From Rhizopus arrhizus (lineage: Eukaryota; Mucoromycota; Mucoromycetes; Mucorales; Rhizopodaceae): 64,000 nt of DNA. The number at the start of each line of letters is the position of its first letter. Position 1 is the first letter of the stretch. The stretch covers positions 1,550,001 through 1,614,000 of the forward strand of contig JAKZZE010000001.1 in NCBI GenBank assembly GCA_024220505.1. The letters are read 5' to 3'. The notes below the pieces were generated by a model. The model made no database searches, had not been told where the DNA came from, and saw only the letters and a program-made list of their open reading frames with translations. The position numbers and the translations under genes were made by a program. This document shows positions 1-64,000 of the stretch, piece after piece.

Positions 1-1522
1 TGATGCAAGGTCTGCTCTTATCCAAATTACTGAAAAACTTCTTACTAGAAAATCATAACTTGACACACGGCCTTTTATTTTTCTTTGCTATACTTAAACA
101 AATTTGCATTCATAGAAATCATAAGAAGCAACCCCTTGTATGGAATTTTATAAAAGAAATACCCTTTTTATCATACAATGTTAGGACGTCAATTGTCAGT
201 AACATACAAATGACATAAAAGAAAGTTTATGAGTTTGTAAGAGTTGATTGATTGCTAAAAACTGTTTATTTCATGTTCTTTTAAAATCAACTGCAGTATA
301 AGTTGATGCTACAAAGTTCTAGATTGCTGTGTCCTTTATATCTATTTCCAATAACGTTATTTTGCAATCACCATTATTAGTTTTATGACATGTTTTGCTT
401 TATGGAAGAGAAATCTAACATGACATGATCTATTATACACTAATTTGTGAAAACAGTATATAATAGATCACCTAGACATTTTACCCTTGATCCCCTAAGA
501 GGTTTTTAGCTTCCACTCATTTTCTTTTGAGCCGACCCGGGCAAAAACGATGAAAACTAAATCATCATGCGCACATTTGGGATTTAATTTTATTTGTAAA
601 TAAAGTAAATATTTAAGCGTATAATAAATAATCTCAACTCTAATGTTTCTAACACTTGCACCCATTTTCCTTCCTTCCCTATCAGTTTTACCCTTAATTT
701 CATAAAGAGGTTTTTTAGCTTCCATTCCCTCTTCTGATCTGCCTCGGGCGAAAACGATGTGTAATTGGACATTGTTCGCTTAATTGAGGTTTAAATTATT
801 TATAAATAAGATTCTTGTTTAAAAGTAAATAGATCAATATCAGAACCTTGTTTATTGAAATAATTGAATAGAGTATTCAAAATTCTTTGAAGTAGAGATA
901 AAATAAATATTTTTGAATACTGCGGTTAAGAATACTGCGGTTGAGGAAACTGTGGTTATATATCGTAACAACCGGATAATTTTTCTGTAATTGAATATTA
1001 CAGTCTTTTTAAGAAAGAAAAAAAAAAAAAAATTTCTTTTGCTTTTTACCTTTTTTATCTTCGCAGAAGAAAAGAAAAGAAAAAAAAAACTTGCGTTTAT
1101 TTACATCCAACAGCAAAAGAGGCTCAAAACAACTCGAATTATATATAAACAACACCTTCTTCCCAAACTTTTTATTAACTTTTGCTGTTATACTCCTTCA
1201 GAAAGTATTTACAGCTCTCATTTATTTTATTTTTCCCTTTAATCTTACCACTTCTCGGACTGCGATAAAGCTCAGTCCGTCCCTGCCCATCACGGCTACA
1301 GAAACAAGACTAGTAGACAGCTTATTTGACCGACGGGGCTTCCCTCCTTGGCTTTCCTGAAACTTTTACGTCAAGGGAAATAAACCTCATAATTAAATTA
1401 CAAATTTTTGCCTCGCAACCCTGGTAAAAAAAATTTTCAGTACAACACAACCTCTCTCCTCAACCATCGATCGAACTTCCAATACTTTACTATTATCGCT
1501 ACTCACTCACACCTCTTTAAAC
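1..1522. other. Upstream region of ornithine decarboxylase, no supported gene
   Basis: I see no convincing gene here. Two diverged copies of a roughly 120-bp segment lie at about 478-605 and 686-810; both contain a block close to AAGAGGTTTTTAGCTTCCA followed by a CGGGC(A/G)AAAACGATG block. Three short AAxACTG(C/T)GGTT units lie at about 917-958. A TATATAAA box at about 1140-1148 is a plausible core promoter for the downstream gene. The stretch from there to the start codon at 1523 is pyrimidine-rich and contains no ATG, as expected of a transcribed leader without upstream ORFs. Confidence 0.5.
1256..1279 (+). promoter_or_regulatory. Hairpin in the putative ODC 5' leader
   Basis: CGGACTG (1256-1262) pairs perfectly with CAGTCCG (1273-1279) around a 10-nt loop. 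It lies downstream of the TATA-like box and 243 nt upstream of the ODC start codon, so it would be in the mRNA leader. ODC is often controlled after transcription by polyamines, but a role for this hairpin is only an inference. Confidence 0.35.
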
Positions 1523-2877
1523 ATGCCTTCTCATCTTGAAACTATTATTTTGAATCCCTCCTCTGATATGGTTAACTTAATCAAGTCTGTACCTTCTCCT
1601 GATGTATGCATTAACAACTCCCCTGTGGAACAGATTGCTCGGGAAAAAATACAATCTATTTCCAATCAGAAATGGGAATCTGACCAAGAAAATGCTTTCT
1701 TTGTTGGTGATTTGGGTGAAGTATTTCGTCAGCATTTGCGCTGGAAAGCTTTACTCCCTCGTATTGAACCTTTTTTTGGTAAGTCCTGCGTTAGGTATGT
1801 AGATCTTGAAGTCTTATACTTACGATTTTATTTTTTTTAGCTGTCAAATGTAACCCTGATCCCATGGTTATCAAGTTGTTAGCATCCTTAGGACTTGGTT
1901 TTGATTGCGCTTCTAAAGCTGAAATTCAACAAGTGTTGAACAGTGGTGTCGAGCCTAGTCGTATTATTTATGCTAACCCTTGCAAGCAAGCTTCCTTTAT
2001 TCGTTATGCTGCTCAACAAAATGTCAGTCGTATGACATTTGATAATTCTGAAGAACTCCACAAGATCAAAAAGCTTTATCCTGATGCTGAACTTGTCTTG
2101 CGCATTCTAACTGATGACTCTAATTCTCTCTGCCAACTGGGCCTTAAATTTGGTGCTCCTCTCGAGAATGTTGAAAATTTGTTGAAAACTGCAAAAGAAT
2201 TAGAATTGAACGTAATAGGAGTAAGTTTCCATGTCGGTAGTGGCTGTTTGGATGAATCTGCTTTTGGTGATGCTGTTATGCGTGCCAGAAAGGTGTTTGA
2301 TCAAGCTGAGCAAATTGGTTTCCATTTTACTCTTCTTGATGTTGGAGGTGGCTTTCCTGGTAACGATGTAAAAGATGGTATCACTTTTGAAAAAGTAGCT
2401 GCAATTTTAGGCCCTATGGTTGACTCTTTGTTTTCTCCTGAGATCCGTGTGATTGCTGAACCTGGAAGATATTATGTTGCATCTGCCTTTACTATCTGTG
2501 CCAATATTATTGGTAGAAGAACCATTGCTCCTAAAGCTGAAGGAGAGAAACAGCAATTTATGTATTACATCAATGATGGAATGTATGGTTCCTTTAATTG
2601 TATCCTATTTGATCATCAAATAGTTCATCCTAAAGTTTTGGTCAAGGATGAAAATTTTGTTTATGGTCAACAACTTCAAGAAGAACATTTTGAATGCAGT
2701 GTTTGGGGTCCTACTTGTGATTCTATTGATTGTTTAAACAAATCAACCCAGTTACCTATTCTTGAAGCTGGAGATTGGCTTTACTATGAAAATATGGGCG
2801 CTTATACTATCTGCGCTGCTTCTCAATTTAATGGATTCAGAAAGTCCCAAGTTTACTATACAAATACTTTTAACTAA
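1523..2877 (+). CDS. SPE1: Ornithine decarboxylase (two exons)
   Basis: This pyridoxal-phosphate enzyme converts ornithine to putrescine, the first committed step of polyamine synthesis, in the cytosol. Exons are 1523-1778 and 1841-2877, giving 430 aa, a normal length for the family. The 62-nt intron (GTAAGT...TTTTAG) splits a codon; joining it restores PFFAVKCNPDP, which carries the PLP-binding lysine (AVKCN). Further family blocks follow in order: GFDCASKAEIQ, IIYANPCKQ, the FHVGSGC loop, DVGGGFPG, AEPGRYYVASAF, and the C-terminal WGPTCDSID with the active-site cysteine. All key residues are present and the frame is intact. The start is the first ATG after the pyrimidine-rich leader. It converges with the NR2C2AP-like gene, leaving about 290 bp between the two stop codons. 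I see no antizyme gene nearby. Identification is very secure. Confidence 0.97.
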
Positions 2878-3166
2878 AGCTAAAATAAAACGGTTGTTTG
2901 CCTATTAAAAAAATGCTTTTTCATTGAGGACAGTCAATTGTGGATTCCGCTTAATATGCATTAACACATTTATATTTGCATGGGTTTGGGGAAAGAGGAC
3001 AATGTGTTTTCTATATATTAAAAATACACCAGAACATGAACATGAAAAGCTATACGGGCCAAATTATTTATACATGATTTATTGTCAACACGATAAAAAA
3101 AAATGCTTGGTGCATTCTGTCTAAGAGTTTACTGATCGCTGATGTTGCTCGACACCCTTTTTTGTT

Positions 3167-3698
3167 TTATACAATATTTTTTCCAATAACGTCTAATGTG
3201 TAAACTGTAACTCTGCCATAAAAGTCTGTGCTTTCTTCAAAAACAATTTTAAGTCTTTTTAAGCCCTCAGTCGGATCAAATGTGAATATCTGCTTAGAGC
3301 TGATGTCTTCGGGATACACAGTGCTGACTTCAACATTATAATCGTTAGGTGAATTTTCGATACTTCCAACTAGCACACACTTTTTGCCAGCAAAGCCTCC
3401 TTGAAAGGTAATAGCAACACTAGAGATAGAAACGCTGTTGGGAAAGTCTATTAGAATATGTTGAGGAAGACCCTAGATACTCAAAGTTAAAAAAAAATAC
3501 GAATTTAATGTATTTTTTTATTACTTGTTCTGAATTCCAACAAGTTTCTTCATTTCCATCTACTAAATATTGTTTTCCAAAGTTTGCATTGTCTCTATTC
3601 AAGACAGAACTCACTCTAAAAAGGTTGAGTAAACCTGATTCTTACAATTTTCTATACTTTTACTTTATACGCGTATCAGAATTAATCAAGCTAGTCAT
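3167..3698 (-). CDS. NR2C2AP: NR2C2AP-like (TRA16-type) discoidin-fold protein, three exons
   Basis: This is a homologue of the small conserved eukaryotic protein known in animals as nuclear receptor 2C2-associated protein. Its fungal function is not established, since fungi lack that receptor. Exons are 3664-3698, 3525-3615 and 3167-3472 (transcribed right to left), separated by 48- and 52-nt introns. The joined product is 143 aa, matching the family's roughly 140 aa. Conserved blocks are SSVLNRDNANFGKQYLVDG, EETCWNSEQG, VAITFQGGFAGKKC, VSTVYPEDI and the C-terminal STDFYGRVTVYTLDVIG. The first exon has only 35 nt; without it the SSVLNR block lacks an ATG. It lies in tandem with NAD kinase on the same strand, start codon 263 nt beyond the kinase stop. 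Identification rests on recognised motifs. Confidence 0.87.
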
Positions 3699-3960
3699 AA
3701 GAGGAAAGAGAACCAAAAAATGGATTTTATCTGTTTCGTTTTCCGTACTCAATAAAAGCCACATCATTGTAATTGTTCCCATTTGGAGTACTTGGTTTCT
3801 TTTGCTTTGAGGTATTACATACCACCTCTTCCTATTATTTTTATTTCTTTACTATATGGCTTGCTTTAAACCTATTTAATCTTTTAAAAATTAAAGGGTG
3901 GGTACAGTCCATTCTTTTATTAAATACAAATGTATGCCTTATCGATAGGCTTCTTGAAAA

Positions 3961-5493
3961 TCACAGTTTCGAGATTGTTTTATGATGATTGATACCCAGA
4001 GTGTAATCTCTTTCCAGCTCATACTCAGTCCAAGGAACTAAGCCAACATCCTCTTCATCTTCAGATGAAAATTTGTTGTCATGAGTGTGTTTGAATAAAG
4101 CACTGTTTTTCTTTTGATCAACGTTTTCCAATGCCTTTTGTGGCTCACGAATATTCCAGTGTAAACATGTTTGGACAGAGCTAAACCAATCGTTACTAGC
4201 GTCAGATGCCGAGTAGGTATAAACAGGATATGGCGACATTGTTATTTTAACATGATCTCCTTCTATTAAATATAGTAAATTAGTAGCTTTTATATAATAA
4301 ATTATCCTTAAACATACGATTCATTTCTACTGTGTTTCTACCGTCAAATCTACAATGAACTGTATGTCTTGATTCAAATGGCACAATGATACGAATAGTA
4401 ATCGTACTCGGCAAAAGCATTGGTCTGAAACTTAATGTGTGAGGACATAAAGGAGTAACAAGTGTACACATCATGTCAGGATGTACGAGTGATCCATTGG
4501 CTGAAAGCTATACATTATTGTAAGCATTTTTTTTGAAACAGTACATATTTATATATATTTTACTTACTGAGTATGCAGTAGATCCTGTAGCAGTTGCTAT
4601 ACATAGCCCATCTGCCTGTACCGTTGTCAAGTGCCTGTCATCAGCAAATAATTCGAGAAAAGACATGTTAGAACTTGTCCCACGATCAACTACAATTTCG
4701 TTCAACACTTGAAATGTTTGAGCAGGTACAACTGAATAATCGACCTGGCATCGATCACCTTTCAACCCTCGACCGTATGCTCTTTGTACCCAGGCTGTTT
4801 CTGTTAACACCAGCCTATCGTTATTTTGCTGCTTTATTGTTCCATCAGCTGTTTGCAAACGCTTGGTTGAGCTGCTCGGTGAGGGCCTGAATCTATAAAC
4901 AGTACAGCTCAAACGCATCCTATGTGCTTTGTTTTTCAGTCGTCCTTCAAATAAGTTAGTGAGTTCTGTGCGATAGGAAGTGAACAGAAAAGGTGCCAAA
5001 AAGCCAAGAGATCCCAAGTGAAAAGGCATAATAGGAGGTACATGAGACTGAAACAAGCTTGAAGTAAATAATATTGTCCCGTCACCTCCAAGCTGTCATG
5101 AATCAAAGCAGAAAGATAAGTTAAAAAAAAGAATCTAAATCTGGACATAAGCTGATTTACTGTAATAATAAGGTGAAATGAATTGGATTGTCTATGACAC
5201 AGTTTGGGATTCCAAAACTTGAGCCGCGATTGCCAAGCAGGATGCACCAAGTGACGAACTCGCTCTGTGTTTTTCAAATGACCATCTACATATCTAATCT
5301 TCTTTAATGCACAACTTCTTTTCCTTCGACATCAAGTAGCTTACACTTTGAAAGGATATTTTTTTCCAAAACGCGGAGTAAAGATCAGCCATTCAGCTAA
5401 TTGAATAGTAAAGCTCACAAGTTTATTATCTCTTGCTTTAGTGACAATAAGAATAGTGTCTTTTTGAGGATCCCAATCATTGAAGCCCTCCAT
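3961..5493 (-). CDS. NADK: NAD(+) kinase (five exons)
   Basis: This enzyme phosphorylates NAD to NADP, the source of the cell's NADPH pool. Exons are 5345-5493, 5161-5293, 4568-5092, 4318-4507 and 3961-4262; introns are 51-68 nt and all phases agree, giving 432 aa. The joined sequence shows KYPFKVYVDGHLKN, then FWNPKLC, then LGGDGTILFTS (the GGDG nucleotide-binding motif, formed across an intron), PFHLGSLGFLAPF, and TGSTAYSLSANGSLVHPD (also formed across an intron). The LTPLCPHTLSFRPMLLP and FDGRNTVEMNQGDHVKI segments follow. The C-terminal tail is acidic, with a SSEDEEDVG stretch. The ATG at 5493 follows a poly-T/A tract; many fungal NAD kinases have longer N-termini, so an upstream exon is possible. 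I see no clear mitochondrial presequence, so a cytosolic UTR1-like enzyme is the default reading. Confidence 0.95.
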
Positions 5494-6616
5494 AAAAAAA
5501 ATGGTTTGCCTTTTTTTTTTCGAACAGCTGAAATTTCTGTGATACGTCAGATGATTTATACAAAGTAAGTAAACTAAAATTGCTGCGTAATTCTTATAAC
5601 ATTGGTAACCCAAAATAGATTTCAAGTAACAGGATCTTTTTAATAGAAGAAAGAAAGATAATGTTTATTTATTTATTCTCGATAGATATTTATACTTTTC
5701 TATATACAGAGCCAAGTCTTCATTTCTTTGTCTTGATGTGGAACAAGCGTGCCGTTTACTGTTCGGATCTTGGGTTGGGGTTGACGATACATGATTTCGT
5801 TTAGGAATCGTATCTTTTCTAAATTTGGCTTGTGCATCTTTATTCTTAGATCCAATATTGACAGCTGAATGCACTAGAAAAAAAATTTGAATTCTATTTT
5901 CCAAAATCTTGAATTTAAAATGCAAACTTGTGTTATCTCGTAAGAATAAGAAAAGACTATAAGATTCAACGAGATTTAAAAAGTTATATCTTTATTTATA
6001 TCCTTTTCATAGCTGTAGATCTAGTATGAAAAAATTTTAATATGAAGACCTGTTCCTGGTTATGCAAGTGGACTGTTTATAATTATTTAAGTAGATCTAT
6101 TTTTCATCTATGTCTCATTGCATCAGGAGCTATATTGAAACAACTTGTATTGAGTTAAAGGAGTGGAATTAGTTATGACCGAATAATAGAGAAAAGACTA
6201 TAATAAATCTTTGTAAAAGCATTCACTACTCTGATTTCTTATAAATTAAATATGAATCATGTTTAAAATATGTTGGGATACGACATTGCCCCCTTCCAGG
6301 TCATAACTACTTCTGTATTTAGATTTATGAGTGTTCAATGTGAAGACGAGTGTAAGTGAAGTTCTCTGTTGTGTAATATTGAGCAAAGCAATATGCTATG
6401 GCAATAATGTAATTCGTAAGTGCATGTTATAAGAATGTATAGGTAGCAACATGTGAAAGGTTTTGTATGTTGATGATTCTACTTGTGAATGAACTGTGGA
6501 TAGAAAGTGAATTGACATTGTAAATTGGATTATTGGAAGTTTTTTTTTTTTTTGAATTATTGAAAGGTAGCGTAAGGTGTTGAGATAACACGTATAAAGA
6601 TGAATTGCAGTCATGG
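5494..6616. other. Intergenic, one transposon-end remnant and a doubtful short ORF
   Basis: An 86-codon open frame on the minus strand (5665-5925) has no domain I recognise, and its first residues fall inside a transposon terminal-repeat remnant (5889-5930), so I do not call it a gene. The rest is AT-rich with poly-A/T runs. It could hold the NAD kinase promoter or an undetected 5' exon. Confidence 0.4.
5889..5930. repeat. Isolated Tc1/mariner terminal-repeat remnant
   Basis: The stretch TTCTATTTTCCAAAATCTTG followed by AATTTAAAATGCAAAC closely matches the inner-to-outer sequence of the right terminal repeat of the element at 8891-10389, with a few transitions. No matching left end is visible nearby, so this is a solo end or a decayed non-autonomous copy. 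Confidence 0.55.
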
Positions 6617-7130
6617 TTAATTTCTTGCTCTTTTACGGCTTAAATTGTCATGATTTTTTTTGGTCTTTTTTTCACTTGAATTAGGTTCAACATTACGTTG
6701 TCCATTTTGACGATTCCAGTATTTTAGTATTGGTCTATTGTTGTGAAAGTATTTTTCAGGTTCCCAAGTATCATCTTTCGCACCATAGCCTTTCCAACGT
6801 ACCAAGTATAACCAGTTACCGGGGGTGCCTTTGTGGTCAATTACGGCTTCGACATCATATACCTCAGATTGTTCTTCTGATATTACTTTGATATGTGAAG
6901 ATGGAATATTTCGAGGTAAAAATGCGCCAGTACTATCAACTAGTATGTAGCTTCCTCCTTGGTTCTTTCTAACAGTTGTATAATTTCCAAGGGTGGATCT
7001 GTTTTTGTAGTTTGGTTTATATTCTTAATCATGACTTGACCACCAGATGGTATTTCCTTGATAATTCGATGAGATTTGTTAAACTTGTTTTCAGCAGCAG
7101 TTTGAAAAGTTTTGATTTTCTCGCGAATAG
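6617..7130 (-). pseudogene. Ty3/gypsy (chromovirus-type) integrase C-terminus with chromodomain, broken
   Basis: Read right to left, the fragment encodes the tail of an LTR-retrotransposon integrase: AIREKIKTFQTAAENKFNKS, then a block containing RKNQGGSYILVDSTGAFLPR, then a chromodomain ending in LYLVRWKGYGAKDDTWEPEK and a lysine/arginine-rich tail. The chromodomain aromatic and acidic residues (Y/W, WEP) are present; such domains steer integration to marked chromatin. The reading frame changes near 6990, around the GDP-PW-like junction, so the gene is broken. No upstream RT/RNase H or LTRs are visible, so this is an orphan 3' fragment. The intact upstream part seems replaced by the start of the ORF at 7206. 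Confidence 0.75.
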
Positions 7131-7205
7131 CTGGTAAAACAGTGTTATTAAATTTCGTAATGTGTCCATTAAACTATTTTCTTGTTTCATTGTAGTTTGT
7201 AGGAA

Positions 7206-8006
7206 TTGACACGTCACTATATTGTTCACAAATTACTCTTGAACGTTTTGGATACTGATGACTACAAAGTATGGCTTTTATTCTTATGGTCATTCGACGG
7301 AAGTGCAGCTGAGGGTTTGGAATTGAAGTTGTTGCAAACAGCAAGATTTATTTTAACAGATTTTGCAAGCAAATGCAACCGGGATCCTGCCTTTGTTCCT
7401 AAGAGGGAAAGGACATTTTGGATTGACCGAATTGTACCTCTGTTTCAAATATTTGGGGACCAAACAAGTTATCTTGGCTTCGAATGGTGTGAAGCTGAGC
7501 CAAATGATTACAAAACCTACACCATTGATTCTCTGACCTGGATGCGGACGTCAAAACGAAGCGTAGACGGACTAGGCTATAACAAAAGCAAGATTGATCA
7601 GATTGTGATGGAAGGATCAAGTGGACTACAAAACGAAGTAGTAGATCATATGATTAATGATACTTTAAAAAATATACACAGTACAATGTGTATGATTGAT
7701 AGGGTGGTACGGGAAAATATGAATATCAATTTTTCAACAGTGACGCAAGTGGAAACGGTATGTGTTCAATCGAGTGGAAAATATTTGACACTTTCAACCA
7801 CATCCTTAGATGAAGCAAACCCCGGGAAATATGTTCATATTCAACGTCGCCATGCAAGCATCCCGATCACTTTTGAAGATCGGTATGAATGGATTGTTTT
7901 GTTTGAGCTCTTGTCATTTTTATTAATTTTACTTGAAAAACAAGATAAAGTTAAAGAGATAATGATCAAAGAGCGAAACAGACTAGTAACAGTTGATGAT
8001 GAGTAA
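7206..8006 (+). CDS. PD-(D/E)XK-like ORF of a repeated Mucorales family, 5'-truncated
   Basis: I do not recognise a named family. The 266-codon frame is open from just after a stop codon near 7203, but it has no ATG near its start (the first codon in frame is TTG), so the 5' end is probably lost or sits in a missing exon. A conserved-looking core reads ERTFWIDRIVPLFQIFGDQ, then GFEWCEAEP, then VDGLGYNKSKIDQIVMEGSS (residues about 120-139), followed by a mainly helical and aliphatic C-terminal half ending in charged residues. A D-G ... E-G-S arrangement after an alpha/beta lead-in resembles a degenerate PD-(D/E)XK nuclease core in which the catalytic lysine is replaced. It abuts the Ty3 integrase remnant. 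Repeat origin is likely; a host function is not shown. Confidence 0.5.
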   Translation: MTRHYIVHKLLLNVLDTDDYKVWLLFLWSFDGSAAEGLELKLLQTARFILTDFASKCNRDPAFVPKRERTFWIDRIVPLFQIFGDQTSYLGFEWCEAEPNDYKTYTIDSLTWMRTSKRSVDGLGYNKSKIDQIVMEGSSGLQNEVVDHMINDTLKNIHSTMCMIDRVVRENMNINFSTVTQVETVCVQSSGKYLTLSTTSLDEANPGKYVHIQRRHASIPITFEDRYEWIVLFELLSFLLILLEKQDKVKEIMIKERNRLVTVDDE

Positions 8007-8145
8007 ACTGTTGGCAAATTATTGTGTTATGACGAATAGTGTTGTTTATTTATTTATGAAAATCATGGCCATGGTCAATTAGACATTTAGACCTGAAAAT
8101 AAAAAATATGAAATATGATTGCTAATCTAGAGAATATAATGTCTA

Positions 8146-8596
8146 CTAAACAAATTCCATATTGTTATCTGTTGCGTCGTAAAAAACATCGTCATCTTGT
8201 GAATCACCATCCTGAGTGTCGTCACCTGCGATGAGAGCGTTGGTGAAATCAAACGTTGATAGATGTTCTTGACGGTAATTATCTTCGAACGTTTTGGAGG
8301 ATGCCCAGTTGCCCATGGCGACCAAATTGTCCTTCGGAATATCAGATTGTAGAGCCAGGGAAGAAGCGCTTGATCTTAAAGACACCCGTTTTTCGTCAGT
8401 GGACAGATGGGTGCGTTTGCTGATCCAAGATTGAATTGAACAGGTACTGATCAAATGATTCGGTTGTAAGGAATTGACAAACAAAGTGGTAGCGATACAG
8501 GTAGGTCGACGTTGCCGAAACAGTTGGAAAGTATACACTGAACAAAGCCTTTCATCAATGTAAGCATTGACTTGAAACGGCTTGATGATGCGTCGT
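8146..8596 (-). pseudogene. Tyrosine-recombinase C-terminus (DIRS/Crypton-like), fragment
   Basis: Right to left, the frame gives YIDERLCSVYTFQLFRQRRP, then a VSLRSSASSLALQSDIPKDN block and MGNWASSKTFEDNYRQEHLS, ending in an acidic tail. The LRS...SLAL...G-W-S-S...F...Y pattern is the second half of the catalytic region of tyrosine recombinases found in DIRS-like retroelements and Cryptons: the Arg, the W in place of the usual H/W, and the Tyr nucleophile candidate in FEDNYR. The N-terminal catalytic Arg region is missing. There is no associated RT, so the element class cannot be decided. Confidence 0.65.
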
Positions 8597-8890
8597 CATT
8601 TCCTTTTTTCTTTTGGGAAGCCAACCTGAAAGGAAAGAGCAGAGTCGTCATAAACCGAAACTGAAGAAAGAGGAATACGATGTAAATCGGAGGGTCAAAG
8701 AAAACAAGTAACCCCAAAGAGAAAGGCGAGCTTGCTTTGCAAGGTGGCAAGTGTAAGAGTACTATTATCTAACGACCTTAGATGATCGATTGTTGGTTGA
8801 AGACTAATAGATGGTCGATGTAGTCTGATGGGCGGTGCTTGTCTCAAAAGGGTAGTGATAAACGAGTTAAGTCGTTCATCCTCTTGAATA

Positions 8891-10389
8891 CTGTGGTTTG
8901 CGTTTTAAGTTCAAGGTTTCGGAAAATAGAATTCATATTTTTTCTGGTCAATCAAAAAGTTTCTAGTGCATTCAAACTTTTTTGTGCGCATTCAATTTTT
9001 GAGAGTGGCGAATCCATCCCTTACAGTTTTTTTGCTGTAGCCGTTTTGCTGCGTCTTCAATGCGGTCGGCTATCAACTCATTCTTTTTCAATGGTGTTTT
9101 ACAAACTTCCTTCTTGATTTTCGCCCAACATTCTTCAATGGGGTTCAGCATGGGCGAATATGGCGGTAAAAATAATGCATTGTGTCCATGGTTGCGAATT
9201 GCTTGGAACACTTTGGGTGTTTTGTGGATTGTTGCATTATCCATTACAATGTATATATTATGCAACCCCAGTTTGTTCAATACGGCTGCCATTTCTTCCA
9301 CAAAAAGCCAAAAGTGAGTTAAGTTGCTACCATGGGGGAGGTCTCTCTTAACACCATCTACCTTTTGCTTTTTGCGGCCTGAATTTGGAACTTGTTGGGA
9401 AACCGCAATTAAACCATATGCGGACAGGCAACCTAAAATACTCAAGTTGACACCCTCAGGCTAAACTTCCACTTCTGCAGGTAATCCTTTCATGGGCCAT
9501 GCTATAGGACGCACTATGTTTTTTAATCCTCTTTCATCCACAAAAACACTTCTTTTATAATCAATGTTATTCTCCGAAAGATATTCGACAAATTGTCTTC
9601 TTTGTTTCTTTGTGTCACCAGAATTTCTGGCTGCTAACATGGCTTGGATACGAGTAAGTGTGAATTCTAGCTTGTCGGTTATGTGTGCGATAGACAGTGG
9701 ATTGATTAACGAATAAATCCTCGAAAGTGGCACAAGGCAGTTCTGTAACATCCTTCACAGCGCAAGTATAGTTCTTTTCTAGGTAGTCTTCAATGAATTG
9801 AGGGTGTTCTTCCGTAACCTTAACATTATTTCCTTTTCTTTTAACTTCAGAGGCTAATTTATAACCTTGCAGTACTGCCCCTCCATTGGCTTTCCATTCT
9901 TTATTGAATATGTAACCCATGGCATATTCAACTTTAGCCTCTTTAGCAGATTGAGGAAGCTTCATATTCGTGTTTTGCATTAAAGAAATGAACTGAACGA
10001 CCTGTGATGTCTTGTATTTGATCGATGTCCAGACCATATTTGGAAGTGGTACTCTACCCAAATTAAGTTCGTCCATAGCTTGTGCTAGCGTTTCAACCTC
10101 TTCTTCCTCAGAGGATATAGAGATATCAGAAAGATTCTCTAAACGGTATAATGTTTCGATAGATGTTTCCCCTGTAGTACCTTTTGGTTGATATTCAATA
10201 GCTTCACCATCAATCGTGTCGCAGATAAATTCACAAAAAAGCAAGTAATGGTACAAAGTATAATAACACGAATTAAAAGCCTAAGTATTGGCGATACCAT
10301 AGATGGGCATCCATCACATTGTTCGACTTCGTTTCGCCAACATTAAGATTCTATTTTTCAAAATCTTGAACTTAAAACGCAAACCACTG
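8891..10389. mobile_element. Tc1/mariner-type DNA transposon, degenerate copy with TIRs and TA target duplication
   Basis: The left end begins CTGTGGTTTGCGTTTTAAGT and the right end, read on the other strand, begins CAGTGGTTTGCGTTTTAAGT; the outer 25 bp match at all but one position and similarity continues inward to about 42 bp. Both ends are flanked by TA (8889-8890 and 10390-10391), the target duplication typical of Tc1/mariner elements. Length is 1499 bp. It encodes a DDE transposase on the minus strand that is now broken. Confidence 0.9.
8972..10256 (-). pseudogene. Tc1/mariner transposase (DD34E), frameshifted
   Basis: The protein runs right to left. The N-terminal third is acidic (SSEEEEVETLAQAMDELNLG) and leads into a helix-turn-helix-like region. 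The catalytic part contains SVFVDERGLK (first Asp), IYIVMDNATIHK (second Asp) and PPYSPMLNPIEECWAKIKKE (Glu); 34 residues separate the second Asp and the Glu. The frame is broken by a 1-nt shift near 9680, between the TVYR and ITDKLEF halves, and by a TAG at 9459-9461 just after AEVEV. The copy is therefore dead unless it is mobilised in trans through its TIRs. Confidence 0.88.
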
Positions 10390-11329
10390 TATCACTAAAT
10401 CATCCAAATCGGCTGTGTTTGGATGTACCTGTTTTCTTGATAGACATCTTCTCAAGTCACCAAAGTTTGAAATAAGACACTGATATATAGTATATGTTAG
10501 AATAAGATGATAACGTCCATGACATGACAAAAAATTAGTTTTGTCTTTTATAATAAAAAACAATGTTGCTCTGAAATGTTCAGAAAGATATGTTTTCTAA
10601 GGAATAAGCAAAGAAATGGTTATCATCCACTATCCTTCTTTTGTAATTAGATTTCTTTTGTCAAAAATAATGAATCAAATGTGCTGCTTTATTTACAGAT
10701 TATTATACCATGATGGTTGATGATAAGTGCCTGAAATAAATGTTGAATAACTCTATGAAATTTTCTGAAACATACAACTATGGTAATGGTCAATTTCAAG
10801 AAACACAATTGGTTTGATTTTATTACTGTAGTTAATATAGTATTGACCACATTTCCAAATGCTTGCATATTTTTATGTTCATAAGTCATTTTTCAATGCC
10901 AATAATTCTTTGAATTTTACCATAGAATTCAACAATAAAAAAAAAATTCTAACTTCAATTTAATTATCAGACTTGCATATCTTTCTAGTGAGATATATTT
11001 TCTTAAAGTAATTGTATTATTCTCCTTACTACTGAAAAAATAAAAGACTTTGTTACATGCAATAACAAGGCTTCATAGACATGGTATAGAAAATATGCTT
11101 TTGTATCATTCTATTTAAAAATGAGAAAAGTGGTGATTAAAAGCTATTAGATTGTTTGCTGAAGCTATCGTTTACTTTTTTTAATTTAAACATTAGTAAA
11201 AGGCGTGGCATAAAGCAGAGTTATATAAGCCTTGATTTTAATGCTCTATCCGTTACAAACATGTAAACAGTCATTCAATTCAGCTAGAAGAAAGGCAGGC
11301 AAAGACTCGAGGTCAAATACAAAAACCGT

Positions 11330-11363
11330 TTAATGATATTTGCATAAGCAAATATCATTAAAA
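11330..11363. repeat. Perfect inverted repeat (15-bp arms, 4-bp loop)
   Basis: TTTAATGATATTTGC and GCAAATATCATTAAA flank the loop ATAA. No T-run follows it as in an RNA polymerase III terminator. It could be a palindromic protein-binding site, a small transposon scar, or a cruciform-prone site. Confidence 0.6.
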
Positions 11364-11690
11364 CCATCTGGAACGGGAAGAAAAAGGTAAAAGGAATGCT
11401 TACACTTACGCTTCAACGCCAAACATTTCCTGTTCTGCAGCTATATGAACAAATTTCTCATATTATATTTTAACTATATTTTTAAAGCTTCTTCAAGGAT
11501 TCCTCTCGTTTGTTTTAGTTGTTTATCTCAATCGTTTAAACCAAGTTTAAGTTATTTTTCACTTTTCATGTATATCCTTAATGACATTATATGTCTGTCG
11601 ATTTTTTCGATAGCTTTTTATGCTAATGCCTAATCTTGACACGGATTACTATCTTTGAAGGCCTTGTTCAACTATGTCCTGCGTGATTAG

Positions 11691-11879
11691 TTATATTGTA
11701 CAGACAGCGATACTAATGATTATTAGAGCAATAAGAACAAACAAATACAGTGAGATTTTAAAGAATTCTATTGTTAAATGAGAAATGGTTGTAGAATCCT
11801 TATCATTTCTTTCATGGATATATGTTCCTACAGACTCAAAATTTGTACCGTGTACAAACCTCATTTGATTAATCATCAA
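11691..11879 (-). CDS. Possible small tail-anchored membrane protein (doubtful)
   Basis: This 62-codon frame encodes a polar N-terminal half (RFVHGTNFESVGTYIHERN) and ends with one hydrophobic segment of about 22 residues (SLYLFVLIALIIISIAVCTI), then stops. That layout suits a tail-anchored protein, but there is no family match I know, no upstream context and the region is AT-rich, so it may be chance. Confidence 0.22.
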   Translation of the reverse strand: MMINQMRFVHGTNFESVGTYIHERNDKDSTTISHLTIEFFKISLYLFVLIALIIISIAVCTI

Positions 11880-12081
11880 GATGTACCTGAATTCAATTAC
11901 GAGACATAGTAGCTATTAAAGAACTCATTTAATTTTTATCTTATGTTAAAATAAGAAATATACATTCTCACGGCACCTTTCAGTTGTGATTCTGAATAAC
12001 GTAAACTAAGAAGGTTTTCTCGACAAAGTGAGAGTGCTACCGTATGATCAGCTTTTCAACTCGCTAGCTAAAGTAGAAATG

Positions 12082-12142
<61 letters not shown>
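12082..12142 (+). repeat. Poly-A tract, 61 nt
   Basis: An uninterrupted run of A, far longer than other homopolymers in the window. No retroelement body or target-site duplication is evident on either side, so I treat it as a simple repeat. Confidence 0.9.
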
Positions 12143-12144
<2 letters not shown>

Positions 12145-12659
12145 GGAATGGACCATCTCACACTGACAATCAGTATATACTTGAATACCTCCTCTAAAAT
12201 AACTCATGTACGGAGAAACATATTCACTATACACATAACCTATTTCTATTTTCATTTACAAAATTCCTTTTGAATTTCGTAATGAGAGAGGTTAGTGAGA
12301 TTTAGACTGTAATCAAGAAACACAAGATACGGGAAATGGCAAGATTATCTTTTGTCAATGGTGGGAAAAAAAGAAAGATAAAACAGAGACACAAAGAAGA
12401 ATAGAAAGATGAGAAAGATGAGAAATACGGATGTTTGAGAATTGAGTAAAATCCGTCTAGGAAAAAAAGCGGGCGTTGATATGTATTTACTAAAACTACA
12501 GTATTTCTACTTTAAATTCAGACGATATTAGTATTTTTTGGACGAATCAAATGTAATTTTCAGATGTTTAACTTACCTTTTTTGGTGAAACAAAATAGAA
12601 ATCAGATGAAAAAAAATAGTTTTGAGACGAATGGAAGTTTATGTTCAGTTTTTTTTTTT

Positions 12660-13320
12660 TTTACCTGTAATGATCTTAATCCTTTCAGAAGAAAGGAAAA
12701 CCGTGTTTGCTACGGCGATACTTGGATTGGAAATTCGGTGTGACCTGCAAAGATTTAACTAGGGTGGTTCAAGATAATAACTTTAGCAGTGAAAGAATCA
12801 ACTTTTTTAGCAGGATTTTTCTTGGAGTCAGAGCAGACGTTATCACGACAGATATCCTTGACGGAGACGTGTTGTCATCAGGTATATGATTACCGTGTCA
12901 GCCAGAAATGGGGACGAAAGGAACAGACTTGGGGTTGAAGCCAATCTGCTTGATGAAGAAGGAGACCTCCTTGACAATGTCGTTGTAACGAGCTTCGGAC
13001 CACTTGGATCTTGTTGATAGCAACAATCAATTGACGGACGCTGAGGGTGAAGGCAAAAAGAGCACGTTCACCGATTTGATCATCCTTGGAAATATCAGCA
13101 GCATCACCAACAATGATAAGAATTACATGATCGGCTTGAGAAAAGTACCAGTAAATATGGTCTTGATGAAATCTCTGTGACCAGGAGCGTCAATGACAGT
13201 GTGGGGTTTCGAGCTTCAAGAGAGCAATATCGATGGTGGTAATCCGTTCACGTTCGACCTCAAGCTTATCGAGGACTCAAGCGTACTTGAAAGGGCTCTT
13301 ACCAAGTTCAGGATCTTCCT
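12660..13320 (-). pseudogene. TEF1: EF-1alpha (TEF1) processed pseudogene, internally deleted
   Basis: Right to left, the translation follows translation elongation factor 1-alpha: ELGKSPFKYA, a stop in place of the expected Trp, [75 protein letters not shown], then [20 protein letters not shown] and [11 protein letters not shown]. After that comes a deletion, then [22 protein letters not shown] and SKYRRSKHGF. Several frameshifts and stops exist. The N-terminal GHVDSGKST part is absent because the copy begins exactly where the Fanzor reading frame ends. There are no introns, and an A-run follows its 3' end (12650-12661 region), which suggests a retrocopy. The functional TEF1 gene is not in the window. 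Confidence 0.9.
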
Positions 13321-15961
13321 TCACTATCGTTTTTCTTCGGCTTGAAAACTTCCGGTCGTCCTTCTCCCATCCAAACTGCCTCAGAGATCGTCATCATATT
13401 AGTGGCGGCGTTTACGTCTCGTTGCCAAACCTTCTTACATTTAGAGCAACTGAGAACACCTTTGCCCTTAAAACCGGGTGTTTTGACTACTTTAAGATCA
13501 TCGAAAAAACAGGAGCTACACGTCTTTGATGTTTTAAATTCGTCAATCGTCACGACGATCAACTCACCAGCAGCTTCACGTTTTTTCAATGTTGCAAAAA
13601 ATTTTCCTATCACCCCACACCGAAGCCCTTTCATCTTGACCATATCCTTGCCGAAAACACCGGCACCAAAAACGACCAACGGGCACTTTTCTTTGTTTTC
13701 TTGGAAAGGAAGGGGCCTCCACTTCAACCTTTCAAAAAAAAAGTTAATAACATCTATTAAAGAAAGGCTAATAGCTTACTTCTTTTCGTCAGTGCGCAAT
13801 GATAACCCTTCATCTTCCTTCTTATCATTCTTGTCTTTCTTGTCTTTCTTGTCTTTCTTGTCTTTCTTGTCTTTCTTGTCTTTCTTGTCTTTCTTGTCTT
13901 TCTTCTTCTTCTTTCGCTTTCTCCGTGATCTGTTGTACTTGGCTGTTCCATGAGTCAACATGTTAACCATCATTTCCGGTGCTCTCTGTCGGCCTTGATA
14001 AAGCTGAAATCGGTGATGTGCAGTGTCTTTGCCATAAAAATCCAGGAGCTTGTCAAGGTGTGTTAGCATGTATTTAACATATTGATCATATGATCCAACT
14101 GCTGCTGTTTTTGGTGTGGGAATTTGGGACTCGATCGTCTTGATGCCAGAACACTCTTTTTTTAACTCGAGTTTTTTGCTATAGACAGTACTACCTGTTA
14201 AATGATAATATTCTTTTACAGAGGACTTCCGGATCTGCTTGGCTGAAGCTACGCCGACAACTGCCGTGAATAATGATTTACGCCCAGGGTCAAGGAACAT
14301 TGGATGATATTGATTGTGAACTTCTTCGTAGTTGAAGTCTTCGAGGGTTAATTCAACATCAGAGCCATTATTCATTCTTTTCTTTCGATAAAACAAAGTC
14401 AACAGAAAAGCCATCAGATTTGATTGTATTTCCGAATAGTATCTTGTTGTTTTCGTTGGGTGTGAGATCGTCCATGCTATTGTAAATTTAAGTAAAAAGG
14501 TTTATTATATAATATCATATCATACCTCAAACGTAATTTTTTGAAATTAAAAACACGGTAAAACATATTAAGTTGATTCTGGTAGCCTTGTGGCAGGGTC
14601 TCCTTAATAAAGGATGATAATGCATTGGCGCTTATATTCACGAACCTCCAATGCATACCCGGAGTTGGTGACAGGGAAAACAACCTTGGCAGCGGCAATC
14701 GCCTGACGTCATAGGCTTTGTGATTGTTGTGCTCGATCTCATATTCCGATAAGATGTTTGGCAGACAAGGAACAAAGCTGTTAGGAGATCCAGACAGAGT
14801 TGTAAGAGTCACTCGAGTTGGTATCATATTCTTTAGCGGCAGGAAGGTTTCATCAACAATTTGTTTCCTTTCTTTGGTAAATACAGGACCTTGTGGCCAT
14901 ACAGGAACTCCTTGACAAACACGTTGGTAAACGTAAGGGACAATTTTTATAACATCTGAATGATCCATTGACTATATAGTCTTAGTTATACGTGCTTTTT
15001 ATAATAGTATCCTACATACTATGAAGATATTTTGTGTTTTATAAAATATATACTTGCATATCCTTGATTCAAAGAGTTCTACTATGCTATTAGTGTATGT
15101 TGTTTGTAGTTGATTGGCCGCTTCCGATATACAATGGCTAACACCATTAGCAAGTTTCTTGTCATAAATAATATTAGGATAACTGTTTTTAAAACTATTC
15201 CAGTAGTCAAGTAATCCGTGCTGTAAATAGATGCCATTCGTGACCCGTTGATTTCTTATAAGTTGTGAGATTGAATACCAAAAATTCTGTTCATATATTT
15301 TATGGGGAATGGGACTATCTAAACGGGCCAAACTGAGGATATAAAAATTCGCAAAAAGCTGTGATCTGACTACAATTTTTCGCACGTCTTCACAAGCAGA
15401 AACAATTTTCGATTTAAGTGTATTTTGGTAAGTACTTTGTACACATTGATCAAAAGGTAGCTTTCGCGTGTATGCTTTATAATTTGGCCCCAAGTGCCTC
15501 AGAAACACTTCTTTTTTTGTTTGCTTATGGTTGGGGCAAGCAGGTGAACGAGATGACTTATGCCCTTCTTGTTTACAGCTATTACACTTAAGTTTAGTCG
15601 TATTGCTACCAGTTCTGGATCTTTTCGCCTTTTTCTTGTTCTGTTTTATTTCATTGGTCTGTTTTCTTTTTCTAGAGGTACCAACTTTTTAAACAGAAAA
15701 ATTAGGAAAGGCATACATGAAAAGAGTATAATGCTTACCATCATTTGCTGTGGCTTCGACGTAAAATTTGCACTTATAAGACTGTTTACTATAATGACCT
15801 GGTTCTTTGCAGTCTTTGCATAATGAGCCTTTTTATTGCGCGTTAGCTAACTGAAATATCGCGCTTTTTTATTTATTACCACTACTGCTGCTTGAAGCGC
15901 TATATTCTTGTCGTTTTTTAATGACTTCAGCTTTTTTATGTTGTATGATTGATTTATACAT
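13308..15961 (-). CDS. Fanzor: eukaryotic TnpB-like RNA-guided nuclease, six exons, one frameshift
   Basis: Fanzors are eukaryotic relatives of TnpB and Cas12 that cut DNA under an RNA guide. Exons are 15880-15961, 15739-15828, 15020-15684, 14526-14971, 13780-14476 and 13308-13728; introns are 48-54 nt. The product is 799 aa if one extra base is ignored. Two Cx2Cx4Hx7C knuckles (residues 31-47 and 91-107) and a basic linker lead to a helical recognition-lobe-like region. Next come RuvC-I (MFLDPGRKS, Asp490), a long KDK repeat, the block KCPLVVFGAGVFGKD, VVTIDEFKTSKTC (Glu723, candidate for the rearranged RuvC-II Glu), a zinc ribbon (C730, C733, C754, C757) and RuvC-III (QRDVNAATNMM, Asp764). 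An AAAGAAAAG run near 14390 shifts the frame: either a pseudogenising indel or a sequencing error. No transposon ends were found around it. The start codon is tentative. Confidence 0.85.
13829..13912 (-). repeat. 9-bp coding minisatellite (Lys-Asp-Lys units) in the Fanzor gene
   Basis: On the plus strand the unit GTCTTTCTT repeats about eight times in a row, preceded and followed by imperfect units. In the Fanzor frame it encodes a (KDK)n tract between RuvC-I and the RuvC-II region, bordered by KKKKK and EDEG. The length is a multiple of three, so copy-number changes keep the frame. Confidence 0.9.
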
Positions 15962-17044
15962 GTTGGTACAAAATGTGGAAAAAAAAGGATGATTATACAG
16001 ACACCATTTTTTTTAATAGCATTATATAAACTCCCCTTAATTTATCATACTTATTTATCATTTTTAATTACTACTCGAATATCTCTCTTAAGTGTATACC
16101 CAGTACACGTTTGTACATAAAAGTTCACCTTTTTTATGAGACACATTAACTAATTGTTTATGACAGACATGAAAACTAGTGAAAACATTAGCTTTCTACA
16201 TCCGCCATAATCCGATCCTATATCACTATATACGTTTAAATTTTGATTTTTATTTAATAAAAAGAATTGGGACGTTCAAGTAAAACTGAACAAGAGCAAA
16301 AAAACTGCTTTTGATAATATTTGGTAATAAGAAAGAGGCGAATAAAACTAAGAAATTTTAGTAGCGAAACAAGTACGTTTAAGAGAGAAGCTATTGAATG
16401 ATTACAATGGGCAAGTTTAAACGCTAAAAGCCTTATAATAATTGCTTTAATTTGTTATTTTCAATATTTTTATCAATTAAACAGTCTATTAACCTTGTAA
16501 TACACACAGAATGCTTAAGCTGTTTCAAGGACTATTTTCTTCAAGACTTGCCAAGGGAAAGTAATGCTTTAAACTCTAATTTAATGCTTTGCTCTATTTA
16601 GACAAATCCCTTAGTTGTGTAACGTGTCGTGTCAAATTAGATCCCTTTTTCATGTCGGAGATATATAAATATTTGTTAGTGTGAATGTATTGCCAGAAAT
16701 AAACTCTTGGGTCATTCTTCCTTTTTTGATATGGGGTCATGTTGTCTTGTGGATTTTAACGGACATAATTAAAAAAAAGTCAATGGCTTTTTATTTATAA
16801 AGCACAATGCATTTGCATGTTTTATACTCTTATTTGATCTACTAAATTACCTGCAATTTACATCAATTTAAATACAAGTTACTTACGTGACGATGTGTAA
16901 CGAATCAATAGAAAGAAGGACAATGTGGCCCTTTTTATGTTCAGTTCAAAAAAATAATTTAAGTTTAGGATTAATTTTTTTTTTTTTATGTATGTTTAGG
17001 ATTAAAGCATTCAACTTTTTTTTTTTTTTGTAAAAAAAGCATTC
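15962..17044. other. Intergenic, upstream of Fanzor; nothing supported
   Basis: AT-rich DNA with no long frame. It may contain the Fanzor promoter. I looked for inverted repeats that could pair with sequence beyond the EF-1alpha pseudogene and found none. Confidence 0.4.
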
Positions 17045-17060
17045 AACTTTATCTAATATT

Positions 17061-17252
17061 TTTTTTTGTATGAGGATTTTATTCGGATGCCGCATTTTTA
17101 GCTGATCATCATAAGAAACATTTTTTAATAACAGGGCTTAAACCCACGAACAAACAAACAGAAAACGACCATGGAGATTGGAACTAGTGCCACCAGACGA
17201 GAGACTAATCCAACAGAAAGAACTTGACCACTTCGCTAGGGGGCTTTGCCCC
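17061..17252 (-). mobile_element. tRNA-derived SINE, copy 1 (family A)
   Basis: It is flanked by the perfect 16-bp target duplication AACTTTATCTAATATT (17045-17060 and 17253-17268). Read on the minus strand, the head begins GGGGCAAAGCCCCCTAGCGA and holds an A-box-like TAGCGAAGTGG and a B-box-like AGTTCCAATCT at tRNA spacing; the 3' end is A-rich. A near-identical copy lies at 36206-36376. Confidence 0.85.
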
Positions 17253-17271
17253 AACTTTATCTAATATTGAT

Positions 17272-17557
17272 ACAGTTGATCCAATAAATTATGTCGTCCG
17301 GGCCGAACAAAATGTCGCCCAATCAGAAATAAAATGTCGCTTAATTAAAAGTAAAATGTCGTCCAATCAGAGATAAATTTTCGCTGCCATAGGAATAAAA
17401 CGTCGCTCTTGGTTAAAATACTTTTAAAAAAGAATAAATGTCGCTTTTGATTATAATATCTATCCCAAGCCCCTCCTCCTCCTTTTCCCCTGATTAATTA
17501 CCCAATTAAGAGATACGCTTATCATTCTCCAAGAATACCCTCCTGATCCACAGTCTT
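17272..17557 (+). repeat. Left terminal inverted repeat with 22-bp subterminal motif array
   Basis: TCG cores recur at about 17293, 17314, 17336, 17358, 17380, 17402 and 17440. The inner part, which includes the ATACCCTCCTGATCCACAGT stretch, has an open frame shared with the right repeat. Homology to the right repeat ends abruptly after CCACAGTCTT. Confidence 0.9.
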
Positions 17558-20500
17558 GAACTTATTCAAAGGTTAACGGAAGCTGAGACTTCCAAAGAAA
17601 TTGTGAATGCATTGATAAAAAAAAGAACATTCGATCAAACAGCCAAGGTGATGCAAAAGCTAAATAGTACAATGCAGACTCTAATTGCTTTATTGGTATT
17701 AACAACATAGGCTCTTACAGCAATCACGGCCACAGCATCAACAAGTACATCATCAACAACCGCAGCATCTTCAGACAGAACATCAGTATCCACAGCATCA
17801 GTAGCCACAGTATCAACGACCTCATTATCAACGACTGAAGCATTAAATATCCAAAATAAAAAATTTAAGGTAAAGAATTCGTGTTTGCAGCTTTATAGCC
17901 ATTAATAAACATAATTATAGCTCTCTGCAAAAGACAATGTACATATTGGCAATTTAAGAATAACACTAGGAGAGTTTCTAATTGAATACTATGAAAATTT
18001 GTTAATCGAATCACCTAAGGACAAATATTTTTCGTAGTAAGTATCATTCAAGACTTGAATCCATGGTATCGCAACAACATATTTATTTTCTTTTAGCCTT
18101 TCTCAAAACTTCATCATTGATATCTCTAACGAATCCCAGAAATCACAGTTGAACTATTTTGGTGTTGAAACGACGACTATCATCAAAGAAAAATATACCA
18201 GAGAACTTACTGAATGTGTTAATCATAACATTACCGAAATTACAGATTTATTAAAAAAAGTAAGTTTATAATAGGGCCAAATTTATATCTGGATTTCTAA
18301 CTGACCTATTTATATATTTGTATAAAGAAAGTAAATGCCCAAACTTTGATAAAGACCCAAATAAGGCTTGATTTACTCAAACCCGATAATATCCGTACAA
18401 GATATATAAAGAAAATTTATGACCACATGTATGTGTATTGCAAATAAGTTTTTTTTGTAAATAATGCATAACAAACAGACTCTTCTTTATAGTCTTTCCC
18501 TTCTTTTTTTTTTATAAGGAGACAAGTCTCTGAGTTTATTAAGCAACCGATTTAAAAGGCACGTGATATGTTTTTGTAGATTTTAAGGATTTTAAATTGT
18601 TGTTGTGTTTTTGTTTTATGAAATGATTTAGTTGAAAGAGAGATCACCCGTATAAGTGTGAGATCGACGTCGAGATGAATAACACGGCAGTACTAAATGC
18701 GGAAGAGGTACAGGAGAGATTCCATCGGAAATGAGTTGTTCTTGCAAGGAGGCAGACAAAAGTTGATTAGCAGAACTTATTGTGGCAGAAGTGGTAAAAG
18801 GACGTTGATCGAAGATCGAGGACCAATGGTTGCGCCAGACAGCTAACAAGATACAACCAAAGAAGATTGAAGGCTCTTGAATAGCAGTGGGGCGGCAAGT
18901 AGGAAACTGCAAGAGAAAAAGGGCACATCGTAACGAAAAGGTCGAGAAAGGCTGTTCAAACTGCGAGACCCAGAGGGACGACCAAACGGCAAGTTTGCGA
19001 GGACATTCAAGGAGGAAATGAGATGGTGTTTCTTCTGGTGCAGTGCAAATATGACAAATTTTTGACGTCCAATACAGGTTCGATCGACAAGGCAGTTTGT
19101 TGTGAAGTAGCCTGTACCAGATGTCACGGCTTTGCGGTCTAAGAGGGAAGCGCCATAAGGCGAGCCATTTGGAGGAGGTAAGATTCGGATAAAGGTTTGA
19201 AGAAGGTACAAACGGACAACATAAACGACGATAACGTCGAGAGGTGAGACGGAGGCGGACCCCAGGATGATCAACTAAGGACATTGTAACCAGAAAAGGG
19301 GACATATCGACTAGAGAGTGGGTCACTGGAATAAACGATGAGTGAGGACGCAGGAAAGCTCGAATAAAGAATGGTTGAAGCTTCAGTTGATCAAGTCGAA
19401 CCCACTTTAAAAACCGTTTAGTTAGGTAGGGGTGAATGGAGATTTCGGCGGGGAGCTTCGGTTGTAATCTTCCCTTGGTAGGATCGAATTTGTAAGCCAA
19501 GGAACAAGGCAGCTGAGCCATCGATTTCGGTAATGGACAAGAGGACGAGAAAACAGAAACATCACTTAGCTTGAGGCATAGAGCTGTTTGAGGGTTGATG
19601 ACGACCTGGTCAAAGAGATGCGGAAGATTATCCACAGCCGTGAAAAATAAGGAGAAGACACCGTCAAAGGATTGGGCCAAAGCCTTAGGTCGTAAGGAAG
19701 GAAAAACAAACGCCTGGCGATAATCCAAAAGTATAGGCACTTGGGACCCAACTGGTAAGGAATGCCTCAAGAGATGATCGACGAGCAGAGGCAATACAAC
19801 GGACGATTGTAACGAACGATGGTTCCAAAAGTCTGAGGTAGGAGAGCAAGGACAATCATGAAGAAGAGGCAATAACCATCTCAACTGTAGAGCACTTTGC
19901 TGGATGTGAGGATTGAGAACCCCCAATCCACCTTTGTTGCGAGGAAAGCACATGGTCTCAAAGCTAACCCTTGGCGATCTTTTGGCAGAAACAAATCCTG
20001 ATATTTGAGATTTCAGTCTTTTGAAGAATAATTTTGGAACGGAAAGAATGCGGAGCACATGCCACAATTTGGAGGGAATCAAAGAGTTTAAAATAGTAAC
20101 ACGACCCCGAACAGACAAAGACCGATGAGAGTGCAGTTGCACGCCAGTCGTAATTTTAGACAGTAGTGAAGTAAGATAAGTGTCACGTTGGGCAATGGAA
20201 GAATGGAGAGGGAAGCCCAAATAGATGACCGGTTCACGAGATGAGCTGTCATGCCAGGAGTGGATCTGTTGCTGCAAGAGAGGTGTCCGCCAAATACGCT
20301 GATAGCATAAGCGAGAACCTGAGAGGGAGACTGCTTCTGTTTTATTAAAGTTTACCTTTGCATTGGAAGCCTTAGCATATAAATTGAGATGCTCATGTAA
20401 AATATTGAGCTCGTATGGATCATTTAGGAAACAGACAACGTCATCCGCGTAGGCAAGCAATTTCACTTTGGAGCGAGACTCCAAGTCAGGGGGAGAGCAG

Positions 20501-21484
20501 ATAGACCGTGGAAGCTGGAATCCAGAGATATGAGGGCTTGATAAAAAACGTCGCAGGAGCGGCTCGAATGCAAGGTTGAACAGAACCGGCGAGATAGTCT
20601 TTCCCTTCACGTTGACAGGTCACATTTATTCAACAAGAACTCAAGAAAAGGATATTCTGAGTCCGATTACCAAATGAAGTTCTGGGGTGTTGTATTCGAG
20701 TCTTATTTCTACAGTAATGAATACATGTTGCATTGGTATAAATATAAATATATATATATATATTACTATTTTTTTGTCAGATCAAAGTATTAACATTTTG
20801 TATAGGGGCGACACCGTTTCCACGCCATGTAAAAAAAGTCATCTGCGTTTCAAGGCTGACCTTCGTATCGTAGTAATGTCCAACGATGAAGATATTGTTG
20901 ATGGCACAACTGCTGAAATCGCAAAAAAGGCCGCCCCTAAAAAGCTATTCATGGATAAATTGAAGTCTGTACTTGGTACAAAATGTCACATGAACAATTT
21001 CCTTTTGTCGATTCCCTTTATACCTGCCAAAGAAATTAAGAATGTAGTGCTCCCCATTGTACAAATTATGGGTTTTGATGTTCGCGTATACACTCTGCAA
21101 TTGGCCAACAGAGGCGTATATATTTTACAAGATCTTACTTCTTTCTCATTTCCAACAAACTATAACTCACTGAAACATGGTCTGTCAAAAATTATCAACG
21201 GTTTGTCCTGCATTGAAGTAAGATTTAATTATTACATCTTTCGATTTGTGTAATGATATTTTCTTTTATAGTCCTTGCTCATTGAACTTAAGAACATGTA
21301 TGAAACATACCAAATGGATGATGGCGATGATATGTCTAGAATACTCAGTGGCACCAGCAACAAAAAGAAGACTCCAATCAACTGTTGGACAACAGAAGTC
21401 ATTTGGAACGAGAAAGACGATGGCGATTTGGAAGAGGAGTCAAATTCTGTTGATAATGATGACGATGACGACGACGATCTTTGA
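17552..21484 (+). CDS. Multi-exon gene of unknown function inside the TIR element
   Basis: I do not recognise a characterised family, although the pattern recalls repeated hypothetical proteins of Mucorales. Proposed exons: 17552-17647, 17711-17869, 17921-18036, 18097-18259, 18328-18428, 20598-20735, 20806-21217 and 21272-21484. Phases agree at every junction, giving at least 465 aa; the first intron is uncertain and the N-terminus is unresolved. In order the protein has a Ser/Thr/Ala-rich segment, helical blocks (GEFLIEYYENLLIESPKDKY, LTECVNHNITEITDLLKKK), then QMKFWGVVFESYFY and LHWGDTVSTPC. These are followed by RFKADLRIVV, PKKLFMDKLKSVLGTKCHMN, VLPIVQIMGFDVRVYTLQLA, GVYILQDLTSFSFP and GLSKIINGLSCIE, and a C-terminal acidic run of eight Asp. 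A LINE occupies its fifth intron. Its place between TIRs suggests a transposition protein, but no DDE or other catalytic triad is obvious. Confidence 0.6.
18504..20593 (-). mobile_element. 5'-truncated LINE with RT (YADD) and zinc-finger tail, 15-bp TSD
   Basis: It is flanked by the perfect duplication ATAGTCTTTCCCTTC (18489-18503 and 20594-20608). The 3' end is an A-tail (T-run at 18504) followed by the family end TTATAAGGAG. One long frame (stop at 18628) is open to the truncated 5' end. It starts inside the reverse transcriptase palm (ISPVLFNLAFEPLL) and includes LLAYADDVVCF, the thumb region, and a C-terminal zf-RVT segment (WYRLLHNKLPCRSNLYW, CHICTAPEETPSHFLLECP). The endonuclease and fingers are missing, so the copy cannot move alone, but the remaining frame is uninterrupted over about 650 codons, which implies recent insertion. 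Confidence 0.93.
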
Positions 21485-22200
21485 ATTATGAGTATATCAA
21501 CGATATGCTTGCCATATACAACCTCCACCACTATTACTACTACTATCATTATTATTACCATCATTACTACTACCATCATTACTATGTTTAATAAACTTAC
21601 TTTTCTCTTTAAGAATTATGCCCAATATCATCTCTTTATTACTATTAACCCTCTATATTATATTCTTATGCTACGCCATATATATTACTACCTTTTATGC
21701 TTGACCCTGAATATGAACTTATAACACTATTTTCATAAATTATTCACTTTTTTATTATTATTTTTTTGGAGCAAGAAGTGGCGGTAAAACGCCCTGGCTA
21801 TTGATCATTGTTCTAAATTTAAGAAATCTACCTTTCCCTCCCAAATATACAATTTAATAAGCTAGCTGGAAGGATATTAGAGTTTGTTTGTTTTTTTAGG
21901 GAGAGAAAGAGAGAGAAAGGGCAAAGTTGAATATCTATATTCAGATCAATCTGTTGCACAGTTAGTTGTTAATTCCACTTTCTCCTTTACAAACATGGAA
22001 AGAATAGACAACAGTATGTATTACACCTTATTTTGGATGTGGTTTTTTTTTGTCTATTTGTCGAATTACAATTTTTTTTTGTAGTGGATAAATTTATTCA
22101 TATAAAGAGTTTCTAAAATTTTAAACGACCCATATCGCAGAGGGATGGGGCGAGATCACTGGTGCAATGGAGAGAACGAGGGGAATGGGGAAATAGTAAA
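21485..22200. other. Spacer inside the TIR element
   Basis: It holds an ATT/ACC trinucleotide-rich microsatellite (about 21520-21590) just after the unknown gene, then AT-rich sequence. The microsatellite yields open frames that I regard as artefacts. Confidence 0.5.
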
Positions 22201-22346
22201 AATAGTGGAAGGGGTAGAAAGAAAATAACGGACAATACTAATCATCATGAACTAGACTGCTGTCAAGGAGGTGTATACTTTTATATATATATATATATAA
22301 TGGAGGGAGAGAGAGCACAAGCATCAATACAAGGAAAATCCGGAGA

Positions 22347-22775
22347 CTAGTCGATAACTGAGGTAGTAGTAGCCGAGAGAAGAGAAAACTGAGAAGTAAC
22401 TCCGTAGCATATGTGATCAGGAAGGAATGGGGTATCATCGATAACATACTTCCAGCAATTCTTCCACATACAGTATTGGATAGTGGAGACTAAGGTGTAA
22501 AAACTGTTAAGAAGGGATGTTGGAATGATTGATGGAGCTTCCAACTTGTGGAGAGTACGAAGGAGTTGTTCATTAGAGAATGTTAACCATGGGAAGAAAC
22601 AACCAAGGGCAAAGGTCCAAATAGGTCTTTTCATAGGGCAAGTGCAAAGGAAATGTATTGCATTTTTTTCATTGGTGCGACATAGAGAGCATAGCGTATT
22701 GTTACGCCGGTTTATCTGGCAGAGATATTGGCCAAAGGGGAGTTTGTGACACAGTACGCGGTACCATAAGTGTTG
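22347..22775 (-). pseudogene. LINE C-terminal zinc-finger (zf-RVT) remnant
   Basis: Right to left the frame reads WYRVLCHKLPFGQYLCQINR, then LCSLCRTNEKNAIHFLCTCP, then PIWTFALGCFFPWLTFSNEQ. This is the W-R-L-x(n)-C-x2-C-x(n)-H-x3-C pattern at the end of LINE ORFs. Only this end is left. It is diverged from the LINEs at 18504 and 36125, so it belongs to another subfamily. Confidence 0.7.
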
Positions 22776-23270
22776 TGATCACAGTAATATCCTCATATTA
22801 CTTACACATCCTTTCTATACGACTGCACTATTTTCAACACTGAAAGCTAATAATTACTAATACACAATCAAATGTTATTTATATTCAATACAATCCTCTG
22901 GTTATGTCTCAGCGCGATAGCACTAGCAGTACAATCAGGTCCTGGATAATTATAAACGTGTTTCCCGCTTTTAGATCGTGATGTATCAAGGTCCGTGCAC
23001 ATATCACCCAATAAACAATACCGAATCATAGTTCCGGATATACAGTCATTGATAAAGGCTTTTTAACTGGCTTGGATAAAAATAAACAGAACGTACGATT
23101 AGATTAGAATCTGACAGAACAATAACATAGACTTTTATACTCAGCATTACAATTATATATAAATAGAGACATATTTTATTTAATAAAGATAAAAAGAATA
23201 TTTTGGCGGGCTGATTGACTTATCTAGTTTTTTTTACCTACTTTTTATATTTTATTGTGATCAATCTATT

Positions 23271-23578
23271 TTATATAGCTGTGATCTCAACAATAAGTCT
23301 CTGGGCGGCTTCCAGAAACATGATATGAGCGTCTTCTGAGGTATCGCCGTTATCGGATAGGATGAATCCTTGGAGCCGAGCATCCTATAGATGGAGGATT
23401 TAAAATGATACCAACGCGAATCAGTGTTGACCTGCGTAAGTAGACGTGTTGTAGGAGAGAAATCAGAGTCATTGTTGAGCCGGGTTGCTATATAATTCCA
23501 CCATGAAGACTGTGGATCAGGAGGGTATTCTTGGAGAATGATAAGCGTATCTCTTAATTGGGTAATTAATCAGGGGAA
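23271..23578 (-). CDS. Short ORF starting in the right TIR, possibly two exons
   Basis: From within the right TIR the frame gives LITQLRDTLIILQEYPPDPQ, then SSWWNYIATRLNNDSDFSPT and TRLLTQ. A 37-nt intron (23395-23431) or a frameshift then leads to DARLQGFILSDNGDTSEDAH and a LEAAQRLIVEITAI end. The composition looks like real coding sequence, but the length is small and the family is unknown. The same LITQLRDTLIILQEYPPDPQ start exists in the left TIR, where it ends after one more residue. Confidence 0.35.
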
Positions 23579-23813
23579 AAGGAGGAGGAGGGGCTTGGGA
23601 TAGATATTATAATCAAAAGCGACATTTATTCTTTTTTAAAAGTATTTTAACCAAGAGCGACGTTTTATTCCTATGGCAGCGAAAATTTATCTCTGATTGG
23701 ACGACATTTTACTTCTAATTAAGCGACATTTTACTTCTAATTAAGTGCCATTTTATTTCTGATTGAGCGACATGTTGTTCGGCCCGGACGACATAATTTA
23801 TTGGATCAACTGT
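23506..23813 (-). repeat. Right terminal inverted repeat with 22-bp subterminal motif array
   Basis: This is the reverse complement of the left repeat with few mismatches. CGA cores lie at about 23619, 23657, 23679, 23702, 23723, 23745 (one base changed), 23767 and 23789. It has one additional 22-bp unit (about 23722-23743) compared with the left repeat, as if a unit had been duplicated by slippage. Confidence 0.9.
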
Positions 23814-23840
23814 TTATTTTAGTCGAGAAAGTAATTTACT

Positions 23841-24001
23841 TTTTTTTTTTTTTGTAAATAAATAGTTTATTTTTATTTATAAATTATAATAGGAGTCACA
23901 CGTCTGAGAGCGGTATGAACCAAACGGAACAGAGTGTAGGCGATTGAACATGCTAGTCAAGGTCGAGTCTGCCCCTTTTGAGGGTGGCAAACTGCGACAT
24001 A
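23841..24001 (-). mobile_element. tRNA-derived SINE, family B
   Basis: It is flanked by the direct repeat AGAAAGTAATTTACT (23826-23840 and 24002-24016). On the minus strand it has an A-box-like TAGCATGTTCAATCG, a B-box-like GGTTCATACC about 45 nt further on, and a 3' A-tail. The sequence is unrelated to family A. It sits just outside the right TIR of the 6.5-kb element. Confidence 0.7.
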
Positions 24002-24541
24002 AGAAAGTAATTTACTAATTTCGTACGCACTGTTTTTTATAGGAATCATGTATTGTGTTACTTACTGAGTCGCGTAAAATAGTTTAAGCTCTTATCTGAT
24101 ATGTATATGAGAGCGACAAACTGTTTGTAAACAAATACATTCATTACATAGATTCTCATTCTGCTTTTAAAGTATAAATTTTTTATGCAATCGATATGCA
24201 TCCATTTCTAGAACAGAAGTATCAATAGCAGAAAAATATAAGCGAATTTGTATAAAATATACAAAAACATACAAGTGCCAAGAGCATCTTTGTACAAACA
24301 AATTAGAATTTTTCAAAGCAATTCTGTAGATTATGCTTCACTATGCAAACAAAGAAACCTCTTTTATATTTTTTTTTTGTTTGGAAATAATTGAAGTTTA
24401 TTAAACTTTTTTTTTTTTTTTTTTTTTTTTTAATCTAAAAGGAAAAAAAAAAAAAAATTTACATGAAATGATAATATAAAAAAACAGGTGCATTTTACAT
24501 AATAGAAAATAATAATAAATATAATATACAAAAAGAAAAGT

Positions 24542-26100
24542 CTACTTTTTTGATACACAGTAATGAGTATGATAGAAACCATTAGATAGTTTACTATTTT
24601 CACAAATTTCAGTTTGAGTCATCCAAGGACAATCAAGAGCTTCTTGCACAGTCCATCGAGTTTTAGGGTCAGGATCCATCATATGTGCGAGACATTCACG
24701 TTCTGGTTGAGTAAATAGTTTGAAAACGCCACAATTAGTTGGTGATAATATTTGGCGTTGTTCTATATAATGTTTATAATCAATATCACCACCATCTTCT
24801 GCCCGTGCTGCCACATAAGCAGGTGAACCAGGAACAGCTTGAGCAGGAGGTGTACCATTAGGTTGACCGGTATAAAAGGAAGCATGAAAGGGCAGTTGCG
24901 TAAATCGAATACAAAAATAGGTTACAGCAGCGCTCCAGACATCTAATGCTTTACCATTATAAGAACATTCGTTATTTGTAATTTGCCACATTTCTGGTGA
25001 CCAAAATGGTTCTGAACCACACCATTTTTTACAATGATTTCCTTGAACAAGATCAGCAACACCAAAATCGGCTATTTTTAATGTACCGGTGGCAGTCAAG
25101 ACAAGGTTTTCAGGTTTGATATCACGATGAGCAATACCAAGTTGATGAAGGTGTTGTAAACCAAGCAAGATCTGTTTAAATAGACAGGCTGATTCATCTA
25201 ATGTCATGTTTGGCCTTTCATGTAAGAGACTGAATACATCACCACCTGAACACTATATAAATAAATATGTAATCAGATAGGGCAATTAATGTACAAGATA
25301 AGAATGCTTACATATTCCATAACAACACACCAACGAGCCTTTTCATCTTTAACGAGGTCCAAAGTTTCAACGACATTTAAATGATTTGAAGCAGATTTGC
25401 TAATAAAATATTCATTCAACATTCTCTTTTCATACGTCTTTTCATCCTCTTCATTTTTATCACGTTTCTTAAATTCCTTGACAGCCAGAATTCGTCCATC
25501 TTTTTGGTGTCGTACCAAACGAATCACAGCAGTGGCACCACTTGCAATGTTCTTTTTTGAGGTTGATCCCATGCTCATGGCGCGCTTTGCAGGTTTAACG
25601 TAATCACCGTATTTTTCGTTTAAAGAGGGAACGATACCCAATGAACCACAAGTCATGTCGTGTTTTTTGTTGAATGGAGACGTGCTGAGGAAAAGTCGGG
25701 AGAATGATTTACTCAGTTTACTGGCACTGCTGCTAACCGAACTAGAACTGTGAATCGATGCAGTACTGAAACGTCGATCGTGTTCTTCTGGAGAACAGTT
25801 ACTAGGTGTCATTTTGATGCTTCCAAAGAATCCATTACTGAAAACATTACTCAATCGCTTTTTGGGCTTTTTGACAGGAATAGGTTTAATATCTGATGAA
25901 GGCGTAGTGATTGAGAAGTTATCAGAGGACATTGTATCATTGGATCCTGTACTACTTCCTTCTCTTAAAGGTGTATCGTGAGGATGAATAGGTAAACAAT
26001 CAGGTGAATCTGATCTAGGAATAGGATCGTCGACAAAGTAAGGTTCAAATTGACTTGTATTTGGGGTTTCAAAATAATTTGTATCGGTTATACTAGACAT
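24542..26100 (-). CDS. Ser/Thr protein kinase of the HAL4/SAT4 (NPR/HAL) group, two exons
   Basis: Exons are 25312-26100 and 24542-25252 with a 59-nt intron, 499 aa. The first 170 residues are Ser/Thr-rich and probably disordered and regulatory. The kinase domain follows: a [11 protein letters not shown] glycine-loop region, AVKEFKK with the ATP lysine, [11 protein letters not shown] catalytic loop, [10 protein letters not shown], a [12 protein letters not shown] activation segment and [12 protein letters not shown]. An insert with [19 protein letters not shown] precedes the last helices. All catalytic residues are present. In yeasts, this fungal-specific group regulates plasma-membrane potassium and nutrient transporters. 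The start is the MSSITD methionine; the upstream in-frame segment lacks support. The gene lies between the TIR/SINE block and a region rich in A-runs. Confidence 0.92.
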
Positions 26101-27165
26101 TATAATAAAGAGAAGAGAAAAATGATACACTTGAAAAGAAAAGAAAAGAAAAAAAAGAAAAAAAAAAAAAAAAAAAAGAGGAAGGAAAGAGAAGTGATAT
26201 GGAAAAAAGATTTTTTTTTCCTTGATTATATAGAAAAAAAAAAAAAAAAGCTGGTGTTACGGGTATTGGCGGGTATCAATGATAGGGATTGGTCAAGTTC
26301 AGATTTCAGTTTCGGATTATAGAATGAATAAATGGGTTTCGTTATTAGAATCTCCTTTTTTTTTTTTTTTACTAGGGCCAAAAATAAAGAAACAAGAGAT
26401 GATGTATTATTAAGAATTTCTTATATTTTATCTTTCAAAATCACACGCTGATTAAATCAGTATTCAATGTCTTATTTACTATTTTTTTTTTTTTTTTATA
26501 TAAAAGCTCAAGAAATTCTATTGTGACAAACAAATCGTCATTTATAGTAAAATCACAGGGACAATCGATTCTAAGAAACAGAAACAGAAATAGAAACAGA
26601 GACTACTTCAATCTACATGATGATTATCATATATAGTAACAGTAATGGGATCTTGTATGTAAACATAATGTCATCATTCTCTACTTCTTAGTTTAGTTCA
26701 TTTTTTTCCCCACGATTTCCCTTATTCCTTTTTGAATTGATTGGGCAATATTTCGCTCACGATGCCAATATGCGGATATTCAAAATAAATTGCGGACTTA
26801 AACTTCATTTCGCACCTTCTTTTTTCTCCATTCGCGCCCTCATTCACTTCCAAATTGCGGTTTTTAAGCCTAATTTGCGCTTTTGATCTGCACCTAATGA
26901 CTCGAATGGATGCATCACGCAACTTAGAATAAATAAGGAAATTGGACATTAAAAAAATCTCCTTTGATACCAAAACAGAAAAAACTTAAAAAAGAGTGTA
27001 ATGTGGGATATGTATTATTTTTGTAAAAGTTTAAAATTTATTGAACAATTAAAATTATGTCACAAGTGATATATCAAACAAAAGCTTGGAGCCTTGCTGA
27101 AAAAAATTTATAGCTCCTGATAATGACCACAGTGTGTCATTGAGAACACAACGCCAGTGAAATTT
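26101..27165. other. Intergenic with a regular GCG-core array at 26750-26920
   Basis: Poly-A/T runs lie next to the kinase. From 26750 the cores TTCGC/TTGCGG/TTTGCGC recur at about 26752, 26772, 26792, 26811, 26833, 26857 and 26877, so roughly every 20-24 bp. This resembles the subterminal arrays of the 6.5-kb element in style but not in exact sequence. The 83-codon frame across it is probably a by-product of the repeats. Confidence 0.45.
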
Positions 27166-27890
27166 TCAAAGTGATGAAAAGGCAAACTCTAAAGGGCGAA
27201 TAGGATCTGGGCAAACTGTATACCGATTATCGGGAGAAGAGAGTATTGCAAGAGCAGACCAAACGGAGGTTGCGTCAGGGAATTGATCTGTCAGGCGAAA
27301 CAAAGACAACACGGAGGACAAGAATTGACACTTTAGTGAACACCCTACCACAAAATGAAATGTGTCTTCAATATCACTGTGACAGATACGGCATATAGGA
27401 GAAGCACATGAGGTAAGGTTTCTCCGGTGAAGTGTGGATGCCACGGGCAGACTATCATGCAGTAATCTCCACCAGGGGGTGAAGGCAGAGCTTGGAATAT
27501 CGAAGGCCATGTATCTAAATGCACTGTAGTTGATGTGGGCATTGAAGGAGGACCCTGAGGTATCGTGATGTACCAATCAAAACGGATGGTAGCGTCTGAT
27601 TGACCAGAAGACGGGAATAATTCACGAATGACAGCTCTAGCATGAGTTGATGTCGTAGTTCGAACTACAAGTTGATCATTGTCAGAATTCCATAGAGCGA
27701 TATCAGACAAGATATACCAGAGTGGAAGAGAAGAAGGTATGACATTGGATATGCGACCCGAAATTGGCAGGTTATGAAGTAAACAGCCAGATAAAGGGAG
27801 GCCTAAAACCCATCGTGGCGACCAACTCGGGTTAGGAACTAGCTGTGGCAGTTTCTTGACTAGGACACACAGCGTTTTCAAAGTAGGCAC
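27166..27890 (-). pseudogene. LINE 3'-end fragment (zf-RVT region), frameshifted
   Basis: Two overlapping minus-strand frames make up one decayed product: PSWSPRWVLGLPLSGCLLHN and DWYITIPQGPPSMPTSTTVH in one, then WRLLHDSLPVASTLHRRNL and SPICRICHSDIEDTFHFVVG in the other. The latter is a zf-RVT motif. The frame changes near 27480. RT is absent. The segment is diverged from the LINEs at 18504 and 36125. Confidence 0.7.
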
Positions 27891-28405
27891 TTTCCTGACC
27901 AGGGACAGATAAACAGATTTATAATTTTATTTTTTGACATGATTGTGGAATAGGCGTGTTGTTTCTCTCGATTAATAAAATTAACAAATAAATCAAATAA
28001 TCGATGAGTCTCTTGAACCTCTTTATTGAGTAAGGACGAGAGAGAGAGAGCCCATTCAATACAAACTACGTCTTAGAATATAACAATGTGATTTGGGGTC
28101 CGAGGCAGTACGGTATAAATTATGTGGGCTGTTTATCGTACATAACACAAAGTGCTATATATGATATACAGTCAAATTATTAATTTTAAGAATCTTTTGA
28201 GTGATCTCACACGACATTAAGGAAATTATTAGGGTAAATACGACAATGATGGGAGAAGATAAAACGATGATATGAATTGAAGAATATTGGAAACAAAAGG
28301 ACTAAGTGGATGATGAATTTTTATATCATCGATAAAAAAAATAAGATACAAGTAATAGACGAAGAAAAACGAGCACCTGTCAAGGACGAAAGGAAAATGA
28401 CGGAT

Positions 28406-29350
28406 TTATTTGGCTGAAATTGATCCCAAGGAAGGCTTTCGTTTAGCTAGCAATGTTTTTCTTGTGCCTTGCACAAATTCAAACGGAAATGTTGGATGTT
28501 TGGTATTTGGAATTTGTGGCTTCATAAGTGTGCGATGATATGCGGCGATCTTATAAAGGTCATCCAAAATGCTCGTCATTAACATGATACTGTTTTTGGT
28601 CTTGGGTATTGCAATGGTTGCAAGTTCCACAAATGCATAAATGCTGGAATTTGTATGAACCATTGTATAAAATGTGATTGATGTTCCAAGCGCTTGGAAA
28701 CACAGTACACCATTGACATTGCTGGATACCATTTCCAATTTGGCGAACACACCCAAACGATAGAAGTCCATTATCGACAGTGTATCGGATGATCCTTCAC
28801 CTTTGATTTCCCCAAAACATGTTCGGTAGGAGGGTTGATACCGGTCATACATCATGACTTCGTAATCTGGCCATCGCTTCACATCAGTGCCATTGTCTGG
28901 AAGGGTGTTAGTGCATCTTGCAACTTTATCATCATCCTCATAAGAAAATAATGCTTGGATAAGAGGATGAATAAAAGAGGCAGCAAGCTCCGATTCACGA
29001 AGATGACCGATATCTAAATCCTTAAGTGCAGGGAAAAGAGCTTCAATTGTCAAAACGACGTTATACTCCGCACCATCCTTCGTCATCGCAAGCCCGATCA
29101 AAAGATGTCGTGCTAATAAATTGTTGATCTTGTTTTCGTGATAGTCACGGATAATGGTTTTAATATCCAGGTAAGGATTGGTATTAAGTGAATCAGGTAG
29201 CGTCAATGAGTTGACAACATTTTGATGCGCCGCTTCCAACAGAGATGGAGAGAAATATTCCACAGGGACAGATTCGTATTTCGCTCGCTTTTGTAATACC
29301 AGTATGGAAGAGAGGCACTTGTAAAAAAGAAAAGATAAGCATGAAACCAT
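28406..29350 (-). CDS. PD-(D/E)XK nuclease-like protein of unknown family
   Basis: The frame is 314 codons. From about residue 20 it reads as a folded protein: KRAKYESVPVEYFSPSLLEA, then a helical region with RESELAASFIHPLIQALFSY (a helix with Glu121), then KRWPDYEVMMYDR and CFGEIKGEG. P161-D162 and E181-x-K183 form a textbook PD-(D/E)XK pair, preceded by the helical Glu. The C-terminal half has FYRLGVFAKLEMV and a strand/helix tail. No DNA-binding domain is visible. The first 20 residues (MVSCLSFLFYKCLSSILVLQ) look like read-through from non-coding sequence, so a 5' exon is likely elsewhere. It is surrounded by LINE remnants. It shares general layout, not clear identity, with the ORF at 7206. 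A repeat-associated nuclease is likely, but a host gene cannot be excluded. Confidence 0.6.
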   Translation of the reverse strand: MVSCLSFLFYKCLSSILVLQKRAKYESVPVEYFSPSLLEAAHQNVVNSLTLPDSLNTNPYLDIKTIIRDYHENKINNLLARHLLIGLAMTKDGAEYNVVLTIEALFPALKDLDIGHLRESELAASFIHPLIQALFSYEDDDKVARCTNTLPDNGTDVKRWPDYEVMMYDRYQPSYRTCFGEIKGEGSSDTLSIMDFYRLGVFAKLEMVSSNVNGVLCFQALGTSITFYTMVHTNSSIYAFVELATIAIPKTKNSIMLMTSILDDLYKIAAYHRTLMKPQIPNTKHPTFPFEFVQGTRKTLLAKRKPSLGSISAK

Positions 29351-29390
29351 CGAATTACCAAGCTATGTAAGTGAAAAAATTTTACAAAAG

Positions 29391-29963
29391 TTGGTTGAAA
29401 TATCGATCGACGTCCAAGATCTTGTGACAATTTTCCAAACATGCGGCAAAGTAGATAAAAAGAAATTTCTCTCTCTTCGCACCAAATTCTTAGCTGACCA
29501 ATTTCAACATCTACATAATAACTCTGATTCCATCCTGTTATCCTCTACTCGCCCTACTATCCAAGTGGATCTTATTCTTTGGTTGCCGATGACTTGTTCT
29601 GAACGTAGTCGTGTTCTTCGCTGGCGTCTTGGTTGGCTACCTGGTGGTAAACCTAAAGAATGCATCTTCTATCCTTATCATAACTAGAGTCGTCGACATG
29701 CTTTTGACTGTCTACATGTTCATCATCGTCTGTACTTGCCTCGCTCAATTGAAGATCCAATCTCTTTCCTTTTTAATTTGCTACCATTACATAAACCTCG
29801 TCCTACAGATTCTCATAGCTGGTTTACTCTATGGCCTACCTTATGTACGATTCTCTATGAACTGGATTATTATTTTCATGATGAATGCCCTCTTCCTCCT
29901 ATTGACCCTGGTGTCAAGCTGTTGGATTGGTTACCCAAATAATAGTATGAGCCTTTCTGGTAC
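29391..29963 (+). pseudogene. LINE C-terminal fragment (RWRLGWLPGG family)
   Basis: The frame shows SERSRVLRWRLGWLPGGKPK, a TAG at 29685-29687, then after a shift SRRHAFDCLHVHHRLYLPRS, EDPISFLFNLLPLHKPR and CTILYELDYYFHDECPL. The minus-strand LINE remnant near 32.6 kb has the related block RNRHIQWKLGSLLG, so both come from one LINE clade, distinct from the YADD LINEs at 18504 and 36125. Confidence 0.6.
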
Positions 29964-30358
29964 TTGATCTGATTTGTATTAAATTTTTGTTTCTATTTAC
30001 TTTTTCTTTCTTCCTCCTCTTATATTTATTCATATTTCTTTTTTCCCTTCTTGTCCCCTAAGAAGGTTTTTTATTCTCTTACATCCATAACTGGCTCTGG
30101 CAACATTGCACACTTCGCTGCTACATGCTCATTGCCATAAAATTTTAAAAAAAATACAAAAAAATAATAAAACCCAGAATTTAATAGTAAAAAAGACACT
30201 GAAAATTATGAAAAAAAGGGGAGGTATGACGAAACCTTTTTTTGTTACACAAAAAATAACGCGGATTAGTTTGGCTGTGGCATAGACTTTTGAAAGTCTA
30301 TGAAAGAGATTTTTTTTTTTTTTTGGTTTGCTATTGTCTACTTTTGACGTAATAATTC

Positions 30359-31645
30359 TCAAAGTTGCTCTTTGTTATGGCATTTTTCCAAACATTTGTG
30401 AGAATGCCTAACAAAACCTTCAAAGTCGCTCAGCTTCAAGCTATTCGAAGTCTCGCTGATTCTTGTCATTAGTGTTTCAGTTTCCAGGAACTTGTTACGT
30501 TTTACTTTACTCTTAACCACTGACCAAAGTTGCTCAATTGGATTGAATTCAGGAGAATAGGATGGCAAATAGGCGCAACGGTAGCCGCGTGATTCAATCT
30601 ATTTTGCTATATCAATCGATATATGGATCGGAGCATTATCCATCACGAGGTAGTGGCCTTTCATGTTTGGATACTGGTCCATTTCATCCATTGTGGCTTT
30701 TAGAAAACTTACACAGTGTCCCGTAACCGTCCCTTTGCTCACTTGTCCAACGCCTTCTCTTTGCTTTCTCTTTTTATTGGGTGGAGGCTGAGGAAGTCTT
30801 AGGCTACATTTAATCAGACCTTGGGCAGAAATCGCGCCTAAAATGGTTGTTGTTTTTGCTCCTGTTTTGAGAACTATAACCACTGCAGGAGAACCCTTCT
30901 TTGACCATGCCATGCTACATTTCAAATTAACATGAAACACAGATTCATCAAGAAAGACGCAGTTAGTTGTAAAACCCATGTCTGTTTTCTCCCATTTACG
31001 AATCCAATCCAGGCGCTCTTGGATCTTTTCCTCGCTGTTACGGTCTATGGGATAAAACCGAGCTTTTTTGAGAGACAAATTGCTATGATTTTTTATAACA
31101 TCAAATAAAGTACTTTTGGATACTTTTAATCCTATGAAAATCTGTCAAAGATGTTTCATCACATCGTCTAAATCAGCTGATGGACTCTCATCAATGCACT
31201 CAAGAATGGCCTTTCTGTGCTCCTCATTGAGAATACGTGGACGACCAGTCTTACTTTGTTTCTCAAAGATACTATCCGGATTGTTTGCATACTGTTTAGC
31301 CCATTTTTGTGCCGTACAAACGTAAATCCCAAGCCGTCTTGCAGCAGCGGCAGCGCTCAGACATTTCTCAAACAACAACTTGAAAAACCTTACTTTATCT
31401 TGATCTGAATAGCGTGTATAAATGCGATTGACCGATGCTTCCCTCATGGCGACATCAGTGTTAGATTTTACCGCATCTTCGACTTGCGTTACTTCTATCG
31501 TTTTGTTCTCTTCCAAAGACAGTTGAGCTAAATATTGTATATGCGAGTTCAATGTTTCAAGACAAAACTGCTCCTCGTCAACAATATAATCCATTGGCTC
31601 AGGTTTTCCATACTCATCGACAACGGAACCTTTTCCCATTTTCAT
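30359..31645 (-). pseudogene. Second Tc1/mariner-like transposase, one frame with two stop codons
   Basis: The whole 429-codon frame is in one phase. It is interrupted only by TGA at 31142-31144 and TAG at 30599-30601. The N-terminal part contains a helix-turn-helix typical of the group (CLSAAAAARRLGIYVCTAQK, KQSKTGRPRILNEEHRKAIL). The DDE core shows CVFLDESVFHVN, YLVMDNAPIH and PSYSPEFNPIEQLWSVVKSK. Terminal repeats could not be identified at either side. The sequence differs from the element at 8891, so it is a separate family. Confidence 0.85.
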
Positions 31646-32400
31646 ACAAGAATTGAATGTTCATGATGATATATTTCCCAGTATAATTGCAAAAGAAAAA
31701 AATAAAAAAAAACAAATAAGTGTTTATTGCTCCTTATATATCCAAACGATACCAAGGTTTCCACAACAAAATATTCTTGGCAAGCATATGATTTTTCAGC
31801 GGATGATGATTCTACTTTTCGTACACCTGAATTTGATTTTTGCCACTGGCGAACTCACTTTTCATACAACCCCGAATTTTGTTCTTCTTGTCGAGCGCAT
31901 TCATTTTCCACCAAAGGCGAATCTACTTTCCGAAAAGAGTGTATTCAAGGCCTCTACCTATTTTGTCAAATCAATTATCCTTTTAATTAGGTCTAATTGC
32001 TACCTTTTTTTTTTTTCTGCTTGTGTGTATTATTGATCATCACACTCACTAGAAAATTTTGCTAACATTGATATCAGCTTGCAGTCCTTGATTGAGAATG
32101 ATACGCTATTCCATTTGGTGCTATTAGTAACAATGGTTTCTCTATTGTGTCTATCAAAAACAATCAAGATATTGTATTCAACTTTATTTAAAAATTACAT
32201 GTATTATATGTCATTTTAAGCCAATGGTATCATTTGTTGAAAGAAAAGTTTGTTTGTTATCACTACAATTAACTGTAATTGCTATTTATTCGAGCGCTTT
32301 ATGTGTCAGGAAATTGAGTGAGCTTGTCATTAATCCAAGCTGTCTTGCATAAAGCTTTAAAATGAGACTTTTTGTTTTAAAATTTAAAAATAGGGGGTCT
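31646..32400. other. Intergenic, nothing supported
   Basis: Short frames only (for example 31727-31990 on the plus strand) with no motif. It may include the unidentified 5' end of the neighbouring Tc1/mariner copy. Confidence 0.4.
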
Positions 32401-32439
32401 TACAGATACATTGTAGCAAATTCAGTAAAATTTGATAGA

Positions 32440-34650
32440 TGTGTATTACAGAGTCGAACACTTCATCATCAAGAGCCGATTTTCTAATGATTTTACGAAT
32501 CATCATTGAGTTTAGAAACGACATATTAATCAACAGAGTAATTCCTTACAAGAAAATGACCAAGCAGCGAGCCAAGCTTCCATTGGATATGCCTATTACG
32601 TTCCAAATAGGACATGGGAAGCCAGATGATAGGATCCAAGAACAAAGAAGGACAACAAATCGAGAGCAGTTTAAAGTGAGGAGCCAACTGCCTTTATAAA
32701 AGGTTGTCTGGCAGGAACCCATGTTTGATGGCTCTAAAGGAACGAGCACAGAGAGTATCATTTAACTGTGAACAACGCTGCCATAGTATTGTTTTTGAAA
32801 GTTTGTGTCATTGAAATCGACCAAAATGCTACTTGATGTGGAGTAACGGATGAGAAAGAAGTGTACCATCAGGAAGCTATAAGGAACGTAGAAGGAATTG
32901 AGCTTGTAGGTTAATAATCCGTTCCTTCATAGTGGATGGTTTAACCACTTGCAACTTGATGTTGACCGAGGAGCGTGAAGAGCCAACAAAAATTGTACGC
33001 AGACAGTATTTTTGAGTGTTTTCAAATTGAATGATCTGAGCTGATGTAAATGTATTAATGGCCAAACCATATTCGAATTGTGAGTGCATTATTTGTGAAT
33101 AGAAACAAGCAGAAAGAAGTCAGTTGAAGCCTTTGGTATTGACACCGATAGAGGAGAACTGATTCATTGTTGCCAAGGCTTTGGAAGCATTATTATTGGC
33201 AAGTTCTTGTGTATGGAGGAAATTTCCTGACTTAAAAGGGATATTCAGGTAGGATAAGGAATCTTGAAGTTGGGTGATAGTGCCATAAAGAGAATACTGC
33301 AAAGATTGGGGACTGTCATCAAGTATCACACATTTACTAGGGTTCCAGTGAAAGCCTAGGTCGAGACTGCGTTGTCCACAAAGTTATAAAAGTTCTGCCA
33401 TTCTACACTTGTCAGCAATAAAAACCACATCGACAGCATACAATGGACAATTCACTAGTAGGTAAGCTGAATAGGGCCAAGACCATCAACAAAAGGGCGA
33501 GGATATAATAATTTGAGCAGATGATTAACATAAATGGTAATAGAATCGATCACTAGAGAACATCAGCGATGGGAGAAAAACGGAACGATTTGGCATTCTG
33601 TAAGAGCATCTCGCTTTGAACATCATCGAATATGTTTTGTAGCAGGGAGATTAGAGACATTGAAGATATCGATTACAAAGAGTTCCAAGTGCGTTTACGA
33701 TTCACAATGTCGTACACCGACTTGATATCAAGTAATGCAAATACTGGGGTAGTGGTATGGTAACGGCGAAGAATATTACAAAATTTAGTGGGACAAAAAG
33801 ATTGGTTTAGAGATCCACAAGTTTCACAGAAGCCACTTTGCGCATTATCCAAGATAGGGCTATTGTCTATCAAGGATAAATAGAGACGGCGTTCCAGGAT
33901 TTTACGGAGAATAAAGATTAAGCTGATGGGTCGGTAGCTACCAGGATCAATACTATCGCCTTTTTTATGGATAGGGACGACTTGAGTAACTCGTCAGTTG
34001 ATCGGTGTGTAGGACCATTTCCAAAAAGGTTGAAAAGCTAGAAAAGAATGGGAGCAAGGATGACATGAATGAGTTAAAACGTTTCCTTGCGCAGATGATC
34101 AATATCAGGCGCCTTTTTCGGAGGAAGTTTCTGTGTCGTTGTCTTGACATCGTCCAGGGTGAACGGAAAGGTGCTAGGCTCGAATGGTTACCCAGACAAT
34201 GAAGTCAATGAAGGGGGCTATCTGCCTTATAATAAATAACCAGAAAAACTCGATTGTAGATGGGAGGCTATGATATTAACAGCATGCTGTGGGCCTCCTT
34301 CAGCAGAAAAAGAGGGCTTGAGAGTTTTTTTTTTCTGAATTTTGCTGAATTTTGCAATAGACTTGCTATATTCGTCTTGCTTCATTTGAAGATAAAATCT
34401 GCGCCAGGTCTCTGATCGTTTCCGTAAAATTAATCGCCATAGTTTAGCTTTCGTTTATTAGTGAAGAGTCCAATAATTGAGACAATTAAATTCTGCCGCA
34501 TTATGCCATTTTCCGTAATAGTACTCCTTGAGATTGAAAACCACTTGCATTTTAGGAGTCCAGAAATCTTGAAGGTTTGAATCAACATGAGAGTTCTGTC
34601 GGATGCAGGCTATGTCCAGTGATGTATATATGGTTGGCAAACCTTGTTAG
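32440..34650 (-). pseudogene. Decayed LINE reverse transcriptase (third clade)
   Basis: Pieces of one RT-type polyprotein lie in order on the minus strand in shifting frames: PFTLDDVKTTTQKLPPKKAP (near 34.15 kb), VTQVVPIHKKGDSIDPGSYR (near 33.95 kb), SLIDNSPILDNAQSGFCE, ALLDIKSVYDIVN (the palm Asp, near 33.7 kb), LQYSLYGTITQLQDSLSYLN, and RIINLQAQFLLRSL with WKLGSLLG at the 3' end. The G-S-YRP and LLD motifs are diagnostic for non-LTR RTs. Many stops show that it is old. It is not the same clade as the LINE at 36125. Confidence 0.75.
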
Positions 34651-34659
34651 TGAATTCTT

Positions 34660-36111
34660 CTATGTAGCGGATAACGGAATGCCTATCAGTGAGAGAAGAA
34701 GGCGAATTAGGCAACAAGTACATTGGATCGCTCAAAAACAAACTCGTATCCGTCTCTCTAAACATGTATCAACTTACTACTAAAGCGCAAGAATTTATTG
34801 GTTATTATAGTCTTATAAAGCGAAGACAAATTTATTGAATGTAAATTATATACTATGGTTTATTAAAGCAGTATTTGGAAATAACCTCTTCATCATCCCT
34901 CAATAATTCGCTTGAAAAGGTTCAGCAGCCAGTATGATATGGCTCTTACTAATTTATGAATATAACTACTCGTTGAGTAAATATTGATAAAGTTGATATA
35001 GATTATATCCTTGTGATAATGAGCTCATTCGTGCATTGTTCATTTTTTTGATGCATTTTACAAGTCGTTAAGTAAGAAGTTGATTACCAGCATAAAGTCC
35101 ACATTGATTTTGCAGAGCTCAGTATATTCTTCAAATAGATATGGAGAGAAGATGCTTACGCTTGCTCTAGAAACCGAAAAAAAAAAATGTTTTCTATTTT
35201 CAGGATCTTAGCTATCAATATCAGACCGTTGCTAAGGCTTTATTACGTGGATTTATGCTAAAAGTAAATTCACAAGAAATCATTAACTGAAAACAGCGAG
35301 GAACATCTAATAAATTACAACTGGATAGCTACTGAGTGGTTAGTTCTATAATCCTTCGAATAATTCAAACTTCTAAAATAATACACAGAGTTCAAACTCA
35401 TTTAACCTATTAGTGTTTTGTCTTGTAATTGTCCATATAATTCCTCATAGGTAAAAGTATTCCAAGCTTTGTAGTAAATTACAGCGGAAAATTAATATTC
35501 AGGAGTACAAAGATCTTAAAAAAATTGACTAGTGGCGGGTAAAAAAATAGCAAAGAATTGGCTGTATAGATGCCCTTGATTCAAGCGAGGTTTTGTTGTA
35601 AAGGTAAAGTAAAAAGCATAAAGGCTAATATAAAACAAGAAAAGGCTTCTGAGTAATATCAAATTAAGGCTTAAAAAAAGGTTTTTGTAATTAGTGTTCA
35701 GCGACAGTAGCTTTGGAGTTACTTGGCAATGTTCTGAGTCAATCATGCCAACATAATATACATTCTCCATAGATGTTAAAATAAAAAGGTGTGAGAAACA
35801 AAAACTAGAAATTTCAAAATATAGCAAACATGCAGCAGTTTCTGTTAAATTAGTTATAATCTTGTAATGGCTGGTTATGGCTTGTAGCATCTTAACATCG
35901 GGAATCTAATATCTTTTTCCCTAAAGAATACCATGATCATATCATTAGTAATTTGATTTTGGGAAAATCGACCATTAGTTTACAATGATTCATAATGTGG
36001 CTCTAATCATAGCATCTCCCATAAATGCGACTTGCATTTCTACAGAAAATTAGTGATAATTTGCGAGAAGCATTTTGTGCTTGTAATTTTTATTTTAAAT
36101 GGAATCCTTTT
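34660..36111. other. Intergenic, nothing supported
   Basis: AT-rich with frames up to 124 codons (35516-35890, minus) that have no recognisable motif and biased hydrophobic composition. It ends at the target duplication of the LINE that starts at 36125. Confidence 0.4.
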
Positions 36112-36205
36112 GGGATGCTATTCATTTTTTTTTATAAGGAGCCGGAGCTCAGGTTTATTAAAGTAACAAAAAAAGAGGGTGTTACGAAATGTGTTTGGGT
36201 TTTTA

Positions 36206-36376
36206 TTCGGATGCCGCATTTTTAGCTGGTCATCATAAGAAACATCTTTTAATAACAGGGCTTAAACCCACGAACAAACAAACAGAAAACGACCATGGAG
36301 ATTGGAACTAGTGCCACCAGACGAGAGACTAATCCAGCAGAAAGAACTTGACCACTTCGCTAGGGGACTTTGCCCC
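36206..36376 (-). mobile_element. tRNA-derived SINE, copy 2 (family A), nested in a LINE
   Basis: It is nearly identical to the copy at 17061 from the TTCGGATGCCGC stretch to the GCCCC end. The 15-bp target duplication GTGTTTGGGTTTTTA (36191-36205 and 36377-36391) is perfect. It lies in the 3' untranslated part of the LINE at 36125, so it inserted after that LINE. Confidence 0.9.
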
Positions 36377-38495
36377 GTGTTTGGGTTTTTAAATTTTTCG
36401 ATGCTTTAGGAATTTTGAGTTTTTTTTGTTGTTTTTCTGTATATGTGAAGGTTATTTGAGTTGCGTAAGTTGTTCAGAACTGAATGTTAGGTAGAGGAAC
36501 ATGAGAAATTTTATGTTGTACGAGGTGTTCGTCAAATGATTTCTGAATGAGTGCACAGGAAGCAGTAATTACCCGAGAAGGAAGAAAAGGGACAGAGTCA
36601 AAGACCAGAAATCAATGAGCACGCCAAATGGCCAAAAGAGTGTGACCAAAGACCACAGAAGGATGACAATCAAGTACACCAGATGTAAGGGTAGGAAACT
36701 TGAACAGAGTCAGAGCTGAGAGGACAGCAGAAGGAGTAAAAGTGGAAGTTGTAAAGAATTTTAACCAAATTGCTTGCCAGACAGCTATTTTCAAAGGACA
36801 GTGTAAAAAAAAAAATGCAAAAAGTCCTCTTCATGCAATCCACAAAGTTCGCATCCGGCATATGGAAAGAAGTTGGGGCAGACTGGATGTAGGAAGCTCT
36901 TGAAAGGAAGCTTTTGATGTAACAGCCGATACCAGACATTACGACTTTGATGAAGCAAAGGAAATGACCAAAAAGCAGACCATTTGACAGGTAGCAGATT
37001 ATATGGTACCTTGATTGGTTTCTTGCTAAAGATGTAACTATGTCGATATAGTTTTGTCGAGAGAGCACGTGTTGGGTCTTCCTGTTGCAGTGACAGAGAT
37101 TCCAAAAATGGTGTTGCATCAACATCATGATGTTGAACTGGAATAAAAGGAGGTGGCGCAAGATGAGAAAAACGGTCTGGGATGAACGCACGAACAAAAA
37201 ATGGATGCAGCACTATAGAGCCATTGTGAACTAATGTAAGAATACGCTTGGCCAAGATAGGATGCTGAGATAGTTCTGTTAAAGCTTTGGGTCGAAGGAC
37301 ATGTGGTATAGGGTCAATTGTATATGATATACCAGCCAGCAAGCGATTGATTGATCGGAAGATAGTTAAATCATCAGTATTTGTATAAATGGAAGCCATG
37401 GGTAGGCGGACACACGTCTCGGGATTGACCACCACATCTCGGTAATTCTTGGGAAGGAGATCTATACTCTTGAAGAGAAGAGAGAAAACACCATCAAGAC
37501 GTCACGTGGAAGAAGGACGGAGATCCGGAAAGAGGAACGACAGTCTGAAATCCGTATATTCATACAGTTGACCATTATTGCGAGCATTGTTGGAATGCCT
37601 GGTTTCAAAATGGTAGAAGAAAAAATCCATGAGACGAGGAAGAACGATTGAATTGCGAATGGCAGCTGAGGACCAAACTGGAGAAAATGGCCAAAATGGA
37701 GATCTTGTCATGAGAGGCATAAGCCAACGAAGTTGGAGTGCTCCCTGCTGAATATTAGGATAAAGTACTCCTAGGCCACCTTTCGACCGCGATAAACACA
37801 TAGTTGACAAGCTGATCTTCAGGAGCATTCGGTACGTGAGAAACGAAGACATGATCGACTTTAGCTTATCAAAGAATGCAATAGGTGCAGAGACAAAACG
37901 AAGTACGTGCCATAACTTTGAAAGGATAAGCGTGTTAAGATGGTAACCCTCCCTCTAACGGAAAGAGACCGCTGAGAGTGAATGTTATAAGCCGATCGGA
38001 TCTTGGAGAGAAGCTTTTCCAAGAAAATATTGCGTTGTGAAATATTGTTGCTGAAAGGAAAGTCAAGGTATACAAGAGGTTCAAGAGAACGATTGTCATG
38101 CCAATGCGATATCCCATAAGACAACAGCGGGGCTCGCCAGATGTTGAGGTAGAAGGTAGAAGAACCCGATAATGACATTATTTGAGTTTTATGGTAGTTT
38201 ACCTTGGTATTAGATGCATGAGAGTAAGTTGTAAGACGAGCCTGTAGCACAGCAAGATCAGAGGGATCACGAAGTATACAAACAACATCATCAGCATATG
38301 CCATAAGCTTTACATTCTGTAGATTCGAATCATCCGGATAAGATATTGAGGGGCGAGGTAACGAGTATCCAAAAAGTTGAGGATCAGCCATAAGTTGTCG
38401 TAAAAACGGTTCAAAAGCCAGGTTGAAAAGAATGGGAGAGAGCGGATCTCCTTGGCGAAGTCCTCTTCGTTGGCTCACCGGTACAGACAAATGAC

Positions 38496-38832
38496 TGAAG
38501 TGTTTTAAGTATTAAAAATAGGACAAAGAAGAATTAACGAGACCGAACAATAGTTCTAAAGTCGAATACTTTTATTAAAGAAAGATTTCAAGGCTATTTA
38601 TATTAGTTGAGCAAGACCTGAGATTAGATGACAAAAAATAGTTACAACCGATATGATTTGACATTAAGAGTATTTTATAAACTGATGTTAATAATCAACT
38701 GTTGAGATGAAAGTGAAACTTGGCTGTTTAGGGCAGTGATAATTATCAGGTTCTATTCTTATTCAAACTCATTTGTAAAGATTTAGTCCAGAATGATAAG
38801 ACTGTATCTTATTGACATGTCAAAATATGACA
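38496..38832 (-). mobile_element. Solo LTR, 337 bp, inserted in a LINE
   Basis: On the minus strand it begins TGTCATATTTTGACA and ends AACACTTCA, i.e. TG...CA. It is flanked by the 5-bp duplication ATGAC (plus strand, 38491-38495 and 38833-38837). It contains TATAAATAG followed by AATAAAA about 25 nt later, as expected of U3/R. Removing it rejoins the LINE frame between INGH and the SVPVSQRRGLRQGDPLS block. The matching internal retrotransposon is not in the window. Confidence 0.88.
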
Positions 38833-40025
38833 ATGACCATTGATATTAAGCCTGAGTTCAGTATTGAAGAAAAGGTCCATAACGCTATTAACAATTAAAC
38901 CAGGGAATCCAAACCGAACAAGCACCTGTCGTAAGTACTCTGGGTGTATTCTATCGTATGCTTTCTCTTAGTCTAAAAAGAGGGTAATAGCAGATGAGTA
39001 CGATGATTGAGCATGATCCATGAGTAAGCGCATTAAGAGGCCATTGTCAGCGATAAACCGGTTGCGCACAAAACCAGTTTGGTACGGAGAGACAAAATTT
39101 GGAAGTGCATCGAATCATTCGTGAGTTGATAATTCTTGTGAAAACTTTTGCATCCGTGTTTATGAGAGATATATGCCTCCAGTTATGGAGATCTGATAAA
39201 TTACCTTTCTTAGGAAGCAAAGAGACACATGTATCATTCCAAGGTTCTGGGAAAGAGCCACAAGACAAAGCATTGTTATAAACAGCTAAAACAATTTCTC
39301 GACAATCTGAGTGTGAGACAATTAACTTGAGGATTTCATATGGGATACCATCCGTGCCTGGACTACTCTTGGGAGAACTGTGGGATACCCCAATGAGTAT
39401 ATCATCGAACGTGATAGGAGATTGAAGTCTCGTTTTATCCAATGAGGACAGATGCAACTCGGGTGGTAGAGACTCAAGGAGTTCATCAATAGTATTCTGA
39501 TCAATGGGTTCAGGAGAGTATAGGTCAGAGTAAAATGTGGTTGTCGCATCTAGCATATCCTCGACCGAAGAGCACAGAACGTTAGTAGTGGGATGAACCA
39601 ATGGTGGTACGAGTTGTTTGGTGGTGCGTGTGGCTACAGTCTTTTTCAGATAACCAGCAGAAAGTTCACCGAGCTCACGCCAACGGATACCCGAGCGCAA
39701 TGCCAGAGTTTCTATACGATCATGTTGGAAAGAATCCAGCTGACGTTCCACAACACGAAGCAAAGGTAGATTTTCAGGACTTTGATCAGGATTACGACGA
39801 ATATTGGACATGATGTGTCGACGTCGATGCTGCAGTCGTTTCTCAGCCTGAGCCATATCAAAAGCAACTTTTCGGGAGTGTGCTTTTGCGGTTTTTTGTG
39901 TAACTGACTTGAGTTCTTGCCATTTCAAAGCAACATCCAAATCAGGAGCGAATTTTGCAACAGTATCTGAAACTTTTTCAAGTTTTCACAAAATGCTGAG
40001 TACTTAGCCAATGGGATGCTACTCA

Positions 40026-41466
40026 ACTCTCTGATCCAAATACTGTGAGTTTAAAACTTTTCCAGTAGTTTTCTCTGTCTGACATGAAAAGATGCTTTGA
40101 TCTGCTACCGTAATATACCACCAAATTATCGGAAGTACTACAAAATCAGCACATTACAAAGCAGTGTACATGATATTCTCCCGTTATTTACCTTAAAAAA
40201 AGAAAGATCCCATTTTTCCACAAGGTTCAGTTCAATAAATATTTAACCATAAGTTAAAGAACCATACGATGGATAAATTCAAGAATGGCAAAATGCATCG
40301 AGTACTAAAGAAAGTATTTGCAAGGTTTGCAAAACGAAAGAATATCATGTTACCATTATTTTTACAATCAATTTATTAGCAATCAAGCATACACTTGCTC
40401 GCAGATAATGAATTCAAAATAAATGATCAAGGAAATAGAATTATTATCCAGCTGTATTTGTGACCTGACCGTGAGCATTTCACTTGTAGGACAAACTAGA
40501 TAAATCTCAAAAAATCACAGGCGGTTAAGCTTTGAGTTAAACATGACTCAATGAAAAACACGGAACACCCTTCTGGTATGATCTAATGTTTATCTACCAG
40601 AACTAGACTTCTTTAAAGCAAAGCTTTCTGATAGTTTCAGTTATTTTGTGCTGTAGCAGATGCGATCTTCTACATCGCCTTAACCTCTCCCTTTACCAAA
40701 GGACTATATCCTTGTGATCGTTTTTTTTAGTCAAAACTTAGAATCCTGCAATATACATTAAGAGTCAATGAAATCAATGTATTGTATGAAACAGTATAGT
40801 ACAAATTACATAATTTTCCTGGCGAACAAACTTCAGTACAACTTTATTTTCCACTATACGTTTACCGCGATTTGTCATTTTATATAAAGTATTTTTGAAT
40901 GTCGTATTTTAATTACTGCAAAGTCAATCATTAAAAAAATACTCCCCTTAATTCAATAAAATTTAGAAAAAAAAGATGTTGCAAGTCGCGCTCAATTAAC
41001 GCTAATAAATGTGCCGGCTTACAAACGTATACCAAGCGCTTATTGGTACTGATTTTTTGTAGACCTTTTTTTTTTTTTTGTTTTTGCTGAGGCACTTGTT
41101 ACTGAAAATGAAAAATTAATTAGATTGACACATCTATTCCTTTTATTGATTATTGTACTATTCTTGATTTCGATTAATCTCATAAGCCTCATTCAGAAAA
41201 ATAAAAAGCGCAGGATATTGCTGTATGCAAGGATTTTCTCCTTAATATGGAATATAGTACAAATCTGGTATGTTGCTGAAAAATTATACAAAAACCCTTA
41301 GCTCTCACAACTACAAGAATCCCAGAAATGGGATGTTATTACTATCGCTTCTTCATTGACCAGGAGAAATAAGATTCTGGAAAAAAAAAGTTGAGTTTCA
41401 TATAAAAGCAATGTGTACTTTCCTTTTTTTTTGCACTCAGAAAATCAACAACAGAATTATAAAGAA
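40026..41466. other. Intergenic; upstream region of the beta-glucosidase gene
   Basis: No gene is supported. Proximal to the start codon lie an A-run and TATAAAAG (about 41401), a reasonable TATA box 65 nt before the ATG. Confidence 0.45.
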
Positions 41467-43856
41467 ATGTATATTCCATCTCTTTCTACTATTGCAATCA
41501 CAGCCTTGTTGGCTGCAAGTACAGCTGTCCAAGTGGCTCAGGCTGATGTCGACCTTCTTTCTTGGGAGGATGCTTATACAAAAGCTAAAGTGTTAGTGGA
41601 CCAAATGTCTCTTGAACAAAAGGTCAATATCACCACTGGTATACTATGGCAGCAAGGGCCCTGTGTTGGTAACACACACGCGATCACAAACCCTGAATTC
41701 CCCTCTCTTTGCTTACAAGATGCTCCTCTTGGTGTTCGATATGCCAATAATGTCACAGTTGGCGTTGCTGGTATCAACGCTGCCGCTTCTTTTGACAGAA
41801 AGGCAATCTATGACCGTGGTGTCTATATGGGTAAAGAATTTCGCGGAAAAGGTGTCAATGTCCAACTGGGCCCTTCCATGAATTTCATGAGATCTCCGGA
41901 GGGCGGTCGTGGATGGGAATCGGCTGGTGAAGACCCTTTCTTAACTGGAGTCGTGAGTGTAGAAACGATTACTGGTATTCAAAGTCAAGGTGTTATCGCT
42001 ACTGCCAAGCACTTTATATTGAATGATCAAGAACTTAACAAAAAAAAAGAATCTTCTAATACTGATGATAGAACTTTACATGAAATCTACCTTTGGCCGT
42101 TCGCTCGTTCTGTTGAAGCAGGCGTTGGGTCTGTCATGTGTAGTTACAATTTAATCAACGGCACTTATGCTTGTGAAAATGATTATACCATAAACACTGT
42201 TTTGAAAGGGGAGCTTGGCTTCAAAGGCTTTGTCCAATCTGATTGGTATGCCACTATGTCCACTGTCCCCTCCGCAAACGGTGGACTTGATATGGACATG
42301 CCAGGTGTGTTTTTTTGACCCTATTTGAACATAATTACTTATTGTGATTCTTTAGGTGATGTCTCTGGGTCCGATAGTAGTACCTACTTTGGTAAAAACT
42401 TGACAGAGGCTGTTGAGAACAAAAAAGTCAAGGAATCTCGTGTTACTGACATGGCCACACGTATTGTTGCTACCTGGTATAGATTTAGACAAGATGAAAA
42501 TTATCCTGAAACCAAGGTAGACTCCTTCGATCTCGAAAACGCTCCTTATGTCAATGTACAAGCTGATCACTATAAATTGGTACGCGAGATGGGTGCTGCT
42601 TCAACCGTACTTTTAAAGAACAATGGTATTCTTCCTTTGAAGAATTCTGTCAAGAGTATCGCTTTTATTGGAAGCGATGCTGCTGTTGATCCAAAGTAAG
42701 TTAGATTGTTATAATATTTACTTCTGATGATTAACCAACTATATAGTGGTCTTAATGTATGTGAAGACCAATCTTGCGATAACGGAACTCTCGCTATCGG
42801 TTGGGGATCTGGTTCTGCCAACTTCCCATATCTTATTGATGTGAGGCTATATAAGAATTCTTATCTGTTGACAACTAATTTGTTTAAAATTTAGCCTATT
42901 ACTGGCCTTACTAACGCATTGGGCAAGGATGTTAGTTACAAGAAGCACTTGGATAACTGGGATGTTGATAGTGCAGCAGATGTAGCAAAGGATGCTGATG
43001 TTGCTTTTGTATTCTCCAATTCTGACTCAGGGGAACAGTATCTCAGTATTGATGGTAACGTTGGTGACCGTAACAATCTCTCTTTATGGAACAATGGCGA
43101 TAATTTGGTATGTTTTCATTGCATTTAAAACATATGCGAGGTACCTAATCTATAGATGTTTAGATTAAAGCTGTTGCTGACGCTAATAAAAACACTGTGG
43201 TTGTTATCCATTCTGTTGGTCCAGTTATTATGCCATGGGTTGATCATCCTAATATTAAGGCTATCGTCTGGCCTGGTCTTCCTGGTCAAGAATCCGGCAA
43301 CTCTCTTGCTGATATTATTACTGGTAAAGTCAACCCCTCCGCTCGTCTTCCATACACCATTGCTAAGGATGCTTCCGATTACAATGCAAAGCCTAGTCCT
43401 GATGCCGATATTGAGTACTCTGAAAAACTTTTGATGGGCTACAAATGGTTCGATCACAAAAACATTACTCCTCAATATGAATTCGGTTACGGATTATCAT
43501 ACACCAGCTTTAAATATGACAATCTCAAGGTCAGTGCTAAACGTGATGGTAAGTCTTCAAAGGTTACTGCTACCGTATCCGTCAAAAACAGTGGCTCCGT
43601 TGACGGTGCTGAAATTGTTCAAGCCTACCTTACTTTCCCTGACAGTGCTGGGGAGCCACCCAAGCTTCTTCGTGGATTTGAAAAGGTCTTTATCAAGAAA
43701 GGAAAATATGAGACTGTAAAGTTCACTTTAGGATCTACTGAACTCAGTATCTGGGATACTGAATCAGCATCATGGGTTATTCCTTCTGGCAAGTTCATTC
43801 TTCACATTGGTGCATCAAGTCGTGATATTAAAAAATCTGCTAGCTTCACTTTATAA
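41467..43856 (+). CDS. Secreted GH3 beta-glucosidase (five exons)
   Basis: This enzyme hydrolyses cellobiose and short beta-glucosides outside the cell. Exons are 41467-42304, 42356-42695, 42747-42840, 42895-43107 and 43164-43856; introns are 51-56 nt and the product is 725 aa. A signal peptide (hydrophobic [16 protein letters not shown], cut expected after AQA) precedes the catalytic TIM-barrel with [33 protein letters not shown] and [10 protein letters not shown], whose Asp is the nucleophile. The GH3 C-terminal domain ([57 protein letters not shown]) and a fibronectin-III-like end ([15 protein letters not shown] ... LRGFEKV) follow. Several NxT/S sites fit glycosylation. I chose the second in-frame ATG because it directly precedes the signal peptide. 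The sequence is intact; specificity could also include laminaribiose. Confidence 0.95.
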
Positions 43857-45460
43857 GACATGTAAAAGTTCTTTGCATATGTCTGATGTACAATAATTGC
43901 CACTGTGTATTAAATAAACTTGTAATAACTTTAAAACTCAAGTAAAAAGCGATACTTTAAAGGTGTGAGACAAAAGTTTTTAGGCAAATTGTAAACTGGT
44001 TCTTACACTCTTTGCATTTAATACTTTGAAAATTTTGTCGTCTTGCATTAAACTCATGACGTAGAAAGATCAATGGATTGCAAGTTCTCCGAATTTAGCA
44101 GCTAAGCGTTTTTAGTCTTTTGTTTTAAAAATAAGAGATTGCACTTATATTTGATGAACCTGCCATCATCAATCTCATCAAGACTTGGTTGAATTGAGAT
44201 ACAAGAAAAAGCAGGATGACGTGATCTCTGTATAATTGGGATGTTTGTGATCAACTCTCACAGATCTACAAGTGTACACAAGATTTGTACACGGAATGGT
44301 TACATAATCTTCTTGAAACAACATCCTTTTTAAAACAGACACGGAGATTTCGAAACAAAATACTCATCAACGAGTAAGAAGTCCATTTGAAAGCGAATGT
44401 CAGAAATTCAAGTATTGTAACGATCAGGGTATCAAAATCAAAGTTTTACTAGAACACTTTATAATGTAATCTGATTTTCAAGCAAACAAAGCAAATTATA
44501 ATACTGTATTCTATAAGGTACCAACTTTCACTAAAATAATAAAAGCTAAATGAAAATCTTTGTATATTTAACAGAATTTAACTAAACACTGTACTGTTGA
44601 TACTTATTGGCAGCGGAGAAAGTGATACTTTTAAATTTTTACATTTTTTTTTTTGCGTACCTTGTATGATCTTTAAAACCCCTTTGATACCCAAGAGTGC
44701 ACTTATCATCTTTAAGCTTGCCCAGGTGCCACAATAGACGTTGCGGAGGAAGATGTGCCTCAAAACAGTAGCTATTAAGCTCATTACATGAAGCTGCTTC
44801 TTTGCTCGCAGTTAAGCTTCCCTTTGGTGACTTTTTTCGAAAACAATCACTAAAATGTGCAGTAAATTCTTTGATTATGAGAACTATTATCAGTGTCGAT
44901 ATCCTCAAGCAAAATAAATTGTTTGATTTCATTATGCATATTAACTTAAATATGGTCAAAATACTTTGTCTCATTTGCATGTAAAACTTTTTTGTTTCTT
45001 CATATGTGAAAAATAAACTTTTTATGTTTTTTCCAATTTGTAAAAAAAAATAAAAAAAAATTAGTTTACTTGACATTTTAGTTTCTTATTCACTTAGATA
45101 ACTAAGCATAGTTTAGTACAAAGAACCTCTTTAATTTGATTTTTTAGCTACTATTTGATCGGTAGCATATTCACTAAACTAAATCCCAATTATATCTTAT
45201 ATTGATCATATTTCATGTCTAGATTGTTTCACTTGAAGTTGCATTAATACAACAAATACAATATAAAATGTTTCTATTACTTGTCTAGTATTTGTTTCAC
45301 TTTTTGAGTAATAAAAAGAAACATTCAAGAAACAAAAGAAAACAAAACATTTTTGTATGGGTTCCTTTAGGGTTTGGATTTTGGTTCATTACACGTGACC
45401 TCTCTTGAAAGGAGTGTTAAAGCTTTTTTATTTTTTTTTATTTTTGCTTTAATCAAAATA
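43857..45460. other. Intergenic, nothing supported; E-box near its end
   Basis: Frames such as 44639-45076 (minus) lack any motif. CACGTGACC at about 45391, 70 nt before the TMEM18 start codon, is a clear E-box-like site and may serve that gene. Confidence 0.4.
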
Positions 45461-46057
45461 ATGTCATCAACACAAAATGAGATTATAAATAGTATACTAC
45501 AGGCAATTAAGAATGGCAACCACAACAGTTATAGCTCTAATACCTTAGCTTTTTTTAATGCTGTAAATGAGACAAATAATATGACGAATAATAATAATAA
45601 GAGCTGTATATTAGATTGATTGGACAGAACCATGGATTATATCAATCATAGTGTTTCATATTATGTGCTTCATTATCTCAATTTTATTAAGAAATCAACA
45701 TAATACTTTATCGGTTTACTTTTTCATTTTATGTAAAAAAGAAAAGCATAATAAGAAACAGTTAGTATTAACTCATTATATGTAGTGGGGTTGGCTGGTT
45801 TGACACAGCCATTGAATTCACTTGGCATGTCTTATTGGCCAAATAATAGTTATTTTGAAAAATCTGGGTTATTTATTGTATCTGTCTATGCTGGTCCTTT
45901 ACTCTTTAATACCTTTTTCACACTAGTAAGTCACTTATTTATAGTCTATATTACTCTATTAAATTTTCCATAAAAGATCTTGATTCTTAAGGCAACTATA
46001 TCTTTAATGATAGAAACAAAAAAAAAGCAATTACAAAAAAAGATCAAGAAATCTTAA
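45461..46057 (+). CDS. TMEM18: TMEM18-family nuclear-membrane protein (four exons)
   Basis: Exons are 45461-45562, 45615-45732, 45786-45925 and 45977-46057; introns are 51-53 nt and the product is 146 aa. The family signature appears only after splicing: AIDWTEPWIISIIVFHIMCF (first membrane helix), YFFILLGLAGLTQPLNSLGM (second), then YWPNNSYFEKSGLFIVSVYA and GPLLFNTFFTLILILKATIS (third), and a lysine-rich C-terminus (ETKKKQLQKKIKKS). The DWTEPW and YFxxxGxFI...GPLL motifs and length match TMEM18, a three-helix protein of the inner nuclear membrane. In the raw frame the gene looks like two unrelated short ORFs. Function in fungi is not established. Confidence 0.88.
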
Positions 46058-47012
46058 ATAAATTATCATTTTTGAAAATTGCACTAAATACAGACAATTG
46101 TGGAATATGTATTCTGTTTTGACTAAAATATCTATTTCTAGATATGTAATCTATGGTAAAAGAGAAAAATAACATTAAAGAAATAAACATGATGGCTATT
46201 AGATAAGAAAAAACTAAAGTAGTCAAATAGAAAGCATACAAAAACTTTTAAGTTACTTGACAACGCTGAGCCAGAGTGGCTTATTGTAGCATATTAACAA
46301 CACATATAAAGTACGTGCACTTGATCGAAAAGATCGAATGATTTCTTATTAAAAGTTTATTTGGTTGAATGTACGATCTTTCAAAGTGATACATTAAATA
46401 AAAGAAGAGAGAAAGCATTTTTTCTGAAACTAAAAAAGTTTCTTTTGTTTTTATACATCAAAAAGAAAAAGTTAATTGTAATTCACACAGACAATAAGGA
46501 GTAAGGTAAAAGTACTTGATGCCTTATTATTGTCCCAACTTAAATTATAATTTTAATTCTTTTCTGACCAATTTAGCATCTTTTTGCCTTTTATATCTTG
46601 ATTTTGTAGCCCGGGTTAAAAACGTTTGCAGCAAATTCTTGTGCCTTATTATTTCAATTTGTGTGGCGCGCATCTTGATTTTTACTATAAATGGACTGTA
46701 AAAATCTATAATTAGTGCACATGGCTAGACAATGGAAAAAAGAAAACGAGAAGGAAAGGGGCATGTATAGCTTAGTAGTGGCTAAAAATCAATTGATCTA
46801 CTTATAATTTTCTAATTGATGTATAAAGAATCTATAGACACGTTGAGATGAAGAAGCGTAAATGGGTCAATCTAACTCGTGCCATCTTTCCTTCTTCTGA
46901 CATTCAAAGGAGAGAAGAAAGAGAAAAATGCGTGAAAAAAAAAAGGGTTTCAACCTTTCTTTTGTTCACTCAAACAAAAACAACTTAAACCTTTCCTTTC
47001 CTTTAAAATAAA
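46058..47012. other. Intergenic, upstream of the KCH1-like gene
   Basis: AT-rich, no supported gene. The GAGAAGAAAGAGAAAAA-like purine tracts near 46910-46930 and CTTTCCTTTCC runs near 46990 are typical of fungal promoters. Confidence 0.4.
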
Positions 47013-48384
47013 ATGGTAAAAAGGAAATAAAAAGAAAAAGTTTGAATCTTGATTGTGTTAATTCCCAGATTAGTGCTGCGGTGGTGGTAATGGACCAAAG
47101 TGGAAAAGAGAAGTAGTTAAAGATCACAAATTTGATTATGTGGATATCAACGAATTTTATGATCCCTCTTGCTGTGCTTACTTGAATTACATGTTTATGT
47201 TTTTGATCATTTTAAAAGGTTTCTTAGTTTACGTGGCTGATTTATGGACTGCAGGTGAGCCTGTTACATAAACATAATACAATTAATTGATTATTTGTAG
47301 TCTCTTTACTTGTTATTGGTACATCAAGCGAAAACGAAGGAGCAGCTATTCCACCAGAGATTTCAAAATGGATTTTCTTGGGCGCAATTATGATTTCATT
47401 TATTTTATTATTTTGGGACATAAAAAAGGCGCGGGGCATCATTGATTCAAGAGATATTTCTTATGCTTTTACATCAGTTATTGCCAATAGATATTATTCA
47501 GTCAAGGATTATAAATACTTTTGCTTATTTAGAAGAATCAATAATTCTAGAAAAAGAATTGACTCCATTGCTTTCTTTGTATTCTTTACATTAAAGGGTT
47601 GGAAGAGATTGTTATTAGCAGAAGCACCGAGACAAGTGATTAACATTGTAACTTTGATTACCATTGTACCTCACTGGATTCAAATCAAGAACGGAGTTAA
47701 AATACAAAACGAAATTCTCGGTAAAACGATCATTCAGCAAATCATGACAGGTACAATGGCCTTCTCAGTGCTCATATTTGGAATATCATTTATACTTGTA
47801 TGCATTGCTGCAATTGTTTATATTCCACTCTTGTGTCATATCCAAGGAAACTTAAAAGAATATTGCTGTCATAAAGTGGATAAAAGGTAATAAAAAAAAA
47901 GTAAATAACTAATATTTTGATTAATAACTCATTACCTAGAATTGCCGAGTTACTAAGAAAGCAAGCACGTATGAGAGTTGAAAACAATATGAAAGCTCAA
48001 CATGTTCGCAACGAGAAAGATGATATCGAAATGCGATCCTTTCCTAAACCTACACTACCTAAAGTAAACATGGATAATTTAGCAGCAAACAATAACCCAT
48101 ACCCTCATAATAATTATTATCAACAACAACCATATCATTACAACAATAACAATAACCTGTCTGCACCATTTGTTAGAAGAAACAGTCTGTCATCTGTAAA
48201 TAGCGATCAAGCCGGACTTATATCGCATGCACAAGGACAACCCTATTCATCACCTTTTTATTATCAAAATAATAACGGTAGTAATGTATCAGTAGTGCGA
48301 CCCAATAACAATTACAATCAACAAGCTTATTATACGCAACAACAACAACAAGAACAATACAATTACTCTCAAAATCATTATTAA
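47013..48384 (+). CDS. KCH1: KCH1-like low-affinity potassium transporter (four exons)
   Basis: Exons are 47013-47015, 47074-47254, 47301-47886 and 47940-48384; introns are 46-58 nt and the product is 404 aa. The first exon is just ATG followed by GTAAAA; it joins to CCGGGNGPKWKREVV. Family blocks follow: DHKFDYVDINEFYDPSCC, MFLIILKGFLVYVADLW (membrane helix), ISKWIFLGAIMISFILLFWD, ARGIIDSRDISYAFTSVIAN, RYYSVKDYKYFCLFRRIN, FFVFFTLKGWKRLLLAEAPR and QVINIVTLITI, then another helix pair. The cytoplasmic tail is Asn/Gln/Tyr-rich and disordered. In yeast, the homologues Kch1 and Prm6 import potassium at the plasma membrane to trigger calcium influx. The CRZ1-like gene 2.2 kb downstream acts in calcium signalling in other fungi, but linkage here may be chance. 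Confidence 0.9.
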
Positions 48385-50631
48385 TACAACATTATTATTT
48401 ATCATTTGTGTCTACACTATTTTTGTTTGTCAGGCTGAATTAATGCATCAAAAACTATTCTTATCCCTTCTTTTTCTTTTTTCAGTGTGTATGTGTATAA
48501 AAAGCATTTTTTGTTTCCCTATAGCACCCAAACATTCTTTTTTCTTTTTCTTTCTTTTTTTTTTTTTGTAGTAAAAGGTTTGGTTTGCGTTCAAGAACAT
48601 AATTGATAAAAAATTTTCACTGACGAATTTTCACGTTTCATCTTTTTCCAAATAAAGTAAAATGAGGCATCGCCTCACCACGCCATGAGTTAAAGTTATG
48701 AAATAATGGCTTATTTTTTGCCTCGATTCTGTCTTTGCTTCCCTTCATCTTTTTTTTTTCGCCCAGCCAAGAGGGTTCCCCGTTCCTGTATGGGGCTGAT
48801 TGTTTCCTGTAAAAAATGTATTCAGCCAGGAGAAACATATATCATTACAATAAGAATAGCAAAAAAAGAAATTGATAATTTTTTTTTTTTCATTTCTGTT
48901 TGTTTAGAAGTAGTGAAATGATTAAAAAAAGTTATTCTTTTTTTTTTTTGGTAACAAATGTTCCCTTGTTTGCTTTCCGATTTTTTTGTCTCTTGTAACT
49001 AACTTTCGGAACCACGCTGGTTTGAACAGTAACACGAAATGCTTCAAACTTGCTTCATTGTATTATTGATACCGATCGCAAATTACAAGCAGAAACAAAT
49101 GATAGGTGATTGCAATCATTAAAATAGTGCCTTATTATCTTTAATCTAACAGACGACCCCAAATCTCATTACGACTTCAAGCTTACGCTACCCAGAATCT
49201 GGAATCTGATATGCAACGCTATTCTTTCTGTGAAACTGAAGAAGAGCAGTTTTTACAGAGGAATGCTCTGGAGCCTATTATCAGTATTTTGCTTTGAATC
49301 TTGTTTTCTTTTTTACAGTAGATACCAAATTACATAAAACAAACAACAAAACAATCAAAACTTGGGTAAAAGCATCTGAAAAGTATGATGGGTTGTATAA
49401 ATAGAGTAATGTTTTTCTAATTAAATATAAGAGAATGGAGCAGATACCCTGCTGCCAGTGACAAATTCGCTCCTTCTCTTTTCTACCTTTCCTTCTCTTG
49501 TAAATTCCACGTATGAAACCATTACAGTCTTAAAACTTTTTATTGCCGCATACAGTTCGTCACTTACTACTGGAAATATCTTTATAAGATTATTTTGGGT
49601 ATTCTTTTTTTTTTTTCCTAGGCTTAAAAGCTGCTTTTACCTAAAAAGTAGCTTTGTTTTAATATTTGACCTATAAGCTTACTTTCTTTTAAAACACTTC
49701 TTCAAAAGCAACGGGGTTAGATGTTATCGTGTACACAGAAAAACATACCCTCAACTACTCTATCCAGGTTGCTACTTGAAAAGAGCGCAGACAAGACAAA
49801 ACGATGATTTGTAACTCAAAAATGGATCTCGTGTAACAATAAACCGTGTCAGGAACACTTATTTTTGTTTTGTTTTTTTCAATGACAAAAAAGGCTGAAA
49901 TAGTCCGAAGGATATGCAAAGATATACTTTCCGACTTGGTAAAATCATTTTTTATATCAAGTGAATGAGAAGAAAGTCTTGTATTTTATTATAAAGAAGA
50001 TGTTCTATTTTTTTTATTTTTTTTTACTGAGAAAAAAAAAAAAAAAAAAACTTTCTTGTTCCTAAAAATATGCCAAGCCTTAGATAAACGCCACTCTGTA
50101 AGCTTAAAGGGTGGCTAAGAAAGAAAAAAGATATTTTTATGCTAGATTATATCACATGCATACTAGAGATTATCAATAATAATAAAAATAGTACAGTTCA
50201 CATTATAGTATGTACAAGAGAAATAAAGAAAAGTGAGTTTCTTTTTGCATTAGAAACAATTCAGCAGTAAAGAAGGATTTAAAGCACTTTGTTGCTTCCT
50301 TGCTCTTTGATACAAAATTAAATTTAGAAGCATAAAAGATGCTAAATTTTGCTACTTTCAAAGAATGTTTGGTTTTATTTTTAGGTAGTGTATGCAAGTC
50401 ATTCGTTTGTATACAAAAAAAGTTCTTTTTGAAGCATTTCGCTGGGTCATTTGAACAACAAGTCAAAAAAAGGGCATCATTTGTGTTACTTTTGAGGCGT
50501 CGGAACTGAATAGATAAGGTCACACATACTAAAGCCCTCTTTGCTGCTTTTTATATAAATTGATCAAGAAAAAAAAAAACTCTTCTTTCTTTCACAACAA
50601 TAGATTTATAAACTTCTTGTATAAGCACAGC
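48385..50631. other. Long intergenic region upstream of the C2H2 gene
   Basis: Many T-runs and short frames with no motif. A region of this length is unusual between genes here and may be a large promoter for the zinc-finger gene. TATATAAAT lies at about 50552, 80 nt before the start codon. Confidence 0.4.
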
Positions 50632-51540
50632 ATGAACTCAATCTATTCATCAAACAATGTATTATCTACCTTCTCATCTTCTTCTGCTACCGGACAATAT
50701 CAAGGTTACTTTACATCACTACATCAACTCGATTCAAATCTGACAGAATTCTTTCCAGATCCACAAATGGATTCTGATTTTTATCCTAGCCCTTGTGATT
50801 CCCCTTCAGGAAATGAGGTGCTCTTGTTGACGCCTAATTCATGCGAACCTCAACCTGCCATTGGTGTGGTCAATTATGATTCACAAAAGACGATGCTCAT
50901 GGTTCCTCCTCTTGAACAGTTTAACAGTTATGATCATTATTGTGAGCCTAAATTTCATGATATCGAATATCTTGATAAATTCATAGCACAGCATGAAGCT
51001 GCTTTAAACTTGCCTGAATTAGAAGAAGACAAAGAGGAAGAAAAGCTCATGGAAGAAGAGGAATGGTCTCACTGGTCTCCTTCTCCCTGTTCGTCTCCAG
51101 AAGTTGAAGAAGACGTCGGAGGAGAGGTGACTATCCTTCAGGATAAGAAATCCAATAGAATCAACAAAGTACCCGGTCGTCGTGGTCGTACCAAAGGAAC
51201 CAAAAACAAGCCCAAGATCTCTGACATGAATAAACCTAAGCCCAAGCGTGGTCCAATGGAAGGTGTTCTTTATGTCTGTCAGCATGATGGTTGTGGTCGA
51301 TCCTTTACTCGTCCTTACAACTTGACCTCCCACATGCGTACTCATACTTCTGAGCGTCCTTACGCTTGCTCTCACTGCGGTAGAAGGTTTGCAAGACAGC
51401 ATGATCGTAACAGGCATGAAAAATTGCACTGGGGTATTCGTCCTTATGCTTGTCATCACTGCCACAAGTCTTTTGCTCGTATGGATGCTTTGAATAGACA
51501 CTTGCGAATGGAAAATGGCTGTACTGCCATGCATGTTTAA
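50632..51540 (+). CDS. CRZ1: C2H2 zinc-finger transcription factor, CRZ1/PRZ1-like
   Basis: Single exon, 302 aa. The N-terminal two thirds are low-complexity (Ser, Pro, acidic). An AT-hook-like VPGRRGRTKGTKNKPK precedes three zinc fingers: CQHDGCGRSFTRPYNLTSHM, then CSHCGRRFARQHDRNRHEKL, then CHHCHKSFARMDALNRHLRM. The linkers HTSERPYA and WGIRPYA and the FTRPYNL / FARQHDRNRH / FARMDALNRH series match the calcineurin-regulated Crz1/Prz1 family, which moves to the nucleus when calcium rises. I do not see a clear PxIxIT calcineurin-docking motif, so regulation by calcineurin is not confirmed. The ATG at 50632 is the first one; upstream in-frame codons begin only with TTG. Confidence 0.88.
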   Translation: MNSIYSSNNVLSTFSSSSATGQYQGYFTSLHQLDSNLTEFFPDPQMDSDFYPSPCDSPSGNEVLLLTPNSCEPQPAIGVVNYDSQKTMLMVPPLEQFNSYDHYCEPKFHDIEYLDKFIAQHEAALNLPELEEDKEEEKLMEEEEWSHWSPSPCSSPEVEEDVGGEVTILQDKKSNRINKVPGRRGRTKGTKNKPKISDMNKPKPKRGPMEGVLYVCQHDGCGRSFTRPYNLTSHMRTHTSERPYACSHCGRRFARQHDRNRHEKLHWGIRPYACHHCHKSFARMDALNRHLRMENGCTAMHV

Positions 51541-54251
51541 ACCTCTTTTGCTCTTCCTCTCACTTCCCTGACTCTTTGCACATAACATCTTTTTCCTGTG
51601 AATTCATTGTATCATTTTCTCTCTTTAAAAATTATTAATGTCTATTTTATATTTTATTACATTTTAGTTCGCTCTTGTAAATAAATAAAAAGAACTACTT
51701 TTTTTCTTCCCTTCTATTGACCTTTATACTTTACAAAGAAATAATTTTAATTTAAAAAGAGCAGATAAAAGCTCTGTTATTGTAAAAACTCGTGAAACAT
51801 GAAACATTCATTGTTAGAGAAAATTGTAGTTGAATAGATTTAATCACATTGAAATCATAGCACAAGCATTGTTATTTTCTTTGATCGATACAATTGACTA
51901 TGGATGTTAACACAAGGTCACTCTGTCTATCCCAACTCGGATGGCTATACTGGATAATTCGCAGAAAAGATCGAAAGCTCTTTCTGCCATCTAAATTCAG
52001 ATTGGCCTCGATCTTGATGTGTTTAATAGTATCCTTTATGGTATTCTTATCATAATATTGCAATTGGCTCCTGTAATGTAGTATGTAATCGAGTTGCTAC
52101 CTGTCTCTCTGGTTTAACAATACTATGATCGACAAAAGAAAATTGATCGTTGAATCGATCGTGAAGTAATTTTTAAGCTGAAAAATATCTGTTCCTGAGA
52201 ATACTGATCTTTACTGTGGTAGATGTCAATCGCTAAATGCAGTTTGTCATTAAATGAGTAATATCACGCTTGGATACCTTGATAAATTTATTTTTAGAAA
52301 ATTAAAATTATGTGGTTCTTACTTGTATCTGATCGTTTGATTATGGTGACAAGGTAAGACGAAATAGATTTGGACGTATACAAACGTTTCCATGCCAAAT
52401 TCAATCCTTTTTAATTAGGTAATGCTACATTCAGATATTTTGTATAAATCATGGTCAAAGATAATGAATCTAAAAAAAGATAATATGCAAAAAAGCTTTT
52501 CATACACAAAGATTCAAAAATTATAAAATGTGTTTAAGTAGCATATTCTTACATGTCAAACGATAAGGACATACTAAAGGGTAGAAAAATCAATCATCCT
52601 AATTTTAATAAGAATAGCGTTGACAAGAACGGGAAATAAAAAAAGTATCCAAACACTCGAGCAAAGTGAACATTATAAAATTTCCTCAATACGTTTTCTG
52701 GATCTTGATACATTTCACTTTTTACTGTGCAAGATAATGAAGCTATTAAAATATTTTAGAATTCCACTGATGGCAACTTATTAAGGAAAGGAAGGGACGA
52801 CTGTTATATAAAACAAATTTAGCTTCAACAGTCTGAATGGTTAGCCGAGGACACAAGCAAAATTCCAGTGCTGAAAATTTGTTTGTATCACGATCTGCGC
52901 CAAGAGTACAATAAAATAATATCACTGCTGCAGCCATTTTAGTATTAAAAAAAGGGATGGATAGGACCTTTGCAAGCAAAGCCAGATTTTGAAAGGAATG
53001 GGTACAATGGCAAAATAGTCTACCAATGAAAATGCAAGATAACAACATGTTCTGTTTGTTAGTATGCTATAAATAAACAATCTGTTCCCATGACAGTCTA
53101 CATCTTGGCTTGGCAACAGTTCGCTGTGATTATGTCATAGTCAACAATAGGGGCTGCTGTGGGCTATGACCTCTCCTAAAAAAAAAAAAAGGCTGAAATG
53201 ACTAGATGAAATTGCGCTTTAGTCTGATATGTCTGTTACAGTAAATGTTTCGATTAGAATATTAGTTAAACAGACTTCATCATTTAAAAGAAAGCAGGAC
53301 TCGGTTGCTTTCTTTCTTTAGTTTATTGTCAGTGTACTCGCAATTTGGACTTTTGTTTCAAAAAATAGTACCTGCGTAGATTTGTCATGTCTTGGCTGTG
53401 GATAGCTTTGTGATTCAGATCTCCTCTAGAACCTTCACATGATGCCGATATCTGTTTAACATGTAATCTAAAGGAAGCTATCAAAGAAGAAAATGGTATC
53501 AAATGTATCTCACAATCCCCACAGAAACCAGTCAAGACTGTCGATAGATTATGTTTATTGGCTAGTTTATCAATACACACACAGATACACAGACAAAAAT
53601 ATAGTTTTTCTTTTGGTTTATTTTGAATCACTTTATCTAATGTCAGTGATTAAATTTATTGGGCCATTTTATCTAAAATAGTTCAAAATTGATAAAGGTT
53701 CTTGTTAGTCTAGTATAAAAGAAATAAGGGGTGAAATAGTATTTATAGTTGACTGGTTAAGAATATAAAGTGTGTGTGGTATGACTTATGTCCAATGTTT
53801 TCATCATTCAGTTATCAAGCAGATCATTCTAGATTCTTTCCAAAGCTTTCTTCTTTTTAAACTTTATTAACCTAATTCAAGTTTCTAAATTATAAAAGGA
53901 TAAATAACATATTTTATTAGACGGAGAGAAGCGGTCAAATATCCGAAAGTTGATTTTAACAGATATTAATTGAAATAATCTTTAAATCCGAAATTGAGAA
54001 AATGTAACGTCATAAAAGTGAGACTATTGATGTGAAATGACTAGTTTGAAGAAAAGAACGGGATAATACAGAAAAAATCGAGTTTTGATTTTCTGTAGAA
54101 GTAAAGGAATAACTTTCTCTAAAATAACCATTTTTTTTTTCAAACATCTTCTTTTCACCGCGGATATAACTTTTTCTCTCTTTAGTCCGTGACAAGAACA
54201 TGTTTGCAATTTAAGGAAAAACACACAGACTTTTTTTTTTTGGTGATGAAA

Positions 54252-54286
<35 letters not shown>

Positions 54287-56506
54287 GTTTCTTTTACAAG
54301 CAAGCTTCGTACTATGTGACAATTTAATATGAACTAAAAATAAAACTAGAATGTCATGTAGACTAAATCAACTTTTTTTTTATTCAACAAAATGATTTTG
54401 TAAAATTATTTGTTATTAAACAGTTAATTTAAAATAACGTGTATAGATTCTCATATCGTTCATTACACAACCGAGTCTTTCTTTTTTTTTTTTCTCAAAC
54501 TGTCTTTGGGTCTCTGTACGTCACTTTTCCCTTCAAAATTTTATAGGAGCTTCAAAAAAGCTCTAAACACAGACACACGCACACAAAAAAAAAAAAAAAA
54601 GATAAAGGATCGGTCTTGTTTTTTTTTGTATGACGGTAAATCGATTGAAGTATATAAAAAAAAAAGATGGAAAAATGATTACCATCACTTTTACTGTAAA
54701 AAGAAGAGAAGGCGAGAAATGTCAGATTTGTGTACCTGTCAACTATTTTTGGGATTTTTCAGGGACGAAAAATTAACATTTGTGTTTTCTCATGTTTTGC
54801 TTTTAAGAAAAGAAAGAATCGTCATCAATGCATACTTGGTAACATTTGAACTTAGAAAGGAATTGTAGAATTGATTTTATTCTTTGAAAAAAAAAAAGAG
54901 GGAAAAAGAGAGCGATAGTTTATGTTGTAAAAAATACACACTCTTTTTATTTAATTCTTTCTTTACTTGATTCATCAAAAGGATTATCTATTCATCTCTT
55001 TCCATCCTTTTTCTTTTCTTTTCTTTTTTTTTTCATTCAGGCAGGCTAGCATGGATAGATGTGAATATCAAATAAGGGTTTACTCCGCTTCTTTAAAATT
55101 GAAGATGCCCTGTGCATTATGTCTATGTTGTATAAAACACATTCAATTTATATTCAATCAGTCGATCTTTACTTTATTTGTTTACAAACATGTGTCCCAT
55201 CAATGTTTTGTATGTTTTCTCTTATTTTTTTTCAATTTTATTATTTACTTTAAAAGAAATAAAGTTAAGGTTTATGCACTCCCAAAAAAAGAATATTTTG
55301 GACCTTTTTTTGATCTACCGAAACCCCGATAGATCGGATTGAATCTTCCTTGGATACATCTTTTCTGGGAAAGAATGAGCATCAAAAGTGGGCTTATCTT
55401 TTTATTATTTAAAAAGAATAGATAAAAGAAACTTTTATTCAACATATCCTGCTTGGTCACCAGGATCTCTCCTTTTTTTTTCTAAATGTCTGTGAACTCG
55501 ATTAAGCAAAGTTCACTTAGTTTAAAGTCACCAGAGGAAGGGGGGAAGAATTTTTGGATTAAAGTTTTTTAATAGTTACATGAAAGAGTTTTTTTTTTTT
55601 TTTTGTTCTACCCAATATTTTAAAGCCATATATTATATAATTATTTCTTTTTATCTATTTTATTCATAAAATATGTTTGAATCATTAAAAGTAAAAAAAA
55701 AAAGGAAAACATAAAAGACTTGTGAAATGCATAAAAAAGATTTACAATTTGTTTTTTTTTTTTTTTTTTTTTTTTTTTTGTCTTTTTTTCCTTTTGGTCC
55801 CAATGGTTGGATATAGTTTTTATTGTCCGAAAGCAGAGTATAAAAAGAAATGAATAGATGTAGAATTGATCAGACAAGAAAAATAATAATAAAAAAAAAG
55901 GACATAAAATAAGCAACCCTCATTTTGATCTTGTTTATAAATGATGTATAAAGTAAGTGAGGGAATAGATGGGATTGTCTATCTTTTTTTTATACATCAA
56001 TTAAACGGAATCAATTTATAAATTAGGAATGTCACTGCTCTTTCTAACTCAGTAATATTTCGATCAAAATAATCTTTATCAAATCAAAGCAAAATAAAGA
56101 ATGAAATTGGGATATATTTAAGAGAGTATAAATCAAACCTTTCAATCAGTATATTCCATGATTTTTGTGAATAGAAAAAAAAAAAAAAAAAAAAAGAGAT
56201 CAAAAACAGAAAAGATTTTAAGTTACACACTACGTTTTTAAACAGTCGTAACACAATATGATATCGGTGCATGAGAAAAAAAAAAAAAAAAAGAGCAAGA
56301 TTTGAATTGCAACTTCATTGGTTCAATGATTTGACGTCTTTTAGTTTGGTAGTACTTTACCGTGCTCCTTAAATTTTCCCTTTTTCCTCACAAAAAAAGA
56401 AAAAATAAATCTTTTTTTCTTTTTCTTCTTCAAAGCTCATTAAGTTAACTCTCCCCCCCCCCCACACCAGTCCTTTTTACTACAATCCTTTTTAACCAAA
56501 AAAAAA
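51541..56506. other. 5-kb region without a supported gene
   Basis: Many A/T homopolymers (for example the A-run at 54252-54284 and T-runs near 55570 and 55760) and a C10 run at 56454-56463. Frames up to 121 codons (54506-54868 and 54967-55332, plus strand) are rich in Phe/Lys from these tracts and carry no motif. Part of it is the promoter of the bHLH gene at 56507. No repeat of the families seen at 5-40 kb was recognised. Confidence 0.5.
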
Positions 56507-57540
56507 ATGAACAAAATTCAATGGTCTACTGCTGAATATCTCAGTGAATATCCTCAACAATCATATCCTACCACTCCCACAAACAAACTCGATCAATCCA
56601 GTTTGATGTATCCTGGTAAATAGTTGATAATTATTTATATTAAATTTAACATTTTATAGTATCCCCTTTTTATGCGTCCACTGTCGCTACTTCACCTTCT
56701 GCTTCACCTTTGTCTGCCAGTAGTGGTTTGATGTATGGCTCTGAACCTTTCGTCGCCTCAAGCCCTCCTCCATTTAGTCCCGATAGTTTGATGTCTGGAT
56801 TTGCTTCAGCCCCAATCTACCAGGCACCCCCTCTTGTCCAATCCTCTTCAACCTCTACCATGAGTAGCACAAGTAGTGCTTATCTCAGTGAAACGATTGC
56901 CAAAGCCTCTGCTTTACCTGAATCTTTTTACCCTGAATTCCTTCAGTATTCCAAAGAATCATTTGAGCAAGGTGTTGGCACTCGTAAGCAAGTGGCCTCT
57001 CAAAACAAGAAACGTGCTAGAGAGGAGGATAAGGTGAAAGACGAAGGCGATAAACGTTCTCGCAAACAAAAAACTGAGTAAGTAAAGAAACTGTGTGGCT
57101 TCAAAGCATACAACTCATCTTGTCACTCTAGCCAAGATATCACGGATACCAACGTGAGCGAGTTGAGACGCCAAATCCATATTCAATCGGAGCAAAAACG
57201 TCGCGCTCAAATTAAAGATGGTTTTGAAGATTTACGAAATGAATTGCCTGCTTGTTTGAATAAGAAGATGAGTAAAGTCACTTTATTACATAGAAGTAAG
57301 TCTATTTTAATTTTATCATTCAATCCTATTCACCCCTCTCTTCAAGCTGTTCAACACATTCAACATTTAAAGAGTACCCAAATGACAATCTTGGCTGAGC
57401 TTGAACGTCTTGTACAAGAAAACGAACAGCTCAGAAGGTATTATAAAAAAAATACGACTTGAACATCTACTTATCCGCATTTTAGTTTCCAACAAAGTGT
57501 ATTACAAAAACAAGCTCTTGAGAACATGTACTCTATTTAA
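56507..57540 (+). CDS. bHLH-leucine zipper transcription factor (five exons)
   Basis: Exons are 56507-56615, 56660-57077, 57132-57295, 57347-57437 and 57486-57540; introns are 44-54 nt and the product is 278 aa. A Ser/Pro-rich N-terminus ends in a basic stretch (KKRAREEDKVKDEGDKRSRK). The bHLH reads ELRRQIHIQSEQKRRAQIKD, then GFEDLRNELPACLNKKMSKV, then TLLHRTVQHIQHLKSTQM, followed by a zipper (LAELERLVQENEQLRSF). The H-E-R triad (HIQSEQKRR: His, Glu, Arg) predicts binding to an E-box such as CACGTG. The closest type I recognise is the MLX/MAX-like group, but the partner and targets are unknown. The HLH second helix is only complete after removing the 51-nt intron. Confidence 0.88.
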
Positions 57541-57918
57541 TCAACTTGTTTTTAGTCCCAGCCATTTGTTAGTTTAAACATATGATTCTATAATACCTTT
57601 GCATCTCTTTGAAATACCCTTCTTATTGAACTTTTCTATCACCTCCCTCTCTCCTTATATACAAACAAGCCCTTTCTCTTCTTTTTTTTTAGCATTTTAT
57701 ATTTATGTGTATATATCTACTTATATACCCATTTAATCTCTTTTATGTAATTTTTAAACCTTTTTATTTTTCAAAAGAAAAATACCGAGTTTTATGATAA
57801 TAAAAACAACAACTTATGCTTCATATAAAAAAAGTAACCCCTCTTTTTTTATTTATTTATTTTTATTTATTGGTATTACATATAAAGAAGTAAAGGTATA
57901 TAATAAAAAAAAATGACT
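57541..57918. other. Convergent 3' regions of the bHLH and syntaxin genes
   Basis: 378 bp between two stop codons. AATAAAAAC-type signals occur on both strands (about 57796 plus, 57900-57910 minus side). No gene. Confidence 0.5.
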
Positions 57919-58827
57919 TTATCCACTGTTATTATTTTTTGGGGCCAATTTAACACCAAGAATGATGGCAATAATAATAATGATAACGATAAAGATACCA
58001 AGACAAATAAACTTATTTCTTCTTGTTGACAAGGCTGATTTTTTAGCCTTTTCAATATATTGTGTACCTGCTTCTAACTGATTCGTTGTGTCAATCGCAC
58101 TCGACTCAATCTGATCCAACACCTTGGCCTGACTCTCGAGCATGGACTGCATTTCTTCGAATAGAACCGATAATTCCTGAACACTCTTTGCCAAGCGTCT
58201 AATATCCTCGTGACGTTCCTGAACGGCATCCAGCGTATTCTGGGCGCTCTGACGTTTACTGGACTGCATCAACTGTTGTGCAAACACAGCACCACCATTC
58301 TCAGCCTGAGCGATCGCTTGTTCAATCTCTTGTGGGGTAGCGTTTGGATTGGCAATCTTGATCTGTCGTTCGAGTTGAACGCTTTCAGCCTTTTGGAAAT
58401 CAATAGCGACTCGACGGTGATTTTCGATAGCGTCCATAAATTGTTTGGTGACAGCACTAAATGTGTTTTTGCGCATGGCTAAATCGGTATGACGAGAGGT
58501 GGGCTCAATCTCCTTGAGCTTTTGCTTGACGTGTGTCATGATCGTTTGAGTCTCGGCCGAAAGATCCTCGACGGCTTGTCTGTTGCGAGAGAGTTCAGAG
58601 ACATCGGCTGTTTGAAGCATGCTTGATTGGTGGGATTGGATACGAGTGACATTGTAATTTATTTGGCTGATACTTTCCTTGATGTGGGATACTTGGTCAA
58701 GAAATCCTTGGACAGAAGTGATATCACCTTGAGTGGATAACAACGGACGCATCTCGTATCCTCCACTGTTTTGATTAACAGGGTTTGTCGAATTGTTTTG
58801 AAGTTCAGCAAGTCTATTCACACTCAT
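57919..58827 (-). CDS. SSO1: Syntaxin-type t-SNARE, SSO1/2-like
   Basis: Single exon, 302 aa. An N-terminal Habc region (ITSVQGFLDQVSHIKESISQ onwards, about residues 35-160) is followed by the SNARE helix (ERHEDIRRLAKSVQELSVLF, then SMLESQAKVLDQIESS with the zero-layer Gln in LESQ) and a C-terminal membrane anchor (LGIFIVIIIIIAIILGVKL) with a short tail. This is the Qa-SNARE of secretory-vesicle fusion at the plasma membrane. The ATG in MSVNRLAEL was chosen; the three codons in front begin with GTG. The gene is convergent with the bHLH gene and has a (GAAA)n microsatellite just upstream (about 58865-58890). Confidence 0.93.
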   Translation of the reverse strand: MSVNRLAELQNNSTNPVNQNSGGYEMRPLLSTQGDITSVQGFLDQVSHIKESISQINYNVTRIQSHQSSMLQTADVSELSRNRQAVEDLSAETQTIMTHVKQKLKEIEPTSRHTDLAMRKNTFSAVTKQFMDAIENHRRVAIDFQKAESVQLERQIKIANPNATPQEIEQAIAQAENGGAVFAQQLMQSSKRQSAQNTLDAVQERHEDIRRLAKSVQELSVLFEEMQSMLESQAKVLDQIESSAIDTTNQLEAGTQYIEKAKKSALSTRRNKFICLGIFIVIIIIIAIILGVKLAPKNNNSG

Positions 58828-58998
58828 CTCTCTCACACTCTCTCACACTCTTTTGTTTATATCAAAAAGAAAGAAAGAAAGAAAGAAAAAAAAGGATAAA
58901 ATAGGGGGAGAAAAATAACAACAGAAAAAGAGGCTCATCAACCAATGAAATTAAGTTTGTCTCACTCGAATGATAAAAATAGAAAAAAAAAATTTATT

Positions 58999-60036
58999 TC
59001 ACCAAGCGTTTGTTAATCTTTCACCTGTTTCTAATAAACCGACAGCCATTTTTAAAGCAGATTCAATATTTTGATTTAATAAACCTTGTTCTTCCTTTTT
59101 TCTGTTGTTGACATCTTGAAGCAATTGTTGTTTTTGTTTAGAGTGAGTGTTGATGATGATGGGTAATTGTAATAAGAGTTTACAGATTGTGATTGATAAC
59201 TGCATACGTTTCCAAAGACTGAAATAAGATAGTTGTCTTAATTCATATTGTAATTCATACAGTCTCATTAGTTCAAATTGTATCACTTGATAATATTGGT
59301 GTGTAGCTATTAAATGGACTAATTAGTCATCTGAGTTTAGCTGTGATTTACTTACATTGAAATATTTCACGCATTTTTTTAAAGGCAAGTTCAATATGAA
59401 TTATGGCATCTTCTGTGATATGCATAGCAGGATTTGTTTCATTTAAAGTATCTATTTTTATTCTATTAATTTTTATTTTTTTTTATTTTTTCTCTTTTGA
59501 TTTACGTATAAATGCTCTCAACGTTTGAAATTCTCCTTCCAACATTTCATTAAATAACTAGGAAAAACATAAGTGATTGCATAATAAAAAAGTGTGTGTG
59601 TGTGTACCTGATGTAACACTCTCTGTAAAGTATCATTTGAATTTGTTTCATCATCGGATGATACACGAAATGTTCCTTTTTGTTTAGATAAATCATAAAC
59701 TAATTTAGATGAAGGATTATTTAATGTCTCATAAGCAATAGATAAGACTATGTTAAAGAAATAAGTATCTGTGAATTTCATCTTATTCTATACTTTGAAA
59801 GCTTTGAGTAGCTCGGGGATAAGAGGGAACAAATTTATCTGGGTGACATATTCTACTTTTCTAATAGAATGTAAATGAGATATGTTTATATAAACTACAT
59901 TTACTTTTATATAAGCTCTTCTAATTTCTTCTGATGTAGCATTCCTTTTCACTCCAAGTACATGATAATAATCTGTTGCACTTAATATTTCATCTACAAT
60001 TCGATATTTATCTTCCTTATTATTAATAAATGGCAT
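58999..60036 (-). CDS. J-domain (DnaJ/HSP40) co-chaperone, six exons
   Basis: Exons are 59905-60036, 59794-59860, 59608-59747, 59506-59557, 59356-59451 and 58999-59306; introns are 44-54 nt and the product is 264 aa. The J domain is TDYYHVLGVKRNATSEEIRR, AYIKKSRICHPDKFVPSYP (HPD present), then ILSIAYETLNNPSSKLVYDL. The HPD only appears when the first intron is removed. The C-terminal half is helical (HITEDAIIHIELAFKKMREI, ELMRLYELQYELRQLSYFSL) and does not look like the zinc-finger or CTD of type I/II DnaJ proteins, so this is a type III J-protein; it has no signal peptide or membrane helix. Its HSP70 partner is unknown. A short TG repeat lies in the third intron. Confidence 0.85.
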
Positions 60037-60155
60037 TTTCACAAATAAAAAAAAAAAAAAAAAGAAAAAGAAAAAGCAAAATAAAATAAAGCAAGCTTTC
60101 TTATTAACATGTGAAAAATAGTTTTGATATAAATTTGGTAAAAAAATGAATTTTT

Positions 60156-60194
<39 letters not shown>

Positions 60195-60226
60195 TTCTTT
60201 TTTCTTAGTTTTTAATATGTCATCCT

Positions 60227-60945
60227 TTAGATCTTTTGCATAGCAGCGATATCAACAGATTGGACATAGTCTTCCAATTCAGTGATTTGATCAGTCAAAT
60301 CATCCAACAAGACCTTGTCATCTTCAACAACACAGTTGATTTGAAGCTTTCTGATACCATAACCAATAGGAACCAATTGGTGACCACCCCACAACAAACC
60401 ATCCATGGCAATTTCCTTCACGGCCTTCGTCATGGCTTCCATATCAGTTTCATCATCCCAAGGCTTGATTTCAAGAGTGATGGTGGTCTTGGCAATAGTC
60501 TTGGGCTTGTTGGCCTTTTTGGCATTGTATTCAGCAACACGTTCAGCCTTGATTCTTTCGGCTTCAGCATCTTCTTCTTCGTCGGAGCCGAAAAGGTCAA
60601 TGTCATCTTCGTCTTCAGCAGCAGGAGCAGCAGCTTCCCTATTTTATAGTTAGTTATCTCTACTACAAGAGTGGCATGACTGTGTCTGTTTACTTGGTAG
60701 CCAAACCCTTAACGGCAGCAATGTGAGAATACCATCTAGCCAAGTGAGGGTAAGCTTCAGCGGATACACCTTCAGTTAAAGCATTGAAAACGGTAACATC
60801 AGCTTCGGAAAGCTCAACACTAGCAAATAAAATAAATACTTTTACATTTCCTATTTTATTTTATTTACCCCTTCACATAAGAGACATTTTCAAAATAGCT
60901 ATTGAGAATCTTATAGGCTAAAGGAGCTTCAAGAGTGAAAGACAT
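60227..60945 (-). CDS. EFB1: Translation elongation factor eEF1B alpha/beta (EF-1beta), three exons
   Basis: This is the nucleotide exchange factor that recharges eEF1A with GTP. Exons are 60869-60945, 60694-60819 and 60227-60638; introns are 49 and 55 nt and the product is 204 aa. The GST-like N-terminus ([31 protein letters not shown]) is joined by an acidic stretch ([16 protein letters not shown]) to the exchange domain ([60 protein letters not shown]) and ends AMQKI, as in other eukaryotes. A pyrimidine tract (CTCCCTCCCC, read as purine/pyrimidine mix on the minus strand) upstream fits a ribosomal-type promoter. Confidence 0.96.
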
Positions 60946-61175
60946 TATTAAATTATGAAAGAGAGAAAAAAAAATAAAAAAATAAACGAAAACTGGGTAA
61001 AATTGATCTCCCTCCCCCCCTTTCAAAAATTTTTTTGTGTACGCTAGCAACTGTTGTCACGTCGCTGAGACTAAGCCACTTTTCTATTTTTTTGCAGGAT
61101 GATGAATTCAATTGTAACCTGTTTTCTTTTTTTGCTTTCTAATCCATGCTTTTTATTATAAAATGAAATTCTAGT

Positions 61176-62907
61176 CTAACAAAGAAATGATTTATAAACA
61201 ACATTATCTGTTTCTTCTTTGTACTGATAACCTATTCTTTCTAAATATTCATTGAATATATCCGAATCCTCTGGAGGCACTTGTACACCCAAAAAGATTT
61301 TGCCCATGTCTAATAATAAAAAAGAGTCAGTTAGGTTCTTTAGGCAAACACGCTTTGTCTTACCATCACCGTGATTACGATAGTGAAAGAGAGATACATT
61401 CCACCTTGTGTCTATCTCAACCAAAAACTTCATCAATGCACCAGGTCTTTCAGGAAAGATGAATGTAAAGACACGTTCGTTCAAAGGTCGACTACCACCC
61501 ACCATGTATCTTGCATGTGCCTTTGCCAATTCATTATCACTCACATCATATCCCTTCATCCCCTTTTGGTGCCATCCTTCCAAGACCTCTGAAACTTCAC
61601 TCTCTAGATTTTTCACCTTGAAAGAAATATAGATGTGAGCATTAGAGGGATCATTGTATCGATAAGAGAATTCTGTGACAGCACGAGGATGAACGACGTC
61701 AATCATTCCTCTAAAGCTGCCTGGTCGTTCAGGAATAATGACTGTGCAGAATGCCTCTGTCTTTTCACCCAATTCAGCACGCTCGGCAATAAAACGTAAT
61801 CGATCAAAGTTGACATTGGCACCAGAGACAATGGCTACGTGAACGTCTTGCTTTGTGTTTGGATAAGTGTTGATATATTTCTTAACAGCAGCCAAGGCCA
61901 ATGCTCCTGTAGGTTCACATACTGAACGAGTATCTACACACAAGGAAATCAATAAAAATATCCCGTGAGACATGTTATCCTTATACCTTCAAAAACATCT
62001 TTAATAGCAGCACAGATTTCATCATTATTCACCAGCACAACTTCATCAATAAGACTCTTTGCCAAACGATATGTTTCCTCTCCTACCATACGCACAGCCG
62101 CACCATCTGCAAATAATCCAACCTCATCCAACAGTACTCTCTTATCGGCCTTTAAACTTTGATCCATCGCACAAGCATCTATTGCCTCCACACCAATAAT
62201 CTTGATATGAGGTGCAATACGCTTGACATAACTAGCAATACCTGCGACCAGACCACCTCCACCGACTGGGATAAATATAGTAGAGATCTTGCTCACATCA
62301 TGCTGTCGAAGGATTTCCATACCAATCGTGCCTTGTCCGGCAATTACATAAGGATCATCAAAGGGTGGGATATCTTTCAAGTTTTCTTCTTTACATAATC
62401 TCGCGCACTCTTTTTTGGCTTCGTCAAAGTCAAGTCCGTGCAAGACAACTTCTGCTCCTAAGCGTTGAACATTACGCCACTTTAAGGTGGTTAGTGTCCT
62501 GTGGATATCTATTTGTTTTTCTCTTTTACTTTAATAGCAGGTGTGGGTACAGGCATGACAATTTTGGCTTTGATACCCAGCTTTTTAGCGGAAATAGCCA
62601 CACCCTGAGCATGATTACCTAAGATGATGATGAATAACAATACATCAAGATAACACTCTATGATCTTACCAGCAGAGCAGGCAATAACCCCATTCTTTTT
62701 TTCTTCATCAGTCAAGTGAGCCATACGATTATAAGCACCACGTATCTTGAATGAAAAGACAGGATTAAGGTCTTCTCTTTTTAAATAAATGTTTGATCCC
62801 AATTTGGTATTTAAGTTGACAGCTTCTTGTAATGGTGTTTCCTTGATGATATCATAGACTCGAGCAGTCAAAATCATACGAAGATAATCTGGTTGTTCTG
62901 AACACAT
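61176..62907 (-). CDS. ILV1: Threonine dehydratase (ILV1), five exons
   Basis: This PLP enzyme converts threonine to 2-oxobutanoate, the first step of isoleucine synthesis. Exons are 62670-62907, 62530-62618, 61987-62479, 61364-61933 and 61176-61309; introns are 50-54 nt and the product is 507 aa. The catalytic part has [19 protein letters not shown] (PLP lysine in SFKIRGA), [27 protein letters not shown] and [14 protein letters not shown]. Two ACT-like regulatory regions follow: [18 protein letters not shown] and [20 protein letters not shown], where isoleucine feedback acts. The ATG at 62907 gives an N-terminus ([19 protein letters not shown]) without a clear mitochondrial presequence; an upstream exon or cytosolic location are the alternatives. 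Identity is certain. Confidence 0.95.
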
Positions 62908-63007
62908 CTTTTTGGTGTAAATAGCAATGAAAAGGAAAAAAAAAGATAAAAAAGGGGAAAAAAAAAAAAGCAAAAGGAAAATCCTTTCTTTTATTTTATT
63001 TGTTAAC

Positions 63008-63042
<35 letters not shown>

Positions 63043-63097
63043 AGGCAACTGGATATTATGACTCAGTAAAATTTAATTGGATCAAAGAAAAGATGAG

Positions 63098-63574
63098 TCA
63101 GTAAGACGGTTTTAGCGAGGATTGTATGGTGATTTCGAACCTTCCTCTTTTAATACATGGATTTTCATTTGGGTCCTTCCAAAATTCCAAATCCCATATC
63201 TTGGGCGTCAAGTAAATCGGATTGAAACATTTCTCTTCTTCTTTTATCCGAATCCCAGTCATATCTGCAAACTCTTTTGCTGTTAAATCTTCCGAATCTG
63301 CAGTATTTATATCACAAGAACAAGAGTACTGTCTCAAAGTAGGCCTCTTTTGTGTACCAAAGACAATGGCTGATTGTGTACTACCTTGTCTTGCATGTTT
63401 GTTTAATAATATGCCTGGGGGTTCTTTTTCTTTTTGCTTTTGTTGCCTGTATTGATTGATTTCGAATAAAGTGTCATTGGTAAATGCTTGCTTCTTGAAT
63501 GATCGAGTGAATCTTGCAAAAATAAAATTGAATGAAAAATATCCCTTTTTTATTGAAAAGAAATTGTTTACCAT
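63098..63574 (-). CDS. Hypothetical protein, no recognised family
   Basis: A 158-codon frame with balanced composition. It includes a basic N-terminal part (RFTRSFKKQAFTNDT), a charged linker (QQKQKEKEPP), a cysteine pair (YSCSCDIN), and a polar/aromatic C-terminal half (DLTAKEFADMTGIRIKEEEK, IYLTPKIWDLEFWKDPNENP). I do not recognise it. The first 20 residues are Phe-rich and directly follow ATGGTAAAC, which could itself be a donor site, so the true start may be in an upstream exon outside or at the window edge. It lies in tandem with ILV1, 191 bp upstream of its start. Confidence 0.5.
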   Translation of the reverse strand: MVNNFFSIKKGYFSFNFIFARFTRSFKKQAFTNDTLFEINQYRQQKQKEKEPPGILLNKHARQGSTQSAIVFGTQKRPTLRQYSCSCDINTADSEDLTAKEFADMTGIRIKEEEKCFNPIYLTPKIWDLEFWKDPNENPCIKRGRFEITIQSSLKPSY

Positions 63575-64000
63575 GTAAAGTAGAAAAAATAAAAGATGTG
63601 CTTTATATTTATATCATTCAGGGTCACTAGTTCCCCTTTATTTTCCACAGATTCGAGACTTTATTGCATAGAAAACTAAGATTTAATAAAGACACTTCTA
63701 TCCTAATAGAAGCATTAGTTATGTAAAATCATTCATACGGGCATGAAAGAGGAAATATTGTATGTGCTCTGTACATATGGATTTATACATGTTCCCCTTC
63801 CCCTAATCATCACACACAACACATTATCCTAAACTTATCGTACAATCACACTTGATTTGAAAGCACTCGAGACTTGATCAGCTTACAGTCAAAAAATAAG
63901 CACTTGCAACTCACTCACACAAAAATTTAGCTGTCGAAACTAAATTGTCCTGGTCATCTTTTGACATGCAATCTTCTTTTATTTTATGCAGCAAAATCTA
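63575..64000. other. Right end of window, nothing supported
   Basis: AT-rich sequence without frames or repeats that I recognise. Confidence 0.4.

Follow-up and report, generated by a model that had tools for sequence, protein, structure and literature searches.

Does a 6.5-kb segment of the Rhizopus arrhizus genome, in which long terminal inverted repeats (TIRs) bracket a gene that the initial annotation could not place in any transposase group, represent a new kind of transposon or a known kind with an unusual gene? The segment occupies positions 17272 to 23813 of the window, by which we mean the whole 64,000-nucleotide stretch that was analysed. We consider it likely that it is a Tc1/mariner-type element lacking a transposase, in which inverted 5' ends of a family with a DDE_3-type transposase enclose a member of a Mucorales PD-(D/E)xK-fold family. 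This reading draws on the kinship of the TIRs, the TA dinucleotide at most of their ends, the fold model of a relative of the gene, the loss of the gene's start, a LINE insertion and the recurrence of the arrangement.

The terminal arms

17272..17557, plus strand: left terminal arm, assigned as a Tc1/mariner family end, with subterminal repeats of about 22 bp
23506..23813, minus strand: right terminal arm, which repeats the left arm in inverse orientation (99%) and has a further 22-bp unit
17271..17272, no strand: TA dinucleotide at the left end, of the Tc1/mariner target-site type; the corresponding right end is TT

The arms measure 286 bp (left) and 308 bp (right) and lie in inverted orientation. 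When the 286 bp of the left arm are aligned with gaps against the right arm, 283 positions match, 3 differ and a single 22-bp indel is needed, the right arm holding one subterminal unit more than the left; both the long TIRs and the periodic subterminal motifs that had been described from the sequence were recovered. The inverted-repeat blocks of the arms span 252 nt (97% complementary) and 112 nt (88% complementary), other inverted repeats within 8 kb are A/T-rich runs of at most 50 nt, and the inverted similarity is far beyond chance. The exact termini begin with CAGTTGATCC... at 17273, with the complement at 23812, and are flanked by TA on the left (17271-17272) and TT on the right (23813-23814). 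The two arms agree at 99% of positions over 286 bp, and their inner half, from about base 143, has no other copy in the genome, so one was copied from the other. Such a pair could have arisen by inverted duplication of a single end (fold-back or template-switch repair in the course of a failed transposition).

Among 15 ends of this TIR family read in the genome, 14 show TA, and eight are followed by one DDE_3-type transposase (Pfam PF13358; E 3.3e-5, below Pfam's cut-off). The seven ends with no transposase behind them are the two of the window, two of C8 and those of C3, C2 and C1:196208. Judged by these sequence relatives, the window arms belong to the Tc1/mariner family. The window copy shares the TIR family and, at its left end, the TA site with its transposase-bearing relatives, but differs from them in lacking the transposase, and both its arms represent the same (5') end. 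For the single-ended copies of the window's TIR family (family A), no matching 3' TIR occurs in the 1.9-5.9 kb read. No transposase match was found in the window element, nor any DDE match among the interior frames tested, and it is therefore non-autonomous; of the autonomous DNA transposon initially proposed, the long-TIR layout stands and the autonomy does not. The unit might be mobilised in trans by the transposase of its relatives.

The enclosed gene

17558..21484, plus strand: eight-exon gene of the PD-(D/E)xK-fold family, 456 aa, without start codon, from a splice search and matches to annotated Rhizopus proteins
17558-17647, 17711-17869, 17921-18036, 18097-18259, plus strand: exons 1-4
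18328-18428, 20619-20735, 20806-21217, 21272-21484, plus strand: exons 5-8
20619..21217, plus strand: predicted nuclease-fold core in exons 6-7 (KFWG.., LHWGDT.., DLRI, D(G)..AE.A, KLF.DKLK, KCH.NN, P.VQIMG)
18504..20608, minus strand: 5'-truncated LINE (RVT_1, zf-RVT) in intron 5, poly-A side at 18504
22350..22778, minus strand: piece of a LINE on the right side of the interior, its zf-RVT match falling short of the Pfam cut-off
23261..23569, minus strand: open frame running inward from the right arm, with no Pfam match, its inner part matching only itself in the genome

A search of GT-AG junctions left 16 open combinations of 452-458 aa, from which we chose the one matching annotated relatives; the gene is thus multi-exonic as first described, with 456 aa in place of the 465 aa given then. 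Its product matches one Rhizopus arrhizus protein at 100% identity across 184 aa and another at 99.3% across 146 aa. The left arm stops exactly where the gene homology starts and, by comparison with protein P0020, interrupts the coding sequence just behind codon 8; no in-frame start codon lies upstream of 17558. This loss indicates that the window copy is probably decaying or yields only a shortened protein. The LINE in intron 5, bounded by a 15-bp target-site duplication (18489-18503 and 20594-20608), accounts for 2.1 kb of the element's interior and was inserted later.

The fold model of a relative of the window gene shows a PD-(D/E)xK (restriction-endonuclease-like) alpha/beta core, and on this model the window gene product is not a transposase. 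Foldseek alone returned nothing below E 0.001 for the modelled protein, and pLDDT is only about 50 near the strands that bear the candidate D and E, a low-confidence part of the model. Across the 22 sequences compared, conservation is mostly retained at the D of DLRI and at the E of GE/AE but lost at the K that follows this E; the next helix has an invariant K, which could, from this conservation pattern, substitute for it in the active site. Relatives with 60-90% identity over part of their length occur in several genera of Mucorales, in one case including a Ser/Thr-rich linker: members from Rhizopus and Mucor circinelloides share 90% identity over 134 aa, linker included. M. mucedo, Phycomyces nitens and Circinella minor (protein P0007) also have family members. 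Pfam detected no kinase or NTPase domain in the gene or the relatives scanned, and no Fanzor/TnpB protein (OrfB_Zn_ribbon) in the gene exons or those relatives.

Recurrence between inverted repeats

The gene family is dispersed in Mucorales and has 48 merged match places in this genome, some of them weak, in agreement with the large repeated gene family that had been suspected. Two other elements, at C1:1493754 and C40:1299604, have TA at both ends and hold transposase sequence beside a member of the family; their arms belong to a Tc1 TIR family other than the window's, and one enclosed member is distant (27-29%). A search at E 0.001 did not link the C40 gene to the window's domain. Genes of a second dispersed family (49 places) lie between the arms of two further long TIR pairs. 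Overall, 5 of 6 inward TIR pairs of 3-20 kb carry genes of the two families, which are what the interiors, read in part, were searched for; neither family is present in the C33 pair (15.5 kb) and two short pairs. Near TIR ends, genes of the two families number 13 inside and 2 outside, an enrichment that is partly circular since 4 of the 8 inside loci helped to define the test.

That relatives lie between Tc1-type TIRs at two other places suggests that chance alone may not explain the gene's presence in the element. As a few other elements in the genome carry either a related gene or one of the second scattered family, the arrangement looks like recurring cargo rather than a new transposon class. 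Such elements would then have carried the family repeatedly as accessory genes, comparable to Fanzor1 in Mariner elements, and the likeliest role of an intact member would be that of a predicted DNA nuclease benefiting the element, for instance by cutting empty sites or rivals.

Of the 48 gene places, only 4, the window included, lie within 8 kb of a family A or B TIR end and inward of that end; the remaining 44 have no end of either family nearby. No inverted repeats were seen at nine gene loci of 3.2-3.4 kb, chosen without regard to Tc1, or at one of 2 kb, all loci shorter than the elements. These 44 places and repeat-free loci count against the favoured explanation, as do the right flank (TT, not TA), the single-ended family A copies with no 3' TIR in the sequence read, the C33 and short pairs that carry neither gene family, the partial circularity of the enrichment, the missing C40 and Foldseek matches and the low pLDDT.

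Alternative origins

Pack-TIR and foldback-type derivatives are non-autonomous and hold a piece of a gene between long inverted arms, a layout that the window element shares. Ordinary capture of this style, with the two families being merely common dispersed genes of transposon-rich regions that serve no role for the element, would fit their large size and divergence. In contrast to such capture, which would be expected to pick up varied host genes, the same two families were found repeatedly, in five of the six long pairs, within interiors searched only for these two; we regard simple capture as somewhat unlikely.

A chance composite would require no gene-carrying element: in a transposon-rich region, Tc1-type ends of opposing orientation would simply have landed next to or within an ordinary host gene from a large family. 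Tc1 matches are very common in the genome (at least 225 merged places), and 5 of the 48 gene places have a listed Tc1 within 2 kb, orientations being mixed, against an expected 1.07. At C2:1382945 an open 372-codon member is immediately preceded by a Tc1 fragment, and the 2 kb read there contains no inverted repeat. The break behind codon 8 and the 44 places with no end nearby also fit this explanation, and the start of P0020, MSSDTNE, hints that the gene can occur without the left arm. It is unlikely nonetheless, given that one arm was copied from the other, that genes near TIR ends lie mainly inside, and that members also lie within two other TIR pairs, all of whose ends show TA.

A new superfamily, as the initial annotation had entertained, but with the PD-(D/E)xK protein as its own transposase, is very improbable: the predicted fold could cut DNA and relatives are spread over several genera, but the TIRs are paired at eight ends with a different, known transposase (the observation that annotation had named as contrary to its proposal), TA marks nearly all ends, the modelled fold is restriction-endonuclease-like, the C1:1493754 and C40:1299604 elements hold transposase sequence beside the gene, and the window's two ends are the only ones among the family A ends compared to have a nuclease-fold gene within 8 kb on the inner side.

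Comparison with known systems

The transposase-less Tc1/mariner reading has its closest parallel in Fanzor1. According to PMC3627910, Mariner elements carry Fanzor1/nuclease genes, sharing with our case Mariner TIRs, TA target sites (in our case at most ends of the TIR family) and an accessory gene for a nuclease, here a predicted one, that accompanies the transposase or takes its place, so that certain elements have the accessory gene only; the same paper places a Fanzor1 gene of Rhizopus oryzae in a MuDr-type element. The present elements differ in the protein family, of predicted PD-(D/E)xK fold with source-named relatives from Mucorales, in its dispersal over about 48 places and in the long, nearly perfect arms. 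CRN/SPOK-type nuclease-domain proteins have been linked to transposons (Zhang 2016, as quoted in PMC5289972 and PMC12693581), and they likewise represent restriction-endonuclease-type or nuclease domains in fungal proteins tied to mobile elements. The window family, compared by domain content, differs from them in having no Pfam kinase or NTPase domain.

A broader reading, which we hold to be quite unlikely, is that a Mucorales Tc1/mariner lineage depends on a pair of genes, one for a DDE_3 transposase and one for a PD-(D/E)xK partner nuclease acting in mobility or upkeep (TnsA-like second-strand or Fanzor-like empty-site cutting), with the pair or the nuclease gene alone passing between genera, as the 90% identity between the Rhizopus and Mucor circinelloides members would suggest. 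Tn7 sets a PD-(D/E)xK nuclease, TnsA, next to a DDE transposase, TnsB; the likeness seen here is one of gene pairing, and a part in transposition would be conjecture. Fanzor1 illustrates that DNA transposons of eukaryotes can have nucleases as accessory proteins. A second nuclease-fold family, unrelated to Fanzor1, that recurs in Tc1/mariner TIRs of early-diverging fungi would offer a new case for testing whether such elements enlist DNA-cutting enzymes to maintain themselves. The Mucorales family, annotated only as hypothetical proteins, gains a predicted fold and a candidate active site.

Structure and gene content of the window element

The element comprises two arms that enclose a gene and two LINE pieces:

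17272-17557, left arm
17558-21484, window gene, eight exons, obtained by a splice search
18504-20608, 5'-truncated LINE in intron 5 of the window gene (RVT_1, E 1.2e-10; zf-RVT)
22350-22778, second LINE piece (zf-RVT, below cut-off)
23506-23813, right arm

When aligned, the arms are equal at 283 of 286 positions and differ by one 22-bp indel, confirming the terminal inverted repeats (TIRs) of the initial annotation. The periodic subterminal motifs that it had described are likewise present in the arms as units of about 22 bp, and the interior multi-exon gene with an acidic tail was also recovered. The outer terminus of the arms reads (TA)CAGTTGATCCAATAAATTATGTCG, with the element being flanked by TA at the left and TT at the right. 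The LINE in intron 5 has a target duplication of 15 bp, and prior to its insertion the unit was therefore about 4.4 kb long. Further LINE matches lie elsewhere in the window at 36438-38454 and 27094-27549, and Tc1-transposase-like matches at 30371-31720 and 8978-9337.

The splice search yielded 16 open combinations of 452-458 aa, of which the one agreeing with the annotated relatives encodes 456 aa, including the acidic tail. Among the annotated Rhizopus arrhizus proteins, P0011 matches the window at 100%, which points to Rhizopus arrhizus or a close relative as the source of the window, and P0020 matches at 99.3% over the 146 aa aligned; from the motif ELIQRL onward P0020 differs from the spliced model at a single residue among 150 compared. 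P0020 starts with MSSDTNEL before continuing into ELIQRL, and its match to the window begins no earlier than 17558, the base directly after the left arm. Because the match begins only there, none of SSDT, SDTN and DTNE is encoded on the + strand of 15000-18000, and no in-frame ATG occurs from the upstream stop to 17558, the expected position of the gene start is, as judged from the sequence, taken by the left arm. Alternatively, the start may be spliced from farther off.

Affinities of the terminal inverted repeats

The outer ~143 bp of the arms have 18 matches in the genome, including the window's own two. We read 15 ends of this type (TIR family A), namely two each from the window, C8 and C33 and nine single ends; TA is present at 14 of the 15, the two C33 ends being near-identical copies. 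One transposase family lies behind eight of them (C30, C40, C23, C35, C9, C1:952296 and both C33 ends), represented by pieces 71-100% identical to the query when aligned. Its catalytic stretch matches DDE_3 below the Pfam cut-off (E 3.3e-5), and a relative at C40:1302370 scores above it (73 bits vs 28.6). Hence, rather than representing an undescribed superfamily, as had been suggested as a possibility, the arms are by sequence affinity predicted to be Tc1/mariner ends. Behind the six single-ended transposase copies, the 1.9-5.9 kb examined contained no matching 3' TIR. The window and C8 elements thus have an identical end type on both sides.

The six single-ended copies share a common 5' end, their pairwise matches end at differing 3' points, and they resemble one-ended or deleted copies. 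At C35:79503 (L016 5004-5023) an end of TIR family B, the type found in the C1:1493754 and C40:1299604 elements, immediately precedes a family A end in the same orientation. The region C33:82700-99300 (L011 and L012) is an inverted repeat with 99.7% identical arms of at least 2.25 kb from the edge of the DNA read, each containing a Tc1 copy with its TIR; it is either a palindrome or an assembly artefact.

Possible association of two dispersed gene families with TIR ends

The window gene belongs to a dispersed family with a predicted PD-(D/E)xK nuclease fold. Two further elements were examined on account of places of this family adjoining listed Tc1 matches, and a third carries a member of a second dispersed family:

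C1:1493754-1497122, element with 36-bp TIRs (34 of 36 positions equal) and TA at both ends
C40:1299604-1303885, element with TIRs like those of the C1 element (19 bp at one end) and TA at both ends
C8:924805-934490 (L009 and L010), 9.7-kb element with TIRs of ~599 bp (99.2% identical) and TA at both ends

In the C1 element the transposase is broken off mid-gene (DDE_3 E 0.0061, below cut-off), and the latter half of a gene of the nuclease-fold family is joined to it. The C40 element contains a DDE_3 transposase split over two reading-frame pieces, facing a distant member of the nuclease-fold family. This gene matched the window domain at 27% (E 4.7e-4) in the genome search, with nothing at E 0.001 in a separate comparison, and P0012 at 29% (E 3.5e-10). 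The second family, found at 49 places in the genome, has a secondary structure order (L009:1659-2531 and relatives) similar by eye to that of the nuclease-fold family; its structure model was poor and no fold was assigned.

Pattern scans recovered 44 ends of family B, vs two with a reversed-pattern control, and 27 ends of the window's type, vs four. Eight inward pairs lie no more than 20 kb apart. Two short ones (1363 and 560 bp) have neither gene inside, and five of the six of at least 3 kb contain one: a nuclease-fold gene in the window, C1:1493754 and C40:1299604, and a second-family gene in C8:924805 and C40:1691118. The C33 pair, of 15.5 kb and within the larger inverted repeat, has neither family inside. 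For all 71 ends taken together, 13 end-gene pairs at distances of up to 5 kb were inside and two outside (0.69 expected for each), a count that scores one gene twice at paired ends and becomes eight inside and two outside by locus. Four of the eight inside loci (window, C8, C1:1493754 and C40:1299604) had been used in defining the families or TIRs, the second family having been defined from the C8:924805 copy itself, and the other four are independent (C40:1693623, C35:83133, C33:78597 and C37:456734). Of these independent loci, C35:83133 is a weak match containing stops, C33:78597 is also among the two outside relative to a TIR of the other family, and just one end was found at each of C33:78597, C35 and C37:456734.

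Only four of 48 nuclease-fold places lie on the inner side of, and within 8 kb of, an end of the two TIR families (window, C1:1495401, C40:1300724 and C37:456734); the others could represent genes of the host, remnants, or cargo carried by further TIR families. Inverted repeats were absent from nine loci with the gene, each covering 3.2-3.4 kb (L023-L031, selected without reference to Tc1), and from one 2-kb locus (L066), stretches too short to rule out elements of 4-6 kb; at C37:456734 (L031) the TIR end lies just beyond the stretch read. Tc1 matches occur within 2 kb of at least five of the 48 places among the matches listed, a mild excess over the 1.07 expected, and the order of the listed Tc1 matches relative to the gene places is not fixed. 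Two nuclease-fold genes at loci chosen without regard to Tc1 were also directly preceded, on their own strand, by Tc1 transposase pieces (L066 13-225 on C2 and L027 2739-3427 on C4).

Proposed nature of the element and known parallels

We consider it fairly probable that the window element is a transposase-less, gene-carrying Tc1/mariner element, one of several whose cargo belongs either to the nuclease-fold family or to the second dispersed family. The transposase acting on its TIRs would most likely be supplied by the DDE_3 relatives, and the nuclease-fold gene would most likely be a cargo or accessory of the element. A close precedent is provided by the Fanzor1-carrying Mariner elements, some of which, according to PMC3627910, have the accessory gene alone between Mariner TIRs and TA sites; the same paper describes Mariner elements of algal viruses carrying GIY-YIG or restriction-endonuclease genes. 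Tc1/Mariner is the largest transposable element group in the Mucorales genomes surveyed in PMC7928374. The CRN and SPOK proteins, as described in PMC5289972 and PMC12693581, have nuclease domains linked with mobile elements and toxins, and by description they resemble the nuclease-fold family in this combination of nuclease domain and mobile-element link.

Spread of the nuclease-fold family

Searches with two nuclease-fold queries gave 38 and 41 genome matches, which merge into the 48 places; the non-self matches are 24-55% identical, the last ones being weak. In other genera, Mucor mucedo relatives are 71-77% identical and a Helicostylum relative 78%. A Mucor circinelloides protein, encoded on a contig of 2.85 Mb, agrees with P0020 at 90% over 134 aa in its N-terminal part. 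Identity between genera is thus sometimes above that within this genome, which, depending on how alike Rhizopus and Mucor orthologues generally are, may hint at transfer between genera. The tail of a Phycomyces nitens relative matches the frame beside the C40 gene at 45% over 44 aa (E 2e-8, in a one-pair comparison). This frame presumably resembles a Tc1 C-terminus, going by a motif, and it gave no Pfam transposase match. The Mucor mucedo proteins P0001 and P0003 are 92% alike over 169 aa and are encoded on contigs of equal length, perhaps one and the same, which suggests a recent duplication.
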